This document shows positions 1 to 64,000 of a stretch of DNA of 64,000 nucleotides, in pieces (positions within the stretch are counted from its first letter, which is position 1; every line of letters starts with the position of its first letter). Origin of the DNA: Williamsia herbipolensis (GTDB taxonomy: Bacteria > Actinomycetota > Actinomycetes > Mycobacteriales > Mycobacteriaceae); the NCBI RefSeq assembly GCF_000964005.1, contig NZ_JXYP01000021.1:124001-188000 (forward strand). The letters run 5' to 3'. The translations under genes were made by a program, and so were the position numbers. The notes beneath the pieces were generated by a model. It saw nothing but the letters and a program-made list of their open reading frames with translations, searched no databases and was not told where the DNA came from.

Positions 1-968
1 CCCGCGGTGACCTCCTTGCGCAGGAACGTCTCCTGGGTGTCGCCCTCGGGCACCGGGAAGATCGGCATCCGGTCGCGCGGGGTGAACACCTCGGCGTAGC
101 TCTGGACCCGCTCACCGATCTCGACGGTGTTGTCGCAGGCGCCGGGCACCACGTCGTCCCACTGCTCGCGCATCTCCGCGGCCGACTTCAGGTAGTACCC
201 GTCGCCGTCGAACTTGAAGCGCGTGGGATCCGACAGCGTCTTGCCGGTCTGGATGCACAGCAGCGCCTCGTGGGTCACCGCGTGACCCTTGGTGACGTAG
301 TGGCAGTCGTTGGTGACGATCGGCTTGATGCCGAGCTGCCTGCCGATCTCGAGCAGACCGTCGCGGACGCGGCGCTCGATCTCGAGGCCGTGCTCCATCA
401 ACTCGAGGTAGAAGTTCTCCTTGCCGAAGATGTCCTGCCACTTCGCGGCGGCCTCGAGGGCCTCGCGCTGATGGCCGAGCCGCAGCCGGGTCTGGACCTC
501 ACCCGACGGGCAGCCGGTCGTGGCGATGATCCCCTCGGCGTGGGCGGCGATGAGTTCGGCGTCCATGCGGGCCCACTTGCCGAGCTGACCCTCGATCGAC
601 GCCAGCGAGCTCAGGGTGAACAGGTTGCGCAGGCCGGTCGCGTTCTCGGCGACCATCGTCATGTGGGTGTAGGCGCCGCTACCGGAGACGTCGTCGCTCT
701 TCTGGTCGCGGTCGCCCCACAGGACGCGTTTGGTGTCGAAGCGCGAGGCGGGGGCGATGTAGGCCTCGATGCCGATGATCGGCGTGATGTCGTGATCCTT
801 GGCGACGTTGTAGAACTCGCTGGCGCCGAACATGTTCCCGTGGTCGGTCATGCCGATGGCGGTCATCCCGAGACGTTTGGCCTCGGCGAACATCGGCGCC
901 ACCTTCGCGGCCCCGTCGAGCATGGAGTACTCGGTGTGGTTGTGCAGATGGACGAACGAATCCGACAC
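1..968 (-). CDS. dnaE: DNA polymerase III alpha subunit (DnaE1), N-terminal part; runs off the window edge
   Basis: The replicative DNA polymerase catalytic subunit, of which only about 322 N-terminal residues are present. The protein begins with a PHP domain: the start reads [20 protein letters not shown], with the metal-binding HxH pair at residues 7 and 9, followed by the conserved [14 protein letters not shown] block. The GTG start at 968 is preceded by a GAGAGG ribosome binding site 8-9 bases upstream and gives the usual family N-terminus. The reading frame stays open to base 1. Mycobacterial DnaE1 carries an intrinsic PHP-domain proofreading activity; the PHP histidines seen here are compatible with that, but I cannot judge the full site from the fragment. 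Confidence 0.95.
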
Positions 969-1053
969 GTGGAATACCTCTCGACGAACGCTGCGGGGTC
1001 CCCGCCGATGCACTGCCGCGCGCGGTCCGATGGCCGGCTGCGACGTGTCGTCC

Positions 1054-1059
1054 AGTTTA
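1054..1059 (-). promoter_or_regulatory. Candidate -10 element (TAAACT) upstream of dnaE
   Basis: The minus strand carries TAAACT about 85 bases before the dnaE start, in the 211-base gap between dnaE and the next gene. No convincing -35 hexamer stands at the normal distance, so this is a weak call. Nothing else was recognised in this gap. Confidence 0.3.
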
Positions 1060-1179
1060 GGTGCGGGCACCCACAAGACCGGTGAGCCACACAGTGCGGG
1101 CGTCCGCCGGTCGTGTGCACACCGCCGACACACCGCGACACGCCGAGCGGGCTGTGACGCGTGGGACTCGAGCCATGGG

Positions 1180-1857
1180 TCAGCCTGCGGGCACCGGAGC
1201 GGTGTCGGAGAGCGGACCGACACGATCGGACTGTTCGGGGAGCAGCGCCCCGACGGTGAACCGCCCGCCCGCGTCGGCCGGGAGGACCTCGACCGCACGG
1301 ACCCGCCGGTCGCCCGCGATCACGCGCAACCGGTCGGCGTCACCGCGCACGACGAGGGCGACCACGCACGCGCATCCCGCGCTGAGCCGTGACCGCACGA
1401 GTGTGGCGATCTGTCGATCGCGCCCCACCGCGTCGGGACCGACCGTCCGCTCGACGTCGTCGACGGCGAGGTCGCGCGCGGTCTGCAGCGATCCCCGATC
1501 CCGGGTGAGGGGTTCGAACGTGGTCGGTGTGGCGACCGCGTCGACCGTGACGTGGAACGCGACCCGCGACGGTCCCGTACGGGCGATCAGCGACCACGCG
1601 GTGTCGTCGTCGAGGGGTGCTCGTGGCGACACCAGCGCCCACCGGGTGCCCGTGGCCCGCGCGGTCCCGGCCGAGGCGGCGGCGATGTACTCGTCGACCG
1701 ACTGCCCGCCGGTGGGACCGAGTCGGTCGGTGGTGACCGCGGGACGTCGGGGCGGATGGGCCGCGCCCAGGGCGTACAGACCGCCGAGGACGACCAACAC
1801 GACGACCGCGCACACGGCGATCGACCCGAACGCGCGGCGCAGACCGTCAGGTCGCAC
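1180..1857 (-). CDS. Single-pass membrane protein of unknown function
   Basis: A 225-residue protein I do not recognise. It has a short basic N-terminus, one hydrophobic segment at about residues 10-30 ([20 protein letters not shown]), and about 190 residues that should lie outside the membrane. There are two cysteines near residue 160 (GCACVV) and no catalytic motif that I can identify. The frame is open further upstream, but the GTG at 1857 overlaps the end of the rluA-family gene by 11 bases and puts the membrane segment at the N-terminus, so I chose it. It is the last gene of a probable lspA-rluA-this operon. Function unknown. Confidence 0.7.
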
Positions 1858-2773
1858 GCAGGACGTCCAACGCACCCCGGAGATCGTCCGGGTAGGGGCT
1901 GGTGAACTCGACCAGCCGCCCGTCGGAGGGGTGGGCGAACGACAACGCGCGGGCGTGCAGCCATTGACGTTCGAGCCCGAGGCGGGCGGCCAACGCCGGA
2001 TCGGCGCCGTAGGTGAGGTCTCCACAGCACGGGTGGTGCATCGCCGAGAAGTGCACGCGGATCTGGTGGGTGCGACCGGTCTCGAGGTGGACGTCGAGGA
2101 GGCTGGCCGCGGCGAACATCTCGAGGGTGTCGTAGTGGGTGACGCTGGGCTTGCCCGCGGTCGTCACGGCGAACTTCCACTCGTTGCCCGGATGGCGGCC
2201 GATGGCGGCGTCGATGGTGCCGCTCGACGGGTCGAGGTGGCCCTGCACCAGGGCGTGATAGCGCTTGTCGACCGTGCGCTCCTTGAAGGCCCGCTTGAGC
2301 AGTGTGTAGGCGCGCTCCGACGTCGCGACCACCATCACCCCGGACGTGCCGACGTCGAGACGGTGCACGATGCCCTGTCGCTCGTGCGCGCCGGAGGTGG
2401 AGATGCGATACCCGGCGGCGGCCAGACCACCGATCACCGTCGGTCCGGTCCATCCGACCGAGGCGTGCGCGGCCACACCGACCGGCTTGTCGACCACCAC
2501 GATGTCGTCGTCGGCGAACAGGATGTCCATGTTCTCGATCGGCTGCACCAGGTTCTCGACCGGGCGTGCCGGCTCGGGCAGCAGGACCTCGAGCCAGGCG
2601 CCCGCGGTGAGTCGATGGGACTTGCCGACGGCGGTGCCGTCGACCTGCACGTCGCCGTTGTCGGCGAGCGCGGCGACCGCGGTGCGCGAGAACCCCATCA
2701 TTCGCGAGACACCGGCGTCGAGTCGCATGCCGTCGATGCCGTCGGGGACGGGCATCGACCGGCTCTCACGCAT
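1847..2773 (-). CDS. rluD: RluA-family 23S rRNA pseudouridine synthase (RluD-like)
   Basis: A 308-residue enzyme that converts uridines in large-subunit rRNA to pseudouridine. An S4-like RNA-binding domain occupies about residues 13-75 ([20 protein letters not shown]), followed by the catalytic domain with the family signature [14 protein letters not shown], in which Asp140 is the expected catalytic residue. The later [15 protein letters not shown] block is also typical. It starts 8 bases inside the end of lspA (ATGCGTGA), so translation is probably coupled. Pairing of lspA with an RluA-family gene is common in bacteria. Which uridines it modifies (RluD-type sites or others) cannot be told from sequence alone. 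Confidence 0.93.
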
Positions 2774-3401
2774 CAGGCGCCACCGGCGTGCGCGCGTCGT
2801 CGCGGGTGCGGGTCGACGCCCGCGTGCCGTCGAGTTCGACCCCGAACAGCGTCAGGCCGACCAGCAGGACCGCGCCGCACACCACCGCCGAGTCGGCCAC
2901 GTTGAACACCGGCCACCAGCCGATGGACACGAAGTCGACCACATGCCCGCGGAGCGGGCCGGGATCGCGGAACAGACGGTCGACCAGGTTGCCCAGCGCG
3001 CCGCCGAGGATCAGCCCGAGGCCCAGCGCCCACAGCGGAGACCGCAGACGGGAGCTGTACCGGATGATGCCGACGACGACCGCGAGCGCGACGATCGTCA
3101 GGATCCAGGTGTAACCGGTGGCCATGGAGAACGCGGCGCCGGAGTTGCGAACCAGGCGCAGCGTGACGGTGTCGCCGATGATCGAGATGGGACGCAGCGG
3201 ATCGATGGTCGCGACGACCACGATCTTCGTCACCAGATCGGCCACCAGGACGAACAGCGCGACCGCGGGCAGCAACGCGATCATTCTCGTCGATCGCGGC
3301 GCCGGTCGGCTCGTGGCGGTGGCATCGGCGGACCCACCGACTCCGGCGGTGGTGTCGGGTCCGGCGGGTTCATCGGTCGGGTCGTTGCTCACGCCGACCA
3401 T
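2766..3401 (-). CDS. lspA: Lipoprotein signal peptidase II
   Basis: A membrane aspartyl protease that removes signal peptides from diacylglyceryl-modified prolipoproteins. The protein has 211 residues and four hydrophobic segments. The two catalytic aspartates fall in NLVDR (Asp141) and FNVADS (Asp170), and the NSGAAFSM motif precedes them. The N-terminus is about 40 residues longer than in E. coli and rich in Pro, Ala, Asp and Thr. The start is ambiguous: ATG at 3401 or GTG at 3392; the second has a better-spaced GGGGAC ribosome site. It heads the lspA-rluA operon. Two lipoproteins that would be its substrates are encoded just beyond it. Confidence 0.95.
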
Positions 3402-3434
3402 TGTCCCCTAAGCGGAGTCGATAACCTTCAATGC

Positions 3435-4412
3435 GTGCCCGACGCCCTCATCACCCGCCCCCTTCTCCGTCGAGCGCAGGCAGTGGGGGTGTGCGCGGTG
3501 ATCACGGCGGTCGTGGCCGGGTGCGGTTCCGGTGATCCCGGCCCCGACGGCGCGAGCAGTTCCTCGGCGGCCGCGGGGTGCACGACCGAGTCGACCGTCG
3601 GCGCGTCCGGTGCGTCGCTGCTGCCGGTGCCGCCGGCGACGGTCGAGGTCCTCGACGCAGGCGCCGCGCCGCGTCTCGCACCGGTAGGCGCGCCGAGCAC
3701 CGCCTCGGCCCAGCAGGTCCGGCTGGTCACGACGTCGTCGTCGACGAGCCTCTCGCAGGGACAGGCACCGAGCGACGACGCCCAGACCGTGGACCTGCCG
3801 ATCACCGCGCAGGTGCTGTGCGGCGACCCGACCGACATCGAACTCACCCTCGGCGCCGCGTCGTCGCCGTCGCCGGACCTGTCGAGGTCGCTCGCCGCGG
3901 TCCGCGGCTCGCGGGCGGGTCTCGCGGTCGCGGCCGGGTCGGTGCCGATCGCCCTGCGCATCGTGCCCGCCGCCGCGGCCGACGACACCGCCCGCTCGGC
4001 GATCGAACAGACCCTGGTGCAGGCGCTGCAGCGGTCGGTGACACTCCCCCGCGACCCGATCGGCGTGGGCGCGCGCTGGCGGTCGGTACGCACGATCACC
4101 GGCGCGGCCACGGTGCGGCAGACCATCACCTCGACGCTGCGCGCACGCACCGGATCGACACTCCAGATCGATGTCACCGTCGACGAGGAACCGGTGAACG
4201 CGGTGTTCACCATCCCCGGATCCGATCAGACACTCACCATCGCCTCGTACACGATGGCCGGGTCGGGCTCGATGACCCTCGACCTGACGCGCGGGCTGCC
4301 GATCAGCGGCGAGCTGACGATCGACGGCGGCCGGTCACTGGTCGGGTCGGATCCCGCCCGGCCGCTCGTCCAGAAGACCGGCGTCGACATCCGCTGGGAG
4401 ACGACCCGCTGA
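3435..4412 (+). CDS. Putative secreted lipoprotein of unknown function
   Basis: A 325-residue protein with a lipoprotein signal: basic N-terminus, hydrophobic core and a lipobox ending VAGC near residue 30, followed by a Ser/Ala-rich linker. The mature part is a predicted beta-rich domain that ends with paired phrases such as LTIASYTMAGSGSMTLDL and GLPISGELTIDGG. I cannot name the family with confidence. The frame is open far upstream, but the GTG at 3435 is the only start that places the signal peptide at the N-terminus. It is transcribed away from lspA and runs into a shared terminator with the next, convergent lipoprotein gene. Confidence 0.75.
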   Translation: MPDALITRPLLRRAQAVGVCAVITAVVAGCGSGDPGPDGASSSSAAAGCTTESTVGASGASLLPVPPATVEVLDAGAAPRLAPVGAPSTASAQQVRLVTTSSSTSLSQGQAPSDDAQTVDLPITAQVLCGDPTDIELTLGAASSPSPDLSRSLAAVRGSRAGLAVAAGSVPIALRIVPAAAADDTARSAIEQTLVQALQRSVTLPRDPIGVGARWRSVRTITGAATVRQTITSTLRARTGSTLQIDVTVDEEPVNAVFTIPGSDQTLTIASYTMAGSGSMTLDLTRGLPISGELTIDGGRSLVGSDPARPLVQKTGVDIRWETTR

Positions 4413-4418
4413 CACACG

Positions 4419-4450
4419 ACTGCCCCCGAACCGTGGGGTTCGGGGGCAGT
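4419..4450. terminator. Bidirectional rho-independent-like terminator
   Basis: A perfect 14-base-pair inverted repeat (ACTGCCCCCGAACC and its complement) with a four-base loop lies between two convergent genes. No T-tract follows, as is usual in actinobacteria. It can serve both strands. Confidence 0.85.
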
Positions 4451-4476
4451 CGCTGCGAGCGGTGTGCGGGACGGGG

Positions 4477-5007
4477 TCAGTTGGCCGCCGGGCACATGGC
4501 GCTCTGCACGTTGTTGGCGAGCAGCAGCGGGCACACCGTGGTCTTGGCGAGCTTCCACTTGCCGCTGTCGTAGACGATCGCGGCGTCGACGGTCTGCTCG
4601 GGCACGTTGGGCAGCTTGACCTTCACCTTGACCGTCGCCTGGCCGTTGCCGGTCGCGATGACCGGGGCCTGCAGCGAGTAGGTGATGTCGGGGTTGTCCT
4701 GACGGGCCTTCACGAGCTTGTCGAACAGCTGCGGGTCGGCGTCGGAGCCCTGGACGAGATCGGTCTTCTCGCTCGCCGGCACGCTCGGGTTGAGGGCCTT
4801 CTCCAGCAGTCCGTTGAGCGTGGAGGCACTCGGCGGCTTCGAGGGGTCGGTCACCGAGGTGCCGCCGGTGTCGCCCGACGCGGTCGACGAGCTCGTGGTC
4901 GACGTGGGCTGCGCGGTCGTCCCGTCGTCGGAGTTGTCGCTGCACGCACCGATCATGAACACGGCTGCGACGGCCAGGCCTGCGGTGGCGATCTTCTGGA
5001 GCTTCAC
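4477..5007 (-). CDS. MTB12-like lipoprotein (low molecular weight antigen family)
   Basis: A 176-residue lipoprotein with a signal peptide and lipobox FMIGAC (Cys near 22), then a Thr/Ser-rich linker and a compact C-terminal domain of about 110 residues. That domain runs from ASTLNGLLEKALNPSVPASE to a final VYDSGKWKLAKTTVCPLL and resembles, in order and spacing, the C-terminal domain of the mycobacterial secreted antigen MTB12 (CFP-2). Function of the family is not established. The GTG start at 5007 has a GAAGAGGA ribosome site. Two cysteines near the C-terminus (TVCPLL, SAMCPA) could form a disulphide. Confidence 0.8.
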   Translation of the reverse strand: MKLQKIATAGLAVAAVFMIGACSDNSDDGTTAQPTSTTSSSTASGDTGGTSVTDPSKPPSASTLNGLLEKALNPSVPASEKTDLVQGSDADPQLFDKLVKARQDNPDITYSLQAPVIATGNGQATVKVKVKLPNVPEQTVDAAIVYDSGKWKLAKTTVCPLLLANNVQSAMCPAAN

Positions 5008-5231
5008 GAAATGTCCTCTTCTCGTCTGTCGTCGTCAGGGCTGACGAACCCGGGGCCGGCGGCACGGGGCCACCGACATGCTGCGCCGATGTCGTCGAGC
5101 CCGGGGACTCATGTGTACCGATGGGGGCGGTCGCGGACGACCACGTTCCCCCCGGATCGGACACCACTATGCCAAACCGATGTGTGGGCGAACGACAATC
5201 GGGCGAACCGCACACGCCTCCTGGCCCGGAT

Positions 5232-5261
5232 TTGACCACGACGACCGAGGTCAGCAAGCTT
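5232..5261 (+). promoter_or_regulatory. Probable leaderless promoter of ansA
   Basis: TTGACC (5232-5237) and AAGCTT (5256-5261) are separated by 18 bases. The ansA ATG lies 7 bases after the -10-like box and no ribosome binding site precedes it, so transcription would start at or next to the start codon. The remaining 5008-5231 stretch holds only the divergent leader of the MTB12-like gene. Confidence 0.5.
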
Positions 5262-5268
5262 TCGTCCC

Positions 5269-6237
5269 ATGTCGGTCACACCTGTCATCGCGGTACTCGG
5301 CACCGGCGGGACCATCGCGTCGCAGCACGGTGCGGGCGGTGTCGTGCCCGCGGTCGACGTCCGGGATCTGGTGCGGGCCGATCGCGCCGGTTCCCCTGTC
5401 TCCGGCGTCGCGGTGCGTCCGCGGACAGTGCTCTCGCTCGACAGTTCGGCGATGACACCCGACGACCAGTGGACCCTTGTGCGGGCGATCTCCACCGAAC
5501 TCGCCGACCCCGCGGTCGCCGGTGTCGTGGTGACCCATGGCACCGACACGCTCGAGGAATCGGCGATGCTCGCCGACCTGGTCATCGACGACCCCCGCCC
5601 CGTGGTGTTCACCGGCGCGCAACGGCCATCGGATGCCAAGGGCGCCGACGGTCCTGCCAATCTCGCCGCGGCCGTCGCGTGCGCCGCCGACCCGGACTCC
5701 CGGTCGCGCGGGGTGCTGGTGGCGTTCGGCGGTCGTGTCCTGCCCGCGCGGGGGACGGTCAAGGTCAGCGCATCGGACCTCCGCGCCTTCGACTGCGCCG
5801 CACCCGGGCTCGCGCGTCCGCGGATCGATGTCGGCGCGCTCTCCCCCGTGAGTGCTCGGGTCGACATCGTCACCGTCCACCCGGGGTTCGCGCCCGACGT
5901 CATCGCGCACCTGGTCGCATCCGGGGCCCGCGGGCTCGTGGTCGCCGGCCTCGGATCGGGCAACGTCGGTCCCGGTGTGCGTGACGCGGTGGCCGACGCG
6001 ATCAGCCGGGGCGTGGCGACGGTCATCTCGACCCGCGTGCCGTTCGGGGAGGTGGTCGCCACCTACGGCGGCGGCGGTGGCGCGGTCGATCTCGTGGCCG
6101 CAGGGGCGATCGTGTCACCGTGGTTGCGTCCGCCGCAGGCGCGGGTGGCGTTGGCGGCGCTCCTGTCGGCCGGCGCCGATCACGACGGGATCGCGGCGTT
6201 CTTCGCGGCCGGACCGGTCGCGGCGGACGGCGCCTGA
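5269..6237 (+). CDS. ansA: L-asparaginase
   Basis: A 322-residue type I/II bacterial asparaginase, which hydrolyses L-asparagine to aspartate and ammonia. Both catalytic threonine motifs are present: VLGTGGTIAS (Thr15) and VVTHGTDTLEE (Thr92 with the adjacent Asp93). The GAQRPSDAKGADGPANL segment is also family-typical. No signal peptide is seen, so the enzyme is probably cytoplasmic. There is no good ribosome site, but a promoter-like sequence directly abuts the start codon. It is convergent with dinB, with eight bases between the stop codons. Confidence 0.95.
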   Translation: MSVTPVIAVLGTGGTIASQHGAGGVVPAVDVRDLVRADRAGSPVSGVAVRPRTVLSLDSSAMTPDDQWTLVRAISTELADPAVAGVVVTHGTDTLEESAMLADLVIDDPRPVVFTGAQRPSDAKGADGPANLAAAVACAADPDSRSRGVLVAFGGRVLPARGTVKVSASDLRAFDCAAPGLARPRIDVGALSPVSARVDIVTVHPGFAPDVIAHLVASGARGLVVAGLGSGNVGPGVRDAVADAISRGVATVISTRVPFGEVVATYGGGGGAVDLVAAGAIVSPWLRPPQARVALAALLSAGADHDGIAAFFAAGPVAADGA

Positions 6238-6245
6238 CCGCTGAG

Positions 6246-7682
6246 TCATGTCCAGTCGAGGCTGGCGAGTGGATCGGCGGCCGTCAGGTCGGCGGTGTCG
6301 GAGGGGAACGTCGCGGTGCGGCCGGGCCCGGTCGCGCGGGTCTCGAACCGGACCGACACGACGCCGTGGCCACTGCCCTGCACCCAGCCGTGGCCGAAGT
6401 CGGGATGCGTCACGTCGGTTCCGGTCGCCCACGTCACCGCACCGTCGGGACCCACGACACGACCCGACGCCTTCTGCACCCCCACCTCGGCGACCGGACC
6501 GCCCGGTAGCGGCTCGGCGGGGTCCACACCGTCGACGGCGGTGACGATGACCGGCTCCTCGGGGGCTTCGGCGGTGGTCACCGCGCGGTCGGAGGCGTCG
6601 CCGCCGAAGAGCAGGAACTGTTCGTCGGTGGTGAGGCCGGAGAACCCCACGCCGACAAGGCGAACGGGTCCGATGTCGACGGGGTCGAGGGCGAGGCGCT
6701 GCGCCGCTGCGGCCAGGGTCGCGAGGTCGGTGGTCGCCGGGGCGAAGGTGGTCGACCGGGTGAGCACCGACATGTCGGACTTCTTGAGTTTGAGGACGAC
6801 CGTGCGCGCCCCGCGGCCGTCGTCGAGAAGGCGCCGGTGCGCCGACGCGGCCGAGGTCGCGATGGCCTCCCGCAGTCGCGGCATCGTCACGACGTCGTCG
6901 GCGAAGGTCGATTCGGCGCTGATCTGTTTCGCCGAGGTCCGTTCGGCGACCTGTCGGTCGTCGAACCCCTGCGCCAGTCGGTGCAGCGCCGGACCCACCG
7001 TCGAGCCGAGCACCGACGCCACCTCCATCGGTGACAGGTCGGCGAGATCGCCGATGGTGTCGATGCCCAGGCGATGCAGCCGGTCGCCGGCCACCGGTCC
7101 GATGCCCCACAACTTCCGCACCGACAGCGGGCGGAGGAACTCCTGCTCGGATCCGGGTGAGATCACCGTCACGCCATCGGGTTTCGCCATCCCCGAGGCG
7201 ATCTTGGCGATCTGCTTCCCACTGCCCGCCCCGATCGACGCGGCCAGGCCCAGTTCGTCGGCGATCCGCGACCGGATCTGCTCGGCGAACGTGATCACGT
7301 CGCTGCGTGCGGCGCCGACGAGGGCCTCGGGTTCACCGAACGCCTCGTCGAAGGACAGCATCTCGATGACCGGTATCGCCTCGCGGATCATCGCGAACAC
7401 CCGGGCGCTGACCACGCGGTAGACCGCGCCGCGGGGTGGCACGACCACCGCCGACGACCCGATCAGTCTGCGCGCCTGATGCATGGGCATCGCCGAATGC
7501 GCACCGAAGCGCCGCGCCTCGTAACTCGCTCCGGCGACCACACCTCGGCCACCGACCCCGCCGACCAGCACCGGACGGCCGCGCAGGGTGGGACGGGTCA
7601 GCTGCTCGACCGAGGCGAAGAAGGCATCCATGTCGATGTGCAGCACCCACCGCGCTCCACGTCGATCCTCGGTGCCCACCAC
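6246..7682 (-). CDS. dinB: DNA polymerase IV (Y-family, DinB/DinX type)
   Basis: A 478-residue translesion polymerase. The N-terminal palm has [13 protein letters not shown] with metal ligands Asp17 and Asp19, and the second acidic pair appears in MLSFDEAF. The helix-hairpin-helix block is seen as [19 protein letters not shown], and the little-finger domain follows. The roughly 100-residue C-terminal extension beyond the polymerase core is longer than in E. coli DinB. It ends [19 protein letters not shown] and resembles that of mycobacterial DinX-like proteins. No beta-clamp motif could be assigned with certainty. The GTG-GTG start has no ribosome site but sits 6 bases after a TAGGCT box. Confidence 0.94.
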
Positions 7683-7688
7683 CCGTCG

Positions 7689-7694
7689 AGCCTA
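7689..7694 (-). promoter_or_regulatory. Leaderless-type -10 box (TAGGCT) of dinB
   Basis: TAGGCT on the minus strand ends 6 bases before the dinB GTG start, the spacing expected when the first transcribed base is the start codon. No LexA-type (SOS) box was recognised around it. Confidence 0.5.
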
Positions 7695-7768
7695 TCGAGT
7701 CCGACTTCGTCGCCGACTGCACGGAAGCCACGCCCCGCCTTCGCGTTTCCACACGGTCTGTCACCCGC

Positions 7769-8143
7769 TCAGCGGGTGAGGGCTCCGGCACCGATCGCCA
7801 CCAGGCCGCAGGCGGTGAACAGCGCGTACGGGATGAGGGACGAGCCGCTGTCACCGAGGTACAGCTGGCGCACCAGGACCGCGCCTGCGTCTGCGGTCAG
7901 CAGCACACCGCCGACGATGAACCAGGTCGGCCGCGCGAACCCGACCGCCAGCGTGACCGCAGCGACGCCGGCGACGATCCCGAGGCCGAGCCGCAGCGAC
8001 GTCGACGGCTCGATGCGGGTCAACTCCGTGAAACGTTGACTCCACGAGCTCATCCCGGTTAGCGCGGCGATCGAGGACAACGCCATCTCGAGGAGTCCGA
8101 TCGCGACGATCACCCCGACCCCGATGCGGACGGCGGGTGTCAT
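7769..8143 (-). CDS. Small membrane protein, unknown function
   Basis: A 124-residue protein with about four hydrophobic segments (residues about 7-30, 50-70, 72-90 and 100-122) joined by short loops. No family motif was recognised. It overlaps the end of the upstream deazaflavin-type oxidoreductase gene by 4 bases (ATGA), so the two are probably co-transcribed and co-translated under the TetR-type operator upstream. Confidence 0.75.
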   Translation of the reverse strand: MTPAVRIGVGVIVAIGLLEMALSSIAALTGMSSWSQRFTELTRIEPSTSLRLGLGIVAGVAAVTLAVGFARPTWFIVGGVLLTADAGAVLVRQLYLGDSGSSLIPYALFTACGLVAIGAGALTR

Positions 8144-8607
8144 CGCGCGCCGCCTCCGACGGACACCAGTTCGAAGACGGGAACCGCGGGGGCGACGGCG
8201 GCGAGTTCGGCGTCGGTCGAGGTGTGCGAGACCTTCGCCGGCAGGTAGCTCGCGACCTCCCAGCCCCAGCGCCTGAGGTAGGGACGCAGGAGAGCGATCT
8301 TCGCGTCGTCGGCGATCTCGGTGGCCCGGAACTCATCGGTGCGACGACCGTGACCGATGGTGGCGACTCCCGCGACACGCAGGTTGCGCGACCACTGGGT
8401 GTTGCCACGCGGCGAGATCAGGTAGGTGCGCCCGTCGATGACGAGCGGGTTGACCGGCGTGGTCTGCGGGGTGCCCGACTTTCGTCCGACAACGGTCAGG
8501 GTGCGCGCACCGGCAAGGCCGATCCCCCGGGCCGACAACCAACGGACGAGATCGTTGAAACCGCGCTGCATGCGGCCGCTGGGCGCTGCGTAATGGGTTG
8601 TGGTCAT
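8140..8607 (-). CDS. Nitroreductase / deazaflavin (F420)-dependent oxidoreductase family protein
   Basis: A 155-residue single-domain protein of the Ddn/FDOR split-barrel family. The N-terminus contains the amphipathic MQRGFNDLVRWLSARG, then the core LTVVGRKSGTPQTTPVNPLV and TYLISPRGNTQWSRNLRVAG. The R-K-S-G-x-P and GNTQWxRNL motifs mark members that bind F420 or a related cofactor. The substrate cannot be predicted. The ATG at 8607 has a GAGGAG ribosome site 6 bases upstream, and a more upstream in-frame ATG at 8640 would lie inside the operator. It is divergent from a TetR gene across paired palindromes, which are probably its control region. Confidence 0.88.
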   Translation of the reverse strand: MTTTHYAAPSGRMQRGFNDLVRWLSARGIGLAGARTLTVVGRKSGTPQTTPVNPLVIDGRTYLISPRGNTQWSRNLRVAGVATIGHGRRTDEFRATEIADDAKIALLRPYLRRWGWEVASYLPAKVSHTSTDAELAAVAPAVPVFELVSVGGGAR

Positions 8608-8630
8608 GGCTACTCCTCGTCTGGATCGGA

Positions 8631-8695
8631 ACGAGAGCACTGCTCTCGTTTCTCACCATGACACGGCATCGGCCAGAATGCAAGAGCACTGCTCT
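8631..8695. promoter_or_regulatory. Twin palindromic operator for the adjacent TetR regulator
   Basis: Two copies of the same palindrome lie in the divergent intergenic region. Site 1 (8631-8649) is ACGAGAGCA-C-TGCTCTCGT, with perfect 9-base arms; site 2 (8683-8695) is AGAGCA-C-TGCTCT. Their centres (8640 and 8689) are 49 bases apart. Site 2 lies about 23 bases before the regulator start and site 1 about 24 bases before the oxidoreductase start, so both promoters could be repressed. Confidence 0.8.
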
Positions 8696-8717
8696 CATTT
8701 CTGGCAGGATGGTGCCC

Positions 8718-9407
8718 ATGCAGTCAGACGCACCGTCGACCCCCCGCGCTGCGGCACGGGCTCAGACCGAGCAGGACATCATCCGGGTGGGTCGGGAACA
8801 CCTCGCCGCACACGGCGCCGCGTCGCTGTCGTTGCGTGCGGTCGCCCGCGACCTCGGCATGGTGTCCTCCGCGGTGTACCGCTACGTGCGCAACCGCGAC
8901 GACCTGCTGACGTTGCTGGTCGTCGACGCCTACGACGAATCCGCCGACCGCGTCGAGGCCGCCCTCGCCGCGACACCCGCCGACGCCGGGACACGGGAGC
9001 GCATCCGGGTGGCCGCGCATGCACTGCGGACATGGGCGGTCGCCGAACCGTCGCGGTACGCGCTCATCTACGGCAGCCCGGTCCCGGGCTACTCCGCCCC
9101 GGGCGAGCAGACCACGGGCCCGGGCACCCGCTTCGTCGCGTTGCTGCTCCGGGAACTGCGCGACACCGTGGTCGACGCACCGTCACCGATCTCCGCGGGA
9201 CTGGCCGCCGAATTCGACGCCATCAACATCGAATTCGGCCTCGAACTGGATCAGGCGACACTGGCCGTCGGCACCTGCCTGTGGTCGGTGGTTCTCGGCG
9301 CGATCAGCCTCGAGGTGTTCGGCCAGTACGGCGCCGACACCTTCGCGCGGCCGGAGGATCTCTTCGACCTCCAGCTCACCACCGTGGTGACCCGGCTACT
9401 GCCCTGA
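8718..9407 (+). CDS. TetR/AcrR-family transcriptional regulator
   Basis: A 229-residue repressor. The N-terminal helix-turn-helix reads [20 protein letters not shown] followed by [19 protein letters not shown]. The C-terminal ligand domain has [20 protein letters not shown], typical of the WHG-type TetR C-terminal domain. Two ATG codons are possible: 8709, directly after the GGCAGG sequence, and 8718, 9 bases from it; I chose 8718. It is transcribed divergently from the deazaflavin-type oxidoreductase and membrane protein pair, which it probably represses together with itself through the twin palindromes. The last 12 bases overlap the convergent end of ileS. Confidence 0.92.
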
Positions 9408-12400
9408 CCGGCTGATCGACGCGACGACACCGTCGCCCAACTCGACCGACGAGCCGCGCACCTCCTCGGGTGCGACGACCTCGAGAGCGGTGGCGAGCAC
9501 CTCGCCCGCGATCAGGTCGCGGTGACGCTGCGCCCACGCACTGCGTTCGGCAGGCACCCCGAGTTCCACGCTGATGCGGTCGGACACGTCGAGCCCCATG
9601 GTCCGCCGCGCCTCCTGCAGTTCGCGCACACGGTCCTTCGCCCAGCCCTCGGCCTCGAGATCCTCGGTGACCGCGGTGTCGAGCACCACCAGTCCCCCAC
9701 CGGACGGCAGTTCGGCGGTCGAACTCGGCTCCACCGCGACGAGTTTGCGGGTGAACTCGCCACCGGTCAGCTCGATGCCGTCGGCGACGACCTTCTCCGA
9801 CACGATCCCGTCGGCATCACTGACGGTGGCCAGCGACCAGTTCCCCGACTTGATGGCCTTGATCGCCTTCTGGACGTCCTTGCCCAATCGCGGTCCGGCG
9901 ACGCGCGCGTTGACGACCACCTCGACACGACCGTAGGCGTCGGCGTCGTCGGCGAGGTGCACGGCCTTGACGTTCATCTCGTCGGCGATCAGCGCGGTGT
10001 AGTCGGCCAGACGCGCCGCAGATGGACCGGCAACGGTCAACGCGGGCAACGGGAGTCGGACCCGCAGGTTGTTCGCCTTGCGCAGACTCGACGCCGTCGA
10101 ACACACACCCTGCACCTCGTCCATGGCGGCGACGAGCTCGGCGTCGGCGGGGAGTTCGTCGGCGCGCGGCCAGTCCGCGAGGTGCACCGACCGCTCGCCG
10201 GTGAGCCCGCGCCACATGGCCTCGGTCATCAACGGCAGCAGCGGAGCGGCGAGTCGGCACGCCACCTCCAACACCGTGTAGAGCGTGTCGAAGGCGTCCG
10301 ATTCGGTGTCCTGCCCGGCCCAGAACCGTTGGCGTGAACGCCGGACGTACCAGTTGGTCAGCGCCTCGCAGAGCTCGCGGAACGCGTCGCACGCCCCGGA
10401 CACGTCGTAGGTCTCCAACGCGGTCGTCATCGCCTCCCGCGTCGCGGCCAGCTTCGCCAGGATGTAGCGGTCGAGCACGTGCGTCGAATCAGTCCGCCAC
10501 GTCGCGGGCCGGTCGGCGTAGAGCGCGAGGAAGCTGTAGGCGTTCCACAGCGGCAGCATGGCCTGGCGCACACCCTCGCGGATGCCGCGCTCGGTGACGA
10601 TGAGGTTGCCGCCCCGCAGGATCGGCGACGCCATCAGGAACCACCGCATCGCGTCGGAGCCGTCGCGGTCGAACACCTCGTTGACGTCGGGGTAGTTGCG
10701 TTTGGACTTGCTCATCTTCTGGCCGTCGTCACCCAGCACGATGCCGTGGGCCGCCACGGTGCGGAACGCCGGCCGGTCGAACAACGCGGTCGCGAGCACA
10801 TGCAGGTTGTAGAACCACCCCTTGGTCTGGCCGTTGTACTCGACGATGAAGTCACCCGGGTTGTGCGGCTCCAGACCGGACTCGGGGTTCCCGTCGAACC
10901 AGTCACGGTTCTCGAACGGATAGTGCACCTGGGCGTACGGCATCGAGCCCGACTCGAACCAGCAGTCGAGCACCTCGGGCACCCGACGCATGGTCGAGCG
11001 CCCGGTCGGGTCGTCCGGGTTCGGTCGGGTCAGCTCGTCGATGTACGGCCGGTGCAGGTTCGTCGGACGCACACCGAAGTCACGCTCGAGGTCGTCCAGC
11101 GACCCGTACACATCGACACGCGGGTACGCCTCGTCGTCGGACATCCACACCGGGATCGGCGCGCCCCAGTAGCGGTTTCGGCTGATGTTCCAGTCCTTGG
11201 CACCCTCGAGCCACTTGCCGAACTGGCCGTCGCGCAGGTGCGCAGGCGACCAGGTGATCTGCTTGTTCAGCTCGAGCATTCTCGGCTTGAACTCGTTGAC
11301 CGCGACGAACCACGACGGGACGGCCATGTAGATCAACGGCTTTCCCGACCGCCACGAGTGGGGGTAGGAGTGCTCGATGGTCTCGTGGCGCAGGATCCGT
11401 CCGGTGCCCTTGAGGTCCTTGATGATGACCGGGTTGGCGTCGAAGACCATCAGGCCCTCGTACGGCGGCACCAGCGAGGTGAACTTGCCACCGGGATCGA
11501 GCGGCTGCACGACCTCGATGCCGTTCGCCGTCGCGAGCTCCATGTCCTCCTCACCGAACGCCGGTGCGAGATGGACGATCCCGGTGCCGCTGTCGGTGGT
11601 GACATAGTCCCCGAGCAGCGTTCGGTGTGAGTTCGGGTGACCGGCGAAGAAGTCGAATGGCGGGGTGTAGGTCGCATCGGCGAGGTCGCGACCGATGTAG
11701 GTGGCCAGCACCTCGGGGTCCTCACCGAGTTCGCGCGCGTAGACGCCGACCCGCGCCGAAGCGAGCAGATACTGCTCGCCGTCGGATCCCCGCACATGCG
11801 AGTACTCGACGTCCGGGTTGACCGCGATCGCCAGGTTGGACGGGAGCGTCCACGGCGTGGTGGTCCAGATGAGCGCGTTGACGCCGAGCAGGGCGTCGGG
11901 AACGCCACCGGTCAGCGGCATCGACACCGTCACCGCCGGGTCCTGGCGCATCTTGTAGGCGTCGTCGAGCTTGCTCTCCTGATTGCTCAGCGGGGTCTGC
12001 TCGTACCAGCTGTAGGGCAGCACCCGGTAGCCCTGATAGACGAGCCCCTTGTCGTGCAGGGACTTGAACGCCCACATCACCGACTCCATGAAGTCGATGT
12101 CGAGGGTCTTGTAGTCGTTGTCGAAGTCGACCCAGCGGGCCTGCCGGGTCACGTAGTCGCGCCACTCACCGGTGTAGCGCAGCACCGACTCCCGGCAGTA
12201 GTCGTTGAATTTTTCGACACCCATGGTCTCGATCTCGGACTTGTCGGTGATGCCGAGCTGGCGTTCGGCCTCCAGTTCGGCGGGCAGGCCGTGGGTGTCC
12301 CAGCCGAACCGACGGTCGACCTTCTTGCCGCGCATGGTCTGGAAGCGCGGGATGAGGTCCTTGACGTATCCGGTGAGCAGGTGGCCGTAGTGCGGGAGCC

Positions 12401-12611
12401 CGTTGGCGAACGGAGGTCCGTCGTAGAAGACGAACTCGTCGGCGTCGGATCGCTGCTGCACCGACGCGACGAAGGTGTCGTCGGCGGCCCAGTAGTCGAG
12501 AACGCGGGTCTCGAGGTCGGGGAAGGACGGCACGGCCGAACCGGTGCCCGCGACGTCGACGATCGGATAGACGCGACGCTGCTGGGGGGTCGATGCGGGG
12601 TCGGTGCTCAC
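9396..12611 (-). CDS. ileS: Isoleucyl-tRNA synthetase (type 2, eukaryote-like)
   Basis: A 1071-residue class I synthetase that charges tRNA-Ile. The HIGH-type motif appears as HYGH (residues 74-77) and the KMSKS loop as [14 protein letters not shown]. The [12 protein letters not shown] form and the length mark the type 2 (IleS2-like) group found in mycobacteria and eukaryotes; this group is known for low sensitivity to mupirocin. An editing CP1 domain lies between the two halves. The GTG start at 12611 has a GAGGAG ribosome site 8 bases upstream. That site lies within a T-box leader, so translation should respond to uncharged tRNA-Ile. Confidence 0.97.
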
Positions 12612-12858
12612 TGCGGTTCTCCTCGTGCCGGTGGGCGTCGCGCTGCGACGCTGGGCACGGGGACGACGAGTGTTCGCCGCGGTACCACCCCGCTTGCACC
12701 GGTGGATCTCCGGTGCCGCTCACCGACCTCATCGGTTCTGTCGATCCGATGGGTCTGCGGCTGTGTCGGGCCGCTCCCGTCCGGTTCTACTGCGACGCCG
12801 CCCGGTCGTGGTGGTGTCGGTTCTTCCGGATGCTCCCCGGTGATGGCCGGATCAATGC
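12612..12858 (-). ncRNA. T-box riboswitch of ileS (actinobacterial, translational type)
   Basis: The leader contains the conserved T-box core GGGTGGTACCGCGG (12690-12677). In it the TGGT bulge can pair with the NCCA end of an uncharged tRNA that has A73, as tRNA-Ile does. A proximal element holds an ATC triplet followed by A (12844-12842) as the likely isoleucine specifier in an ultrashort Stem I, then the GTAGAACCGGACGGG stretch typical of actinobacterial leaders. Downstream, CCCCGTGCC can pair with GGCACGAGG, which covers the ribosome site just before the GTG, with an inner GCGTCG/CGACGC stem. This indicates control by masking of the Shine-Dalgarno sequence, not by a terminator. The specifier assignment is an inference; the T-box core is clear. 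Confidence 0.9.
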
Positions 12859-12864
12859 GGGTCC

Positions 12865-12892
12865 AGTGTAGACGGTGTCCGACGCCGGTCAG
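12865..12892 (-). promoter_or_regulatory. Promoter of the ileS T-box transcript
   Basis: On the minus strand CTGACC (12892-12887) and TACACT (12870-12865) are 16 bases apart. Transcription from about 12858 would begin just before the T-box specifier element. The -35 box overlaps the stop codon of the upstream gene. Confidence 0.6.
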
Positions 12893-13521
12893 TCCGCCGC
12901 GTGGCGATGCCGGCGGGGTGCCGACTCCTCCGTGTCGGTGTCCGGCCCGACGACCGTCGCGGTCTCGGGATCGTCGCCGGAGTGTCGGGTGTGCCGTCGC
13001 GGTGCGGCGGGGGTGAGCCACGGCATCGTCGACGGCGGGTCGGTGTCGCGCCGGACATGCGCGTGGGTGTCGACGGGCTCGTCGTCGGGGCTCTCGTGCC
13101 GGCCGTGGTGGGCGGCCACATACGCGGCTGCCACCTGTGCGTCGGTGGCCGACGACGGGCGTTCGACCTCGGCCGGTGCCGAGGGCTCGGGGTGATCCGC
13201 GGCGGGGTCCGGCACCGGCTCCTCGACGACCCGGGGCATCTCGGTGGTGATCGTGGTGTCCGGGTCGTCGTCGGTGAGAGCATCCGACCTGTCGTCGGTG
13301 CCGGCCACAGATGTACGACGGGAGGGCCTCCGGGGCCACCTCAGCCGAGGACGCAGCCGTGCCAGGGACGGCCCGAGCCCGAGGATGTCGGCAAGGAGGA
13401 GCAGCGCCCCGAGGACACAGACGACGATGCAGGCGATCGCCAACCACAGGGTGCCGGTGACGAGTGCCACCACCAGGAGCCCGAAGCCCACCAGCGTGGC
13501 GACCAGCGCCGAGACGAGCAC
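12889..13521 (-). CDS. Two-TM membrane protein with long polar tail (Rv2144c-like position)
   Basis: A 210-residue protein with two hydrophobic helices at about residues 2-22 and 24-46, then a basic stretch (RLRPRLRWPRRPSRR) and about 130 polar residues rich in Asp, Pro, His and Arg with no recognisable fold. The GTG start at 13521 has a GGAAAGG ribosome site 8 bases upstream. It follows wag31, the place of a conserved small membrane protein in mycobacteria. That position suggests a role linked to polar growth, but no function can be assigned from sequence. Confidence 0.7.
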   Translation of the reverse strand: MLVSALVATLVGFGLLVVALVTGTLWLAIACIVVCVLGALLLLADILGLGPSLARLRPRLRWPRRPSRRTSVAGTDDRSDALTDDDPDTTITTEMPRVVEEPVPDPAADHPEPSAPAEVERPSSATDAQVAAAYVAAHHGRHESPDDEPVDTHAHVRRDTDPPSTMPWLTPAAPRRHTRHSGDDPETATVVGPDTDTEESAPRRHRHAAD

Positions 13522-13602
13522 CGCGTTGACCTTTCCGCCGACTACCGGGGGCGAACCGACATCAGTCGATCCCGGCCCGCCACGGTTCTACCGACGGGGC
13601 CG

Positions 13603-14451
13603 TCAGTTGGAGGGCTTGGAGAATCCACCCGAGTTGGTGAACCCACCGTTGCCCGGGTCGGAGGAGAACGCGTCCCCGCCAGAGCGTGCGTTGTCGACCG
13701 GGGCCGCACTGCCTCGCTGCTGCAGCTCCTCGAGCTGCGACTCCAGGTAGGTCTTCAGACGGGTGCGGTACTCGCGCTCGAAGGTCTTGAGCTGCTCGAT
13801 ACGACCCTCGAGGACCGAACGCTGCTGGTTGATGGTGCCCATGATCTCGGTGTGCTTGCGCTCGGCGTCGGCCTGCAGCGCGTCGGCCTTCTCCTGCGCC
13901 TGGCGCGTGGTGGTCTCGGCGCGGGTCTGCGAGTCGGCCAGGATGGCCTCCGAGCGCTGGCGCGCGTCGGTGAGCATCGCCTCCGACTTCGACCGGGCGT
14001 CGCCGATCATCGCGTCGGCGCGACCCCGCGCGTCGGCGAGCAACGACTCGGACTCGGTGGTCGCGTTCGCGGTGAGGCGATCGGCGGTGTCCTGGGCGAG
14101 GCTGAGCACCTTCGCCGCACGGACGTGGTGGTCCTCGCCGACCGGGGCGGCAGGTGCAGCAGGGGCTGCGGGCTCGGAGTACGCGGGGGCCTGGGCGGCA
14201 CTGAACGCCTGCGTGGGCGCGGGCGCCTCCTCCTCACGCGGTGCCGAGGTGGCGTTCGAACGGGCCTGCGACAGATCGCCTTCGAGATCCTCGACGCGCT
14301 GCTTGAGTTCGGTGTTCTCCTCGAGCAGTCGAGCGAGCTCGGCCTCGACGAAGTCGAGGAACTGATCGACCTCGTCCTCGTTGTAGCCGCGCTTACCGAT
14401 CGGCGGTTTGCTGAACGCGACGTTGTGCACATCAGCCGGTGTGAGCCGCAT
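13603..14451 (-). CDS. wag31: DivIVA-family polar growth scaffold Wag31
   Basis: A 282-residue coiled-coil protein that marks the cell poles and directs peptidoglycan and envelope synthesis. The N-terminal membrane-binding domain [20 protein letters not shown] and the following [18 protein letters not shown] are nearly identical to mycobacterial Wag31. A Pro/Ala/Glu-rich linker and a long second coiled coil follow (about residues 110-245). The start was moved from an upstream ATG to 14451 because it gives the family N-terminus with an AAAGGGGA ribosome site. It is the last gene of the dcw cluster but has its own upstream region. In mycobacteria it is phosphorylated by PknA/B; a clear phospho-threonine site was not assigned here. 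Confidence 0.96.
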
Positions 14452-14768
14452 GTCGGTCCCCTTTAACAATGTTGTGGCGAGTGGTGGCCTGGTCTCGATG
14501 CGATCTCTCGCGGGACCTCGTTAACGATGCGTTGTGGAGGTCCACAGCTTCGTCAGTGTAACTGGCGTCCCATCCTGTCACATGAGAACCGTTCGTCGCA
14601 CTTCGTCGAGCTTCTTCTCCGACAGGAGCGGATCATCTCCGCCGAGTACGTCGGATCGTCGCGCGAACTGGCTCTCGGTGTGCCCCTCCAGGATGACGGA
14701 CTCCGGTCACAATATCCGGCGTCCGGCATTGTGCGATCACCCCGGTGGGGTCGATGAGCGATTCGGGG
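14452..14768 (-). promoter_or_regulatory. Wag31 leader and promoter region
   Basis: This 317-base gap between yggT and wag31 holds no convincing gene. On the minus strand TGTGAC (about 14582-14577) and TACACT (14560-14555) form a plausible promoter with a 16-base spacer, giving a leader of about 100 bases before wag31. This supports separate expression of wag31 from the upstream dcw genes. I see no clear terminator here. Confidence 0.5.
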
Positions 14769-15053
14769 TCAGCCCGGTGCCACGAGGCTCATGCCGATCA
14801 GCACGACGATCATGGTGATCATCAGCGAGAGGTCGAGCCGAACCGGTCCCAACGGGATGGGCGGCAGGACCCGTCGCAACGCCTTGATCGGCGGATCGGT
14901 GGTGGTGAACACGCCCTCGATGACGACGACGGACACACCCGTCGGGCGCCATTCACGCGCGAACGTCCGCACCAGCTCGATCACCAGGCGGCCCAGCAGC
15001 AGCAACCAGAAGATGAAGAGCAGGTAGTAGATGACCTCTCGGGCTATCGTCAC
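14769..15053 (-). CDS. YggT-family membrane protein
   Basis: A 94-residue protein with two hydrophobic hairpins: residues about 8-28 (YYLLFIFWLLLLGRLVIELV) and about 75-92 (LMITMIVVLIGMSLV), joined by a loop with TTDPPIKALRRVLPP. The TDP-P-x-[KR] segment is the hallmark of the YggT family. These small proteins are conserved beside sepF in actinobacteria and are thought to help division or membrane organisation. The exact role is not established. It lies 57 bases downstream of sepF. Confidence 0.88.
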   Translation of the reverse strand: MTIAREVIYYLLFIFWLLLLGRLVIELVRTFAREWRPTGVSVVVIEGVFTTTDPPIKALRRVLPPIPLGPVRLDLSLMITMIVVLIGMSLVAPG

Positions 15054-15110
15054 GCGTCAACTCTGCCTGATTCGGTCACGGGATGCCGAAAAGCGCAGCT
15101 CGCAGGGGTG

Positions 15111-15851
15111 TCAGCTGTGATTGTAGAAACCGGTCTCGGCCAGCTTGCGACGATCCTCGGGCGAGACGTCGACGTCGGCGGGCGAGAGCAGGAACACCTT
15201 GGTGGCCACTTTGTCGAACGTGCCACGCAGGGCGAAGGCGAGCCCGGCGGCGAAGTCGACGAGGCGCTTGGCGTCGTCGTTGCTCATCTCGACCAGATCC
15301 ATGATGACGGGGCTGCCGTCGCGGAAGCGCTCGCCGATCGTCCGGGCCTCGCTGTAGTCACGCGGGCGCAACGTGGTGATCTTCGCCAACGGGTTCCCCT
15401 CCTCGAAGACGCGATCCATCGTGTCGATGGCCAGTGCGCCACGGGTGGCCACCCGGCCGGCCGAGGCCCGCGAGACGCCGCCACGGGCACCCAGCGGCTC
15501 CAGGCGTCCCGATCGGCCGAGGCGCTCCATGGGCACGCCACGATCCCCCGCGAGTGAGGTGTGGGTCTGGGCCGCGCGAACCGGACCCGCGTAGGCGTAG
15601 TCGGGCACGTGGTCGTAGGTCTGATCGAACTGTGCGGCACCCTCGTACTGCGCCATCTCGTCCTCGTATTCGCGCATGCCGTGGTCGACACCGGCGAACC
15701 CGCGCTGCGGCGCGCGCCCGTAGTACTCGTCGCGGTACTCGCGCTCGTAGGGGTCGCGTCGGGTCGCGCCGGGCTCGTCGAGGTAGTCGTCCTCGTAGTC
15801 GCCGGGCGGGACCATGCCGAAGTACGCCTTGAACCGCTGCATCGTGGTCAT
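15111..15851 (-). CDS. sepF: Cell division protein SepF
   Basis: A 246-residue FtsZ membrane anchor. The N-terminal amphipathic helix [16 protein letters not shown] is followed by a long acidic and Tyr-rich linker ([12 protein letters not shown] onward). The C-terminal SepF core has [20 protein letters not shown] and [22 protein letters not shown]. Actinobacteria lack FtsA and ZipA, so SepF is the expected essential tether for the Z-ring. The ATG at 15851 has a GAGGAAGG ribosome site. It sits between yggS and yggT as in mycobacteria. The linker is long for the family but the fold-forming parts are complete. Confidence 0.96.
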
Positions 15852-15939
15852 GTTGCTGCCTTCCTCACCGTCGGCGCGCCGTACGAGAGCGATTGTGAAA
15901 AGTGGTGTCGCTGGTTCTCATGTGGCTCATATGGTTTAG

Positions 15940-16725
15940 CTACGGGGAGCGTATCGGCCGCGCGCCCATGATCGCGGTACCGACACGCACGCAGGTGGAA
16001 CCGTTGCGGACGGCCTCGTCGAGGTCACCGGACATCCCAGCCGAGAACTCGACGGCATCCGGACGGTGGTCGAGGAAACCCGCACGGATCGACGCGGCCC
16101 GCTCCATCCACACCTCGGGCGTCTCCGACTGCGGTGCGATCACCATCAGACCCCGGAGACGCAGATGGTCGCACCCGGCGACGTGATCGGCGAGCGCCTC
16201 GAGATCATCGACGACCACTCCGCCGCGGTCGGGATCGGAGTCGAGGTTGAGCTGCAACAACACCTCGAGAGGGGTGTGCCGGTCACCGTCGTCGAGTGCG
16301 GCGGCCACGGCGGTGTCGAGTGCGTCGGCGAGCCGTTCGGAGTCCAACGAATGGACCCGGTCGGCCCAGCGGCCGACGGTCTTGGCCTTCTTGCGCTGAA
16401 TCTGCCCGATCATGTGGAACGCCAGGGACTCGGCGGTGTCGGTGCGCAGTTCCGCCGCCTTGCGGCCGGCCTCGGGTTCCCGCGATTCGCCGAAGGCACG
16501 CACACCGAGTCCGATCAGCGCGCGGACGTCTGCGGCGGGGAAGAACTTGGTGACGACGAGCAGGTCGACGTCGTCGACATCACGCCCGGCAGCCGTGCAT
16601 GCCCGCGCCAGCCGTGCGCGTGCGGCGTCGAGGTTGTCGGAGAGCTCGGCGACCCGCTCTGGGGTCGCGATCTGCGGTGCAGCGGTGGTGTCGTCGTCCG
16701 CTAGGTGATCGTCGGCGGGGCTCAC
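15940..16725 (-). CDS. YggS-family pyridoxal phosphate homeostasis protein
   Basis: A 261-residue alanine-racemase-like TIM-barrel protein (PLPBP/YggS family) that binds pyridoxal 5'-phosphate. The PLP lysine lies in LLVVTKFFPAADV, followed by FGESREPEAGRKAAEL, FHMIGQIQRKKAK and the C-terminal SAGMSGDLDEAVRNGSTCVR with GTAIMG. The frame is open upstream, but the GTG at 16725 overlaps the pgeF stop by 4 bases (GTGA), a pattern repeated through this cluster. No cell-wall role is established despite its fixed place between sepF and ftsZ. Confidence 0.93.
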   Translation of the reverse strand: MSPADDHLADDDTTAAPQIATPERVAELSDNLDAARARLARACTAAGRDVDDVDLLVVTKFFPAADVRALIGLGVRAFGESREPEAGRKAAELRTDTAESLAFHMIGQIQRKKAKTVGRWADRVHSLDSERLADALDTAVAAALDDGDRHTPLEVLLQLNLDSDPDRGGVVVDDLEALADHVAGCDHLRLRGLMVIAPQSETPEVWMERAASIRAGFLDHRPDAVEFSAGMSGDLDEAVRNGSTCVRVGTAIMGARPIRSP

Positions 16726-17465
16726 GGCGCGACGCCGGACGTGTCGTTCCAGATCACCGAGGCCAGGCGCCCGGTGGGGGCGCCGCGACGGTGACTGAAC
16801 AGTGTGCGGTCGGAGATCGTGCACCGGGGATCGATCGCCACGCCGGAGACACCCGCCTCCAGCAGCTGCCGTCGGATCCCTGCACGGAGGTCGAGCCCCG
16901 GGGTGCCCTTCGTGGTGCGCGATGCACTGCCGGGCAGATGCTTCTCCACGTCGCGCTGCATGGCGGCCGGCACCTCGTACTGCTCACCGCTCGCCGCGGG
17001 ACCCAGGAACGCCCCGATGCGGGAGAGCTCGGCACCCTGGTCGGTCATCGCCTCGAGAACTCGGCGGATGATCCCCACCCGTGCACCGACACGGCCGGCG
17101 TGCACGGCGGCGATCACACCGGCGGCGTCGTCGCTCAACAACACCGGCACGCAGTCGGCCGTCACGACCACCAGCGCGAGGTCGGTTGCGGTCGTGACCA
17201 ACGCATCGGTCGCCGGGACCGGACCGTCGACGGGTCCGTCGACCACGGTCACGGTGGGACTGTGGATCTGCTCCATCCACACCATCCGCGCGGGCGCCAC
17301 ACCGATCCGCTCGGCCAGACGCAGACGGTTGGCGCGTACGGCGGCGGGATCGTCCCCGACATGATCGCCGAGGTTGAACTCGTCGTACGGAGCGAGTGAC
17401 ACACCACCTCGGCGGGTGGTGGTCACCCGACGGACCCGGCCGACCCGACCCGGGGCCGTCGTCAC
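16722..17465 (-). CDS. pgeF: Peptidoglycan editing factor PgeF (laccase-domain / YfiH family)
   Basis: A 247-residue protein of the multicopper-oxidase-like YfiH family. In E. coli, PgeF hydrolyses wrongly incorporated UDP-MurNAc-L-Ser precursors. Metal-ligand motifs are present: MEQIHS, TADCVPVLLSD, AAVHAG and IDPRCT. The AVHAG segment continues RVG here, where many proteobacterial members have WRG. The GTG start lies one base after the ftsZ stop, and the end overlaps yggS by 4 bases, so ftsZ-pgeF-yggS form one translation unit. Biochemical role in actinobacteria is not proven; the position is conserved. Confidence 0.92.
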   Translation of the reverse strand: MTTAPGRVGRVRRVTTTRRGGVSLAPYDEFNLGDHVGDDPAAVRANRLRLAERIGVAPARMVWMEQIHSPTVTVVDGPVDGPVPATDALVTTATDLALVVVTADCVPVLLSDDAAGVIAAVHAGRVGARVGIIRRVLEAMTDQGAELSRIGAFLGPAASGEQYEVPAAMQRDVEKHLPGSASRTTKGTPGLDLRAGIRRQLLEAGVSGVAIDPRCTISDRTLFSHRRGAPTGRLASVIWNDTSGVAP

Positions 17466-17466
17466 G

Positions 17467-18627
17467 TCAGCGCTTCATGAAGGGCGGGACGTCCACATCG
17501 TCGTCGTCGTCGAGGGTGACGGCGTTGCGGCGTGGGGCCGGTGCGTCGGCGAACGGGTCGCCCGCGGAGCGATCGGCGAAGGCCGACTCGGCGGCGGGTG
17601 CCGCCGTCGACGAGGAGACGTTGCCGGCGGTGGCCGAGCCGACGGCTCCCCGGCCGGAAGCGGTGCGGATCCGCGACGGTGCACCGGCATCGAACCCGGC
17701 CGCGATCACCGTGACCCGGACCTCGTCGCCGAGGTTGTCGTCGATGACCGTGCCGAAGATGATGTTCGCGTCCTCGTGCGCGGCCTCCTGGACGAGGGTC
17801 GCGGCGTTGTGGATCTCGAACAGCCCGAGGTCACTGCCACCGGCGATCGACATCAGCACGCCGCGGGCGCCCTCCATGGACGCTTCGAGCAGTGGCGAGT
17901 TGATAGCGGCCTCGGCGGCCTTCTTCGCGCGGTCCTCGCCGCGGGACGACCCGATGCCCATCAGCGCGCTGCCCGCGTCCTTCATGACGCCCTTGACGTC
18001 GGCGAAGTCGACGTTGATCAGGCCGGGCGTGGTGATGAGGTCGGTGATGCCCTGCACACCGTTGAGGAGGACCTCGTCGGCGCTGCGGAACGCGTCCATG
18101 AGCGACACGGCGGCGTCGCCGAGCTGCAGCAGACGATCGTTGGGGATCACGATGAGGGTGTCGCAGGACTCACGCAGCGACGAGATGCCCTCGTCGGCCT
18201 GGCCGCCGCGGCGCTTGCCCTCGAACGAGAACGGGCGGGTCACGACGCCGACGGTCAGCGCCCCGAGCTTGCGGGCGATGCTCGCGACGACGGGGGCGCC
18301 ACCGGTGCCGGTGCCACCGCCCTCGCCGGCGGTGACGAACACCATGTCGGCGCCCTTGAGCAATTCCTCGATCTCGTCCTTGGCGTCCTCGGCGGCGCGA
18401 CGACCCACCTCGGGGTCGGCGCCGGCGCCGAGACCGCGGGTGGAGTCACGGCCGACGTCGAGTTTCACGTCGGCGTCGCTCATCAGCAACGCCTGCGCGT
18501 CGGTGTTGATCGCGATGAACTCGACACCCTTGAGGCCCTGTTCGATCATGCGATTGACGGCGTTCACGCCACCGCCGCCAATGCCGACGACCTTGATGAC
18601 GGCCAGGTAGTTGTGCGGTGGCGTCAT
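17467..18627 (-). CDS. ftsZ: Cell division GTPase FtsZ
   Basis: The tubulin homologue that forms the Z-ring, 386 residues. The GTP-binding signature [11 protein letters not shown], the [17 protein letters not shown]-terminus and the T7-loop region ([20 protein letters not shown]) are intact. The C-terminal conserved peptide is [14 protein letters not shown], which should bind SepF and FtsW. The start is at 18627 ([15 protein letters not shown]), with an AAGGCGAG ribosome site; an upstream in-frame ATG would add 38 unrelated residues. A 223-base leader separates it from ftsQ, so it probably also has its own promoter. Confidence 0.98.
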
Positions 18628-18850
18628 GTCACTCGCCTTCTGTGCGTGGATTGCTCCGCCCCGTGTGGGAACGGATGTCTGCCGCAGACCGCCACCGGCG
18701 ACACCGGCGAACCGGATCGGAAAACCCTCAACCTCAACCACAGGCTTAGAGTTATGTCAAGTAGCGGACTGCTGGGACAAACGGTAGGCACCGAACCCAG
18801 CTCCGGCCAGCAAGCGCTCGGCGTGTCGCGGCCGCAATCCGGCCGCGGCG
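18628..18850 (-). promoter_or_regulatory. ftsQ-ftsZ intergenic region with candidate ftsZ promoter
   Basis: On the minus strand TTGACA (18760-18755), preceded by CTAC, is a consensus-quality -35 box about 130 bases before ftsZ. A -10 box at the standard distance is not obvious (TTGAGG follows after 17 bases). FtsZ in mycobacteria is transcribed from several promoters in this gap. A small repeat, GGTTGAGGTTGAGG, lies just downstream. Confidence 0.45.
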
Positions 18851-19663
18851 TCAGCGGAAGGTCGGGTACTCGGGTGACGAGACGTTGAACTGGGTGCCGT
18901 CGCGCGGCAACAGGTACTTCAGGGTGCGCGCCTTGTCGGCGGTGCGATCGGCGTCGCCCCACACCACGGTCCGGCGGTCGCGCAGGGTCAGGCGTACGTC
19001 GGCGGCCGAGGACGCCCCGACCTCGATGACCTGACGGCGTAGGACGTCGGGCAGCTCCGACACCACCTTCAGGGCGGCGAGGGTGGCGCGGTCCGACGAC
19101 GACGGGTTGCCGATCGTGATCCGCGGCACCGGCGGCAACTGCTTCTGCGAGGCGAAATCGACACCACCGACATCGAGCAGATGGGAGGCGCCGTCGCGGA
19201 TGACGAACGCCACGGCGACGCGTTCGACGACGTCGATGTCGATACCCGACGGGTAGCTGCGGGTGACGCGGACGGACTTGATGCGCGGGATGGCGGCGAC
19301 GCGCTCGGCGGCAGGACGCGTGTCGACCTGGAGCAGGGGCGTGCCGAGCGCGATCCGCGACGCGGCGACGATGCTCGCCGGGTCCACGGCCGATTCGCCG
19401 CTGACCGAGATCGACCGCACCGACATGAGCGGCGTCGCATAGGCGACCACGCCGGCGGCGATCACGAGGACGATCGCGGCGATGGTCCCCAGGAGCTTGC
19501 GGGTGCCGCGCACAGGGCGCCGTCCACGGCGCGGGCGACGTCGTCGTTCGCGTTCGTCGGTGTCGTCGTCGAGGAGGTCGTCGGCGTACCCGTCGTCCAG
19601 GTCGGCGTCGTCCACATCGGCGTCGTCGACGTCGGGATCGTAGGTGCTGGTGGTGCGGCTCAT
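18851..19663 (-). CDS. ftsQ: Cell division protein FtsQ
   Basis: A 270-residue bitopic divisome protein. The cytoplasmic N-terminus is strongly acidic, with repeated D-V-D-D-A-D units (residues about 8-30), then very basic [15 protein letters not shown] single membrane helix follows at about 57-77 ([17 protein letters not shown]). The POTRA domain begins [16 protein letters not shown], and the FtsQ beta domain ends at residue 270. The ATG overlaps murC by 4 bases (ATGA). FtsQ recruits the FtsL/FtsB-type partners to the septum. The aspartate repeats look like a small local expansion. Confidence 0.95.
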
Positions 19664-21216
19664 GGTGTCTCTCCTCGCCTGCGCAGCGCTTCGACGATCT
19701 CGGGGCCCTGCATGGTGATGTCGCCGGCCCCCAGGGTCAACACCACGTCACCCGGCGCCGCGAGGTCGGCCACCAGTTCGGCGACCTGCGAGAGATCGGG
19801 CGCGAAGACGACCGGGACGGTGACGAGATGGGCGATGGTCCGCCCGCTGATGCCGTCGAGCGGTTGTTCGCGCGCGCCGTAGACGTCGAGGACCACGACC
19901 TGGTCGGCGATGTCGAGCGCCTCGGCGAACTCCGCGGCGAACGTGGCTGTGCGCGAGTAGAGATGGGGCTGGAACACCGCGACGACGCGGCCGGTTCCGG
20001 CGGCGGCGACCAGCTCGCGGGCCGCGGTCAGCACCACCCGCACCTCGGTCGGGTGGTGGGCGTAGTCGTCGTACACCGCGACGTCACCCACACGACCGCG
20101 CAGCTGGAACCGTCGGTGGACCCCGGTGAAGCTCTCCACCCCGGCGATCACGCCGTCGGTCGGCGCGCCCGCCGACACCGCCGCCGCGATCGCGCCGAGG
20201 GCGTTGAGCGCCATGTGGACTCCCGGGACACCGAGGGCCACCAGGTGTTCGGAGTCCTCCCCCCGGCCCGCCGTGCCGGAGGCGCGCGAGCCGCCCGTGC
20301 CGGAGGCGCGCGAGCCGCCCGTGCCGGAGGCGAGCATTCCTCGCAGGGTGATGGCGGCCTGTCCCCCGACGCCGTGGACGTTCCAGCTGCGCAGGACCGC
20401 CGCGTGGTCGACCTCCGGGACACGATCGGCGAAGGTGCCTGCGCCGTAACCGATCACCCGCACCCCACGATCGAGCAGGCGGTGCACACTGCGGGCGGCG
20501 AGGTCGACCGATCCCGGGTCGTCGAGGCAGACCACCACGACGCCACCGGGTTCGGTCCGTTCGAGGAACTCGTCGAACACCGCCACGTAGGCCTCGGTGG
20601 TCCCGAAGTGGTCGAGGTGGTCGGATTCGACGTTGGTGATGACGACCACGTCGGGTCGGTACTGCAGCAACGAGCCGTCGCTCTCGTCGGCCTCGGCCAC
20701 GAAGACGGCGCCGGTGCCGTGGTGGGCGTTGGTCCCGGATTCGTTGAGCTCGCCGCCGACGGCGAACGACGGGTCGAGCCCGCAGTGCTGCAACGCCACG
20801 ACCACCATCGACGTCGTGGAGGTCTTGCCGTGGGTGCCCGCGATCAGCGCGGTGCGGTAGCCCTCCATCAGGGTGGCGAGCACCGCGGGGCGCAGCGTCA
20901 CGGGGATACCCCGCCGATGTGCCTCCACCAGTTCGGGATTCGTCTTCGGGATCGCCGCGTGGGTGGTGACGACGACGGTGGGACCGCCGTCGAGCTGGTC
21001 GAGCGCCGAGGCGTCGTGGCCTATACGGACCATGGCCCCGCGGGTGCGCAGCGCCTTCACGCCACGGCCGTCCTTCGCGTCCGATCCCGACACCTGCGCG
21101 CCCCGGGCGAGGAGGATCCGCGCGAGTCCCGACATCCCGGCACCGCCGATACCCACCATGTGGACCCGGGCGAGTTCGGCGGGCAACGCGGGCACGGGCG
21201 GCGTCGGGGGCGTCAC
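19660..21216 (-). CDS. murC: UDP-N-acetylmuramate--L-alanine ligase MurC
   Basis: The cytoplasmic ATP-dependent ligase that adds L-Ala to UDP-MurNAc, 518 residues. Motifs are the N-terminal [17 protein letters not shown], the P-loop [22 protein letters not shown] and the C-terminal [10 protein letters not shown]. The GTG start at 21216 overlaps murG by 4 bases (GTGA). It carries an unusual insertion, [20 protein letters not shown], before the C-terminal domain. This is encoded by a 24-bp tandem repeat and lies in a loop that is normally short. All catalytic motifs are kept, so the protein should be active. Confidence 0.97.
20272..20335. repeat. 24-bp tandem repeat inside murC
   Basis: Two perfect copies of a 24-base unit (20272-20295 and 20296-20319) and a 16-base partial third copy (differing at its end). 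The unit is a multiple of three, so it encodes an in-frame eight-residue Ser-Arg-Ala-Ser-Gly-Thr-Gly-Gly repeat. Copy number could change without breaking the gene. Confidence 0.9.
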
Positions 21217-22346
21217 GACGACCCCCGCCGCGCCCGGGCGGCGTCGAGTCCTGCCTGTGCGACGGCGGCGGCCGCGTCGCGGTGCCCGACCTGACGGGCG
21301 CCCTGCGACATCACCGCAAGGCGGTCGGGGTCGCCGAGGAGACCGGGCACGGTGTCGGCGACCCACTGCGCGGTCAGGTCCGCGTCGTCGAGCAACACAC
21401 CGCCGCCGGCCTCGACGACGGGCAGCGCGTTCAGACGCTGCTCGCCGTTGCCGTGGGGCAACGGGACGTAGACGGCGGGCAGACCGGTGGCGGAGATCTC
21501 GGCGACGGTCATCGCGCCGGACCGGCAGATCACGAGATCGGCTGCGGCGTAGGCGAGATCCATGCGTTTGAGATAGCCGACCGAGACGTACGGGGGCGCC
21601 CCGGGCGGCGACGACGGTGCCACGGTGTTCTTCGGACCGTGCGCGTGCAGTACACCGATCCCGGCTCGACCGAGTGCGTCGGCGGAGTCGGCGACCGCCT
21701 CGTTGATGGTGCGCGCGCCCTGCGATCCACCGAAGGCGAGCAGGGTCGGCGCATCGGGGTCGAGTCCGAAGTAGTGACGGGCCTGGGCGCGGGTGGCGGC
21801 ACGGTCGAGGCTCGCCAGGGATCCACGCACGGGGATGCCGACCACCTCGGCGTCGAGGCCGGAGCCGTCGACGGCGGCGAGGACCCGGTCGGCGAAACGC
21901 GCACCGACCTTGTTGGCGATGCCTGCGCTGGCGTTCGCCTCGTGGATCACCACCGGGATCCGCGAGCGACGCAGGACGTGTCCCCGCGCGGCGAGGTACG
22001 CCGGCAGCGCCACGTACCCGCCGAAGCCGATGACCACGTCGGCGTCGACGGCGGCGAGGATGCGTCGGGTGGCGCGCACCGACGACCGCAGACGCAGCGG
22101 GACCGAGAACAGGTCGCGATTGACCTTCCGCGGCAGCGGGACCGGCGGGATCATCTCGAGGGTGTAGCCGCGGTCGGGCACGAGGGTGCGTTCCAGCCCA
22201 CGCGGTGTCCCCAGGGCGGTGATGCGTGCGTCGGGCTCGATCGCCCGGATCGCGTCGGCCACGGCCAGGGCCGGCTCGATGTGGCCGGCGGTGCCACCCC
22301 CGGCCACCACGACCGAGATCGGCCCGTCGCGGTCGGTGCGGCTCAC
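21213..22346 (-). CDS. murG: UDP-GlcNAc--lipid I N-acetylglucosaminyltransferase MurG
   Basis: The membrane-associated GT28 enzyme that converts lipid I to lipid II, 377 residues. The first glycine loop is [20 protein letters not shown], the second is [14 protein letters not shown], and the UDP-GlcNAc motif is [25 protein letters not shown] followed by GNGEQRLNA. The GTG at 22346 overlaps the ftsW stop by 4 bases; upstream in-frame sequence has the composition of an ftsW shadow. It is part of the tightly coupled murD-ftsW-murG-murC-ftsQ run. Confidence 0.97.
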
Positions 22347-24022
22347 CGGCGGTACCTCGGGCTCACGGTGCCGTCGTGACGCGAAGCGCGGGCCGTCGGC
22401 ATCGCCTCCGGGTAGGTGCGGTAGCGCACGCGCGGGGCCGAACGGCCCTGTCCCCCGGTGTCGTATCGGCGTGGACGTCCGGCGTCGTGGGCGTCGGCCC
22501 CGTACCACTCGGGGGCGTATCGGGTGCTCGGGTACTCCGCGCGTGCCCGGACGCTACGGCCCGACCGTGCGCCGCGGCGACCGGTGGGTTCGGGATGGGG
22601 TGCGGAGGCACCGAACCCGAAGTAGGCGGCCGGCCCGCGGCGGGCGGTGCGGCGGTCGGGGGGGCGGGGATCGGTCGCGGCGGTGCGGACTCGCGGGGGT
22701 GCGGTGCGCGACGGCAGACCCGACGGATCGGCCAGGCGGTCGCGGCGCGCGCGCCAGGCCTGGACGCGCGGTGCCGCGTACGACTCGGGTTGCGGCAGGC
22801 GCAGGAACCGGCCGATGCGTCCGTCACCTCCCGCGGCGAGCGCGGCGACGGCCTCGGGTTCGTGGCGCGCGGCGTTGGCGAGCAGGCCCAACATCACCAG
22901 GACGGTGAACGTCGACGTACCTCCGGCCGACAGCAGGGGCAGCTGGATACCGGTGACCGGGAGCAGGCCGATGACGTAGCCGATGTTGATCAGTGCCTGG
23001 GCGCTGATGAGCACGGTGATGGTCGCGGTCATCATCCGCAGGAAGGGGTCGACGGCCCGCAGTGCGATGCGCAGTCCGACGAAGGCCAGCAGGACGAACA
23101 GTCCGATGACCAGCAACCCGCCCAGCAGGCCCAGTTCCTCGCCGATGATCGCGAAGATGAAGTCGTTGTGGGCGTTGGGCAGATAGTTCCACTTCGCGCG
23201 GCTCTGCCCGAGACCCTGACCGAACAGTCCGCCGTTGGCGAGCGCGTACCGGGCCTGTCGCGCCTGGTATCCCGCACCCTGCGGGTCGTCGATGTTGCCC
23301 AGGAAGCTCTGCACGCGCTCGGAACGGTATCCCTCGACCATCGCGAGCACGATCGCCATGGCCGCGCCGGAGACCACGAAGATCGCGAAGACCTTGAGGT
23401 GCAGGCCGGCGAACCACAGCAGGGTGCCGACGATGATGGCGATGGTGATGGTCGTCGAGAGGTTGGGCTCGAGGATGATCAGCGTGCAGATGAGCATCGC
23501 GACCGGCACCAGCGGGACCAGCAACTCCTTGAGCGACGCGTGGTCACGCAACCGCGCGGAGAGCAGGTGGGCCCCCCACACGCAGAGGGCCAGCTTCACG
23601 AGTTCGGAGGGCTGGATCGAGAGGCCGCCGACCACGAACCAGCGCTGCGCGCCCTGGCTCTCGGTGCCGACGCCCGGGATGAGGACCAACGCGAGCAGCA
23701 GCGTGGTCACGAAGATCGACGGCACCGCGAGGCGACGCATGAACCGCACCGGGATGCGCAGTGCGACATAGAACAGCACCGTGCCGAGGATCGCGAACAC
23801 CACCTGGGTGGTGAACAGGCCGTAGGCCGAGCCGCTCTTGGAGTAACCCTCCACCGACGACGCCGAGAGGACCATCACCAGGCCGAACACGGTGAGGATC
23901 ACCGTGAGCGTCACGATCAGGTGGAACGACGCGAGCGGCCTGCGCAGGACGGCGTCGATGACGCCGCGCGGGCCGTCCCACCACGCTCCGGCGCGGCGTA
24001 CGCCGTCGGACGCGGCGGTCAT
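22343..24022 (-). CDS. ftsW: SEDS peptidoglycan glycosyltransferase FtsW
   Basis: The septal glycan polymerase, which works with PbpB. The protein has 559 residues and about ten membrane segments between residues 35 and 410. SEDS signatures include [47 protein letters not shown] and [10 protein letters not shown]. The cytoplasmic C-terminus is extended by about 150 residues, rich in Arg, Pro and Gly (for example [20 protein letters not shown]). A long tail of this kind is known to bind FtsZ in mycobacteria. The ATG overlaps murD by 4 bases. Confidence 0.97.
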
Positions 24023-25647
24023 CGGCGTACCGACGAGTCGCTCGGGCCCGCCGGGGTGGCACCGATCGCGACGGCGGCCCGCGCGAAGGAGTCACCGCGC
24101 ACCCCGTAGCCGGCGAACATGTCGAGGGAGGCCGCGGCCGGGGCGAGCAACACGGCATCGGGCCGGCCACCGGCGGCGCGGTCGGACTCGATCATCGACC
24201 AGGCCGCGACGAGAGCCGCATCCATCACGCGGTCGGCCGCGGGCGCCTCGTCGCTGCGTCGCGTGTCGGCCTCGTGGGCCGAGCGGGCGGCGGCACGGGC
24301 GGCCTCGACGCCGTCGGACGGGGCGGTCGCGAGGCCGTCGACGGCGGGTGGCGCGAGCGGCGTGGCTGTCACCCGGCCATCGTCCCCTGTGAACAGTGTG
24401 ACTGTTGGGATTGCAGGGGCGTGTCGCGCAATCGCCGACGCCACCAGCTCGCGGTCGGTACCGATCGCCACCACACCGGCCAGTCGATCGGCCGTCGCGG
24501 CGAACAGATCGTCGACCGCGGCACCCTTCAGCAGTCCGCCGGCCACCAGGACCACACGCTCGTGCGCGTCGATCGACGCGTGCGCCGCGTGGGGGTTCGT
24601 CGCCTTCGAGTCGTCGACGAACGCCACCCCGTCGAGCGTGGCGACGGTCTCACCCCGGTGACGGCCCGGGACGAAACCGGCGAGCCCGACCGCGACGGCA
24701 TCGATGTCGACGCCCACGGCCAGACACAGCGCTGCGGCCGCGGCGGCGTCGACGATCCCCGACGGACCGGCCGGGCGGATGTCGTCGATGGGCAGGATGG
24801 TGCGCGGCGACTCCCCCGGCGCGGTGAACGCGCGGTCGGTGAGGACACCGGCCTCGACACCGATGTCGTCGCCGATCGGAGCGCCGACGCGCACGCCGAT
24901 CGTGCGGGCGCCCGGCGTCGTGGCCGACAGTGCGCCCGCGACGGGGTCGTCGGCGCCGACCACCGCGATCGGTCCGCGCAGGGCGCCGACCTTCGCCGTG
25001 ACGTAGGCATCCATCGAGCCGTGCCAGTCGAGGTGGTCCTCGGCGATGTTGAGCACGACACCGGCGTCGGGGACCACCGACGGCGCCCAGTGCAACTGGA
25101 ACGACGACATCTCGACGGCCAGGATCTCGACCCGCGGTGTGCGGGTGAGGGCGTCGAGCACCGGCAACCCGATGTTGCCGCAGGCGGCCACCGTGTGCGG
25201 CGACGCCTCGACGATGGCCTCGACCATCGAGGTGGTGGTGGTCTTGCCGTTGGTCCCGGTGATGACCACCCAGGTCCGTCGTGGGCCGAGGAGTCCGGAT
25301 GCGTCCACGCGCCAGGCGAGTTCGACCTCACCCCAGATAGGTATCCGCGCGGCGCGAGCGGCGAGCACCAGCGGCGAGTCGGGCCGGAACCCCGGTGACA
25401 CGACCAGGAGGTCGGCCCGCAGGTCGGCGACCGCGGCGTCGACGCTCACCACCGCGACACCGGCGTCGGCGAGGGCCGCACCTGACGCGGGTCGGCCGTC
25501 GGCGACGGTCACCACCGCGCCGTGTGCGGCGAGGAACCGGGCGGCCGACGCGCCCGCGGTCCCGGCTCCGGCGACGACGACGCGCAGACCGGGGAGATCG
25601 GGCAGCGTCGCGGGAGCAGCGGCGCCTCCTCGGCTCACCTCACCCAC
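24019..25647 (-). CDS. murD: UDP-N-acetylmuramoylalanine--D-glutamate ligase MurD
   Basis: The ligase that adds D-Glu to UDP-MurNAc-L-Ala, 542 residues. N-terminal Rossmann domain [22 protein letters not shown]-loop [16 protein letters not shown], then [14 protein letters not shown] and [17 protein letters not shown]. It is longer than the usual 450 residues because of an Ala/Asp-rich stretch of about 70 residues between about 430 and 500 (for example [20 protein letters not shown]). That stretch lies near the C-terminal domain and may be a flexible insertion. The GTG start overlaps mraY by 8 bases (GTGGGTGA). Confidence 0.96.
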
Positions 25648-26737
25648 CGTTGGACGTCAGGAACTCGCTGTAGAAGAGCGACAGGCCCAGCGCGCACGCG
25701 ATCGCGGTCAGCAGCCAGAACCGGATGATGACCGTGGTCTCCGCCCAGCCACCGAGCTCGAAGTGGTGGTGGAAGGGCGCCATGCGGAACACCCGTCGCC
25801 CGGTGGTGCGGAAGAACGCGATCTGCATGACCACCGAGACGATCTCGGCGACGAAGAGCGCGCCGACCACGACCATGAGCAGCTCGGTGCGGGTGGTGAT
25901 CGACAGCCCCGCGAGCATGCCACCCAGCGCCAGCGAGCCGGTGTCACCCATGAAGATCTTCGCCGGTGCGGCGTTCCACCACAGGAAGCCCAGGCACGCG
26001 CCACCACCGGCCACCGCGATCAGCGCGAGGTCGAGGGGGTCGCGCACGTTGTAACAGCCCGCGCTGACCTCCGTGCCCGCCTTGGGGCCACCCGAGCATG
26101 CGTTGCGGTACTGCCAGAAGGTGACGAGCACGTACGAGCCGAGGACCATCGCCATCGAACCGGCGGCCAGGCCGTCGAGACCGTCGGTGAAGTTGACCGC
26201 GTTCGACCACGCGGCGACGACGAGCCAGCAGAAGATGACGAAGGCGACCGAGCCGAGGGTGACCGCGTTGATGTCGCGGACGTACGACAGCTTCACGCTC
26301 GCCGGCGCGTCACCGTTGCCGTTGCGGAACTGCAGGGCCAGCACGCCGAACAGCAGGGCGGCGACGAGCTGCCCGACCGATTTGGCGGTCTTGTTGAGGC
26401 CGAGGTTGCGTTGCTTGCGGATCTTGATGAAGTCGTCGAGGAACCCGACGCCGCCGAGGACGGTCGCGAGCGAGAGCACCAGGATCCCCGAGGCACTCGG
26501 ACCCTGACCGCCGTTGATGAGACCGGTGAGGTGCGACGCCCAGTAGCCCGCCCACAGGGCGGCGATGATGGCGACGCCACCCATCGACGGGGTGCCGCGC
26601 TTGGTCTGGTGGCTCTGGGGACCCTCGACGCGGATCTCCTGCCCGAAACCCTGGCGCGAGAACACCCGGATGAGCACCGGGGTCAGCAGGATCGACACCG
26701 CGAGCGCGACCGCGCCCGCTATCAGGATCTGCGTCAC
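25640..26737 (-). CDS. mraY: Phospho-N-acetylmuramoyl-pentapeptide transferase MraY (MurX)
   Basis: The integral membrane enzyme that forms lipid I on decaprenyl phosphate, 365 residues with ten expected membrane helices. Motifs are [16 protein letters not shown], the aspartate-rich [25 protein letters not shown] and the C-terminal [19 protein letters not shown]. The GTG start at 26737 gives a normal family length. An upstream ATG would add 36 residues with no family match. A 52-base gap separates it from the truncated murF. Confidence 0.97.
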
Positions 26738-26789
26738 CTTCTCGTCTCCGTCCGGGGTCGTCTCGAGGGCAGTGTCTCGGGTGGGTGGG

Positions 26790-27302
26790 TCAGCGTTCGG
26801 TCCCGTCCGGGGACTCCACGAGTGTGGCCACACACCGTTGGTCATCCAACAGGTTGCGCGTGACCGCCGACAAATCGGATCCGTCGCCCGCGACGAGCAC
26901 CACGTCGCCGTCGCCGATCTCGGCCACCAGCATCTCCACCGCGGCGTCGGCGTCGGCGACCATCCGCGCCTCGTCGCCCCACGAACCCTCCATCACCGCT
27001 CCCTGATGCAGCGCGCGCACGACACGGGTCTCACCCACCGCGATCACGATGTCGACGGCGAGTCGCACGGCCAGCCGACCCACCCGATCGTGGGCGACGG
27101 CACGGTCGTTGTCGGGTTCGGGGCCGTTCCATTCCCCGAGCACGGCCCAGCTGCGACCGCCGCCCGCGTCGCGGCCTCCCTCGCGGGCGGTCTGCACCAG
27201 CGTCCGCAGCGCGTCGCGCACGCGGTTCGTCGCCTCGTCGGTGCCCGACACCGCCGTCGTCGGGGCGCCGGCGAGGTCGATCACGCGGATGTGGGGGGTC
27301 AT
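26790..27302 (-). CDS. MurF C-terminal-domain remnant at the murF locus (truncated, degenerate)
   Basis: The position between murE and mraY should hold murF, a ligase of about 500 residues. Here only 170 residues are encoded. They match the MurF C-terminal domain in order: [11 protein letters not shown] aligns with the usual VLGEM, then [34 protein letters not shown] and [18 protein letters not shown]. The N-terminal substrate domain and the central ATPase domain (GxxGKT/S) are absent. The usual DDAYNANPDSM motif has become [14 protein letters not shown] and the usual lysine after DVVLV is gone. The ATG overlaps murE by 4 bases, so the gene has a clean, coupled start and no frameshift. It cannot be an active ligase. 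A full MurF must be encoded elsewhere, or a deletion or assembly error has occurred here. Confidence 0.85.
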
Positions 27303-28924
27303 GTCGTCTCCTGACGGTCGGCGAGGGCCCGCCGCACCACGTCGCGGTCGTCGAAGGGGTGCTTCACGCCGGCGATCTCCTGCCCGCTCTCGTGGCCCTT
27401 GCCCGCGACGAGGACGGTGTCGCCGGCCCGCGCCCACGCGACCGCGTGGGCGATCGCGGCCGCTCGGTCACCGATCTCGACGATCGGCTCCGATCCGGTC
27501 GGTCGCTCGCCCCGCGCCACCTTCTCTGCGCCGGCTCGCACCTCGGCGCGGATGGCGGCGGGGTCCTCGTCGCGGGGGTTGTCGTCGGTCACGATCACCA
27601 GGTGGGCGCCCCGGGCCGCGGCCTCCCCCATCAGCGGACGTTTGCCTGTGTCGCGGTTGCCGCCGGCACCGACCACGACCGCGAGTCGACCGCTGGTCTG
27701 TCCCCGCAGGGTCGCGATGACCGCCTCGACGGCGGCGGGCTTGTGGGCGTAGTCGACGACAGCGAGGAAGTCCTGGCCCTCGTCGACCAGCTCGACACGA
27801 CCCGGGACCGCGACCCCGGCGATGCCCGCGACGGCGTCGGTGATCGACACCCCGGCGGCGTCGGCGATGGCCAGCGCGATCAGGGCGTTGGCGACGTTGT
27901 ACCGACCGGGAAGGGGCACCCGCAGGGTGTGTGGTGTGCCCTGGGGGTCGCGGACGGTGACGACCTGCGACCCGTCGTCGCGCAGCCGGGACGGTCCGGC
28001 GTACCAGTCGGCCGAGCTGTGGCGTGTCGACACGGTGACCACGCCGTGACCGACGATCTCCGACATCCTGGCACCCCACTCGTCGTCGACGCAGACGACC
28101 GATCGGTGGGCGTGCTCGGGCGAATCAGGCCGGAACAGACGAGCTTTCGCCTCGAAGTAGTCGACCATCGTGGGGTGGAAGTCGAGGTGGTCCTGCGAGA
28201 GATTCGTGAAACCGCCGATGGCGAAGGAACTCCCGCGGACCCGGCCGAGCTCGAGGGCGTGGCTCGACACCTCCATCACCACGGTGTCGACACCCTGTTC
28301 GCACATCGCGGCGAGCATCCCCTGCAGCGCGGGCGCCTCGGGGGTGGTGAGCGAACTGTCCTGGCGCACACCGGCGACGCGTGTCTCGACGGTGCCGATG
28401 AGTCCCACGGTCTGACCCGCGGCCATCAGGGCGGCCTCGGTGAGATAGCTCGAGGTGGTCTTGCCGGAGGTCCCGGTGATACCGATCAGACGCAGTCGCA
28501 GCGACGGGTTCCCGTACACGCGGGCGCTGAGGTCACCGAGGACGCTGCGCGGATCGGGATGGACGAGCAGTACGAACGACGGCGTCGGCGTGTCCGCGGC
28601 GGCCATCGCCTCGGTGACGAGCGCGGCACCGGCGGAGTCGGTGAGCACGGCCGCGGCGCCTGCGGAGATGGCCTGGGCGGCGAACTGCGCTCCGTGGGCG
28701 CGCGCGCCGGGCAGGGCCGCGAACAGATCTCCCGGGCGGGTGTCCTGTGCACGCAGGGTCACTCCGGTGACGCCGACGTCCGGTGACGCCGACCCGACGA
28801 GATCGATACGGGCGCCCGACGCGGCGGCCAGCGTGTCGACCCCGCAGGGTTCCACCCGGCCCGGTCGGGTCGGGTCGGCGGGCGCCGGGATCGGTTGCGG
28901 GTGTCGCGTCCCCGATTCGGTCAT
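27299..28924 (-). CDS. murE: UDP-MurNAc-L-Ala-D-Glu--meso-diaminopimelate ligase MurE
   Basis: The ligase that adds the third peptide residue, 541 residues. All three domains are present: N-terminal [20 protein letters not shown] and [13 protein letters not shown]-loop [29 protein letters not shown] and the C-terminal [18 protein letters not shown]. The specificity motif DNPR ([11 protein letters not shown]) marks meso-diaminopimelate as substrate, as expected for a mycolic-acid bacterium. The ATG at 28924 is followed by a Pro-rich 30-residue extension. The gene ends complete, right at the start of the murF remnant. Confidence 0.97.
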
Positions 28925-29061
28925 CGCGCACCCCTCTCGTTCGCCTCGTTCGCGGCGGGCGTCCCCGCACGAGTCCTGCTGTTCGGTCGAGCGACCGCCC
29001 GGCAGATCACCCTACGCGGCGTCGGTCCGGGTCCGGATCGTCGGCGACGGCGCGCCGGAGG

Positions 29062-30996
29062 TCAGACCGCCTGCAGGATCATCTTCGGTGTCGGGCTCGT
29101 CGAGAGCGGGACGCGGTCGCGCTGCAGCATCCACGCGGCGATGCTCTCGAACAGCGGTGCGGCCGACTGGCCACCCGATCCGTCGGTGCTCCGGGTCGGG
29201 CGGTCGAGCATGATGCCGACGACGAAGCGCGGGTTGTCGGCGGGCGTGATGCCCGCGAAGGTGATGTTGTAGTTCGAGTTGGAGTAACACCCGCAGTTGG
29301 GGTCCACCTGCTGTGCGGTACCCGTCTTCGCGCTGACCTGATATCCCGGTACCGCACCCTTCGATCCGGTGCCCTGCTGTTCACCGGTCGGATCCGACTG
29401 CACGATGGCACGGAACATGTTGCGCACGGTGGTCGCCGTCTGCGGGCTGACCACGCGCACACCCGCCGGCGGATCGGCGGCGTCGTCGCCGGTGGACTTG
29501 ATGATCCGCGGGGCGACACGCAGCCCGTCGTTGGCGATCGTCTGGTACATGCTCGTCATCTGCAGCAGCGTCATCGAGAGGCCCTGTCCGATGGGGAGGT
29601 TGGCGAACGTACCCCCCGACCACTGGCTCCGGGCGGGAACGTCGCCCGCGCTCTCGCCGGGCAGGCCGACCTGCGTCCGCTGGCCGAGACCGAAGCGCTG
29701 CAACATGTTCGCGAACCGGTCCTGACCGACCTGCTTGGCCAGCATCAGCGTCCCGACGTTCGAGGACTTCCCGAAGATGCCGGTGGTGGTGTACGGCGCG
29801 ACGCCGTGCACCCACGCGTCGCGCACGGTCACCCCGGCGAGATCGATGCTGCCCGGCACCTGGTGCACCTGCGTGGGATCGGTCAACCCGTATTCGATGG
29901 CCGCCGAAGCGGTCACGAGCTTGTTCACCGAACCCGGTTCGAACGGCGACGTCACCGGCAGGTCGCCCAACTGGGCGCTGCCCTGTTCGGCCAGCGGCTT
30001 CGCGGGGTTGAAGGTGTTGTCGTTGGCCATCGCGATCACCTCGCCGGTCTTGGCGTCGAGCACCACCGCCGAGGCGTTGCGGGCACCGGAGAGCTCCTTG
30101 GCCTTCTGCACCTGGTTCTGCACGAACCACTGCACGTCGGAGTCGATGGTCAGCTCGACGGTCTTGCCGTTCTCGGCCGGGTGCACGTTGCGGGTGCTGC
30201 CGGGGATCACCGCACCGTCGGAGCCGCGGTCATAGGTCTGTGAACCGTCGGTGCCCGCGAGCGCCGAGTCCATCGACGACTCCAGGCCGATCAGCCCGTT
30301 GCCGTCGAAGTCGACGTCGCCCACGATGTTCGCGGCGAGCGGGCCCCCGGGGTAGAGACGGATGTCCTGCCGTTCGGCACCGACCTCCGGGAACTCGTCG
30401 GTGATCTTTCCCGCCACCTCGGGGCTGACCGACCGCGCGAGGTAGACGAAGGGCTCGGAGCTGGCCAACTGCTGCTGGAGCGACTCCTGCGACACCGCGC
30501 CGCCGAGGAGATCGTGGACCCGGGAGGCGATCTGGCGGATCCGGGTCGCCGAGTCCGGCACCGACGGATCCTTGGCGTGGGCGGCGTCGATCGCCGCGCG
30601 CTCACGTACCGGCTGGAAGGTGAGGGCTCGCGCCTCGTCGGTGTAGGCGATGGGCTTGCCGTTGCGGTCGACGATGGCGCCCCGCTTGGCGGGCAACGTC
30701 TCGACCACGGCGCGCTGGTCGGCGGCCTGCGCCGACAGCGACGACGACTCGACCGTCTGCAACATCAACAGCTTTCCGGCAACCAACGCGACGGCGAGAC
30801 CCATCACCAATGCACCGAGACGCGTTCGCGTGATGAACTGCCGCGCCCCGTCGCCGCGCGCGGTGACGCCGGCGTCGTCGCGGATACCCGCCGAGTACGC
30901 GCGGCGGGGCCGTGCCCGTGAGTCGGCACGGTTGGCCGCTCCGGACGCCGACTTGCGCGCGGCCGCCGGTGGTCGTCGTCGCTTGTCGGCGCTCAT
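29062..30996 (-). CDS. pbpB: Penicillin-binding protein PbpB / FtsI (class B, septal transpeptidase)
   Basis: A 644-residue class B PBP. A basic cytoplasmic N-terminus is followed by one membrane helix at about 57-78, the dimerisation domain starting RGAIVDRNGKPIAYT, and the transpeptidase domain. Active-site motifs are SVNK (Ser356, Lys359), SSN (411-413) and KTG (557-559). It cross-links septal peptidoglycan with FtsW. It follows the ftsL-like gene after 138 bases and is followed by a 137-base gap before murE. No PASTA domain is seen. Confidence 0.97.
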   Translation of the reverse strand: MSADKRRRPPAAARKSASGAANRADSRARPRRAYSAGIRDDAGVTARGDGARQFITRTRLGALVMGLAVALVAGKLLMLQTVESSSLSAQAADQRAVVETLPAKRGAIVDRNGKPIAYTDEARALTFQPVRERAAIDAAHAKDPSVPDSATRIRQIASRVHDLLGGAVSQESLQQQLASSEPFVYLARSVSPEVAGKITDEFPEVGAERQDIRLYPGGPLAANIVGDVDFDGNGLIGLESSMDSALAGTDGSQTYDRGSDGAVIPGSTRNVHPAENGKTVELTIDSDVQWFVQNQVQKAKELSGARNASAVVLDAKTGEVIAMANDNTFNPAKPLAEQGSAQLGDLPVTSPFEPGSVNKLVTASAAIEYGLTDPTQVHQVPGSIDLAGVTVRDAWVHGVAPYTTTGIFGKSSNVGTLMLAKQVGQDRFANMLQRFGLGQRTQVGLPGESAGDVPARSQWSGGTFANLPIGQGLSMTLLQMTSMYQTIANDGLRVAPRIIKSTGDDAADPPAGVRVVSPQTATTVRNMFRAIVQSDPTGEQQGTGSKGAVPGYQVSAKTGTAQQVDPNCGCYSNSNYNITFAGITPADNPRFVVGIMLDRPTRSTDGSGGQSAAPLFESIAAWMLQRDRVPLSTSPTPKMILQAV

Positions 30997-31134
30997 CGGC
31001 GACCGCGATCACTCGACGCGAGCACACCGGGACATGGCGCGTCGTCGACGCACATGCGAGAAGCTGACATGACCCAATTCTCCACTGTGTGAACGATTTC
31101 GGCCCGCATCACCATCGGCGTGGCGTGGTCGCGA

Positions 31135-32094
31135 TCAGCGCGGGGTCTGCGAATCGGCCGAACCGGGCGCGGTCTGCACGGACCCCGACGGGGTGGTACC
31201 CGTTCGCGGCGCGCCCGAATTCGTGGACGGTGCAGCCGATCCCGAGGGCGCCGAATCGGCGGTGGGGTTCGGGGCCGTGGTGTTCGGAGCCGTCGCGCTC
31301 CCGGAGGCGCCCGGCAACACGTTCGAGGCCATCGGTTCGTCGGCCGCAGCTCCCGGCACCCCTGCCGACGCGGGGAGCGACGCGGTGTTGCCGGCGGTGG
31401 ACGAACCCGGTTGCGGGGTCACGGCGGTGGGCCGACCGGCGTTCATCGACGGTGCCGCGGTCCCGGTGGCGGGCGCGATCTCGCCCTCGACACGGGTGCG
31501 ACCGTCGGGTGCGACGACGAGACGTGGCACGTTGCTCGCCGGGATCATCCCCAATGCGGTTGCCTTGTCGGACAGTTCGGGTGCCGAGTCACCGGACTCG
31601 AAGGACTTCTTCAGGGCGTCCCGGCGGTCGATGAGCGTCTGGTTCTCCTGGCGTTTCGCGGAGAGTTCGTAGGACGTCTGTGCGGCGGTCGTCGACAGCC
31701 ACAATGTGAGACCGAGACCGACGGCGAGGATCGCGACGACCAGGACGGCGAACGGCATCCGCCGCAACAGATCTGCGGGCGATGCGATGATACGGGCGAG
31801 GACGCCACCGGTCGGCCGTTCGCGGCGGTCGACGAGAGTGGTCGTCGACCGCTGGGTCGCGCGACGACGGCGGCGATCGATGGCACGCTGCGCCGCCGGA
31901 GACCGGTTCTCCCGCGGCCGGTCGGCGACACCGGTGCGATCGCGACGACGCCGCGTCCCCGATGCCGATCCGCCCGCCTCGTCGAGATCGGGATCCCAGT
32001 CGGTGTCCGTCGCATCGGAGTTCGGCGAACCGCTGTGGGGCGCATCGGTGTCGGTCGCCCCGGCGACGAACGCGCCTCGGTCTGCCACGGTCAT
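31135..32094 (-). CDS. FtsL-like divisome membrane protein with long Pro/Ser/Thr-rich tail (Rv2164c-like)
   Basis: A 319-residue bitopic protein in the ftsL position between rsmH and pbpB. The N-terminal cytoplasmic part (about 110 residues) is charged. One membrane helix lies at about 113-133 (FAVLVVAILAVGLGLTLWLS), followed by a short heptad segment TSYELSAKRQENQTLIDRRDALKKSF typical of FtsL/FtsB. The last 120 or so residues are low-complexity Pro, Ser, Thr, Ala and Gly, as in the mycobacterial proline-rich Rv2164c family. The ATG at 32094 has a GGAGG ribosome site 7 bases upstream. The role as FtsL partner of FtsQ is inferred from position and topology. Confidence 0.85.
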   Translation of the reverse strand: MTVADRGAFVAGATDTDAPHSGSPNSDATDTDWDPDLDEAGGSASGTRRRRDRTGVADRPRENRSPAAQRAIDRRRRRATQRSTTTLVDRRERPTGGVLARIIASPADLLRRMPFAVLVVAILAVGLGLTLWLSTTAAQTSYELSAKRQENQTLIDRRDALKKSFESGDSAPELSDKATALGMIPASNVPRLVVAPDGRTRVEGEIAPATGTAAPSMNAGRPTAVTPQPGSSTAGNTASLPASAGVPGAAADEPMASNVLPGASGSATAPNTTAPNPTADSAPSGSAAPSTNSGAPRTGTTPSGSVQTAPGSADSQTPR

Positions 32095-32179
32095 CGCCGT
32101 ACCTCCATCGTCACGACATCCGTCGCCGTCTCGTTCATCTCGTGCGTCGTGCGTGCGTCCTCGGGTGCCCGGGTCGCGC

Positions 32180-33157
32180 TCATCGAGGGGCCAGTCGTTC
32201 GATCGCGCGGAGTCGAACCGGAGCCGACCGCGGGTTCGACGCGATCTCGGTCTCGTCGGCACGCTCGGCCCCGCGGGTGACCAGCCGGTACTCGGGCGCG
32301 GTGCCGGGGAGGTCGAACGGCAGTCCGGGCGGCGTCGTCGAGGTCACCCGATGTGCGAACTCCCGCTTGACGATGCGGTCCTCGAGCGACTGGTAGCTCA
32401 TCACCACCAGACGGCCACCCACGGCGAGGTGGTCGACGGCCGCAGGGATCGCCAGCTGCAGCGATTCCATCTCGCGGTTGACCTCGATGCGCAGCGCCTG
32501 GAAGGTGCGCTTGGCCGGGTGGCCACCGGTCCGACGGGTGGCCGCGGGGATCGCCCGATAGAGCAGCTCCACCAGTCGGGCGCTGGTGTCGAAGGGTTGG
32601 TGCTCCCGCTCACGGAGGACGGCCGAGGCGATCTTGCCCGCGAATCGTTCCTCGCCGTATTCCGACAGCACACGGGCGATCTCGCCGTGGGAGTAGGTGT
32701 TGAGGATGTCGGCGGCGGTCAGCGTGTCGTTGTCGTTCATCCGCATGTCGAGCGGGGCGTCGACGGAGTACGCGAACCCGCGATCGTGCTGGTCGAGCTG
32801 CATCGACGAGACGCCGAGGTCGAACAGGGCCGCGTCGTATCGGGTTCGACCGCTGTCGGTGAGGACATCGGCGATCTCGTCGTAACGTCGCCGGACGATG
32901 GTGACGCGATCGGCGAAGGGCGCCAACCGCTCCGACGCCGACGACACGGCGTTGCCGTCGCGATCGATGGCGATGATCGCGACGCCGGGGAACCGCTGCG
33001 CGACGAGTTCACTGTGGCCGCCGGCACCCAGTGTCGCATCGACGAACGTGGGGCCGGTGCCGTCGGGGGCGGTGTGCGTGAGGGCGGGAGCGATGAGGTC
33101 GATCATCCGGTCCGCCATCACCGGTATGTGACCGTGTTCGCCCGACTTGTGCTCCAC
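32180..33157 (-). CDS. rsmH: 16S rRNA (cytosine-1402-N4)-methyltransferase RsmH (MraW)
   Basis: A SAM-dependent rRNA methyltransferase of 325 residues. The N-terminal [18 protein letters not shown] loop [34 protein letters not shown] and the C-terminal [17 protein letters not shown] are characteristic. The GTG at 33157 ([14 protein letters not shown]) has an AAAGG site 7 bases upstream and gives the family length. The frame is open for 250 more codons upstream but that is mostly an mraZ shadow. It is second in the dcw cluster. Confidence 0.96.
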
Positions 33158-33211
33158 CGGAGGCCTTTCGGAGTGGCTGCGCACTGCGGTGCGGGTCGAT
33201 CGGACCGGTCG

Positions 33212-33242
33212 CCGGCAGCACGACATGACGTCGTGCTGTCGG
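33212..33242 (-). other. Strong inverted repeat in the mraZ-rsmH leader
   Basis: CAGCACGAC-atgac-GTCGTGCTG is a perfect 9-base-pair hairpin that extends to 13 pairs with one G-U. It stands about 55 bases before rsmH in a 245-base gap without a gene. No T-tract follows on the minus strand. It could be an attenuator, an RNA processing site or a protein-binding palindrome. I see nothing else in the gap. Confidence 0.6.
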
Positions 33243-33402
33243 CGCGGCCGGGAGGTCGCTGCGGTGAGTACGGGTCCCTGCCCGATGACGGACCTGGCGC
33301 TGGGGAAGTGCGCCAGGGACGTCTCGGGCAGAGGCCTGAACTCGCCGAGGCGAACCGGGCCGTGCGGTCCCGCCGAGGTCCTCCGGCGGCGGGACCCGGT
33401 GA

Positions 33403-33834
33403 TCACAGGATGTTCTCCAGGGACGGGTTGTCGGCACGCGAGAAGCTCTCCTCGTGCTGGGACTCGTACTGCTCCCAGGCCTGGGCATCCCAGATCTCGA
33501 CGTAGTCGTAGTTGCCGATCACCGCGCATTCCTTGGTGAGGCCTGCATAGGTCCGGTGCTTGGACGACAGGGTGATCCGTCCCTGTGCGTCCGGCACCAT
33601 CTCCTCGGTGCTGGAGTTGAGATGACGCTGATACATCCGCGCCTTCTCGTCCACCTTGGACGCCGCGGCGGCTCGTTTCGCCCGCTCCACGAAGTCCTCG
33701 GGCAGGTAGATCGCGAGGCTGTGGTCCTGACCGCGAGTGACCATCATCCCTCCTGCCAACTGCTCTCGAAACTTCGCGGGAAGCGTGAGCCGCCCTTTGT
33801 CGTCCAACTTGTGCAGGTGTGTGCCGAGGAACAT
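33403..33834 (-). CDS. mraZ: Transcriptional regulator MraZ
   Basis: The first gene of the dcw cluster, encoding a 143-residue double AbrB-like (SpoVT-fold) DNA-binding protein that forms rings and controls its own operon. Both halves are seen: [20 protein letters not shown], and about residues 77-95 the second copy with [20 protein letters not shown]. The ATG at 33834 has a GGGGAG ribosome site and the universal MFLGTH N-terminus. Phased GTGG repeats just upstream are probable autoregulatory sites. Confidence 0.96.
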
Positions 33835-33893
33835 GTTCTCCCCACACCTCCTGCCGGGCGGAGTCGCGAGTCCGGCACTCTCTCCTCCGTGCA

Positions 33894-33924
33894 CCACAGT
33901 ACCCCACTTCGCCCCACTTTCCAC
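33894..33924 (-). promoter_or_regulatory. Probable MraZ operator (phased GTGG repeats)
   Basis: On the minus strand, GTGG tetramers begin at 33924, 33917, 33907 and 33897; the last three are exactly 10 bases apart, with GTGGGG at the middle two. MraZ proteins are known to bind short G-rich direct repeats (MraZ boxes) upstream of mraZ. The array lies 60-90 bases before the mraZ start. A precise -35/-10 pair was not assigned. Confidence 0.65.
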
Positions 33925-34090
33925 CCCCAGATGGGCAGTGAGTTCGGACCGGAGTACAAAACAGCAGGTCAAAGATAGGAAAAGTGGTGGGGCGACCGGA
34001 CGCCCGTCGGTCGATGCCGGTTCAGTCGACCTGGGCTTTCGTCATCAGAGAATGCCCACATCAGCCGCCGAGCGCCTGTGGGCGATCGCG

Positions 34091-34134
34091 GTGGAGGAAA
34101 GTGGGGATCGGTGGATACGCGGGGGACGCGGTGG
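34091..34134 (+). promoter_or_regulatory. Second array of 10-bp-phased GTGG repeats
   Basis: On the plus strand GTGG begins at 34091, 34101, 34111 and 34131, with GGGG at 34121, so the 10-base phase is unbroken over five steps. It includes GGAAAGTGGGG, the same string as in the mraZ-proximal array but on the other strand. It lies in the 406-base gap between mraZ and the DUF3040 gene, which otherwise holds no gene. A link to MraZ is an inference. Confidence 0.4.
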
Positions 34135-34168
34135 CGGCCCGGCCGGCGGTCACCCCGAGAACGACGAA

Positions 34169-34195
34169 ACCGCGCACCGGGAATCGGTGCGCGGT
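34169..34195 (-). terminator. Terminator hairpin downstream of the DUF3040 gene
   Basis: ACCGCGCACCG and its exact complement (11 base pairs) flank a five-base loop GGAAT. It lies 46 bases past the DUF3040 stop and upstream of the dcw cluster, so it separates the two transcription units. Confidence 0.75.
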
Positions 34196-34240
34196 CTCGT
34201 GTGTGAGGTCAGTGCGGGACTGTCGAGGCCCCGCAGAGGA

Positions 34241-34648
34241 TCATTCCTGTTCGAACCGTCGGTTGAAGCGCTCTTCCATCCGCTCACTGAACGAGCGTGA
34301 GCCGTTGCCCCGCGGACGACGTCCCGTCGAGGACTCCGAGGTGGCTCCCGACGCCGGCGGCGCGGACGAGCCGATGCCCCACAACGCGATGAGCCCGGCG
34401 GCGAACATGACGAGGAATCCGACGAGGCTGAGGATCGGGAACCCGCCGACCGTGACGTCGACGACCAGTCCGCCGATCAGCAACAGCAACCCCACGACGA
34501 ACAGAACCGCGGCCTGCAGACGTTTACGCGTGGTCGACCCGCCGCGTACCCGCCGACGCCGGACATTCGACGCGAACTTGGGATCTTCGGCGTACAGCGC
34601 GTTCTCGATCTGTTCGAGCATTCGCTGCTCGTGCTCCGAGAGTGGCAC
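34241..34648 (-). CDS. DUF3040 family membrane protein (Rv2169c-like)
   Basis: A 135-residue protein beginning MPLSEHEQRMLEQIENALYA, followed by DPKFASNVRRRR, the signature of the actinobacterial DUF3040 family. Two membrane helices at about 45-65 and 70-92 follow, then a Ser/Gly/Arg-rich tail ending SFSERMEERFNRRFEQ. The gene lies next to mraZ in mycobacteria too. Function unknown. A GGAGG-like ribosome site precedes the ATG. Confidence 0.9.
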   Translation of the reverse strand: MPLSEHEQRMLEQIENALYAEDPKFASNVRRRRVRGGSTTRKRLQAAVLFVVGLLLLIGGLVVDVTVGGFPILSLVGFLVMFAAGLIALWGIGSSAPPASGATSESSTGRRPRGNGSRSFSERMEERFNRRFEQE

Positions 34649-34785
34649 CGCCCCTCCTTACAGCACTTCGGTCCGGTGACCGGACGGTGTCCAACGCATA
34701 CCCGCGGCAGGTGTGTCGGGGTCGGTGGGCTCGTGTCGCGAGCCCTGGTGTCGATGATACGAGGTGATCGAGAAACCGACCACCA

Positions 34786-35271
34786 TTACCCGGCTGAGAG
34801 TTCGGTCCGAGTCGCCGACCGGTGGCCTGCGGTCACCCGCGTCCCGTGCTCGAAGGCGACGACCTGCGCCCGCACGTCCTCCAGGAAGTCGGCGAGACGG
34901 GTCCGGGTGGCCTGCACACTCCGGGGATCGACATCGCGGACGACGCCCAGTTCGATGTCGGCTCGCAGACGCGAGAGCCCCGCGAAGTAGGTGGCCCAGG
35001 TGGTGAGCTCCGGCAGGGCCCGCGGCAGGCGCGCCCAGGCGCTGACCGGGCCCCGACGTGGGCGGGCGGTGGATTTCTCCCCGACCACCAGGGCGGCACC
35101 GGCCGCACGCAGGGCGGCGAGGTACAGCGCGCGGAGCTGCTCGGTCGGTTCGGGCGAGTCGTCCGCGTGCGCAGCCATGGCCTCGGCGCGACCGAGCAGT
35201 TCGCGGGCGCGCAGTGCGAGTCGTGGGTCGACCGTGGTGGTGCGCCGTGTCGTCGTACGTGTCCCCGTCAT
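34786..35271 (-). CDS. SAV_6107-family HEPN domain protein
   Basis: A 161-residue, mostly helical protein. A Thr/Arg-rich N-terminus (TGTRTTTRRTTTVDPRLALR) leads into helices with ARELLGRAEAMAAHA, EQLRALYLAALRAAGAALVV and LPRALPELTTWATYFAGLSR. This arrangement matches the actinobacterial SAV_6107 HEPN family as I know it; no RxxxxH catalytic motif of toxin-type HEPN ribonucleases is apparent. The ATG at 35271 is 8 bases from GAGAGGGG. Role unknown; conserved beside the dcw cluster. Confidence 0.7.
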   Translation of the reverse strand: MTGTRTTTRRTTTVDPRLALRARELLGRAEAMAAHADDSPEPTEQLRALYLAALRAAGAALVVGEKSTARPRRGPVSAWARLPRALPELTTWATYFAGLSRLRADIELGVVRDVDPRSVQATRTRLADFLEDVRAQVVAFEHGTRVTAGHRSATRTELSAG

Positions 35272-35576
35272 CGTCACACCCCTCTCGTGGTCTGTCTTCG
35301 TGTACCTGTGGAGGTTCAACCTCATCGGACGGATCAGTCATACCGCCGTCCACCGACAACGTGAGCAATGGAACAGCCGTTGCCCACCGGGACCCGGACG
35401 GACCGGACGACGATCGGACCGGCCCGGCCGCAGACGCTTCCCTCGTCCACCGCCGGACCGGCCGTCGGTCGTCGGGTCACGATGAGACTCGTCGCGGAGG
35501 TTGAGTACTCGAACACCCGTTCGACCTATTCAATATAGCTACCCCCCGACAAGGTCTCAAGAGGAGGCGCAGAACG
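35272..35576. other. Divergent intergenic region (HEPN gene / carotenoid operon)
   Basis: No gene is supported in these 305 bases. It contains a palindrome GAGGTT-C-AACCTC (35311-35323) and, nearer the plus-strand operon, a related GAGGTTGAGTACTCGAAC string at about 35498-35513. An AT-rich CAATATAGCT lies at 35531-35540, a possible -10 region about 40 bases before the GNAT gene. Promoters for both directions should lie here. Confidence 0.4.
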
Positions 35577-36185
35577 GTGTCTGTTCGCCTGGTCGGCCTC
35601 GTCCCCGACGACGCCGGGGACTGGTTGAACCCCGCTCTCGACGTGTACGTCGAGGCCATGGGATACCCCCGGGGAACCCAGACACACCGCTCCCCGCTGT
35701 GGCGCGACCACATGCGACGACCCGGCTGGACCGCGGTCGGCGCCTACCGCTCCCCCGACGACGCGACGGGAGGGACGGCGGGCGGCGGGTCTCTGGTCGG
35801 CATCGCCTACGGCTACACCGGCGCGGGCGACCAGTGGTGGCACCAGCAACTCTGCGCGGGACTCCGACACGGCGGCTACACCCGCGAGCAGATCGACGAG
35901 ATCACGCGCGACTACTTCGAACTGACCGAGCTCCACGTACATCCCCGCCTGCAGGGTCACCGCATCGGCGAGGCGCTGCTCGCGCGACTCCTCGAGGGAC
36001 GGAGCGAGAGCAGCGTCCTGCTCTCCACACCGGAGGTGCCCGCCGACGACAACCGCGCGTGGCGCCTCTACCGACGGGTCGGTTTCGCCGATCTGCTCCG
36101 CCACTTCAGCTTCGCAGGCGATCCGCGACCCTTCGCCGTCCTCGGACGCCGACTACCGATGGGCCCCCATGACGACCAGCAGTGA
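35577..36185 (+). CDS. GNAT-family N-acetyltransferase (Rv2170-like)
   Basis: A 202-residue acyl-CoA-dependent acetyltransferase. The acetyl-CoA motif is LTELHVHPRLQGHRIGEALL, followed by LLSTPEVPADDNRAWRLYRRVGF, typical of GNAT motif A and B. The substrate is not predictable; the mycobacterial gene at this position was reported as a lysine acetyltransferase, which I recall but cannot verify. The GTG start has a GAGGAGG site. It heads a plus-strand operon and overlaps crtO by 17 bases, so it is co-transcribed with carotenoid genes. Confidence 0.88.
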   Translation: MSVRLVGLVPDDAGDWLNPALDVYVEAMGYPRGTQTHRSPLWRDHMRRPGWTAVGAYRSPDDATGGTAGGGSLVGIAYGYTGAGDQWWHQQLCAGLRHGGYTREQIDEITRDYFELTELHVHPRLQGHRIGEALLARLLEGRSESSVLLSTPEVPADDNRAWRLYRRVGFADLLRHFSFAGDPRPFAVLGRRLPMGPHDDQQ

Positions 36186-37848
36186 CGCCCGCATCCACGA
36201 CGCGATCGTGGTGGGTGCCGGTCACAACGGACTCGTCGCGGCGACGTACCTCGCGCAGTCGGGCCTCGACGTGGCCGTCGTCGAACGCGACACCATCCCC
36301 GGTGGCGCCGTGTCCACGGTGGCCCGGTTCCCCGGCTACCGGGTCGATCGCGGATCCTCGGCCCACATCATGATCAGGCACACCTCGATCATCGACGACC
36401 TCTCGCTCGGGTCGCACGGCCTGCGCTACATCGACTGCGACCCATGGGCGTTCGCGCCCGCCGACGGCGACTCACCGGCGATCGTCTTCCGGACCGACCT
36501 CGACGCGACCTGCGTCTCGATCGAGGCCGCGTGCGGCGCACGCGAGGCCGACGCGTACCGACGGTTCGTCGCCGTGTGGGGACCGCGGTCGGCGGCGGTC
36601 ATGCGGATGTTCGCCCACCGCCCCACCGTCGGCGGGTTCGCGCGCTCGTTCTGGGGCATGCCCACCCGCGACGGGGTCACCGGCCGGGCCGCGGGGGCCA
36701 ATCTCGCCCAGGAGTTCCTCCGCTCCGGAGATGCCCTGCTGGACAGCTGGTTCGACTCCGAGCGCCTCAAGGCCGCACTCGCGTGGTTCGGCGCGCAGTC
36801 GGGACCGCCGATGAGTGAGCCGGGTACCGCGCCGATGGTCGGCATCGCAGCGCTGATGCACACCCTGCCGCCCGGGCGCGCGGTCGGCGGCAGCGGCGCG
36901 CTCACCGAGGCGCTCGTCTCGGCCCTGGGGTCACACGGCGGCGAACTCGTGCTCGACGCCCCGGTCGAGTCGCTGGCGTGGACCGGCGACCACTGGCGGG
37001 TGACGTCGGCGGGCGGTGCGGTGCGCCGCGCGCGATCGGTCGTCGCGGCGTGCCACATCCTCACCACGCTCGACGCGCTCGCCGCCGGTGGTGTCGCCCC
37101 CGAGCAGGTGCGCCGATGGCAGAGCCGGATCGAGGTCGGCCCGGGTATCGGCAGTGCCGTGCGGATCGGTGCCACGGCACTCCCCGACTACCCCGGACTG
37201 CCGTCGGACCTCCCCACCCACGGCGTGCACTCGGGCCTCGGGCTGCTCGTCTCCGACCGGGCGCATCTGGCCGCGGCCTACGGCGACGCCCGCGCGGGCC
37301 AACTCCCCCGTCGCCCGGCACTGGTGGCCATGAGCTACTCCGCCATCGATCCGGGACTGGCACCGCCGCAACGACACTCGATCACCCTATGGTCGCAGTG
37401 GCACCCACGTCACCTCGCCGAGAACCGTTCGTGGACCGACCTCGCGCAGCGCGCCGGCGACGACATCATCGCCGAGATGGATCGACAGGCCCCCGGGTTC
37501 TCGTCGACCGTCGAACACGTGCACGTGCAGACCCCGGACCGCATCGAGGATGAGCTGGGCCTTCTCGGTGGCAACGTGATGCACGTCGAGATGTCGATGG
37601 ACCAGATGTTCGCCTTCCGACCCCATCCCGACCTCGGCGGCCATCGGGTGCCCGGGGTACCGGGCCTCTACCTCGCCGGCGCCTCGACCCATCCCGGTGG
37701 AGGTGTCAGCGGCATCAGCGGTGCGCTCGCCGCCGACCTCGTGCTCTCCGATCGCGCCGGTCTCGCCGACACCGTGCGCGAGGCCCTGGGTTCGGCGTGG
37801 ACGGCGTTGCGTCACAGGGCACCGGTGGGCGGCAGGCCACGGACGTGA
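36169..37848 (+). CDS. crtO: CrtO-type carotenoid (beta/gamma-carotene) 4-ketolase
   Basis: A 559-residue FAD-dependent enzyme related to phytoene desaturase but of the CrtO type, which adds a 4-keto group to a cyclic carotenoid end. The FAD loop is VVGAGHNGLVAATYLAQSG. The stretches RVDRGSSAHIMIRHTSIIDD, LRYIDCDPWAFAPADGD and GAQSGPPMSEPGTAPMVG match my memory of the characterised Rhodococcus erythropolis CrtO. The C-terminal GLYLAGASTHPGGGVSGISG is the second flavin motif. The ATG lies inside the GNAT gene. In Rhodococcus this enzyme yields 4-keto-gamma-carotene; the product here depends on the missing cyclase. Confidence 0.88.
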   Translation: MTTSSDARIHDAIVVGAGHNGLVAATYLAQSGLDVAVVERDTIPGGAVSTVARFPGYRVDRGSSAHIMIRHTSIIDDLSLGSHGLRYIDCDPWAFAPADGDSPAIVFRTDLDATCVSIEAACGAREADAYRRFVAVWGPRSAAVMRMFAHRPTVGGFARSFWGMPTRDGVTGRAAGANLAQEFLRSGDALLDSWFDSERLKAALAWFGAQSGPPMSEPGTAPMVGIAALMHTLPPGRAVGGSGALTEALVSALGSHGGELVLDAPVESLAWTGDHWRVTSAGGAVRRARSVVAACHILTTLDALAAGGVAPEQVRRWQSRIEVGPGIGSAVRIGATALPDYPGLPSDLPTHGVHSGLGLLVSDRAHLAAAYGDARAGQLPRRPALVAMSYSAIDPGLAPPQRHSITLWSQWHPRHLAENRSWTDLAQRAGDDIIAEMDRQAPGFSSTVEHVHVQTPDRIEDELGLLGGNVMHVEMSMDQMFAFRPHPDLGGHRVPGVPGLYLAGASTHPGGGVSGISGALAADLVLSDRAGLADTVREALGSAWTALRHRAPVGGRPRT

Positions 37849-38708
37849 CCGCCCCCACGGCCGCCCGCGACATCACCGGTACCGCCCGTGTGGTGTCGCT
37901 GGCCGCCGTGGCCGCATGGGTGCTCGCGCAGATCGTCTACACGCTCGTCGAGGGATCGGCGCGTGATGCCGCGACCGTGGTGGTCCTGTGCGCGGGGTCG
38001 ATCGCGATGATCGTCGACGTCGTCGCACGCCGGGGCGTGGGTCGAGCGGTGGCGATCATCGCCCCGGTGGCGGCCATCGTGTTCGCCGCCGAGGTCGTCG
38101 GTACCCGGACCGGATTCCCCTTCGGCGCCTACGGATACGTCACCGACCGCATCGGTCCGGCCGTCGCCGATGTCCCGATCCTCATCACCGCCGCGTGGTT
38201 CATGGGCGCGTACGCGGTCTGGCGGGTCGCGGCCTTCGTGCTGCCGACCGCGCGGGCGGGCCGTATCGCGATCGGGGTCGTCGGTCTGGTCAGCTGGGAT
38301 CTCTACCTCGATCCGCAGATGGTCGCGGCGGGTCTGTGGAGCTGGGACGCCAAGGACGCGGGACTGCCGGGGATGGAGGCCATCCCGCTCACCAACTTCG
38401 CCGGGTGGGCGGCGGTCGGACTCGTCGTCATGCTGGTGTTCGAACTGCTCGACCCTCCCGACGCCGCACGGGGCGCGACACCGGTCGTCCCCCTGGTGTG
38501 GCTGTGGTGGACCTGGGCGGGCTCTGCGTTCGCGCAGATCTTCCTTCTCGAGAACGGCGCGCTGCGTTCGGGTGTCGCCTACGGCATCGTCGGCATGGGC
38601 GTGTTGGCGGTGCCCGCGGTCGTCGCCGTCGCGACCTCGCGACGCCGCCCCACTCCCGACACCGCGACACCCACCGACGCACCGCACGCGGCGGGTCGTC
38701 GTCGGTGA
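37845..38708 (+). CDS. cruF: CruF-like carotenoid hydratase (DUF422 membrane protein)
   Basis: A 287-residue protein with about seven membrane helices. Motifs GTRTGFPFGAYGYVT, SWDLYLDPQMVAAGLWSW and IPLTNFAGWAAVG characterise the carotenoid-hydratase (CruF, DUF422) family, which adds water to the psi end to give a 1'-hydroxyl. The conserved acidic residues in FPFGAYGYVTD and DLYLDPQ are present. The GTG overlaps the crtO stop by 4 bases (GTGA). With CrtO this predicts 1'-hydroxy-4-keto-gamma-carotene-like pigments. Substrate is inferred from family and context. Confidence 0.82.
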   Translation: MTAPTAARDITGTARVVSLAAVAAWVLAQIVYTLVEGSARDAATVVVLCAGSIAMIVDVVARRGVGRAVAIIAPVAAIVFAAEVVGTRTGFPFGAYGYVTDRIGPAVADVPILITAAWFMGAYAVWRVAAFVLPTARAGRIAIGVVGLVSWDLYLDPQMVAAGLWSWDAKDAGLPGMEAIPLTNFAGWAAVGLVVMLVFELLDPPDAARGATPVVPLVWLWWTWAGSAFAQIFLLENGALRSGVAYGIVGMGVLAVPAVVAVATSRRRPTPDTATPTDAPHAAGRRR

Positions 38709-39451
38709 CCCGGTCGACCTGGCACGATGTCGTGGTGCCCGCCTCTCCGGTCCTTGCGCCCCACCGTCTCGCCCCGCGGTCCCGCACCCGCCGACGCCCC
38801 GTGCGCATCGCGGCCGCGGTGCTGCTCGTGCTCATCGGTTCGCTGTCGTTGACGTCCTGCATGGAACGCTCGCCGTACGTCGGTGATCGGCTGTGGGGCG
38901 AACTCGTGGTCGCCGCGAAGGCCTCCGGGGACAGCAAGGGACCGCAGATCGAGATCCCGCAGTCGATGGCGGGCAGCGTCGTCGCCGACGCCTACTCCGA
39001 GAACGGCATGGTGGGCACCCGCGTCACCTACAGCGCACTTCCGGTCGGACAGTTCAACGAACTCGGCGACCTCCTGCTCGAGGCATACCCGAACAGTCCG
39101 GTGAGCATGGACCTCAGCACCAAACGCAACGGCGACGTGGTGCGGTTCCGCGGCTCGACCGACCTGAGCAGCCTGACCGCCGGGCAGGACCTGGTCTCGT
39201 TGACCGTGCAGTTCGCCGGGCCGATCAGCGCCACCAACGGCAAGCAGTCGTCCGACGACACGGCGACCTGGGCACCGGATGCGGGCAAGGTGACCGATCT
39301 CAGCGCCGAGGCGAACTACGCCGATCCCGGCACCGCGGCGTTCGGCGACTGGACGTGGCTGCTGGCCGGCATCACGCTCGCGGTCGTGCTGATCGTCGGC
39401 GGCGTCGCCTACACCACGCGCGACGCCTCACCCCGCGCCGGCCGAACCTGA
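38705..39451 (+). CDS. lppM: LppM-family lipoprotein (Rv2171-like)
   Basis: A 248-residue envelope protein. The signal peptide RIAAAVLLVLIGSLSLTSC contains the lipobox LTSC, preceded by a long basic N-region. The domain that follows (residues about 48-210) matches LppM in length and in phrases such as MVGTRVTYSALPVGQFNELG. A C-terminal membrane helix is present (about 220-240). LppM of M. tuberculosis affects early phagosome interaction, from literature. The GTG overlaps cruF by 4 bases; a GTG 9 codons further in is an alternative start. It is a cell-envelope gene embedded in the carotenoid operon. Confidence 0.85.
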   Translation: MTRSTWHDVVVPASPVLAPHRLAPRSRTRRRPVRIAAAVLLVLIGSLSLTSCMERSPYVGDRLWGELVVAAKASGDSKGPQIEIPQSMAGSVVADAYSENGMVGTRVTYSALPVGQFNELGDLLLEAYPNSPVSMDLSTKRNGDVVRFRGSTDLSSLTAGQDLVSLTVQFAGPISATNGKQSSDDTATWAPDAGKVTDLSAEANYADPGTAAFGDWTWLLAGITLAVVLIVGGVAYTTRDASPRAGRT

Positions 39452-39476
39452 CGGTGCGGCCGGGGACGGTGGTCGG

Positions 39477-40658
39477 GTGAGGAGGGTCCGACGGCGCCGG
39501 CGGCCGATGACCGCCGCCGACATCGTCCCCCTCGCGCTCGCCGGTTCGGGCCTGGCGATGGCCGCGGTCAACGCCCGTCACGTCCACGCGCTGAGCGCAC
39601 CGCGGCACCCGGTGGCCGCTCCCGTCGTGGTGCTCGTCCCCGCCCGCGACGAGGCCGACGTGATCGCCGACGTGATCGCCGACCTGCGTGTCCAGCGCGG
39701 TGTGGACGACCTCAGGGTGCGGATCTACGACGACGAGTCGACCGACGGGACCGCGGAGGTCGCCCGACGTGCGATCGACGGCGACGATCGTGTCGTCGTG
39801 GTCGACGGGGCACGCACACCGAAGCCCGCGGGCTGGACCGGAAAGGCGTGGGGGCTGCACCGGTTGACCACCGACCTCGCCGACGACCCGCCGAACACGC
39901 GGCTGTGTCTCGTCGACGCGGATGTGCGCCTGGCTCCCGACGCCGTCGCCGCGGCGGTCGCGGTGTTCGACGCCCTCTCCGACGCGCCGGGACCGCCGCC
40001 CGGGCTGTTGTCGGTGTGGCCCGCCCAGATCGTCGGATCGGCGCTCGAGCGACTCGTGCAGCCGCTGCTGTTCTGGTCGTGGTTCTCGATGCTGCCGCAG
40101 TCGGTCACCGAGCGGCAGTTGCGGACCTCGACGGCCGTCGCCAACGGGCAGTTCCTCACCACGACGCTCGGCGCCTACCGCGACGTCGGTGGGCACCGTT
40201 CGGTGGCCGCGGAGCCGGCCGACGACATCGCACTGGCACGGGTGTTCCGCCGCGCCGGCATGCGCACCGTCAATCGCAGTGGCGGGCATCTGGTGCGGTG
40301 TCGGATGTATCGCTCCGGCGATGACCTGTGGGCGGGGTATCGACGCTGGACCGCAACAGAATTCGGTGGCGCACGCGGATCGTGGGCGGTCGTGGCCGCA
40401 CTGCTGCTGGGTCACGTGGCCCCGGCCGTGCGCGCCGCGATCGGCCCGCGACGCACGCCTGCAGTGCTCGCGCTCGTGATGGGTGCGGCCGGACGTGTCG
40501 TCTCCCGCCGCGTGGAGACCGACGCTCTCACACCGTCGGATGTCCTCGACGCGACGGCACACCCGGTGTCGATGGCGGTCGCGGCCGCACTCATCGCCGA
40601 TTCGGCCGTGCACACACGCACCGGCCGACTCGAGTGGAAGGGCCGGTCGATCAGCTGA
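39477..40658 (+). CDS. Family 2 glycosyltransferase, probably for carotenoid glycosylation (CruG-like)
   Basis: A 393-residue GT2 enzyme. The nucleotide-sugar fold has VVVLVPARDEADVIADVIAD, YDDESTDGTAEVAR and the DxD-type LCLVDADVRLAP; the acceptor region has the D-x-x-LARVFRRAG segment. A membrane helix is likely at the N-terminus and others near the C-terminus (about 295-345). Such enzymes occur next to cruF in cyanobacteria and actinobacteria, where CruG attaches a sugar to the 1'-hydroxyl. The substrate is inferred only. The GTG at 39477 was taken as start; the ATG at 39507 is a possible alternative. It ends the first carotenoid operon. Confidence 0.72.
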   Translation: MRRVRRRRRPMTAADIVPLALAGSGLAMAAVNARHVHALSAPRHPVAAPVVVLVPARDEADVIADVIADLRVQRGVDDLRVRIYDDESTDGTAEVARRAIDGDDRVVVVDGARTPKPAGWTGKAWGLHRLTTDLADDPPNTRLCLVDADVRLAPDAVAAAVAVFDALSDAPGPPPGLLSVWPAQIVGSALERLVQPLLFWSWFSMLPQSVTERQLRTSTAVANGQFLTTTLGAYRDVGGHRSVAAEPADDIALARVFRRAGMRTVNRSGGHLVRCRMYRSGDDLWAGYRRWTATEFGGARGSWAVVAALLLGHVAPAVRAAIGPRRTPAVLALVMGAAGRVVSRRVETDALTPSDVLDATAHPVSMAVAAALIADSAVHTRTGRLEWKGRSIS

Positions 40659-40673
40659 CCGGTACCTCGGCGG

Positions 40674-41609
40674 TCAGGGGACGAGGACGTTCATGCCGAG
40701 GCGGTCGAGCACCTCGGTGGTGGCGCGCGCGAAGTTCAGGCTGCAGAAGTGCAGGCACGGCGCTCCCTCGGCGATGAGTCGCTCCGACATCTCCGTCGCG
40801 AGGTCGATGCCGACCGCGCGGATCGCCTCGCGGTTCGCCTCCTCGTCGTTCCCGGCTGCCGCGGTGAGGCGGGCGTCGACGTCGGCGGGCAGCTTCGACC
40901 CCGACAGTTCGAGCATGCGGCGCACCGACGCCAGCGACGTGATCGGCATGATGCCCGGGATGATGGGCTTGGCGCCCTGTTCGGGGTCGGCGGCGACCAC
41001 CCGGTCACGGAGGCGGAAGTAGTCCTCGACGTCGAAGAACATCTGCGTGATCGAGTACTCCGCGCCGGCGCGCAGCTTGCCGAGCAGGAAGCGGGTGTCC
41101 TCGTCGAGCGTCGGCGAGCGGTGGTGCCCCTCGGGGAACGAGGCGACGCCGACCTGGAAGTCGCCGAGCTCGCCGACCAGTCGGACCAGTTCCTCGGCGT
41201 AGGCGACACCCTCGGGGTGTTTGACCCACTCGCCCATCGGGTTGCCCGGCGGGTCGCCGCGGAGCGCGAGGACGTTGGTGATGCCCTGATCGGCGTACGA
41301 GCCGACCATCGCGCGGAGCTCGTCGAGGCTGTGGTTGACCGCGGTGAGGTGGGCGACGGTCGTCAGGGTGGTCTCGCGGGCGAGCTCCCCGGCGATCCGC
41401 ACGGTGCGGTCGCGGGTACCGCCGCCGGCGCCGTAGGTGAGCGACACGAACGCCGGGCGCAGACGCTCGAAGATGCGGACGGCGCGCCAGAGGCGTTCCT
41501 CGGCCGGCGCGTCCTTCGGCGGGAAGAACTCGACCGAGAACGGCACCGGGCCGCTGTGCGGCTCGGACAACCGCGAGACGACGGTGGGCGAGGCGATCGG
41601 TGAGGTCAC
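40674..41609 (-). CDS. metF: Methylenetetrahydrofolate reductase
   Basis: A 311-residue flavoenzyme that reduces 5,10-methylene-THF to 5-methyl-THF for methionine synthesis. Motifs are VPFSVEFFPPKDAPAEERLW, VSLTYGAGGGTRDRTV, TVAHLTAVNHS, NVLALRGDPP and the later YSITQMFFDVEDY. The GTG at 41609 gives the normal length; it lies 6 bases after TATGAT with no ribosome site, so the mRNA is probably leaderless. It is on the opposite strand to the surrounding carotenoid genes and splits them into two operons. The equivalent gene holds this place in M. tuberculosis (Rv2172c, from memory). Confidence 0.93.
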   Translation of the reverse strand: MTSPIASPTVVSRLSEPHSGPVPFSVEFFPPKDAPAEERLWRAVRIFERLRPAFVSLTYGAGGGTRDRTVRIAGELARETTLTTVAHLTAVNHSLDELRAMVGSYADQGITNVLALRGDPPGNPMGEWVKHPEGVAYAEELVRLVGELGDFQVGVASFPEGHHRSPTLDEDTRFLLGKLRAGAEYSITQMFFDVEDYFRLRDRVVAADPEQGAKPIIPGIMPITSLASVRRMLELSGSKLPADVDARLTAAAGNDEEANREAIRAVGIDLATEMSERLIAEGAPCLHFCSLNFARATTEVLDRLGMNVLVP

Positions 41610-41615
41610 GTACCG

Positions 41616-41621
41616 ATCATA
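41616..41621 (-). promoter_or_regulatory. Leaderless-type -10 box (TATGAT) of metF
   Basis: TATGAT on the minus strand ends 6 bases before the metF GTG. This near-consensus box with start-codon spacing supports a leaderless transcript. The -35 region is weak. Confidence 0.6.
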
Positions 41622-41714
41622 CGGTGGGCGTCCGCGCCTGCGACGTGGCCGGATCGTCGGGGTCGGTAGTGTCGAGGTCATGGTGTGCACCGGTGAGACC
41701 CTTGGGGGAGATCG

Positions 41715-42848
41715 GTGACCGGTGCGCCGGGTGCCGAACTCACCATAACCTCGACCGACGTCGGCCCGATGCCGGTGTCGTTACGTGATGTCCCGGCCGC
41801 GGCCGAGGCACGGCTCCGTCGGGTCTTCGCCGCGCGCCGCGAACAGACCTCGGCCATCGCGCCCGAGGTCGCCGACCTGACCGACCTGATCACGACGTTC
41901 ACCCTGAGCGGGGGCAAACGAGTCCGCCCGGTGTTCGCGTGGTCGGGATATCGGTGTGCCGGAGGCGTTCTCGACACCTCCGCCGCCGTCGCCGCGCTCG
42001 ATCTGTGCGCGGCACTCGAACTGATCCAGGCGTGCGCACTGATCCACGACGACGTGATCGACCTGTCGGACACCCGGCGTGGCAACCCGACCGTGCACCG
42101 GTCGGTCACCGCGACCCATCGCCACCGGTCGTGGTCCGGCGACGCCGACCACTTCGGCATGTCGACGGCGATCCTTCTCGGCGACCTGGCTCTGAGCTGG
42201 GCCGACGACCTCATCATCGCGGCGGATCTCGGTCCCGGCATCCGCGCGCGGATCGGTCCGGTGTGGTCGGCGATGCGCACCGAGGTCCTCGCCGGACAGA
42301 TCCTCGACGTCGTCGGCGAGGCGGGCGACGACGAATCGGTCGACGCCGCGTTCCGTGTTATGCGTTTCAAGACCGCCGGGTACACCGTCGCCCGACCGCT
42401 GCAGCTCGGCGCCGTCGCCGCCGACGCCCCCGACGACCTGGTCGCGACGCTCGGACAGGTGGGCGACGGCCTGGGCATCGCCTTCCAGCTCCGCGACGAC
42501 CTGCTGGGCGTGTTCGGCGATCCCGAGCGGACGGGCAAGCCGTCCGGCGACGACCTCGTCGCGGGCAAGCGCACCGCGCTGCTCGCCCTGGCCCTGCAGA
42601 ACGCGGACGCCGACGCCCCGCGCGTCGCGGCCGAGCTCCGGGGCCTCGTCGGGCGTCCGCTCGACGCCCGCGAACTCGATCGGGCGCGCGCCATCCTGCA
42701 CGACGTCGGCGCCGTGCGCGCCGTCGAGGACCACATCACACGCCTCGTCGACGAATCGGTCGACATCCTCACCTCGGCTCCCGTCGAGGCAACAGCGCGT
42801 GCGGAATTGGTGGCGTACGCCACCGCTATCGCCGGGAGGCGCATGTGA
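41715..42848 (+). CDS. crtE: Geranylgeranyl diphosphate synthase (polyprenyl synthetase)
   Basis: A 377-residue all-helical prenyltransferase. The first aspartate motif reads ALIHDDVIDLSDTRRGNPTV and the second FQLRDDLLGVFGD; the SGGKRVRPVF diphosphate-binding segment is also present. It supplies GGPP for carotenoids and probably other isoprenoids. It occupies the place of idsA2 in M. tuberculosis (Rv2173, from memory), so it may be an ancestral idsA gene recruited as crtE. The GTG start has a GGGGGAG site. Its stop overlaps the crtI start by 4 bases. Confidence 0.92.
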   Translation: MTGAPGAELTITSTDVGPMPVSLRDVPAAAEARLRRVFAARREQTSAIAPEVADLTDLITTFTLSGGKRVRPVFAWSGYRCAGGVLDTSAAVAALDLCAALELIQACALIHDDVIDLSDTRRGNPTVHRSVTATHRHRSWSGDADHFGMSTAILLGDLALSWADDLIIAADLGPGIRARIGPVWSAMRTEVLAGQILDVVGEAGDDESVDAAFRVMRFKTAGYTVARPLQLGAVAADAPDDLVATLGQVGDGLGIAFQLRDDLLGVFGDPERTGKPSGDDLVAGKRTALLALALQNADADAPRVAAELRGLVGRPLDARELDRARAILHDVGAVRAVEDHITRLVDESVDILTSAPVEATARAELVAYATAIAGRRM

Positions 42849-44383
42849 CCGGAGACCGTAGGGTGACCGGGCCCGTCGAGCACGTCGTCGTGGTGGGAGC
42901 GGGCCTGTCCGGGCTGTCGGCCGCGCTGTACCTGCGCGGTCAGGGCGTCCGCGTCACCGTGGTGGAGGCACAACACACACCGGGCGGACGGGTGCGCACC
43001 GAGAAGCTCGGCGACTCGCTGTTCGACACCGGCGCATCGGTGTTGACGATGCCGGCGCTCATCGAGGCCCCGATGGCCGCCGTCGGTATCTCCGCCGCGA
43101 GTGCGCGGGCCATGCTCGACCTGATCCCGCTCGACCCGAGCTATCACCTGCGCTACGCCGACGGCACCGACTTCGCCGTCCCGCGCGACACCGACGAGCT
43201 CGCCACCGCGATCGGCAAGACGTTCGGTCCCGAGCAGGAGGCGGGATACCTGCGTCTGCGCAGCTGGCTCCAGCGGCTCTACGACGTCGAGTTCGACGAC
43301 TTCATGGACCAGAACACCGACGGACTCCTCGACTACGTGACCACGCGCCGGATGCGCACCGGCGTCAAGGATCTCGTCACCATGGGCGCCGTGCGGCGAC
43401 TCACCCCCGCGATCAACCGGTTCGTCACCGACACCCGACTGCAGCGCGCGTTCACCTTCCAGGCGCTCTACGCGGGCGTCCCACCGTCTCAGGCACCGGC
43501 CATCTACGCCGTCATCTCGCACATGGACATCGGCATGGGCGTCTCCTATCCGCGTGGCGGTATGGGACGTGTGGGCGCGGTGATGGCGCGTGCGCTCGCC
43601 GAGGCCGGGGGCACCATCGTGTACGACACCCCGGTGCAGTCGGTTCGCGTCGACCGCACCGCACCGGGCGGACCGCGCGCGGTGGCCGTCGTGACCGGTG
43701 ACGGCGAGATCGGCTGCGACGCCGTGGTGATGACGACCGACACCCCCGTCACCGACCGACTGTTGGCCCACGCCGGGGCTCCGACACGACGACGTCGTGT
43801 CCGGCACTCCCCGAGCGCGGTGGTGGCGCACCTCCGGGTGCCCGCCGACCTCACCGCGGTCTGGCCCGGGGGTCACCACACCATCGACTTCGGCGACGCC
43901 TGGACCGCGACGTTCCGTGAACTCACCGCCCGCTCGGGACGACTGATGACCGATCCGTCGCTGCTGATGAACCGGCCCGCGATCAGCGACCCCGGCAACT
44001 TCGTCGTCGACGGGATGGAATCGGTCACCGTGTTGGCGCCGTGCCCGAACCTCGACAGCGCCGATCTCCCGTGGGACGCGTTGGCCGGACCCTATGTGGC
44101 CGAGACCCTCTCGGTTCTGGAGAGCCGCGGTTACCGTGGGATCGCCGAGCACGCCGAGATCATGCGCATCGACGATCCCGGGGTGTGGGCCCGGGCGGGG
44201 ATGTCGGCGGGCACACCGTTCGCGGCGGCACATACCCTGTCGCAGACGGGGCCACTGCGCACCCGCAACCTGTGGCCCGGTGCGGTCAACGTGGTGCTCG
44301 CGGGCAGCTCGACCGTCCCCGGCGTCGGCATCCCGCCGGTGCTGGTGTCGGGCCGGCTCGCCGCCGAGCGCATCACCGGGTGA
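42845..44383 (+). CDS. crtI: Phytoene desaturase
   Basis: A 512-residue FAD enzyme that desaturates phytoene toward lycopene. The N-terminal dinucleotide fold is HVVVVGAGLSGLSAALYLRG, followed by VVEAQHTPGGRVRTEKLG and FDTGASVLTMPALIEA. YAVISHMDIGMGVSYPRGGM and the C-terminal VVLAGSSTVPGVGIPPVLVSG match CrtI-type desaturases. GTG at 42845 overlaps crtE by 4 bases; a GTG 6 codons later is an alternative. It is clearly distinct in motif detail from the CrtO-type paralogue upstream. It sits between crtE and mptA. Confidence 0.93.
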   Translation: MTGDRRVTGPVEHVVVVGAGLSGLSAALYLRGQGVRVTVVEAQHTPGGRVRTEKLGDSLFDTGASVLTMPALIEAPMAAVGISAASARAMLDLIPLDPSYHLRYADGTDFAVPRDTDELATAIGKTFGPEQEAGYLRLRSWLQRLYDVEFDDFMDQNTDGLLDYVTTRRMRTGVKDLVTMGAVRRLTPAINRFVTDTRLQRAFTFQALYAGVPPSQAPAIYAVISHMDIGMGVSYPRGGMGRVGAVMARALAEAGGTIVYDTPVQSVRVDRTAPGGPRAVAVVTGDGEIGCDAVVMTTDTPVTDRLLAHAGAPTRRRRVRHSPSAVVAHLRVPADLTAVWPGGHHTIDFGDAWTATFRELTARSGRLMTDPSLLMNRPAISDPGNFVVDGMESVTVLAPCPNLDSADLPWDALAGPYVAETLSVLESRGYRGIAEHAEIMRIDDPGVWARAGMSAGTPFAAAHTLSQTGPLRTRNLWPGAVNVVLAGSSTVPGVGIPPVLVSGRLAAERITG

Positions 44384-45978
44384 CCCCGGTGTCCGCCGAC
44401 GCGACGACCGTCGCGACGTCGCCCCCCGCCGGCCTGCGTCGACCGGTGGTCTCGTCGCTGCGACTCGGTCTCGTGGCGTCGATCCTCGTCACGCTGGGCA
44501 GCTACGGGGTCGGCGACATCCCCCGCGCGAACACGTGGCTGCAGGACGCGTCGATGGCGTGGGTCACCTACGGGCACGGGAAATCGGTTGCCGGCCTGCT
44601 GTTCTGGGCCGGTGTGGCGCTCATGGTGTGGGCCTGGGTGCGGTTGGGGCGGACATTCCTGGCGCACCGGTCCGACGCCGACGTGCCCGACGCCGACGGT
44701 TCCCCCACCGCCGAGACGGCGGTCGACGGCGAGGTGTCGGGCTTGCGCTGGTGGGCGGTGGCCTGGGCCCTGCCACTGATGGTCGCGGTCCCGGTCTACA
44801 GCCGCGACGTCTACGCCTACCTGGCGCAGGCCGCGTTGCTGCGAGACGGGTTGAACCCCTACGCCGACGGACCGGCCACCTCCCCCGGTCCCCTGCTCGA
44901 CTCGATGGCGCAGGTGTGGGCGACCACCACCGCGCCGTACGGGCCGTTCTTCGTCGAGATCGCCCGCGGGGTCACCGAGGTCACGGGCGACAACCCGGTC
45001 GCCGGGGTGTTCGCGATGCGTCTGGTGATGCTGCCCGGGTGGCTGCTCGCGATCTGGGCGGTACCCGCGCTCGCACGCCGACTCGGACGCGATCCGCGTA
45101 TCGCACTGTGGCTCGCGGTGTTCAACCCCATGCTCGTCATCCATCTCGTCGGCGGTCCGCATGTCGAGATGCTGATGGCAGGGCTCCTGGTCGCCGGGGT
45201 GGCGCTGGTCGTCGCGCGACGACACGTCGTCGGGTTGCTCGTGGTGGCCGTCGCGGTGTCGATCAAGATCACCGCGGGCATCGCCGTCCCGTTCGTGCTC
45301 TGGATCTGGTTGGCGCACATCCGTTCGCAACGCGCTGTGCGCCCTCGCGACGTCGTCGCGATCGTGGGGGCGATCGTCGCGACCACCGGGGTGGTGTTCG
45401 GCGTCGCGACCCTCGTCGTCGGGCACGGTCTCGGGTGGTTGACGGGCCTGGGCTACGCCGACCGGATCGTCAACTGGCTCACCGTCCCCACCGCCGTCGC
45501 ACACCTCGTGACGCTGGTGGCGGCACCGTTCACCGCGCTGCCCCTGCCCCCGGTGCTCTCCGTCGCACGAACCGTCGGAGCCGTCGCACTCGCGGTGATC
45601 CTCGTCGCGACCTGGTGGCGGTTCCGTCACGACGAGCGCACGGCGGTCGTGGGGGTCGCCGTCGCGATGGCCGCGGTGTTGGCGCTCGAACCGTCCACGC
45701 TGCCCTGGTATTACAGCTGGGCGCTGGTCTTCGCCGGCGCCGCTCTGCTCGGTCGGCGATCGCTCGCCGCGATCGTCGCGGCGTGCGCATTCGGGCTGAT
45801 CGTGTTCCAGCCCGACGACTCGATCCTGCTCTACGAGCCGGTCGATCTTCTCGTCGCGGCGGCGATCGCCGGATTCGCGGGCTGGTCGATGGTGCGGAAG
45901 GATTCACCGCGACCACGGAACCTCGTACGACCACAGCGCCGTAGCGGGCAGGGGTCACCATCGACAGGAGCGCCATGA
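44380..45978 (+). CDS. mptA: Alpha-(1->6)-mannopyranosyltransferase MptA (GT-C)
   Basis: A 532-residue integral membrane glycosyltransferase with about 12 hydrophobic segments. An early extracytoplasmic loop has PVYSRDVYAYLAQAALLRDG, with the acidic SRD typical of actinobacterial GT-C mannosyltransferases, and GLNPYADGPAT. In Corynebacteriales, MptA elongates the alpha-1,6-mannan core of lipomannan using decaprenyl-phosphomannose. The choice of MptA over MptB rests on synteny (next to idsA2 in M. tuberculosis). It overlaps crtI by 4 bases upstream (GTGA) and crtB by 4 downstream (ATGA), an unusual placement of a wall gene inside a pigment operon. Confidence 0.85.
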   Translation: MTPVSADATTVATSPPAGLRRPVVSSLRLGLVASILVTLGSYGVGDIPRANTWLQDASMAWVTYGHGKSVAGLLFWAGVALMVWAWVRLGRTFLAHRSDADVPDADGSPTAETAVDGEVSGLRWWAVAWALPLMVAVPVYSRDVYAYLAQAALLRDGLNPYADGPATSPGPLLDSMAQVWATTTAPYGPFFVEIARGVTEVTGDNPVAGVFAMRLVMLPGWLLAIWAVPALARRLGRDPRIALWLAVFNPMLVIHLVGGPHVEMLMAGLLVAGVALVVARRHVVGLLVVAVAVSIKITAGIAVPFVLWIWLAHIRSQRAVRPRDVVAIVGAIVATTGVVFGVATLVVGHGLGWLTGLGYADRIVNWLTVPTAVAHLVTLVAAPFTALPLPPVLSVARTVGAVALAVILVATWWRFRHDERTAVVGVAVAMAAVLALEPSTLPWYYSWALVFAGAALLGRRSLAAIVAACAFGLIVFQPDDSILLYEPVDLLVAAAIAGFAGWSMVRKDSPRPRNLVRPQRRSGQGSPSTGAP

Positions 45979-46877
45979 CCGTCGCCGAACGCACCGAGCG
46001 TGGCTACCTCCGCGGACTCGAGGCGACCGCGACGCACGGTCGGACCTACTACCTCGGCACGCGGTTGCTCCCGGCCGCCCGTCGCCGCGGGGTCTACGCG
46101 CTCTACGGCTTCGCCCGCATGGTCGACGACATCGTCGATGTGCCCGGCCATCCCGACCCGGTCGGCGGTGTGGACGCGATCGACGCGCAGCTGTCCCGCG
46201 CACTGCGACCCGATCCGAGCGACGACCTCTCCGACGTCGACGAGGTGGTCCTGGCGCTGGCCGACACCATCGCCCGTTTCGACATCCCCGAGTCGTATTT
46301 CCGCGCGTTCCTGGCGTCGATGCGGATGGATCTCCCCCAGAGCGCACTGTTCCGGTCGCGCTACCGCACCTTCGCCGAGATCGGTGAGTACATGTGGGGA
46401 TCGGCCGCGGTCATCGGTCTGCAGATGCTGCCCATCATCGGCACACTCGACCCCGACGCGGCGCGCGAACCCGCCATCGCGCTCGGCGAGGCGTTCCAGC
46501 TCACCAACTTCATCCGCGACATCGGCGAGGACCTCGACAGGGACCGGATCTACCTCCCCACCGACGAACTCGCGTCGTTCGGGGTCGATGAGGCCATGCT
46601 GTTCGAGGCACGCAGGACCGGTGTCACACCACCGGAGGTGCGCCGCGCGTTGGCGCACTGCATCGCGGTGACGCGCGCCCGCTACCGCGACGCCGAACCG
46701 GGTATCGCATTGATCGATCCCCGCAGCCGACCGGGTATCCGCGCGGCGTTCGAGCTCTACCGGGACATCCTCGATCGCATCGAGGCCGTCGATCACCAGA
46801 TCCTCGACCACCGTGTGGTGGTACCGAACCGTCGTCGGGCACGTCGCGCCCTGGGGGCGCTGCTCACACGCCGCTGA
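45975..46877 (+). CDS. crtB: Phytoene synthase
   Basis: A 300-residue squalene/phytoene synthase that condenses two GGPP to phytoene. The first acidic motif is ALYGFARMVDDIVDVPGH and the second NFIRDIGEDLDRDRIYLP; THGRTYYLGTRLLPAARRRG is the conserved N-terminal block. The ATG overlaps the mptA stop by 4 bases. It completes the minimal crtE-crtI-crtB set in the second operon. No lycopene cyclase follows. Confidence 0.95.
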   Translation: MTVAERTERGYLRGLEATATHGRTYYLGTRLLPAARRRGVYALYGFARMVDDIVDVPGHPDPVGGVDAIDAQLSRALRPDPSDDLSDVDEVVLALADTIARFDIPESYFRAFLASMRMDLPQSALFRSRYRTFAEIGEYMWGSAAVIGLQMLPIIGTLDPDAAREPAIALGEAFQLTNFIRDIGEDLDRDRIYLPTDELASFGVDEAMLFEARRTGVTPPEVRRALAHCIAVTRARYRDAEPGIALIDPRSRPGIRAAFELYRDILDRIEAVDHQILDHRVVVPNRRRARRALGALLTRR

Positions 46878-46883
46878 CGTCGG

Positions 46884-47771
46884 TCAGCGGGTCGACGCGC
46901 TGCGCAGGTAACCGCGCAGTACGGCGACCGCCTCCTGCAGTTCGGTCCGTGGCGACGCGGGGCGTCCCGCCGCCGGCACGTACCGCAGTCCGTCGCGGAG
47001 GTAGTTCACGTGCTGTTGCCCCAGGAGATCGGCTCCGGGACCGAAGCCGCACACCGGATCACCGCCGTGACACAGCGACCATCGGGCGATGCCGGGCAAC
47101 CGGTAGTAGGCGTCGGCGCCGATCGTGTCGACTCCGGAGATCGCGGCGGTGGCCTCGGTGCGCCAGATACCCGTGCCCGTCGAACCGGCGCCGTGGACAC
47201 CGTCGGCCCCGGGGACCTGGAAGGGGTCGCCGAACAACATGACCGCACCGACCACGCCGCGCGGCGCCAACCGGCGGGCGACCGTGCGCACCACCGCGGC
47301 GCCCTGGGAGTAGCCGAGCAGGACCGCCGTCGGACGGCAGCCGGGGCCGCCTGCCGCCGCCGCTCGGTCGTATCGGTCGACGAGGGCCGAGACCCCCGAG
47401 GCGATCGACATCCCGAAAGACCGGTTGCGCGTGCCGTTCTCGATCGACACCGCCTGGTAGCCGGGACCGGTGGTCACCACGGGCACCCCGGCGACGTCCG
47501 CGGGCGCCCCGGAGTAGGTTGCCGCCAGCAGGGTGTGGAACAGCGGACCCTCGTAGCCGTCGGAGACCACCCGTCCGTAGCGCTGCGGGGCGAGCACCGG
47601 GTCGCCACTGCCCCTTGCGGGCATCACCACCGCGGCCGGACACCGCGCGTCGCCCGGCGTCGACGACGGTGTCGCGCCGGCGACCCCGGCCGAGATCCCG
47701 GATGCGACGACGAGCGTCGAGCACAGCGCCACCACAGAACGCACGACACCACTTCCCATACGCCCGATCAT
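46884..47771 (-). CDS. Secreted cutinase-like serine esterase (Culp family)
   Basis: A 295-residue secreted alpha/beta hydrolase. The signal peptide is GVVRSVVALCSTLVVASGIS with cleavage after AGA. The mature enzyme has the nucleophile motif GYSQGAAVV and catalytic Asp and His candidates in GGDPVCGFG and GQQHVNYL. Cysteines near DARCPAA, GPGCRP and DPVCG can form the cutinase disulphides. Cutinase-like proteins of mycobacteria act as esterases or phospholipases, and some are arabinogalactan mycolate hydrolases. Substrate unknown here. Start chosen at 47771; ATG at 47759 is also possible. Confidence 0.88.
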   Translation of the reverse strand: MIGRMGSGVVRSVVALCSTLVVASGISAGVAGATPSSTPGDARCPAAVVMPARGSGDPVLAPQRYGRVVSDGYEGPLFHTLLAATYSGAPADVAGVPVVTTGPGYQAVSIENGTRNRSFGMSIASGVSALVDRYDRAAAAGGPGCRPTAVLLGYSQGAAVVRTVARRLAPRGVVGAVMLFGDPFQVPGADGVHGAGSTGTGIWRTEATAAISGVDTIGADAYYRLPGIARWSLCHGGDPVCGFGPGADLLGQQHVNYLRDGLRYVPAAGRPASPRTELQEAVAVLRGYLRSASTR

Positions 47772-47990
47772 GCCCGACCCACCGGCCGTCCCGGGTGTGA
47801 AAAGGGCCTGCGCGGCCGGTTTGCCCACTTTCGGTGTCGTCGAGGTTACGGTCGGATCAGTTCCGATCAGAACAGTTCGTATAGCTAGTTACTCTTCCTC
47901 ATCAGCTGATAACTTTCCCGTCATCGAGGAACACGCGGCAGGTCGCCGACCGGCGAACCCGCGCGTGCACAAGGGAAATGAGTCACATAC

Positions 47991-49766
47991 ATGGCATCGA
48001 GACGCCTGATCCCGGTCACCGCGGCAACGGTGGTCGCCGTCGCCCTCGGCTCGGGAGTCGCGTGGGCGGCACCCTCCGGTGACGCACCGGTGGCACCGGT
48101 CGACAACGGACGCGCCCAGGTCAGCCCCCGCGTGGCACGGTCGGCAAAGGTGGGTGGCGCCCCTACACAGGAGCGTCGCACGGTGACGGTGGCCCTCGCG
48201 TCGCGAGATCCTCAGGGATTGGCCGACTTCGACACATCGGTGAGCGACCCCGCGTCGGCGCAGTTCCGGAAATTCCTGTCCCCCAGGGAGTTCGCCGATC
48301 GTTTCGGCCCCTCACCCACCCAGGTCTCGACGGTCTCGAACTACCTGACGTCGCACGGTCTCCAGGTCGGCAGCCTCACCCCGGGCACACAGACCATCAC
48401 CGCGTCGGGAACGGTGGGCCAGCTCGGGGACACCTTCGGGACATCGCTCTCGCAGTACCGGGATCCTACGAACGGCGCGAAGTTCATCGGTGCCGACAGC
48501 AGTGCGAAGGCATCGCCCGCGGCGGCGTCGATCATCACCGACGTCTCCGGGCTCACCGACAACCCTCTACCCGTCACCCCGCCGCCGACGACGCAGATCA
48601 CCCAGACCCCCAAGGTGGTGCCGAACGCGGCGACGGACAAGGGCACCGGGCCCAAGGGCGGTTTCACGGCGAAGGAGCTGGCCTCCGCGTACGCGACATC
48701 GTCCATCGGAGGCAACGGCGGCGCCGGTCAGACCATCGCACTCGTCGAGTTCTCGGGGTACCACCCGGCGAACTACCAGGCCTACGACGCCCAGTACGGC
48801 ATCACCGCTCCCGCGGTCCAGACAGTAAACGTCGACGGCGGACCCGCCGGCGATCTGTCCGGTCAGGGTGAGGTCGACCTCGACATCGAGGTGTTGCACG
48901 CCATCGCCCCGAAGGCGACGATCCTCGACTACCAGGCTCCCAACACCGACAGCGCCGACGTCGATCTCTACGGCAGGATCGTGTCCGACAACCGCGCGTC
49001 GATCGTCTCCATCAGCTGGGGCGCGTCCGAACAACGGGAAGGCGCATCGGGTATCCGCGCGCTGTCGAACATCATCGCCCAGGGTGTGGCGCAGGGACAG
49101 ACGTTCGTCGACGCCGCGGGCGATCACGGCGCATCCGACCAGTGGGACCCGAGTTCGCGCGACACGACCATCACCGTCGACTACCCGGCATCCGACCCGA
49201 ACGTGACGAGCGTCGGCGGCACCCGCCTCTACATCAACTCGACCACCGGGGCCTGGGCCAACGACAAGGTGTGGAACGACTACGCGACCGGCACCGACAC
49301 GTCGTTCCGCGGCGCCGGCGGCGGTGGCGTGTCGACCTACTTCGCCCGACCGTCCTGGCAGACCGGCACCGGCGTCGACACCGGCGCCAAGCGGCAGGTG
49401 CCCGACATCTCGGCCGTCGCCGCCGAATACCAGTTCAGTGTCCGCACCGAACTGATCGACCAGAACGGCAACGACAACGGCGGCGGCTGGAGCGCGTCGG
49501 CGGGCACCAGTGGTGCGGCCCCGCTCAACGCGGGTCTGTTCGCGCTGGCCGCCGCCAAGGCGGGAGGTGTCCGCTTCGGCAACATCAACCCGACGCTCTA
49601 CAAGGTCGCCACCGCCACCCCGACGGCGTTCCACGACATCACCACCGGGACGAACTCCATCACCGGGAACGCACAGGTCTATGCGACGACCGCGGGGTAC
49701 GACAAGACGACGGGCCTGGGCACCCCGTCCAACCCGGCGTACGCGACGGCGATCATCTCGCCCTAG
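47991..49766 (+). CDS. Secreted S53 family serine-carboxyl peptidase (sedolisin/kumamolisin-like)
   Basis: A 591-residue preproprotein. Signal peptide at 1-27 (ending AWAAPS), pro-domain about 55-190 (TVTVALASRDPQGLADFDTS through FLSPREFADRFGPSPTQV), catalytic domain from about 225. The expected triad is Glu294 and Asp298 in GQGEVDLDIE and Ser507 in AGTSGAAP, with the oxyanion aspartate Asp378 in AAGDHGA. A C-terminal calcium site is likely (FHDITTGTN). Sedolisins act at acid pH. The ATG has an AAGGGA ribosome site. The gene is not part of the M. tuberculosis order as I recall it and seems an insertion with the cutinase gene. Target unknown. Confidence 0.93.
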   Translation: MASRRLIPVTAATVVAVALGSGVAWAAPSGDAPVAPVDNGRAQVSPRVARSAKVGGAPTQERRTVTVALASRDPQGLADFDTSVSDPASAQFRKFLSPREFADRFGPSPTQVSTVSNYLTSHGLQVGSLTPGTQTITASGTVGQLGDTFGTSLSQYRDPTNGAKFIGADSSAKASPAAASIITDVSGLTDNPLPVTPPPTTQITQTPKVVPNAATDKGTGPKGGFTAKELASAYATSSIGGNGGAGQTIALVEFSGYHPANYQAYDAQYGITAPAVQTVNVDGGPAGDLSGQGEVDLDIEVLHAIAPKATILDYQAPNTDSADVDLYGRIVSDNRASIVSISWGASEQREGASGIRALSNIIAQGVAQGQTFVDAAGDHGASDQWDPSSRDTTITVDYPASDPNVTSVGGTRLYINSTTGAWANDKVWNDYATGTDTSFRGAGGGGVSTYFARPSWQTGTGVDTGAKRQVPDISAVAAEYQFSVRTELIDQNGNDNGGGWSASAGTSGAAPLNAGLFALAAAKAGGVRFGNINPTLYKVATATPTAFHDITTGTNSITGNAQVYATTAGYDKTTGLGTPSNPAYATAIISP

Positions 49767-49778
49767 CGGGACGCCGTG

Positions 49779-50144
49779 TCAGAACCCGAGTGCCTGGGCC
49801 CGTCGGATCATCTCGCGGGCGGAATGTCCGTGCAGCGCGCGGGCGGGGTACTCGCCGAGGTCGTCGTGGACGGTGAACAGCCACCGCATGACCCCGTCGC
49901 GGTCGAATCCACCGTCGTAGAGCACGGCGATCAGTCCGGTGAGGTGCTTCGCGATGCCGTCGTCGTCGAAGAAGACCTCGGGGATCATCGGCTGGCCCTC
50001 GACGTTGACCGCCAGCAACTCGTGCTCGGCGACCATCGTGCGGATCTTGCCCGCCGAGAGCCCGAGGCGCCGGGCCGCGCCGGTGATGTCGAGCAGCGGC
50101 TCGCCGTCGGGCAGGTCGACAACGGTCATCGGAAGGGAGGCCAC
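49779..50144 (-). CDS. Rv2175c-like winged-helix regulator, PknL neighbour
   Basis: A 121-residue DNA-binding protein similar in length and order to mycobacterial Rv2175c: an N-terminal helix-turn-helix (LLDITGAARRLGLSAGKIRTMV), then IPEVFFDDDGIAKHLTGLIAVLYDGGFD, RWLFTVHDDLG and the C-terminal ALHGHSAREMIRRAQALGF. In M. tuberculosis this protein is phosphorylated by PknL, encoded next to it. I took the GTG at 50144, 7 bases after TAGGGT and without a ribosome site; the ATG at 50129 is an alternative. It is divergent from pknL. Confidence 0.85.
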   Translation of the reverse strand: MASLPMTVVDLPDGEPLLDITGAARRLGLSAGKIRTMVAEHELLAVNVEGQPMIPEVFFDDDGIAKHLTGLIAVLYDGGFDRDGVMRWLFTVHDDLGEYPARALHGHSAREMIRRAQALGF

Positions 50145-50225
50145 GCGGGAAACCCTACCGAAACGTGACGTCGGCACGAACACGCCTGCACCGGAGAGAC
50201 ACCTGTGGCTCGCTAGGCTGATCGG

Positions 50226-50258
50226 ATGGACATCGCAGAGCCGGACGCACGCGGATGA
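50226..50258 (+). CDS. Leaderless 10-codon upstream ORF coupled to pknL
   Basis: ATG at 50226 opens a short frame (MDIAEPDARG, stop at 50256-50258) whose stop overlaps the pknL start as ATGA. A TAGGCT box (50214-50219) ends 6 bases before this ATG, the spacing of a leaderless transcript. pknL itself has no ribosome site, so ribosomes finishing this peptide could re-initiate on pknL. The peptide has no recognisable function. It may instead simply be the 5' UTR. Confidence 0.5.
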   Translation: MDIAEPDARG

Positions 50259-51493
50259 GTGCCGTACGCGACGTCCTGCTGGGCGCACGACTCGAACGCC
50301 GGTACCGGATCGACGCGCTCATCGCGCGCGGCGGTATGTCGAGCGTGTACCTCGGGATGGATCTGCGCCTCGACCGACCGGTCGCGGTGAAGGTGATGGA
50401 CCCGCGGTACAGCGCCGACCCGCAGTTCCTGTCGCGGTTCGAGTTCGAGGCACGCTCGGTGGCCCGCCTCAAGGATCCCGGTCTGGTGCCGGTCTACGAC
50501 CAGGGCGTCGACGGCGAATACGCCTTCCTCGTGATGGAACTCGTCGAGGGCGGGACGCTGCGCGAGCTGCTCACCGAGCGCGGACCGATGCCCCCGCATG
50601 CGGTCGCGGCCGTGGCGGTGCCGGTGCTCGGTGGTCTGGGCGCCGCGCACGCCCACGGTCTCGTCCACCGCGACGTCAAACCCGAGAACGTGTTGATCTC
50701 CGACAGCGGGGATGTGAAGGTCGTCGACTTCGGCCTGGTGCGCGCGATCGCCGCTGCGGGCATCACCTCCGACAGCGTCATCCTCGGCACCGCGGCCTAC
50801 CTGTCGCCCGAACAGGTCGAGTCGGCCGATTCCGACGCCCGCAGCGACATCTACTCCATGGGCATCCTCGTCTACGAGATGCTGACCGGGACAACACCGT
50901 TCACCGGAGACACCTCGCTCGCGCTCGCGTACGCGCGATTGCACCGCGACGTCGGACCGCCGAGCCGGGTCATCGCCGGGGTGCCGCGGGAGTTCGACGA
51001 TCTCGTCCTCACGGCGACCGCCCGCGACCCGCAGGCGCGTTTCGCCGACGGCGACGACATGCTCGACGCCCTCGAGTCGATCATCGACGACCTGCGCCTC
51101 CCGCCGTTCACCGTTCCCGCCCCGACACGATCGGCCGAGCGCGAGACGGTGGTCGCTTATCGCAACGGCCGCGCACCGGTGGCCCCGCCGACCCCGCGAG
51201 GACCCGTGCCGCGCACCGACACCCGGATGATGGACTCGGGCCCGGTCGGTCCGCCGCCGACCTCGCACACACGCATCGACGACGGGGACGATCCGCGCGA
51301 CGACCCTCGGTTCGATCGTCCACGGTTCGACGAGGAGGACCGTGCACGTCCCCGCCTGGCCGCGCACGCCGTGGAGTTCGCCGAGGCCCGGCTACGGGCG
51401 CGCCGACGGGCCCGGGTTCTGACCGTGATGATCGCGATCCTCGCGATCGCCATGGCCGTCGGCGGCTGGTGGCTCGGGACGCAGTTCGCCTGA
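50255..51493 (+). CDS. pknL: Serine/threonine protein kinase PknL
   Basis: A 412-residue receptor-type kinase. The kinase domain (about 17-280) has ARGGMSSVYLGMD, VAVKVMD with the ATP lysine, the catalytic loop HRDVKPENVLI, DFGLVRA and LGTAAYLSPEQVE. A Pro/Asp/Arg-rich juxtamembrane segment follows, then one membrane helix at about 390-408 (VMIAILAIAMAVGGWWLG) and only a few residues outside. There is no PASTA or other sensor domain, as in mycobacterial PknL. It is divergent from its likely substrate regulator and is probably translated by coupling to a short upstream ORF. Confidence 0.93.
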   Translation: MSAVRDVLLGARLERRYRIDALIARGGMSSVYLGMDLRLDRPVAVKVMDPRYSADPQFLSRFEFEARSVARLKDPGLVPVYDQGVDGEYAFLVMELVEGGTLRELLTERGPMPPHAVAAVAVPVLGGLGAAHAHGLVHRDVKPENVLISDSGDVKVVDFGLVRAIAAAGITSDSVILGTAAYLSPEQVESADSDARSDIYSMGILVYEMLTGTTPFTGDTSLALAYARLHRDVGPPSRVIAGVPREFDDLVLTATARDPQARFADGDDMLDALESIIDDLRLPPFTVPAPTRSAERETVVAYRNGRAPVAPPTPRGPVPRTDTRMMDSGPVGPPPTSHTRIDDGDDPRDDPRFDRPRFDEEDRARPRLAAHAVEFAEARLRARRRARVLTVMIAILAIAMAVGGWWLGTQFA

Positions 51494-51522
51494 ACGCGCC
51501 TCGCGCCACGGACGGATCGGCC

Positions 51523-52932
<1,410 letters not shown>

Positions 52933-52975
52933 TTAGTGCCCGCGCGCCGCAGCCCCTCCCGCGGTCGTGCGCAGG

Positions 52976-53458
52976 TCAGGCGGTGAGCTCGGTCATGGCC
53001 TTCCATCGGGCCAGATTGTGTCGCGCGTCGACGAGGGCGTCGTGGGCGTCGGCGGGCGACGGCGGCAGCGGCGGCCGCCCCAGCGACTCCCAGTGCTGTC
53101 GGAGCTCGCGGGTGAACCGCGGGATCGGCCGTGGCAGCGCCGTCATCGATCCCCAGAGCTGGCACAACACCACGTGGTCGTAGGCGCCGATCCACGCCCA
53201 CAACTCGATGTCGCCACCTGAGGCGGTCAAGAAGTTCAACAGATCGTCACGTATCTGTCGCCTGCTACGCCACACCTTCGACGACGGCGACGGCAAGTGT
53301 GGCAACACATGAGCCCTGACCCAGTCCCCGGCGCGCTCGGGATCGAACTCCGAGGAGACCGCGTAGAACTCCCGACCGTCCTCGGCGACGACACCGATCG
53401 AGACGAGCTCGATGGTGCGTCCGTCTTCGATGAACTCGGAGTCGTAGAAGAAGCGCAT
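52976..53458 (-). CDS. 3'-5' exoribonuclease (Rv2179c family, DEDDh)
   Basis: A 160-residue single-domain RNase of the DEDDh superfamily. The N-terminus MRFFYDSEFIEDGRTIELVS holds the first acidic pair (Asp6, Glu8); IELWAWIGAYDHVVLCQLWG and the C-terminal DAHDALVDARHNL supply the others. It closely resembles mycobacterial Rv2179c, a structurally characterised exoribonuclease (from memory). The ATG is 7 bases after a TAGGCT box and lacks a ribosome site, so the mRNA is probably leaderless. It is divergent from the GT87 gene, with only 33 bases between starts. Confidence 0.93.
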   Translation of the reverse strand: MRFFYDSEFIEDGRTIELVSIGVVAEDGREFYAVSSEFDPERAGDWVRAHVLPHLPSPSSKVWRSRRQIRDDLLNFLTASGGDIELWAWIGAYDHVVLCQLWGSMTALPRPIPRFTRELRQHWESLGRPPLPPSPADAHDALVDARHNLARWKAMTELTA

Positions 53459-53491
53459 TCGGAAAAGCCTAGGCGTATCGCGGCGCGGGCG

Positions 53492-54733
53492 GTGACCGCC
53501 GTGGTCGTGGCGATGTTCGTCGCCACCGCGCTGGTCCGGGTGGTCGGGATGCCGCTGACCCGTTCGTTCGGTGACTTCGCGCGCATCGACATCGACGTGT
53601 ACCGGCTCGGGGCGCAGCTGTGGCGCAACGGCGGATCGTTGTACGCCGCGGGGTCGATGCCGTTCACCACCGACGGGATCTGGCTGCCGTTCACCTATCC
53701 CCCGTTCGCGGCTCTGTCGTTCCTGCCGTTCACCGTGGTGCCTCTGGTGGTCGCCGGCGCGGCGATCGCGCTGGCGACCGTCGCGGCGACGGTGGTCGTG
53801 TCACGCATCGTCGTCATCCGGCTGGAGATCGGACCCGCCACCCGCCGCGGGACGACCACCCTCGCGGTCGCGACCGCTGCGCTGTGGACCAACCCCTACT
53901 GGATGACACTCGGCTTCGGACAGGTCAACGTCGTGCTGATGGTGCTCGTCGCCGTCGATCTGTTGGTCTTGCCGACCGGTTCCCGGTGGCGCGGCACGCT
54001 CATCGGGGTGGCGGCCGCGATCAAGCTGACCCCGCTCGCGTTCGTCCTGTTCCTGATCGTGCGACGCGAGTGGCGGGCGACGTCTCGCGCGATCGGGACG
54101 TTCGTCGGCCTGGCTCTGCTGGGACTGGTGTGGGCGCCGGTGGATTCGGTCCGCTACTGGGGCCACACCGTCTTCCACACCGATCGCATCGGCGACCTGT
54201 CCGGCGGTATCAACCAGAGTGTCAACGGGTTCTGGATCCGGGTGCTCGGCTGGTCCGGGCCGGCCGAGCAGGTGGTCTGGGCGGTGTCGGTGGTCGGCCT
54301 GACCGCGTTGGCCGTCATGGCGCTGCGTCGGTGCGACCGCCTCGGCGGCGACGTGCTCGCGGTGTCGGTGGTCGCGGTGTGGGCGGTGATGGTCTCACCG
54401 ACGTCGTGGGCGCACCACTGGGTGTGGGCGGTCCCGGCGATCATCGCGCTGGCCGTGGTGGCGACGCGTACCGACGATCGCCTGGTGCGTCGTTCCCACG
54501 CGGCGCTCGCCGGCGTCGGCACACTGGTGATGGTGGCCGGGCCGTTCCAGTTCCTGCCCGTCCACTCGTCGCGCTGGTCGGTGGTCGAGGCCGTCGCGGG
54601 AAACGCGTACTGCCTGTGGGGACTGGCGGTCCTCGTGACGATCGTCGTGGTCGGTCAGGCGGCGGGTTCCGAGCGCTCCCCCGGGATCGCCGGCGCGGCA
54701 CCCTCGGGGGCGTTCTTCAGACTGGCGGCGTAG
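53492..54733 (+). CDS. GT-C (GT87/DUF2029) alpha-(1->2)-mannosyltransferase, Rv2181-like
   Basis: A 413-residue membrane protein with about ten hydrophobic segments. The first loop FARIDIDVYRLGAQLWRNGG bears the acidic IDIDVY of this family, and LYAAGSMPFTTDGIWLPFTYPPFAAL follows. Further typical parts are FGQVNVVLMVLVAVDLLVLP, IGVAAAIKLTPLAFVLFLIV, INQSVNGFW and SPTSWAHHWVWAVPA. In M. tuberculosis the gene at this position adds alpha-1,2-mannose branches to lipomannan and lipoarabinomannan. The GTG at 53492 gives a length close to Rv2181, but the start is uncertain. The 3' end overlaps the convergent acyltransferase gene by 79 bases. Confidence 0.85.
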   Translation: MTAVVVAMFVATALVRVVGMPLTRSFGDFARIDIDVYRLGAQLWRNGGSLYAAGSMPFTTDGIWLPFTYPPFAALSFLPFTVVPLVVAGAAIALATVAATVVVSRIVVIRLEIGPATRRGTTTLAVATAALWTNPYWMTLGFGQVNVVLMVLVAVDLLVLPTGSRWRGTLIGVAAAIKLTPLAFVLFLIVRREWRATSRAIGTFVGLALLGLVWAPVDSVRYWGHTVFHTDRIGDLSGGINQSVNGFWIRVLGWSGPAEQVVWAVSVVGLTALAVMALRRCDRLGGDVLAVSVVAVWAVMVSPTSWAHHWVWAVPAIIALAVVATRTDDRLVRRSHAALAGVGTLVMVAGPFQFLPVHSSRWSVVEAVAGNAYCLWGLAVLVTIVVVGQAAGSERSPGIAGAAPSGAFFRLAA

Positions 54734-55377
54734 ATGTCGACGTACTTCTGACCGCTCAGGCGCATCAGTTCGTACATGATCTCGTCGGTCACCGCACGCT
54801 CGATGAAGCGGTTGCCGTTCATGCCCTCATAGCGCGAGAAGTCCAGTGGCTTACCGATCTTCACCGTGATCTGCGCCCGCCGGGGGATGGTGGTGCCGGG
54901 CGGGTTCAGCTTGTCGGTGTTGATCATCGCAACCGGGATCACGGGGACGCCGGTCTCCATGGCGATGCGAGCGAGGCCGGTCTTGCCCTTGAACAACCGT
55001 CCGTCGGGTGAGCGTGTGCCCTCGGGGTACATACCCATCAACTCACCGGACTCGAGTTTGCGGCGCGCGGAGATGAGCGCGTTCTCGGCGGCGTCGGCGC
55101 CGCTGCGATCGATCGGGATCTGGCCGACCGCGGTGAAGAACCACCGCTGGAAGCCGCCCTTCAGTCCGGTGCCGGTGAAGTACTCGCTCTTGGCGAGAAA
55201 GTAGATACGACGCGGAACGGCCATCGGAAGGTAGAAGCTGTCGACGACGGCGAGGTGATTGCTGGCAAGGATCGCCGGGCCACGCGACGGGAGATTCTCG
55301 AGACCCTCGACACGGGGTCGACCGACCAGCTTGAGGACCGGCCCCAACAGGACGTACTTGAACAGCCAGTACCACAT
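54655..55377 (-). CDS. 1-acyl-sn-glycerol-3-phosphate acyltransferase family protein (PlsC-like, Rv2182c)
   Basis: A 240-residue membrane-associated acyltransferase. The acyl-transfer motif NHLAVVDSF (NHxxxxD), the substrate motif YPEGTRSPDGRLFKGKTG and VIPVAMINTDKL are all intact. The N-terminal WLFKYVLLGPVLKLV is a membrane-binding helix. It should acylate a lysophospholipid or related acceptor. It lies in a conserved PIM/lipomannan gene neighbourhood. The 3' overlap with the GT87 gene is 79 bases, an unusually long overlap of two real genes. Confidence 0.92.
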   Translation of the reverse strand: MWYWLFKYVLLGPVLKLVGRPRVEGLENLPSRGPAILASNHLAVVDSFYLPMAVPRRIYFLAKSEYFTGTGLKGGFQRWFFTAVGQIPIDRSGADAAENALISARRKLESGELMGMYPEGTRSPDGRLFKGKTGLARIAMETGVPVIPVAMINTDKLNPPGTTIPRRAQITVKIGKPLDFSRYEGMNGNRFIERAVTDEIMYELMRLSGQKYVDIYAASLKNAPEGAAPAIPGERSEPAA

Positions 55378-55446
55378 ACCCCAGCAACTCCGATCGACCC
55401 GACGTGCCCCGAATCCGCAACCACTCGCAACTGCGGACGACTCTAC

Positions 55447-56424
55447 TCACCCACGCAGTACGGGGACACCGTCGGCGAGATCGGATCTGGCGACCGCCGC
55501 GGCACCGATCATCCCGGCGGCCTCGCCGAGTTGGGTGCTGCGGATGCGGGCCAGCCGTCGGTGACCGCTACCGGTCACCATCGCGCCGTAGTGTTCGCGC
55601 GCCTCGTCGAGGAACAGGCCACCGGCGGCACCGACACCGCCGGCCAGCACGATGAGATCGGGGTCGAAGATGTCGGCGATCATCGCCATGCCCTGACCGA
55701 GCCATCGGGCGAAGTCGGCGAACGCCGCCACCGCCACCGGGTCGCCGTCGTGCGCCGCGGCGGCCACCCGCCGACCCGTGAGCGAACCGGGGTCCTCGGC
55801 GATCTCGCGCGCGAGGGCACTCGTGGGCACCCTGCCGTCGGCAACGATCTCGACGACGTTGTCGACGAGAGCCGTTCCGCTGCAATATCTCTCCCAGCAT
55901 CCGCGTTTACCGCACGAGCAGGGACGACCGTCGACGACCACCTGCAGGTGGCCGAGCTCGGGCGCCACACCGTGACTCCCGCGGTAGATCTCCCCCTCGA
56001 GGAGGAACCCGACGCCGATGCCGGTACCGATGGCGAGAACGATGGTGTTGTGGCCACCGGCGGCGGCACCGAAACGACGTTCGGCGATGGCGGCGGCATT
56101 CGCGTCGTGTTCGCACGACACGGGAAGCCCTGTGCGACGCGACATCTCGGCCGCGACGGCGGTCTCACGCCAGGGCAGGTGCGGGGCGAAGCGGACCACC
56201 GAACGGTCCGGGGTGAGGAAGCCGGCGATCGCGAGCCCCACCGCCACCACCTCCGACCGCGACCGCAGCCGGTCGACCATGTGGTCGAGACACTTCTCCA
56301 GCGCCCACGCGGTGGCGGGTGTCTGGGCACGTGCGGTGTCGACGATCTGACCCCGTTCGTCGACCACGGCGGCACGGATGCTGGTGCCGCCGATGTCGAT
56401 CCCGATGGTCAGATCGCCGGTCAC
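55447..56424 (-). CDS. glk: ROK-family glucokinase
   Basis: A 325-residue sugar kinase. ATP-binding start TIGIDIGGTSIRAAVVDE, sugar-site LPVSCEHDANAAAIAERRFG, IGTGIGVGFLLEGEIYRGSHG, the zinc motif CSCGKRGCWERYCSG and VLAGGVGAAGG are all present. The full ROK zinc motif and EHDANAAA favour glucokinase over a repressor, and no N-terminal winged helix exists. It starts 4 bases inside the previous minus-strand gene (ATGA). The true hexose preference is not shown by sequence. Confidence 0.9.
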   Translation of the reverse strand: MTGDLTIGIDIGGTSIRAAVVDERGQIVDTARAQTPATAWALEKCLDHMVDRLRSRSEVVAVGLAIAGFLTPDRSVVRFAPHLPWRETAVAAEMSRRTGLPVSCEHDANAAAIAERRFGAAAGGHNTIVLAIGTGIGVGFLLEGEIYRGSHGVAPELGHLQVVVDGRPCSCGKRGCWERYCSGTALVDNVVEIVADGRVPTSALAREIAEDPGSLTGRRVAAAAHDGDPVAVAAFADFARWLGQGMAMIADIFDPDLIVLAGGVGAAGGLFLDEAREHYGAMVTGSGHRRLARIRSTQLGEAAGMIGAAAVARSDLADGVPVLRG

Positions 56425-56801
56425 AACTGCGGCTCCCCGGTCTCGACCTCGACGGTGATCGGCACGAACCCGGTCGTGTGCGCCGGTCGGGTCGAGGCGG
56501 TGCGTTGTGCCCGTTCGCCGACGGCTTCGGTGAGACCCGCCGAGATGGCCTCCAGCACGGCGATCGCCGCCACGATGAGGCGGTTCACGATGTCACCGAT
56601 CTCGGCGATCATCTGGTCGACGGCCTGTCGGATGGCCGGACCGAGATCGGCCGACGAGCGGTCGCCGTTGGCGGGCGGTCCCCCGTCACGATCGCTGATG
56701 ACGGTGGTCGCGAACTGTTCGATCCGGTCGAGCATCGCGAGGACGAGTGCACGCATCGGATCCGCGTCGGGAGGTCTCTCCCCGCGGGCCGATTCGTCCA
56801 T
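56421..56801 (-). CDS. Small helical protein of unknown function
   Basis: A 126-residue protein with two helical stretches: MRALVLAMLDRIEQFATTVI and DLGPAIRQAVDQMIAEIGDI onward through VAAIAVLEAISAGLTEAVGE. The middle is moderately hydrophobic but not a clear membrane segment. No family recognised. The ATG at 56801 has a GGAGAAGGA site. Its stop overlaps the glucokinase start as ATGA, so the two are co-translated. Confidence 0.75.
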   Translation of the reverse strand: MDESARGERPPDADPMRALVLAMLDRIEQFATTVISDRDGGPPANGDRSSADLGPAIRQAVDQMIAEIGDIVNRLIVAAIAVLEAISAGLTEAVGERAQRTASTRPAHTTGFVPITVEVETGEPQL

Positions 56802-56900
56802 TCCTTCTCCCTGGCGTATTCGCCGACACATGTCGGCAGGACACGCGTCATCTCCTCGTCGTGGTTCTCGCCGGTCGCACTGTCCCGACGACGGCGGATG

Positions 56901-58073
56901 TCAGTCGACACCCTGCCCGGTCCGGGGCCACACCGCAGGATCGGGCCGGAACCGGATGTTCAGCATGCCATCCTCCCATCGGGCATCGGTCACCGTGCAC
57001 CGACGCAGGACCGACGGCAGCGACACACGGTGGCGGACACCGCTCAGCGTGACCAGGAGGTCGTCGCCGCTGCGGCCGAGGGCGAGTGATCGTGGATCGG
57101 GCAGCGGTTGCCGCCACGAGAGACGGTAGGTCGCGGTCACCCCGGTGCCCGAGAGGTGCTCGACCTCGGCCGCCCGGCTGCCCACCGCGACACCCGGCCC
57201 ATCGGAGACCGCGACACCCAGTTTGCGCAGGGCGGCGACGGTCCGTGGCGGGGTCGGGAGGGACGCGACGCCGACGACGCCCACGCCGTCGCGCGGCGGT
57301 GTGGTGTCGATGTCGGCCGCCGGTTCGGCGGAGGCGACACCGGGGTTGCGGAAGACCTCCGCGGTGACGATGCCCATGAGGTCGAGGACGGCGACGTGGC
57401 GTTGCGCCATCTCGGTGCCGTGGACACCGGTCGGGACGACCACGTGCGCGTGCACACACGTCGGGTCGACGAGGAGCTCGACGATGTCGAGGCAGTCGGC
57501 CACCAGTGCGTCCACGACGGCCGCGCCACCGGTGAGTCGGGGGTTCTCGGCCGCACCGGCCAATCGTCGGTGTCGGGGCCAGAGTCGCTCCACGTAGCCG
57601 GCCACCATCGCCGGGACACCGAGGAAGCCCAGTGCGTCCATCTCCCCGGAGCAGTCGAGCACGATCCGCGACCAGCGGCCGGAGACGGCCTCGTCGCGGA
57701 TGCGGCGCCAGGCGAGGAGTTCGGCGATGCCGGGTAGCCCCGTCAGCTCCTCGGGGTCGATGTCGCCGAGACCCTCGGTGACGGCGCCGCCGGCGAGGGA
57801 GACCGGGCTCCGCAGACCCGACCAGGCCTCACCCAACAGCGCGAGGGTGTCGATCTCGAGCAGTGCCGCACCCTGCGAGATCGGAACGGCAACGCCCGGA
57901 GTCGAGTACACGCCGAACACCCGCGACGCCTGCCGGAACCGGTCGAGGGTGATCAGGAGTGCGCGGCCGTCGGGGCCCCCCCGCACCGGCCCGACTGCGG
58001 CCGCCGCGGCGATGGTCGACACACCCGCTCCCCCCGGTCCCAGCACGAGGTGGACCGGCGCCAGATCGATCAG
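56901..58073 (-). CDS. ArsA/GET3-like ATPase-fold protein with degenerate P-loop (Rv2184c-like)
   Basis: A protein of about 390 residues of the ArsA-like P-loop type found next to START-like genes in mycobacteria. The strand-loop VHLVLGPGGAGVSTIAAAAA replaces the usual GKGGVGKT: the signature lysines are missing. Later parts are IVLDCSGEMDALGFLGVPAM (Walker B/switch-like), HVVVPTGVHGTEMAQRHV and a C-terminal beta domain (YRLSWRQPLPDPRSLALG), as in ArsA homologues with an alpha-crystallin-like tail. The start is uncertain: the frame contains no ATG or GTG upstream of the P-loop strand, and the CTG at 58073 overlaps the previous stop as CTGA. GTG at 58046 is the alternative but would cut the first strand. 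Confidence 0.7.
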   Translation of the reverse strand: MIDLAPVHLVLGPGGAGVSTIAAAAAVGPVRGGPDGRALLITLDRFRQASRVFGVYSTPGVAVPISQGAALLEIDTLALLGEAWSGLRSPVSLAGGAVTEGLGDIDPEELTGLPGIAELLAWRRIRDEAVSGRWSRIVLDCSGEMDALGFLGVPAMVAGYVERLWPRHRRLAGAAENPRLTGGAAVVDALVADCLDIVELLVDPTCVHAHVVVPTGVHGTEMAQRHVAVLDLMGIVTAEVFRNPGVASAEPAADIDTTPPRDGVGVVGVASLPTPPRTVAALRKLGVAVSDGPGVAVGSRAAEVEHLSGTGVTATYRLSWRQPLPDPRSLALGRSGDDLLVTLSGVRHRVSLPSVLRRCTVTDARWEDGMLNIRFRPDPAVWPRTGQGVD

Positions 58074-58507
58074 CCCTCGACTCGCTTCTTGAGTTCCTTG
58101 AGGGCGACGTCGGTGATGGCCTTCTCCGCGCGCCGCTTGAGCGCCCCGATGATCGGGATCGCCAGATCGACCATCAGTTCGTAGGTCACCTTCGTCGAGC
58201 CCGACGTCTGCTGGACGAGGGAGTACCGACCCTGCTGGGCGGTCTGCAGTTCGCTGCTGATCAGGTCCCACTCGACCGCGTCGCCGGCGGGCGCCCAGGT
58301 GTAGGACAACTCGTAGGTGTCGCGTAGGACCCCGGCGTCGAGGCGGAAACGCACCTGCTTGGCACGCCTGCCGTCGCCGGGATCGGTGACGGTGACCTCG
58401 TCGGCCGCCGACACCCATTCGGGGTAGCGCGCGAAATCGGCGATCACCGCCATGATCGCCTCGGCGTCGGCGTTGATGACTATCGATTGTTCGGTGCGGT
58501 CGGCCAT
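58070..58507 (-). CDS. SRPBCC (START-like) family protein, TB16.3-like (Rv2185c)
   Basis: A 145-residue small ligand-binding protein. The start MADRTEQSIVINADAEAIMA, AVIADFARYPEWVSAADEVT and the later VEWDLISSELQTAQQGRYSLV are typical of coenzyme-Q-binding/START-like folds. The ligand is unknown; such proteins often bind lipids or aromatic groups. The ATG has a GGAGAGGGTGAG ribosome site. It is 4 bases from the second START-like gene upstream and overlaps the ArsA-like gene downstream. Confidence 0.9.
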   Translation of the reverse strand: MADRTEQSIVINADAEAIMAVIADFARYPEWVSAADEVTVTDPGDGRRAKQVRFRLDAGVLRDTYELSYTWAPAGDAVEWDLISSELQTAQQGRYSLVQQTSGSTKVTYELMVDLAIPIIGALKRRAEKAITDVALKELKKRVEG

Positions 58508-58511
58508 CGAC

Positions 58512-58925
58512 TCACCCTCTCCCCACGGCCGGTTCCCCGGCCGCTCGTCCGGCTTCGAGGCGGTCTTTCACCTCGGTGGACATCGCGCGTCCGGCGACGC
58601 GTCGACGGTGGTTGGCCGACGCCAGCCATGTGGCGCGGCGGCGCGCGGAACCCTCGGCGACACCGTCGTCGGTCTCGGCGGGTTCGGCGTGCATGAAGTA
58701 GTGCAGGACGAAACCGTCGAGCACCTCCTCGAGCCAGACCTCCATGGTGCCGTTCGCACCGCCGGAGATCGACCACCGCATCCCCTGTTCGACGCGGTCC
58801 TCGACGACGGTGAGGTGCAGGTCTGGCCACCAGCGCCGCCACCGCGACCGATCGGCGAGGACCCGAGGAGCGTCGTGTGCCGACGCGGCGACGAACGTCT
58901 CGTCGGCCACCTGGATGCTGCTCAC
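58512..58925 (-). CDS. Second START-like (polyketide cyclase/SRPBCC) protein, Rv2186c-like
   Basis: A 137-residue protein with the START-like pattern VSSIQVADETFVAASAHDAP, DRSRWRRWWPDLHLTVVEDR, MRWSISGGANGTMEVWLEEV and LHYFMHAEPAE. It differs from the preceding paralogue and ends with a basic tail. The ligand is unknown. GTG at 58925 was taken as start; the ATG at 58943 would add six residues. It forms a tandem with the TB16.3-like gene. Confidence 0.85.
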   Translation of the reverse strand: MSSIQVADETFVAASAHDAPRVLADRSRWRRWWPDLHLTVVEDRVEQGMRWSISGGANGTMEVWLEEVLDGFVLHYFMHAEPAETDDGVAEGSARRRATWLASANHRRRVAGRAMSTEVKDRLEAGRAAGEPAVGRG

Positions 58926-59035
58926 CGCACTAGCTTCACACATCGACCCCGGCACACACACGCAGCGTGCCGCATCCGCGCGGCCGTCCGCGACGGGTCT
59001 GTGTGGCGGTGGACATCGGTTCGCGGTCCATGGAT

Positions 59036-60154
59036 CTACAGCAGCTGCATCAGTCGAGCGGCCATGGAATCCCACTGCCATTCGGACACAACGACATCGC
59101 GCCCCGCGGCGCCCATCGCGGCCGCATGTGGCCGATCGGAGAGGATCGCACAGATCGCCAACCCGACGGCCGCGACGTCGCGACCGTCCACCACCGTGCC
59201 GGTCACGCCCTCGCGCACGGTCTCGGGTGCACCGCCGGAGTCGCCGGCGACGACCGGCACGCCACACGCCGAGGCCTCGAGGAACACGATGCCGAGCCCC
59301 TCCACGTCGAGTCCGCCCCCGCGGGTCCGTGTCGGCATGGCGAAGACGTCGGCGGTCGCGTGGTAGGCCGGTACGTCCTCCGACGCCACCGATCCGGTGA
59401 ACACCACGTGCTCGGCGACGCCCGCCTCGCGTGCCCTGCGTTCGAGCGTCTCGCGATACGGTCCGCCGCCGACGATGAGCAGCCGGGTGCCGGCAACGTT
59501 GCGCCGGATGTCGGCGAGTGCGTCGATCAGGGCGTCCTGCCCCTTGCGCGGGACAAGTCGTGACAGACACAGCACCACCGGAGCGTCACCGAGATCGTGA
59601 CGGTCCCGGATACGTTCGCGCGCAGCATGATCGGGAACGAAACGCCGACTGTCGACCCCGGGGGGCAGGTGTTCGAGCGCGGCGTCCGCACCGAAGGCGG
59701 CGGCGAAACGGTTGCGGGTGTAGCGACTGACGTAGGTCACCACGTCGGCGTGGGAGCCGATGTGGCCGAGCACCTGGCGGGCCGCGGGGAGCATCGACCA
59801 CCCCACCTCGTGGCCGTGTGTGCTGGCCACGATCCGCCGCGCGCCGCCGGCGCGGAGATGGGGGGCGAGCACCGCCAACGGTGCCGCCGCGCCGAACCAG
59901 ACCGTGTGGATGTCGTGTTCGGCGATGAGGGCGCGGGCCCGTCGCGCGACCGCCGGAGTCGGCAGCATGAGGCTGGTGCGGTGGCGCACCACGGTGAACG
60001 GTTGCGCCGCGTCGAACGCCTCGCAGTCCCGCCACCGCGGCGCGTAGACGACGATGTCGCGCGCGGGCATCCGCTCCACCAGATTCAGCAGATACGACTG
60101 GATTCCGCCGGCACGCGGCGGGAAGTCGTTGGTGACCAGCAGGGTTCGGTTCAT
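59036..60154 (-). CDS. pimB: Phosphatidylinositol mannoside alpha-mannosyltransferase PimB (PimB')
   Basis: A 372-residue GT4 enzyme that adds the second mannose (GDP-Man donor) in PIM synthesis at the inner membrane face. The N-terminus MNRTLLVTNDFPPRAGGIQS matches mycobacterial PimB'; ASTHGHEVGWS, LSRLVPRKGQDALIDAL and GLGIVFLEASACGVPVVAGD (EX7E region) are typical GT4 motifs. The ATG at 60154 gives the family start; a GTG at 60172 would overlap the upstream gene by 4 bases and is possible. The same locus in M. tuberculosis holds Rv2188c. Confidence 0.93.
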   Translation of the reverse strand: MNRTLLVTNDFPPRAGGIQSYLLNLVERMPARDIVVYAPRWRDCEAFDAAQPFTVVRHRTSLMLPTPAVARRARALIAEHDIHTVWFGAAAPLAVLAPHLRAGGARRIVASTHGHEVGWSMLPAARQVLGHIGSHADVVTYVSRYTRNRFAAAFGADAALEHLPPGVDSRRFVPDHAARERIRDRHDLGDAPVVLCLSRLVPRKGQDALIDALADIRRNVAGTRLLIVGGGPYRETLERRAREAGVAEHVVFTGSVASEDVPAYHATADVFAMPTRTRGGGLDVEGLGIVFLEASACGVPVVAGDSGGAPETVREGVTGTVVDGRDVAAVGLAICAILSDRPHAAAMGAAGRDVVVSEWQWDSMAARLMQLL

Positions 60155-60168
60155 CGATGGCTCGCGCG

Positions 60169-61503
60169 TCACCGTCGGGCGGCGTCGCGCAGCCACTGCT
60201 GCCAGCCGGAGATGACCGCGGCGCCGGGACCGCCGAGAGCGGCGGTCATGGCCTGCGCCTGTTGGGCCGGGGTGCTCGGCCCGCCCGCGAGGGACAGATA
60301 GAGCTTCTTCAGATCGGCGGCGCCGTGCGTCTGCGCCACGTAGGCCGCGAACGACCATGCTGTCTGATACGCGATCGGCGCCCCGGCCCCGGACACCGTG
60401 AACGCGTCGTCGGCGGGCAGTCCGGTCGGCACCGATCCGGCGGCGACCTCGGCCATCAGGTCGGGCGCGGCGTCGCTGATCGACCGGTAGGTGCCCGCCC
60501 GTCCCACGTACTCGGCGACGCCCTCGGTCACCCAGGTCGCCGCGGTCGGTTTCGTCGACGTGCGGGCGGCGACGTGGGTCAGTTCGTGTCGCAGCACCAC
60601 GTCCAGAGCGGGCCCCGGCAGTCGGGTGATCGCGCCGGGGGTGAACACCACACGCTGGCCCACCGTGTATCCGCCCACCGCGTCGTCGGAGGCCGAGACG
60701 GTGGCGGCCGCAGCGGCGCTCGCGTCGGCCGGCGCACTGCGCGACAGGGCGGAGAAGACCGTGGTCGAGTCGGTCGCGACGACGACGGTCCGGCGCGGCC
60801 AGTCGGGGCCCCAGAACGCCGCGACCGCGGCGACCGCTCCCGGCATCGCCGACTGCAGGCGTGCGCCCAGCGCGCGACTGCCCGGGTAGTCGAGCACCAC
60901 CGACTGCTTCCCACCGGTCGCGACACGACGCGCGGCCACCCCCGGGAAGTCGAAGAACTCCGGCGATGGGGCGGCCGAGGTCCCCAGCAGCGGCCCCGCC
61001 TGGCCCACGATCTTCCAGTCGTCGCCGTAGCGCGCGAACACGAGCGGATCGGTGACGGTTACCGGCGGCTCGTCGACGCCGGCGAGGGCGTACCGCAGGA
61101 CGGTGGGGACGACCCAGGAATCGGAACTGCCCGCGTCGTCGAGTCGGGACTGGACCGCCTCGGGGAGCAGTTGTTCACCCAGACCGCCGGAGCTGGCCGG
61201 GTCGATGCGGTACTCGAGCGTCGAGAGTCCGACGTCGTGGATGGCGGTGCCCTCGGCGACGAGGGTCTGGCGGAACGCCGGGGCGGCGGTCACGTCGACC
61301 AGTGCCCCGATCGCGTTCGCATCACCGGCTTTCTGTGCCGCGCTCAGCTTCGCCAGCGTCGCCTGCACACCGTCGGTGCGCTGTTGTTCGAAGACATTCT
61401 GTGTCTGCGACGTCGGTGTCGTGGTGTCGCCACCCCCGTCACCGCAGGCGGCCAGGACCAGCAGTGCGACCGCGATCGGGACCGCACCCCATCGGCGCGT
61501 CAC
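60169..61503 (-). CDS. Putative zinc metallopeptidase lipoprotein (HELTH motif)
   Basis: A 444-residue secreted lipoprotein. Signal peptide AVPIAVALLVLAACGDGG with lipobox LAAC. A first domain of about 150 residues resembles a NTF2-like fold (NAIGALVDVTAAPAFRQTLV). The second domain has LRHELTHVA and, 17 residues on, WVTEGVAEYV, that is HExxH with a downstream glutamate: the gluzincin (peptidase MA-like) zinc site. It is therefore probably an envelope protease. Target unknown. The gene lies between pimB and an NlpC/P60 gene. GTG start. Confidence 0.82.
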   Translation of the reverse strand: MTRRWGAVPIAVALLVLAACGDGGGDTTTPTSQTQNVFEQQRTDGVQATLAKLSAAQKAGDANAIGALVDVTAAPAFRQTLVAEGTAIHDVGLSTLEYRIDPASSGGLGEQLLPEAVQSRLDDAGSSDSWVVPTVLRYALAGVDEPPVTVTDPLVFARYGDDWKIVGQAGPLLGTSAAPSPEFFDFPGVAARRVATGGKQSVVLDYPGSRALGARLQSAMPGAVAAVAAFWGPDWPRRTVVVATDSTTVFSALSRSAPADASAAAAATVSASDDAVGGYTVGQRVVFTPGAITRLPGPALDVVLRHELTHVAARTSTKPTAATWVTEGVAEYVGRAGTYRSISDAAPDLMAEVAAGSVPTGLPADDAFTVSGAGAPIAYQTAWSFAAYVAQTHGAADLKKLYLSLAGGPSTPAQQAQAMTAALGGPGAAVISGWQQWLRDAARR

Positions 61504-61505
61504 CG

Positions 61506-62606
61506 TCAGTAGCGCCGGGCGGAGTTGTACGGGCCGGCCTGGTCGATCGGCACGACCTTGACCGGGACGCCGAACGTCGAGGCGTGCACCACGTACCCGT
61601 CGCCGACGTACATGCCCACGTGGGACGCGTCCGGGTAGTAGATGATCAGATCGCCGGGCCGCAGATCACCACGGGCGACCGGCGTTCCCCCGGAGAGTTG
61701 GGATTCGCTCGAGCGCGGCAGGGTCTCGCCGGCCTGCTTGAACGCCCACACCATCAGTCCCGAGCAGTCGAACTGGGTCGGCCCGGTGGCGCCCCACACG
61801 TAGGGGTCGCCGATGCGGGTGAGCGCGGCCTGCACCGCGACGACGGCTGCGGCGGTGCCCTTCGGGATCAGGGACGGGTCGAAGTCGATGTTCGGCCCAC
61901 GAAGGGCGGCGAGCTGCTTGCCGGTGAGCGATTCGTAGATGGCCTTGACCTGGGCGATCTGGAGCTGCAGATCGCTCTGCTTGGCCTGCAGGTCGCCGCG
62001 GGTCCTGTCGACGGCGGCGAGGGCCTTCGCGGCGGAGTCCCGGGCGGCGACGGCCTCGGCGCGGGCCGCGGTCGCCGAGGCGCTGGCCGACTTGTAGGCC
62101 CGCAGGTCGGACGAGGTCTGACGCGAGACCATCTCGAGGCCGGACATCTGGTCGAGCAGTGACTGCGGGGAGTCGGAGACGAGCACGGCGTAGAGACGGT
62201 TCACGCGTGCACCGCGGTAGCTGGCGCGCACGAGCGCGTCCACGCGGTTCTGGAGTTCGTCGAGTCGTGACGACAGACCGTCGAGAGTCGCGGTGGCCTT
62301 CGCGGCACGGGCATCGGCGGCGGCGACATCACGACGTCGCTGGCCGAGCTCCTCCTCGGCGCGGTGCATGGCCTCGGCCGACTGCTCGGCCTCGCGTCCG
62401 AGGGAGGTGTAGCGGGTCAGCAGTTGATCGGGCGAGCGGGGTGCGGGCTCGGCGCCCGCCGGTGTCGCGAGGGTGACGGCGAGGACCAGGGCGACCGCGA
62501 GCACGAGGGTCATCTGGACCGCCGAGATCGCACGCGCCATCGCGTTGTCGCTCACCACACGCATTCGTCGACTCACCACTTCCACCACACCGGTTCCCGG
62601 TTTCAC
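61506..62606 (-). CDS. Secreted NlpC/P60 peptidoglycan endopeptidase with coiled coil (RipA/Rv2190c-like)
   Basis: A 366-residue secreted cysteine peptidase. The signal segment is MTLVLAVALVLAVTLATPAGA; a long coiled coil follows (about 55-230, REAEQSAEAMHRAEEELGQR through KSDLQLQIAQVK). The C-terminal NlpC/P60 domain has FDCSGLMVWAFKQAGETLP with the catalytic Cys, PDASHVGMYVGDGYVVHAS with His, and RGDLRPGDLIIYY. It should cleave the D-Glu to meso-DAP bond. Coiled-coil arms usually hold the enzyme inactive until activated. The start is uncertain: GTG at 62606 or GTG at 62576. It lies 2 bases from the metallopeptidase gene. Confidence 0.92.
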   Translation of the reverse strand: MKPGTGVVEVVSRRMRVVSDNAMARAISAVQMTLVLAVALVLAVTLATPAGAEPAPRSPDQLLTRYTSLGREAEQSAEAMHRAEEELGQRRRDVAAADARAAKATATLDGLSSRLDELQNRVDALVRASYRGARVNRLYAVLVSDSPQSLLDQMSGLEMVSRQTSSDLRAYKSASASATAARAEAVAARDSAAKALAAVDRTRGDLQAKQSDLQLQIAQVKAIYESLTGKQLAALRGPNIDFDPSLIPKGTAAAVVAVQAALTRIGDPYVWGATGPTQFDCSGLMVWAFKQAGETLPRSSESQLSGGTPVARGDLRPGDLIIYYPDASHVGMYVGDGYVVHASTFGVPVKVVPIDQAGPYNSARRY

Positions 62607-62739
62607 GTCACCCGAGGGGCAGTCCGCACAACCGGGAGGAGATCAGCGCCCCCCGCCGTCCGCCGGGAAGGATACGGGTCACCGAACCCCCGCGATGGAT
62701 GTTCGGTGACAGCCGGATCGGCCGACGGCCGGATGTCTC

Positions 62740-63333
62740 TCAGTAGCGACGAGCGGCGTAGAAATCCATCGACTTGAGGCTCGCCTTCTGCACCGGCACA
62801 CCCTCGGTGCTCGAGTGCACGATCATGCCGTTGCCGATGTAGAGGCCGGCGTGCGAGCCGCCGTTGAAGATGACCACGTCGCCGGGGCGCAGGTCGCTCT
62901 CCGACACGGGACGACCGCCGCCGAGCTGGCCGTAGCTGTCACGCGGGATGGTCTTGCCGGCCTGCTTGAACGACCAGTAGACGAGACCGGAGCAATCGAA
63001 GGCGCGGGGACCCGCGGCGCCGTAGACGTACGGCGAGCCGATGCGGGTGAGCGCGGCCGACGCGGCGCGCTGACCGAGAGCGCCGTTGCGTCCGAACAGA
63101 TCGGGCGACGACTCGGGGCCGTTCGGCTTCGGCTTGGCCTTGAACTGCGGGGGGATCTGGTTCTCGGTGATGCCGGGGATCTCGAACGTCCCGATGCCGG
63201 GGACGGTCACCGGGGCGGCCAACGCGGGTCCTGCCCCCATCGCCACGGTGCCCAGGGTGATCGACCCTGCGATCACAGCTCCTCGCGCCGTCTTGAGACC
63301 GGTGCTGGGCTGTTCCAAACGATGTTTCGCCAC
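62740..63333 (-). CDS. Secreted NlpC/P60 peptidoglycan endopeptidase behind a c-di-AMP riboswitch
   Basis: A 197-residue secreted enzyme. The signal peptide runs to about residue 40 (ITLGTVAMGAGPALAAP). A short linker (VTVPGIGTFEIPGITENQIP) leads to the NlpC/P60 domain, with AFDCSGLVYWSFKQAGKTIP, SDLRPGDVVIFNGGSHAGLY and MIVHSSTEGVPV, giving the Cys-His pair. There is no coiled-coil arm, unlike its neighbour, so control may be mainly through expression. The GTG start has a GAGGAG site; the upstream leader is a ydaO-type riboswitch, which should sense cyclic di-AMP. Confidence 0.94.
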   Translation of the reverse strand: MAKHRLEQPSTGLKTARGAVIAGSITLGTVAMGAGPALAAPVTVPGIGTFEIPGITENQIPPQFKAKPKPNGPESSPDLFGRNGALGQRAASAALTRIGSPYVYGAAGPRAFDCSGLVYWSFKQAGKTIPRDSYGQLGGGRPVSESDLRPGDVVIFNGGSHAGLYIGNGMIVHSSTEGVPVQKASLKSMDFYAARRY

Positions 63334-63361
63334 GAAGCGAGTTCTCCTCAGATCTTCCTCG

Positions 63362-63540
63362 ACCGCCTACCGGGTTAGCTGTCGGATTCGGGCCGGAAGA
63401 CTGGCCCTACCCCCGTGAGAGCGCGCGGACGTGCGAGATCTGATCCCGACCGGCCGCTCGAACACACGGAGGATTCACCCCGATCGGACTGGGTCCGAAG
63501 TGATGGTTCCCCGATTCGCCCCTGGGGGCGATTGAGCGGT
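63362..63540 (-). ncRNA. Cyclic di-AMP riboswitch (ydaO-yuaA type)
   Basis: The minus strand carries the ordered conserved blocks of this class: AATCGGGGAACCA, GGGTGAATC, GGTAGGGCC and the hallmark CCGACAGCTAACCCGGTAGGC near the 3' end. The ends can pair (ACCGC at about 63540 with GCGGT at about 63366) to form P1. It lies just before the NlpC/P60 gene, the usual target in actinobacteria together with Rpf genes, where ligand binding normally lowers expression. Which mechanism acts here (termination or translation) is not clear, since no terminator was seen. Confidence 0.92.
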
Positions 63541-63592
63541 GACCTCGCGATCCGCGACTTGGCGTCGCGGGACACCCCGCAAGGTCTCGGAA

Positions 63593-63622
63593 AGGTTACG
63601 AAACCGTACGTCGATCTGTCCA
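63593..63622 (-). promoter_or_regulatory. Promoter upstream of the c-di-AMP riboswitch
   Basis: TGGACA (63622-63617) and TAACCT (63598-63593) on the minus strand have an 18-base spacer. The transcript would begin about 45 bases before the riboswitch core, in the otherwise empty gap between the two genes. Confidence 0.55.
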
Positions 63623-63658
63623 CCGGGACACGAGTTCGGCGCGTTGCCGCGTGAAAGG

Positions 63659-63940
63659 TCAGCCTGCGCGTAGTTCTCGCACGTCAGCGAGGTGCTGCGA
63701 GTCGTGACCACGCGTTTCGGTGACGATCGGTTCGCGACGCGCGGACGGGCCGACCAGTCCCAGGCCGATGAACACATCGACGGCGTCACGGACCGCGTCG
63801 ACGTCTCCGGCTGCCGGCGGCGGCACCGAGCGCAGACCATCGGTGCTGTTCACCGCAGTGGGCAATCCGACGAACACGGTCATCATGCAGCCGTCGCAGG
63901 ACCGGGGACGACCGGGGCACGTCGCGCAGTCGATGTGCAT
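63659..63940 (-). CDS. Small cysteine-rich protein, possible metal-binding
   Basis: A 93-residue protein whose N-terminus, MHIDCATCPGRPRSCDGCMM, has two CxxC pairs (Cys5-x2-Cys8 and Cys15-x2-Cys18), suggesting a zinc ribbon or small iron-sulphur site. The rest is polar and ends EPIVTETRGHDSQHLADVRE. No family is certain. The ATG at 63940 has a GAGATGGAG site; an ATG four codons upstream is also possible. It precedes the riboswitch-controlled NlpC/P60 gene, but the promoter in between suggests separate control. Confidence 0.72.
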   Translation of the reverse strand: MHIDCATCPGRPRSCDGCMMTVFVGLPTAVNSTDGLRSVPPPAAGDVDAVRDAVDVFIGLGLVGPSARREPIVTETRGHDSQHLADVRELRAG

Positions 63941-64000
63941 TGTGATCTCCATCTCATTTGTGCCGGGAAGGCGTTCGGGCGGAATGCAACGGCGTCGAGC

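Follow-up and report, generated by a model that had tools for sequence, protein, structure and literature searches.

Apparent retention of a non-catalytic MurF C-terminal domain in the murF slot of Gordonia and Williamsia genomes that carry a second MurF

The Mur ligases are familiar from textbooks and serve as drug targets. Among them, MurF, the UDP-MurNAc-tripeptide:D-Ala-D-Ala ligase (model TIGR01143; E. coli structure 1GG4), is the enzyme with which the gene described here has first to be compared. MurT is a Mur-ligase relative that has a C-terminal domain of its own kind (PF08353, MurT_C) and acts with a partner protein in the MurT/GatD complex. The solved structure 8r5o, which we take to be PAP11, the MurE-like subunit of plastid RNA polymerase, is a further example of a Mur-ligase-derived protein, one that is used outside wall-precursor synthesis. 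PAP11 is a long multi-domain protein that works in transcription. That one gene can replace another, the old copy being lost, is also well known.

In Bordetella pertussis, a MurE-MurF fusion was reported to bind MurG, and a MurG-scaffolded complex was proposed (PMC6420597). MurF fused to MurE can therefore work. In Mycobacterium tuberculosis, a protein-fragment-complementation study described signals of MurF with DdlA and the NamH homologue, given by MurF alone among the Mur ligases, and signals with PknA, PknB, FtsZ, FtsW, FtsQ, Wag31 and SepF, which were common to MurF and the other Mur ligases (PMC3605390). Figure 5 of that study was later corrected (PMC10965061). The locus described below may bear on the question of whether Mur ligases act within a physical complex.

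The window is the whole stretch of 64,000 nucleotides of Williamsia herbipolensis DNA that was analyzed. The features of the window used in this analysis are the following:

25640..26737, minus strand: mraY, the downstream neighbour (TIGR00445, 274.3 bits, above the cut-off; GTG start inferred from relatives)
26790..27302, minus strand: stand-alone gene for a MurF C-terminal domain (170 amino acids) in the murF slot; all 71 genomes examined have such a gene
26967..27011, minus strand: stretch of residues 98-112 (15 residues), which many native MurFs of the order have and the replacing MurF lacks
26967..27092, minus strand: conserved core, residues 71-112, from the conservation table of 71 short domains versus 46 native C-domain rows (dN/dS 0.059)
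27299..27302, minus strand: ATGA, the murE stop codon overlapping the start of the short gene; a 4-base overlap is found in relatives
27299..28924, minus strand: murE, the upstream neighbour (TIGR01085, 476.7 bits, above the cut-off)

The initial annotation had described the murF slot as reduced to a 170-codon gene for the C-terminal domain, with a clean ATGA start on the murE stop codon, an unbroken frame, the first two MurF domains gone and the motifs changed, and each of these observations held. The open reading frame in the place of murF, between murE and mraY, encodes 170 amino acids without an internal stop codon. Mur_ligase_C, with 36 bits, was the only Pfam family above its cut-off (28.4 bits) in the product. 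The match to the MurF model TIGR01143 was confined to positions 310-405 of 418 and scored 33.6 bits, where 288.6 would be required. The Pfam search of the product gave no match to the N-terminal Mur_ligase domain (PF01225) or to Mur_ligase_M, YNANP was absent, and alanine instead of lysine followed DVVLV. While the slot, the start overlap and the C-terminal domain match are those of MurF, the product lacks the N-terminal and P-loop domains as well as YNANP and the DVVLV lysine, and hence it cannot be a ligase alone. The P-loop, YNAN and the lysine motif VK[AG]S were each found in 0 of the 71 short domains. MurT differs from the short gene product in having a ligase middle domain, and it is separately present in the window's genome; PAP11 differs in that the short gene is a single C-terminal domain kept inside the wall operon. 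Native MurF as the query against solved structures matched E. coli MurF and others, 8r5o among them. The profile of the short domains gave a best match at E 0.048 in the same kind of search, and nothing convincing by sequence.

As the initial annotation had advised, the rest of the genome was searched for a full MurF with a P-loop, and one was found. The genome is a draft assembly of 50 contigs and 4,744,957 bases (first contig, 428,335 bases), in which the Mur ligase middle domain (Mur_ligase_M) occurs at six places. Five of these are MurE, MurD and MurC in the cluster, FolC on contig 18 and MurT on contig 49; the first four were assigned above the NCBIfam cut-offs, and MurT was assigned by Pfam MurT_C, with an NCBIfam score below the cut-off. 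The only full MurF, a protein of 443 amino acids, is encoded on contig 7 (G000, positions 94389-95717), outside the mur cluster. It scores 371.7 bits to TIGR01143 (cut-off, 288.6), carries the P-loop GVTGSVGKTS, NDSYNANPTSM and VLVKGS, and has a complete C-terminal domain of its own by Pfam. Gene order or a domain match alone would thus misname the murF slot in the clade of Gordonia and Williamsia. In the region examined around the full gene (positions 89000-101000), it adjoins genes for a CorA-like transporter and an acyltransferase (Pfam CorA and Acyl_transf_3). This neighbourhood is common to several Williamsia genomes, G013 and G017, and hardly to the Gordonia genome G015, to G019 or to f3, a further family of the order.

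We compared the window's genome and 60 relatives for the two genes. A MurF at least 60% identical to the contig 7 MurF was present in 15 of these 61 genomes, namely, 8 of the window's genus, G013, G015, G017, G019 and G023, plus G038 and G053 of family f3. In 45 genomes, the only MurF was 46 to 51% identical to the contig 7 MurF, and the incomplete genome G021 gave no match to it. The short domain was in the mur cluster of 13 of the 15 genomes with the contig 7-type MurF, the exceptions being both f3 genomes. In the window's genus, the slot held the short gene and not a full murF in each of the 8 genomes, that of the window among them, so that the full-length murF in close relatives that would have refuted the initial annotation was not seen; all 8 also had the second MurF. 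The two occurred together in G013, G017, G019 and G023 as well, and in Gordonia the short domain was found in 59 of 59 genomes and the second MurF in 59 of 59. The slot was examined in 71 genomes (59 of Gordonia, 8 of the window's genus and the four just named), and 71 of 71 of these Gordonia and Williamsia-type genomes had both parts. Genus g9 was identified as Gordonia because G110, G087 and G091 match three named Gordonia contigs without a difference over about 3.8 kb. DNA identity likewise assigns G006 to Williamsia deligens and G023 to W. sterculiae.

The size of the kept domain ranges from 148 to 215 amino acids across the clade. It adjoins murE in 71 of 71 genomes and mraY in 70 of 71, since G069 has no mraY in the stretch used. 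The Gordonia genome G069 also has an extra MurF-like match on contig 6 (9717-10979), 41% identical and with three stop codons inside; this genome has a contamination estimate of 3%, and the match could come from foreign sequence or from an additional copy that is broken.

In the f3 genomes G038 (L090) and G053 (L089), the native murF has been wholly lost between murE and mraY, with no domain kept, and a contig 7-type MurF is found elsewhere. Only 88 and 103 bases separate the murE and mraY open reading frames there, and neither f3 genome was among the matches listed in one scan, which covered the best 80 loci. These two genomes are a second, cleaner case of MurF replacement, and retention of the C-terminal domain is therefore not universal.

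The short gene is separate from murE in 53 of the 71 genomes. Its start codon overlaps the murE stop codon by 4 bases in 50 of these 53 cases (29 ATG and 21 GTG), and relatives with a full native murF have ATGA or GTGA at the murE stop in 17 of 18 cases. In the other 18 genomes, all Gordonia, the short domain is fused in frame to the C terminus of MurE. For example, a single open reading frame of 699 amino acids in G015 contains a complete MurE and the short domain. Pfam found only the three domains of MurE in this fusion, with one middle domain; the added part was too diverged for Pfam and was recognised by its 47% identity to the window protein (E 8.9e-21). A bifunctional enzyme with complete MurF domains on MurE was not found among the 18 fusions, which carry the C-terminal domain only. 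The B. pertussis fusion is similar in having MurF sequence at the C terminus of MurE, within a proposed Mur complex. However, its MurF is complete and active (PMC6420597), whereas the 18 Gordonia genomes carry only the non-catalytic C-terminal domain on MurE and have their full MurF elsewhere.

The fused or separate state changed 5 times on a quick murE and mraY tree that contained 70 of the 71 genomes and 17 of the 18 fused ones, and at least 4 of the changes were forced by starred (well-supported) branches. Among close Gordonia relatives, the domain is fused in G083 (L190) and separate in G118 (L211) and G076 (L196), so fusion or splitting has been recent there. Since adjacent genes with a 4-base overlap may fuse easily, the fusions are weak evidence of a contact with MurE.

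Selection on the short gene was measured in 24 independent close pairs. Over the whole gene, the dN/dS ratio was 0.256. It was 0.059 in residues 71-112, a core whose limits were set after the conservation table had been seen, and 0.342 in the remainder. For comparison, the ratios in the same pairs were 0.121 for murE and 0.043 for mraY, each taken as a partial stretch. In an earlier set of 34 pairs, the median was 0.32 and the maximum 0.81, with all values below 1; the across-genus pairs of that set appeared to be dS-saturated in high-G+C DNA, and we therefore relied on the 24 closer pairs. There pN was below pS for the short gene in 24 of 24, so the dN/dS check that the initial annotation had proposed points to purifying selection. 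The same annotation had called the gene degenerate. This description fits the catalytic motifs and the ends of the protein, but not the core of about 40 residues, which is nearly as constrained as mraY.

In the conservation table, the 71 short domains were compared with those native C-domain rows that have EGSWG, 46 out of 70 (44 distinct, two genomes appearing twice). The catalytic positions NDSYNANPxSxxA, the EL of MxELG and KAS have been lost in the short domains. On the other hand, R50, W52, HD71-72, GR75-76, VRL79-81, VG89-90, R93, QGA100-102, EGSWG105-109, E111 and D133 are kept at a weighted 0.92 to 1.00, and Q100, M104 and R93 are more uniform in the short domains than in native MurF. 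Both EGSWG and QG...EGSWG were found in 71 of 71 short domains (QGA in 65 and QGT in six), a count that is not wholly independent of how the domains were found, because they were located by motif patterns with alternatives, each of the 71 having come from a prior homology search.

None of the 50 second-MurF loci, which encode 44 distinct proteins, and none of the 27 Acidimicrobiia-type loci had EGSWG; among the native loci, 46 of 69 had it. The catalytic motifs of the second MurF (P-loop, YNANP and VKGS) were present in 50 of 50 loci (44 distinct proteins). These loci are those that passed a sequence-cutting script which required the P-loop and YNAN, i.e., 50 of 50 second-MurF, 27 of 32 Acidimicrobiia-type and 69 of 73 native loci, the rest being dropped. 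Some native MurFs have no EGSWG, for example those of Corynebacterium and two from the family to which the window belongs, and the stretch is thus probably not needed for the chemistry. As judged from these sequences, neither an assembly gap nor decay accounts for the short gene, which encodes a non-catalytic domain that has been conserved.

The carriers of the short domain formed one clade with support of 99/99 in an mraY tree of 47 rows, which included 19 of the 59 Gordonia genomes, and a single replacement is therefore enough. In a quick MurF tree of 91 rows, which used every second native row, the second MurF fell among sequences from Acidimicrobiia and comparable actinomycetes, of which many are metagenome bins, the inner forks near it standing at 80 to 94, unstarred. 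In a careful MurF tree of 53 rows chosen by hand, the native MurFs were on one side of a branch supported at 100/100. Constraining the second MurF to group with the MurF native to the family cost 393 log-likelihood units and was rejected (p-AU 1.4e-64), in an AU test made after a tree had been viewed. Since the f3 MurFs fell inside the second-MurF group in both MurF trees, this MurF probably moved between families, in one direction or the other.

The view that an ancestor of the Gordonia and Williamsia clade acquired a full MurF related to that of Acidimicrobiia, at another chromosomal site, is supported by these gene trees. Descent of the short gene from the native murF is indicated by its operon slot, its start overlap and the EGSWG stretch of the family. 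Two domains, the first and the second, have been lost from the native murF. The simplest route would be a deletion inside the gene, in frame and after the replacement, which would have kept the C-terminal domain and the start overlap with murE.

We propose, with a probability of about 0.55, that MurF was replaced, that the first two domains of the old enzyme were deleted, and that its C-terminal domain was retained as a docking or adaptor module. The replacement, the loss of two domains and of catalysis, the retention under selection and the repeated fusion to MurE are supported parts of this proposal. The short domain would act near MurE as a non-catalytic module, either separately or as a C-terminal extension of MurE. 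In the native enzyme, the C-terminal domain may have held contact with the cytoplasmic wall-synthesis machinery through the HDxxGRxAVRL and QGA-MEGSWG-EA stretches; the incoming MurF lacked EGSWG, and the old domain could have stayed beside MurE to keep that contact. By analogy with M. tuberculosis MurF, the candidate partners would be Ddl, NamH, the PknA/PknB kinases, or the division proteins Wag31, SepF and FtsW. Counting against docking, the two f3 genomes kept no domain, and the region outside the core evolves fast. The M. tuberculosis study saw no Mur-Mur signal (PMC3605390), which also counts against the proposal.

The initial annotation had offered two readings, a relic that outlived the takeover by a second full murF and a domain that had gained a new role. 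A second full murF was indeed found, and a new role for the domain is supported, its nature being presumably that of the proposed module; a passive relic does not agree with the data. Decay after replacement would account for the lost catalytic motifs and for the faster evolution outside the core. However, no internal stop codon was found in 71 of 71 short domains, neither a broken frame nor a dN/dS near 1 was seen, purifying selection was evident, and the gene is present in every Gordonia genome and every genome of the window's genus. A pseudogene is rejected by the dN/dS values and the intact frames, and we consider it extremely improbable. Even less credit can be given to a deletion of about 1 kb introduced by assembly or sequencing, which the same annotation had allowed for and which a window in a 50-contig draft assembly might invite. 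All 71 genomes have the reduced gene next to murE, several of the assemblies consist of a single contig, and the only full MurF of the window's genome is located elsewhere; a gap in assembly could not turn up 71 times over and was therefore rejected.

Two further explanations assign the short gene another role. It could be a spacer, a short open reading frame kept only for the travel of ribosomes from murE to mraY, its amino acids being irrelevant. The 4-base overlap with murE in most stand-alone cases would suit a spacer, but the selection on amino acids (the pooled core dN/dS, pN below pS in every pair and the constant QG...EGSWG) largely rejects it; moreover, the two f3 genomes manage with their short murE-mraY gaps, and in the 18 fused Gordonia genomes the open reading frame is no longer a separate cistron. 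We therefore regard a spacer as very unlikely. Alternatively, the domain may be an allosteric or regulatory subunit, a pseudoenzyme regulator that folds on MurE or the replacing MurF and tunes its activity, e.g., by sensing a nucleotide or a precursor. The repeated in-frame fusion to the C terminus of MurE, the start overlap with murE and the conserved core are all compatible with such a subunit. On the other hand, the replacing MurF has a complete C-terminal domain of its own, and nothing in the tests run points to a ligand, which leaves regulation a possible but rather doubtful explanation.

If the docking or adaptor reading is correct, the retained piece of the old enzyme would have a second job, as its sequence conservation suggests. 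Extended to mycobacterial-type MurF in general, the reading would mean that the C-terminal domain has a separable non-catalytic function, probably docking via QGA-MEGSWG, which this clade kept either free or on MurE; we would give that extension an even chance. Evolution seems to have split the chemistry, now with the incoming MurF, from another function, now with the kept domain and its near-invariant motif. The short domain is a small, expressible handle that may serve in finding the partner of MurF in mycobacterial relatives. No description of a short MurF C-domain gene was found in the open-licence literature searched. What appears to be new is that one non-catalytic domain of an old enzyme is constrained across 71 genomes, whether it still occupies its original slot or has been joined to the enzyme encoded next to it.

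That the short gene serves as a promoter or terminator was rejected on promoter, terminator and Rfam searches. The region 25600-28000 contained no consensus promoter or terminator, the promoter search covering sigma-70-like sites, and Rfam over 19000-35000 gave no match at the short gene at the gathering threshold. The Rfam search did find an mraW RNA (RF01746) at 33252..33353 on the minus strand of the window, with 67.6 bits (gathering threshold, 50), near the head of the division and cell wall cluster.
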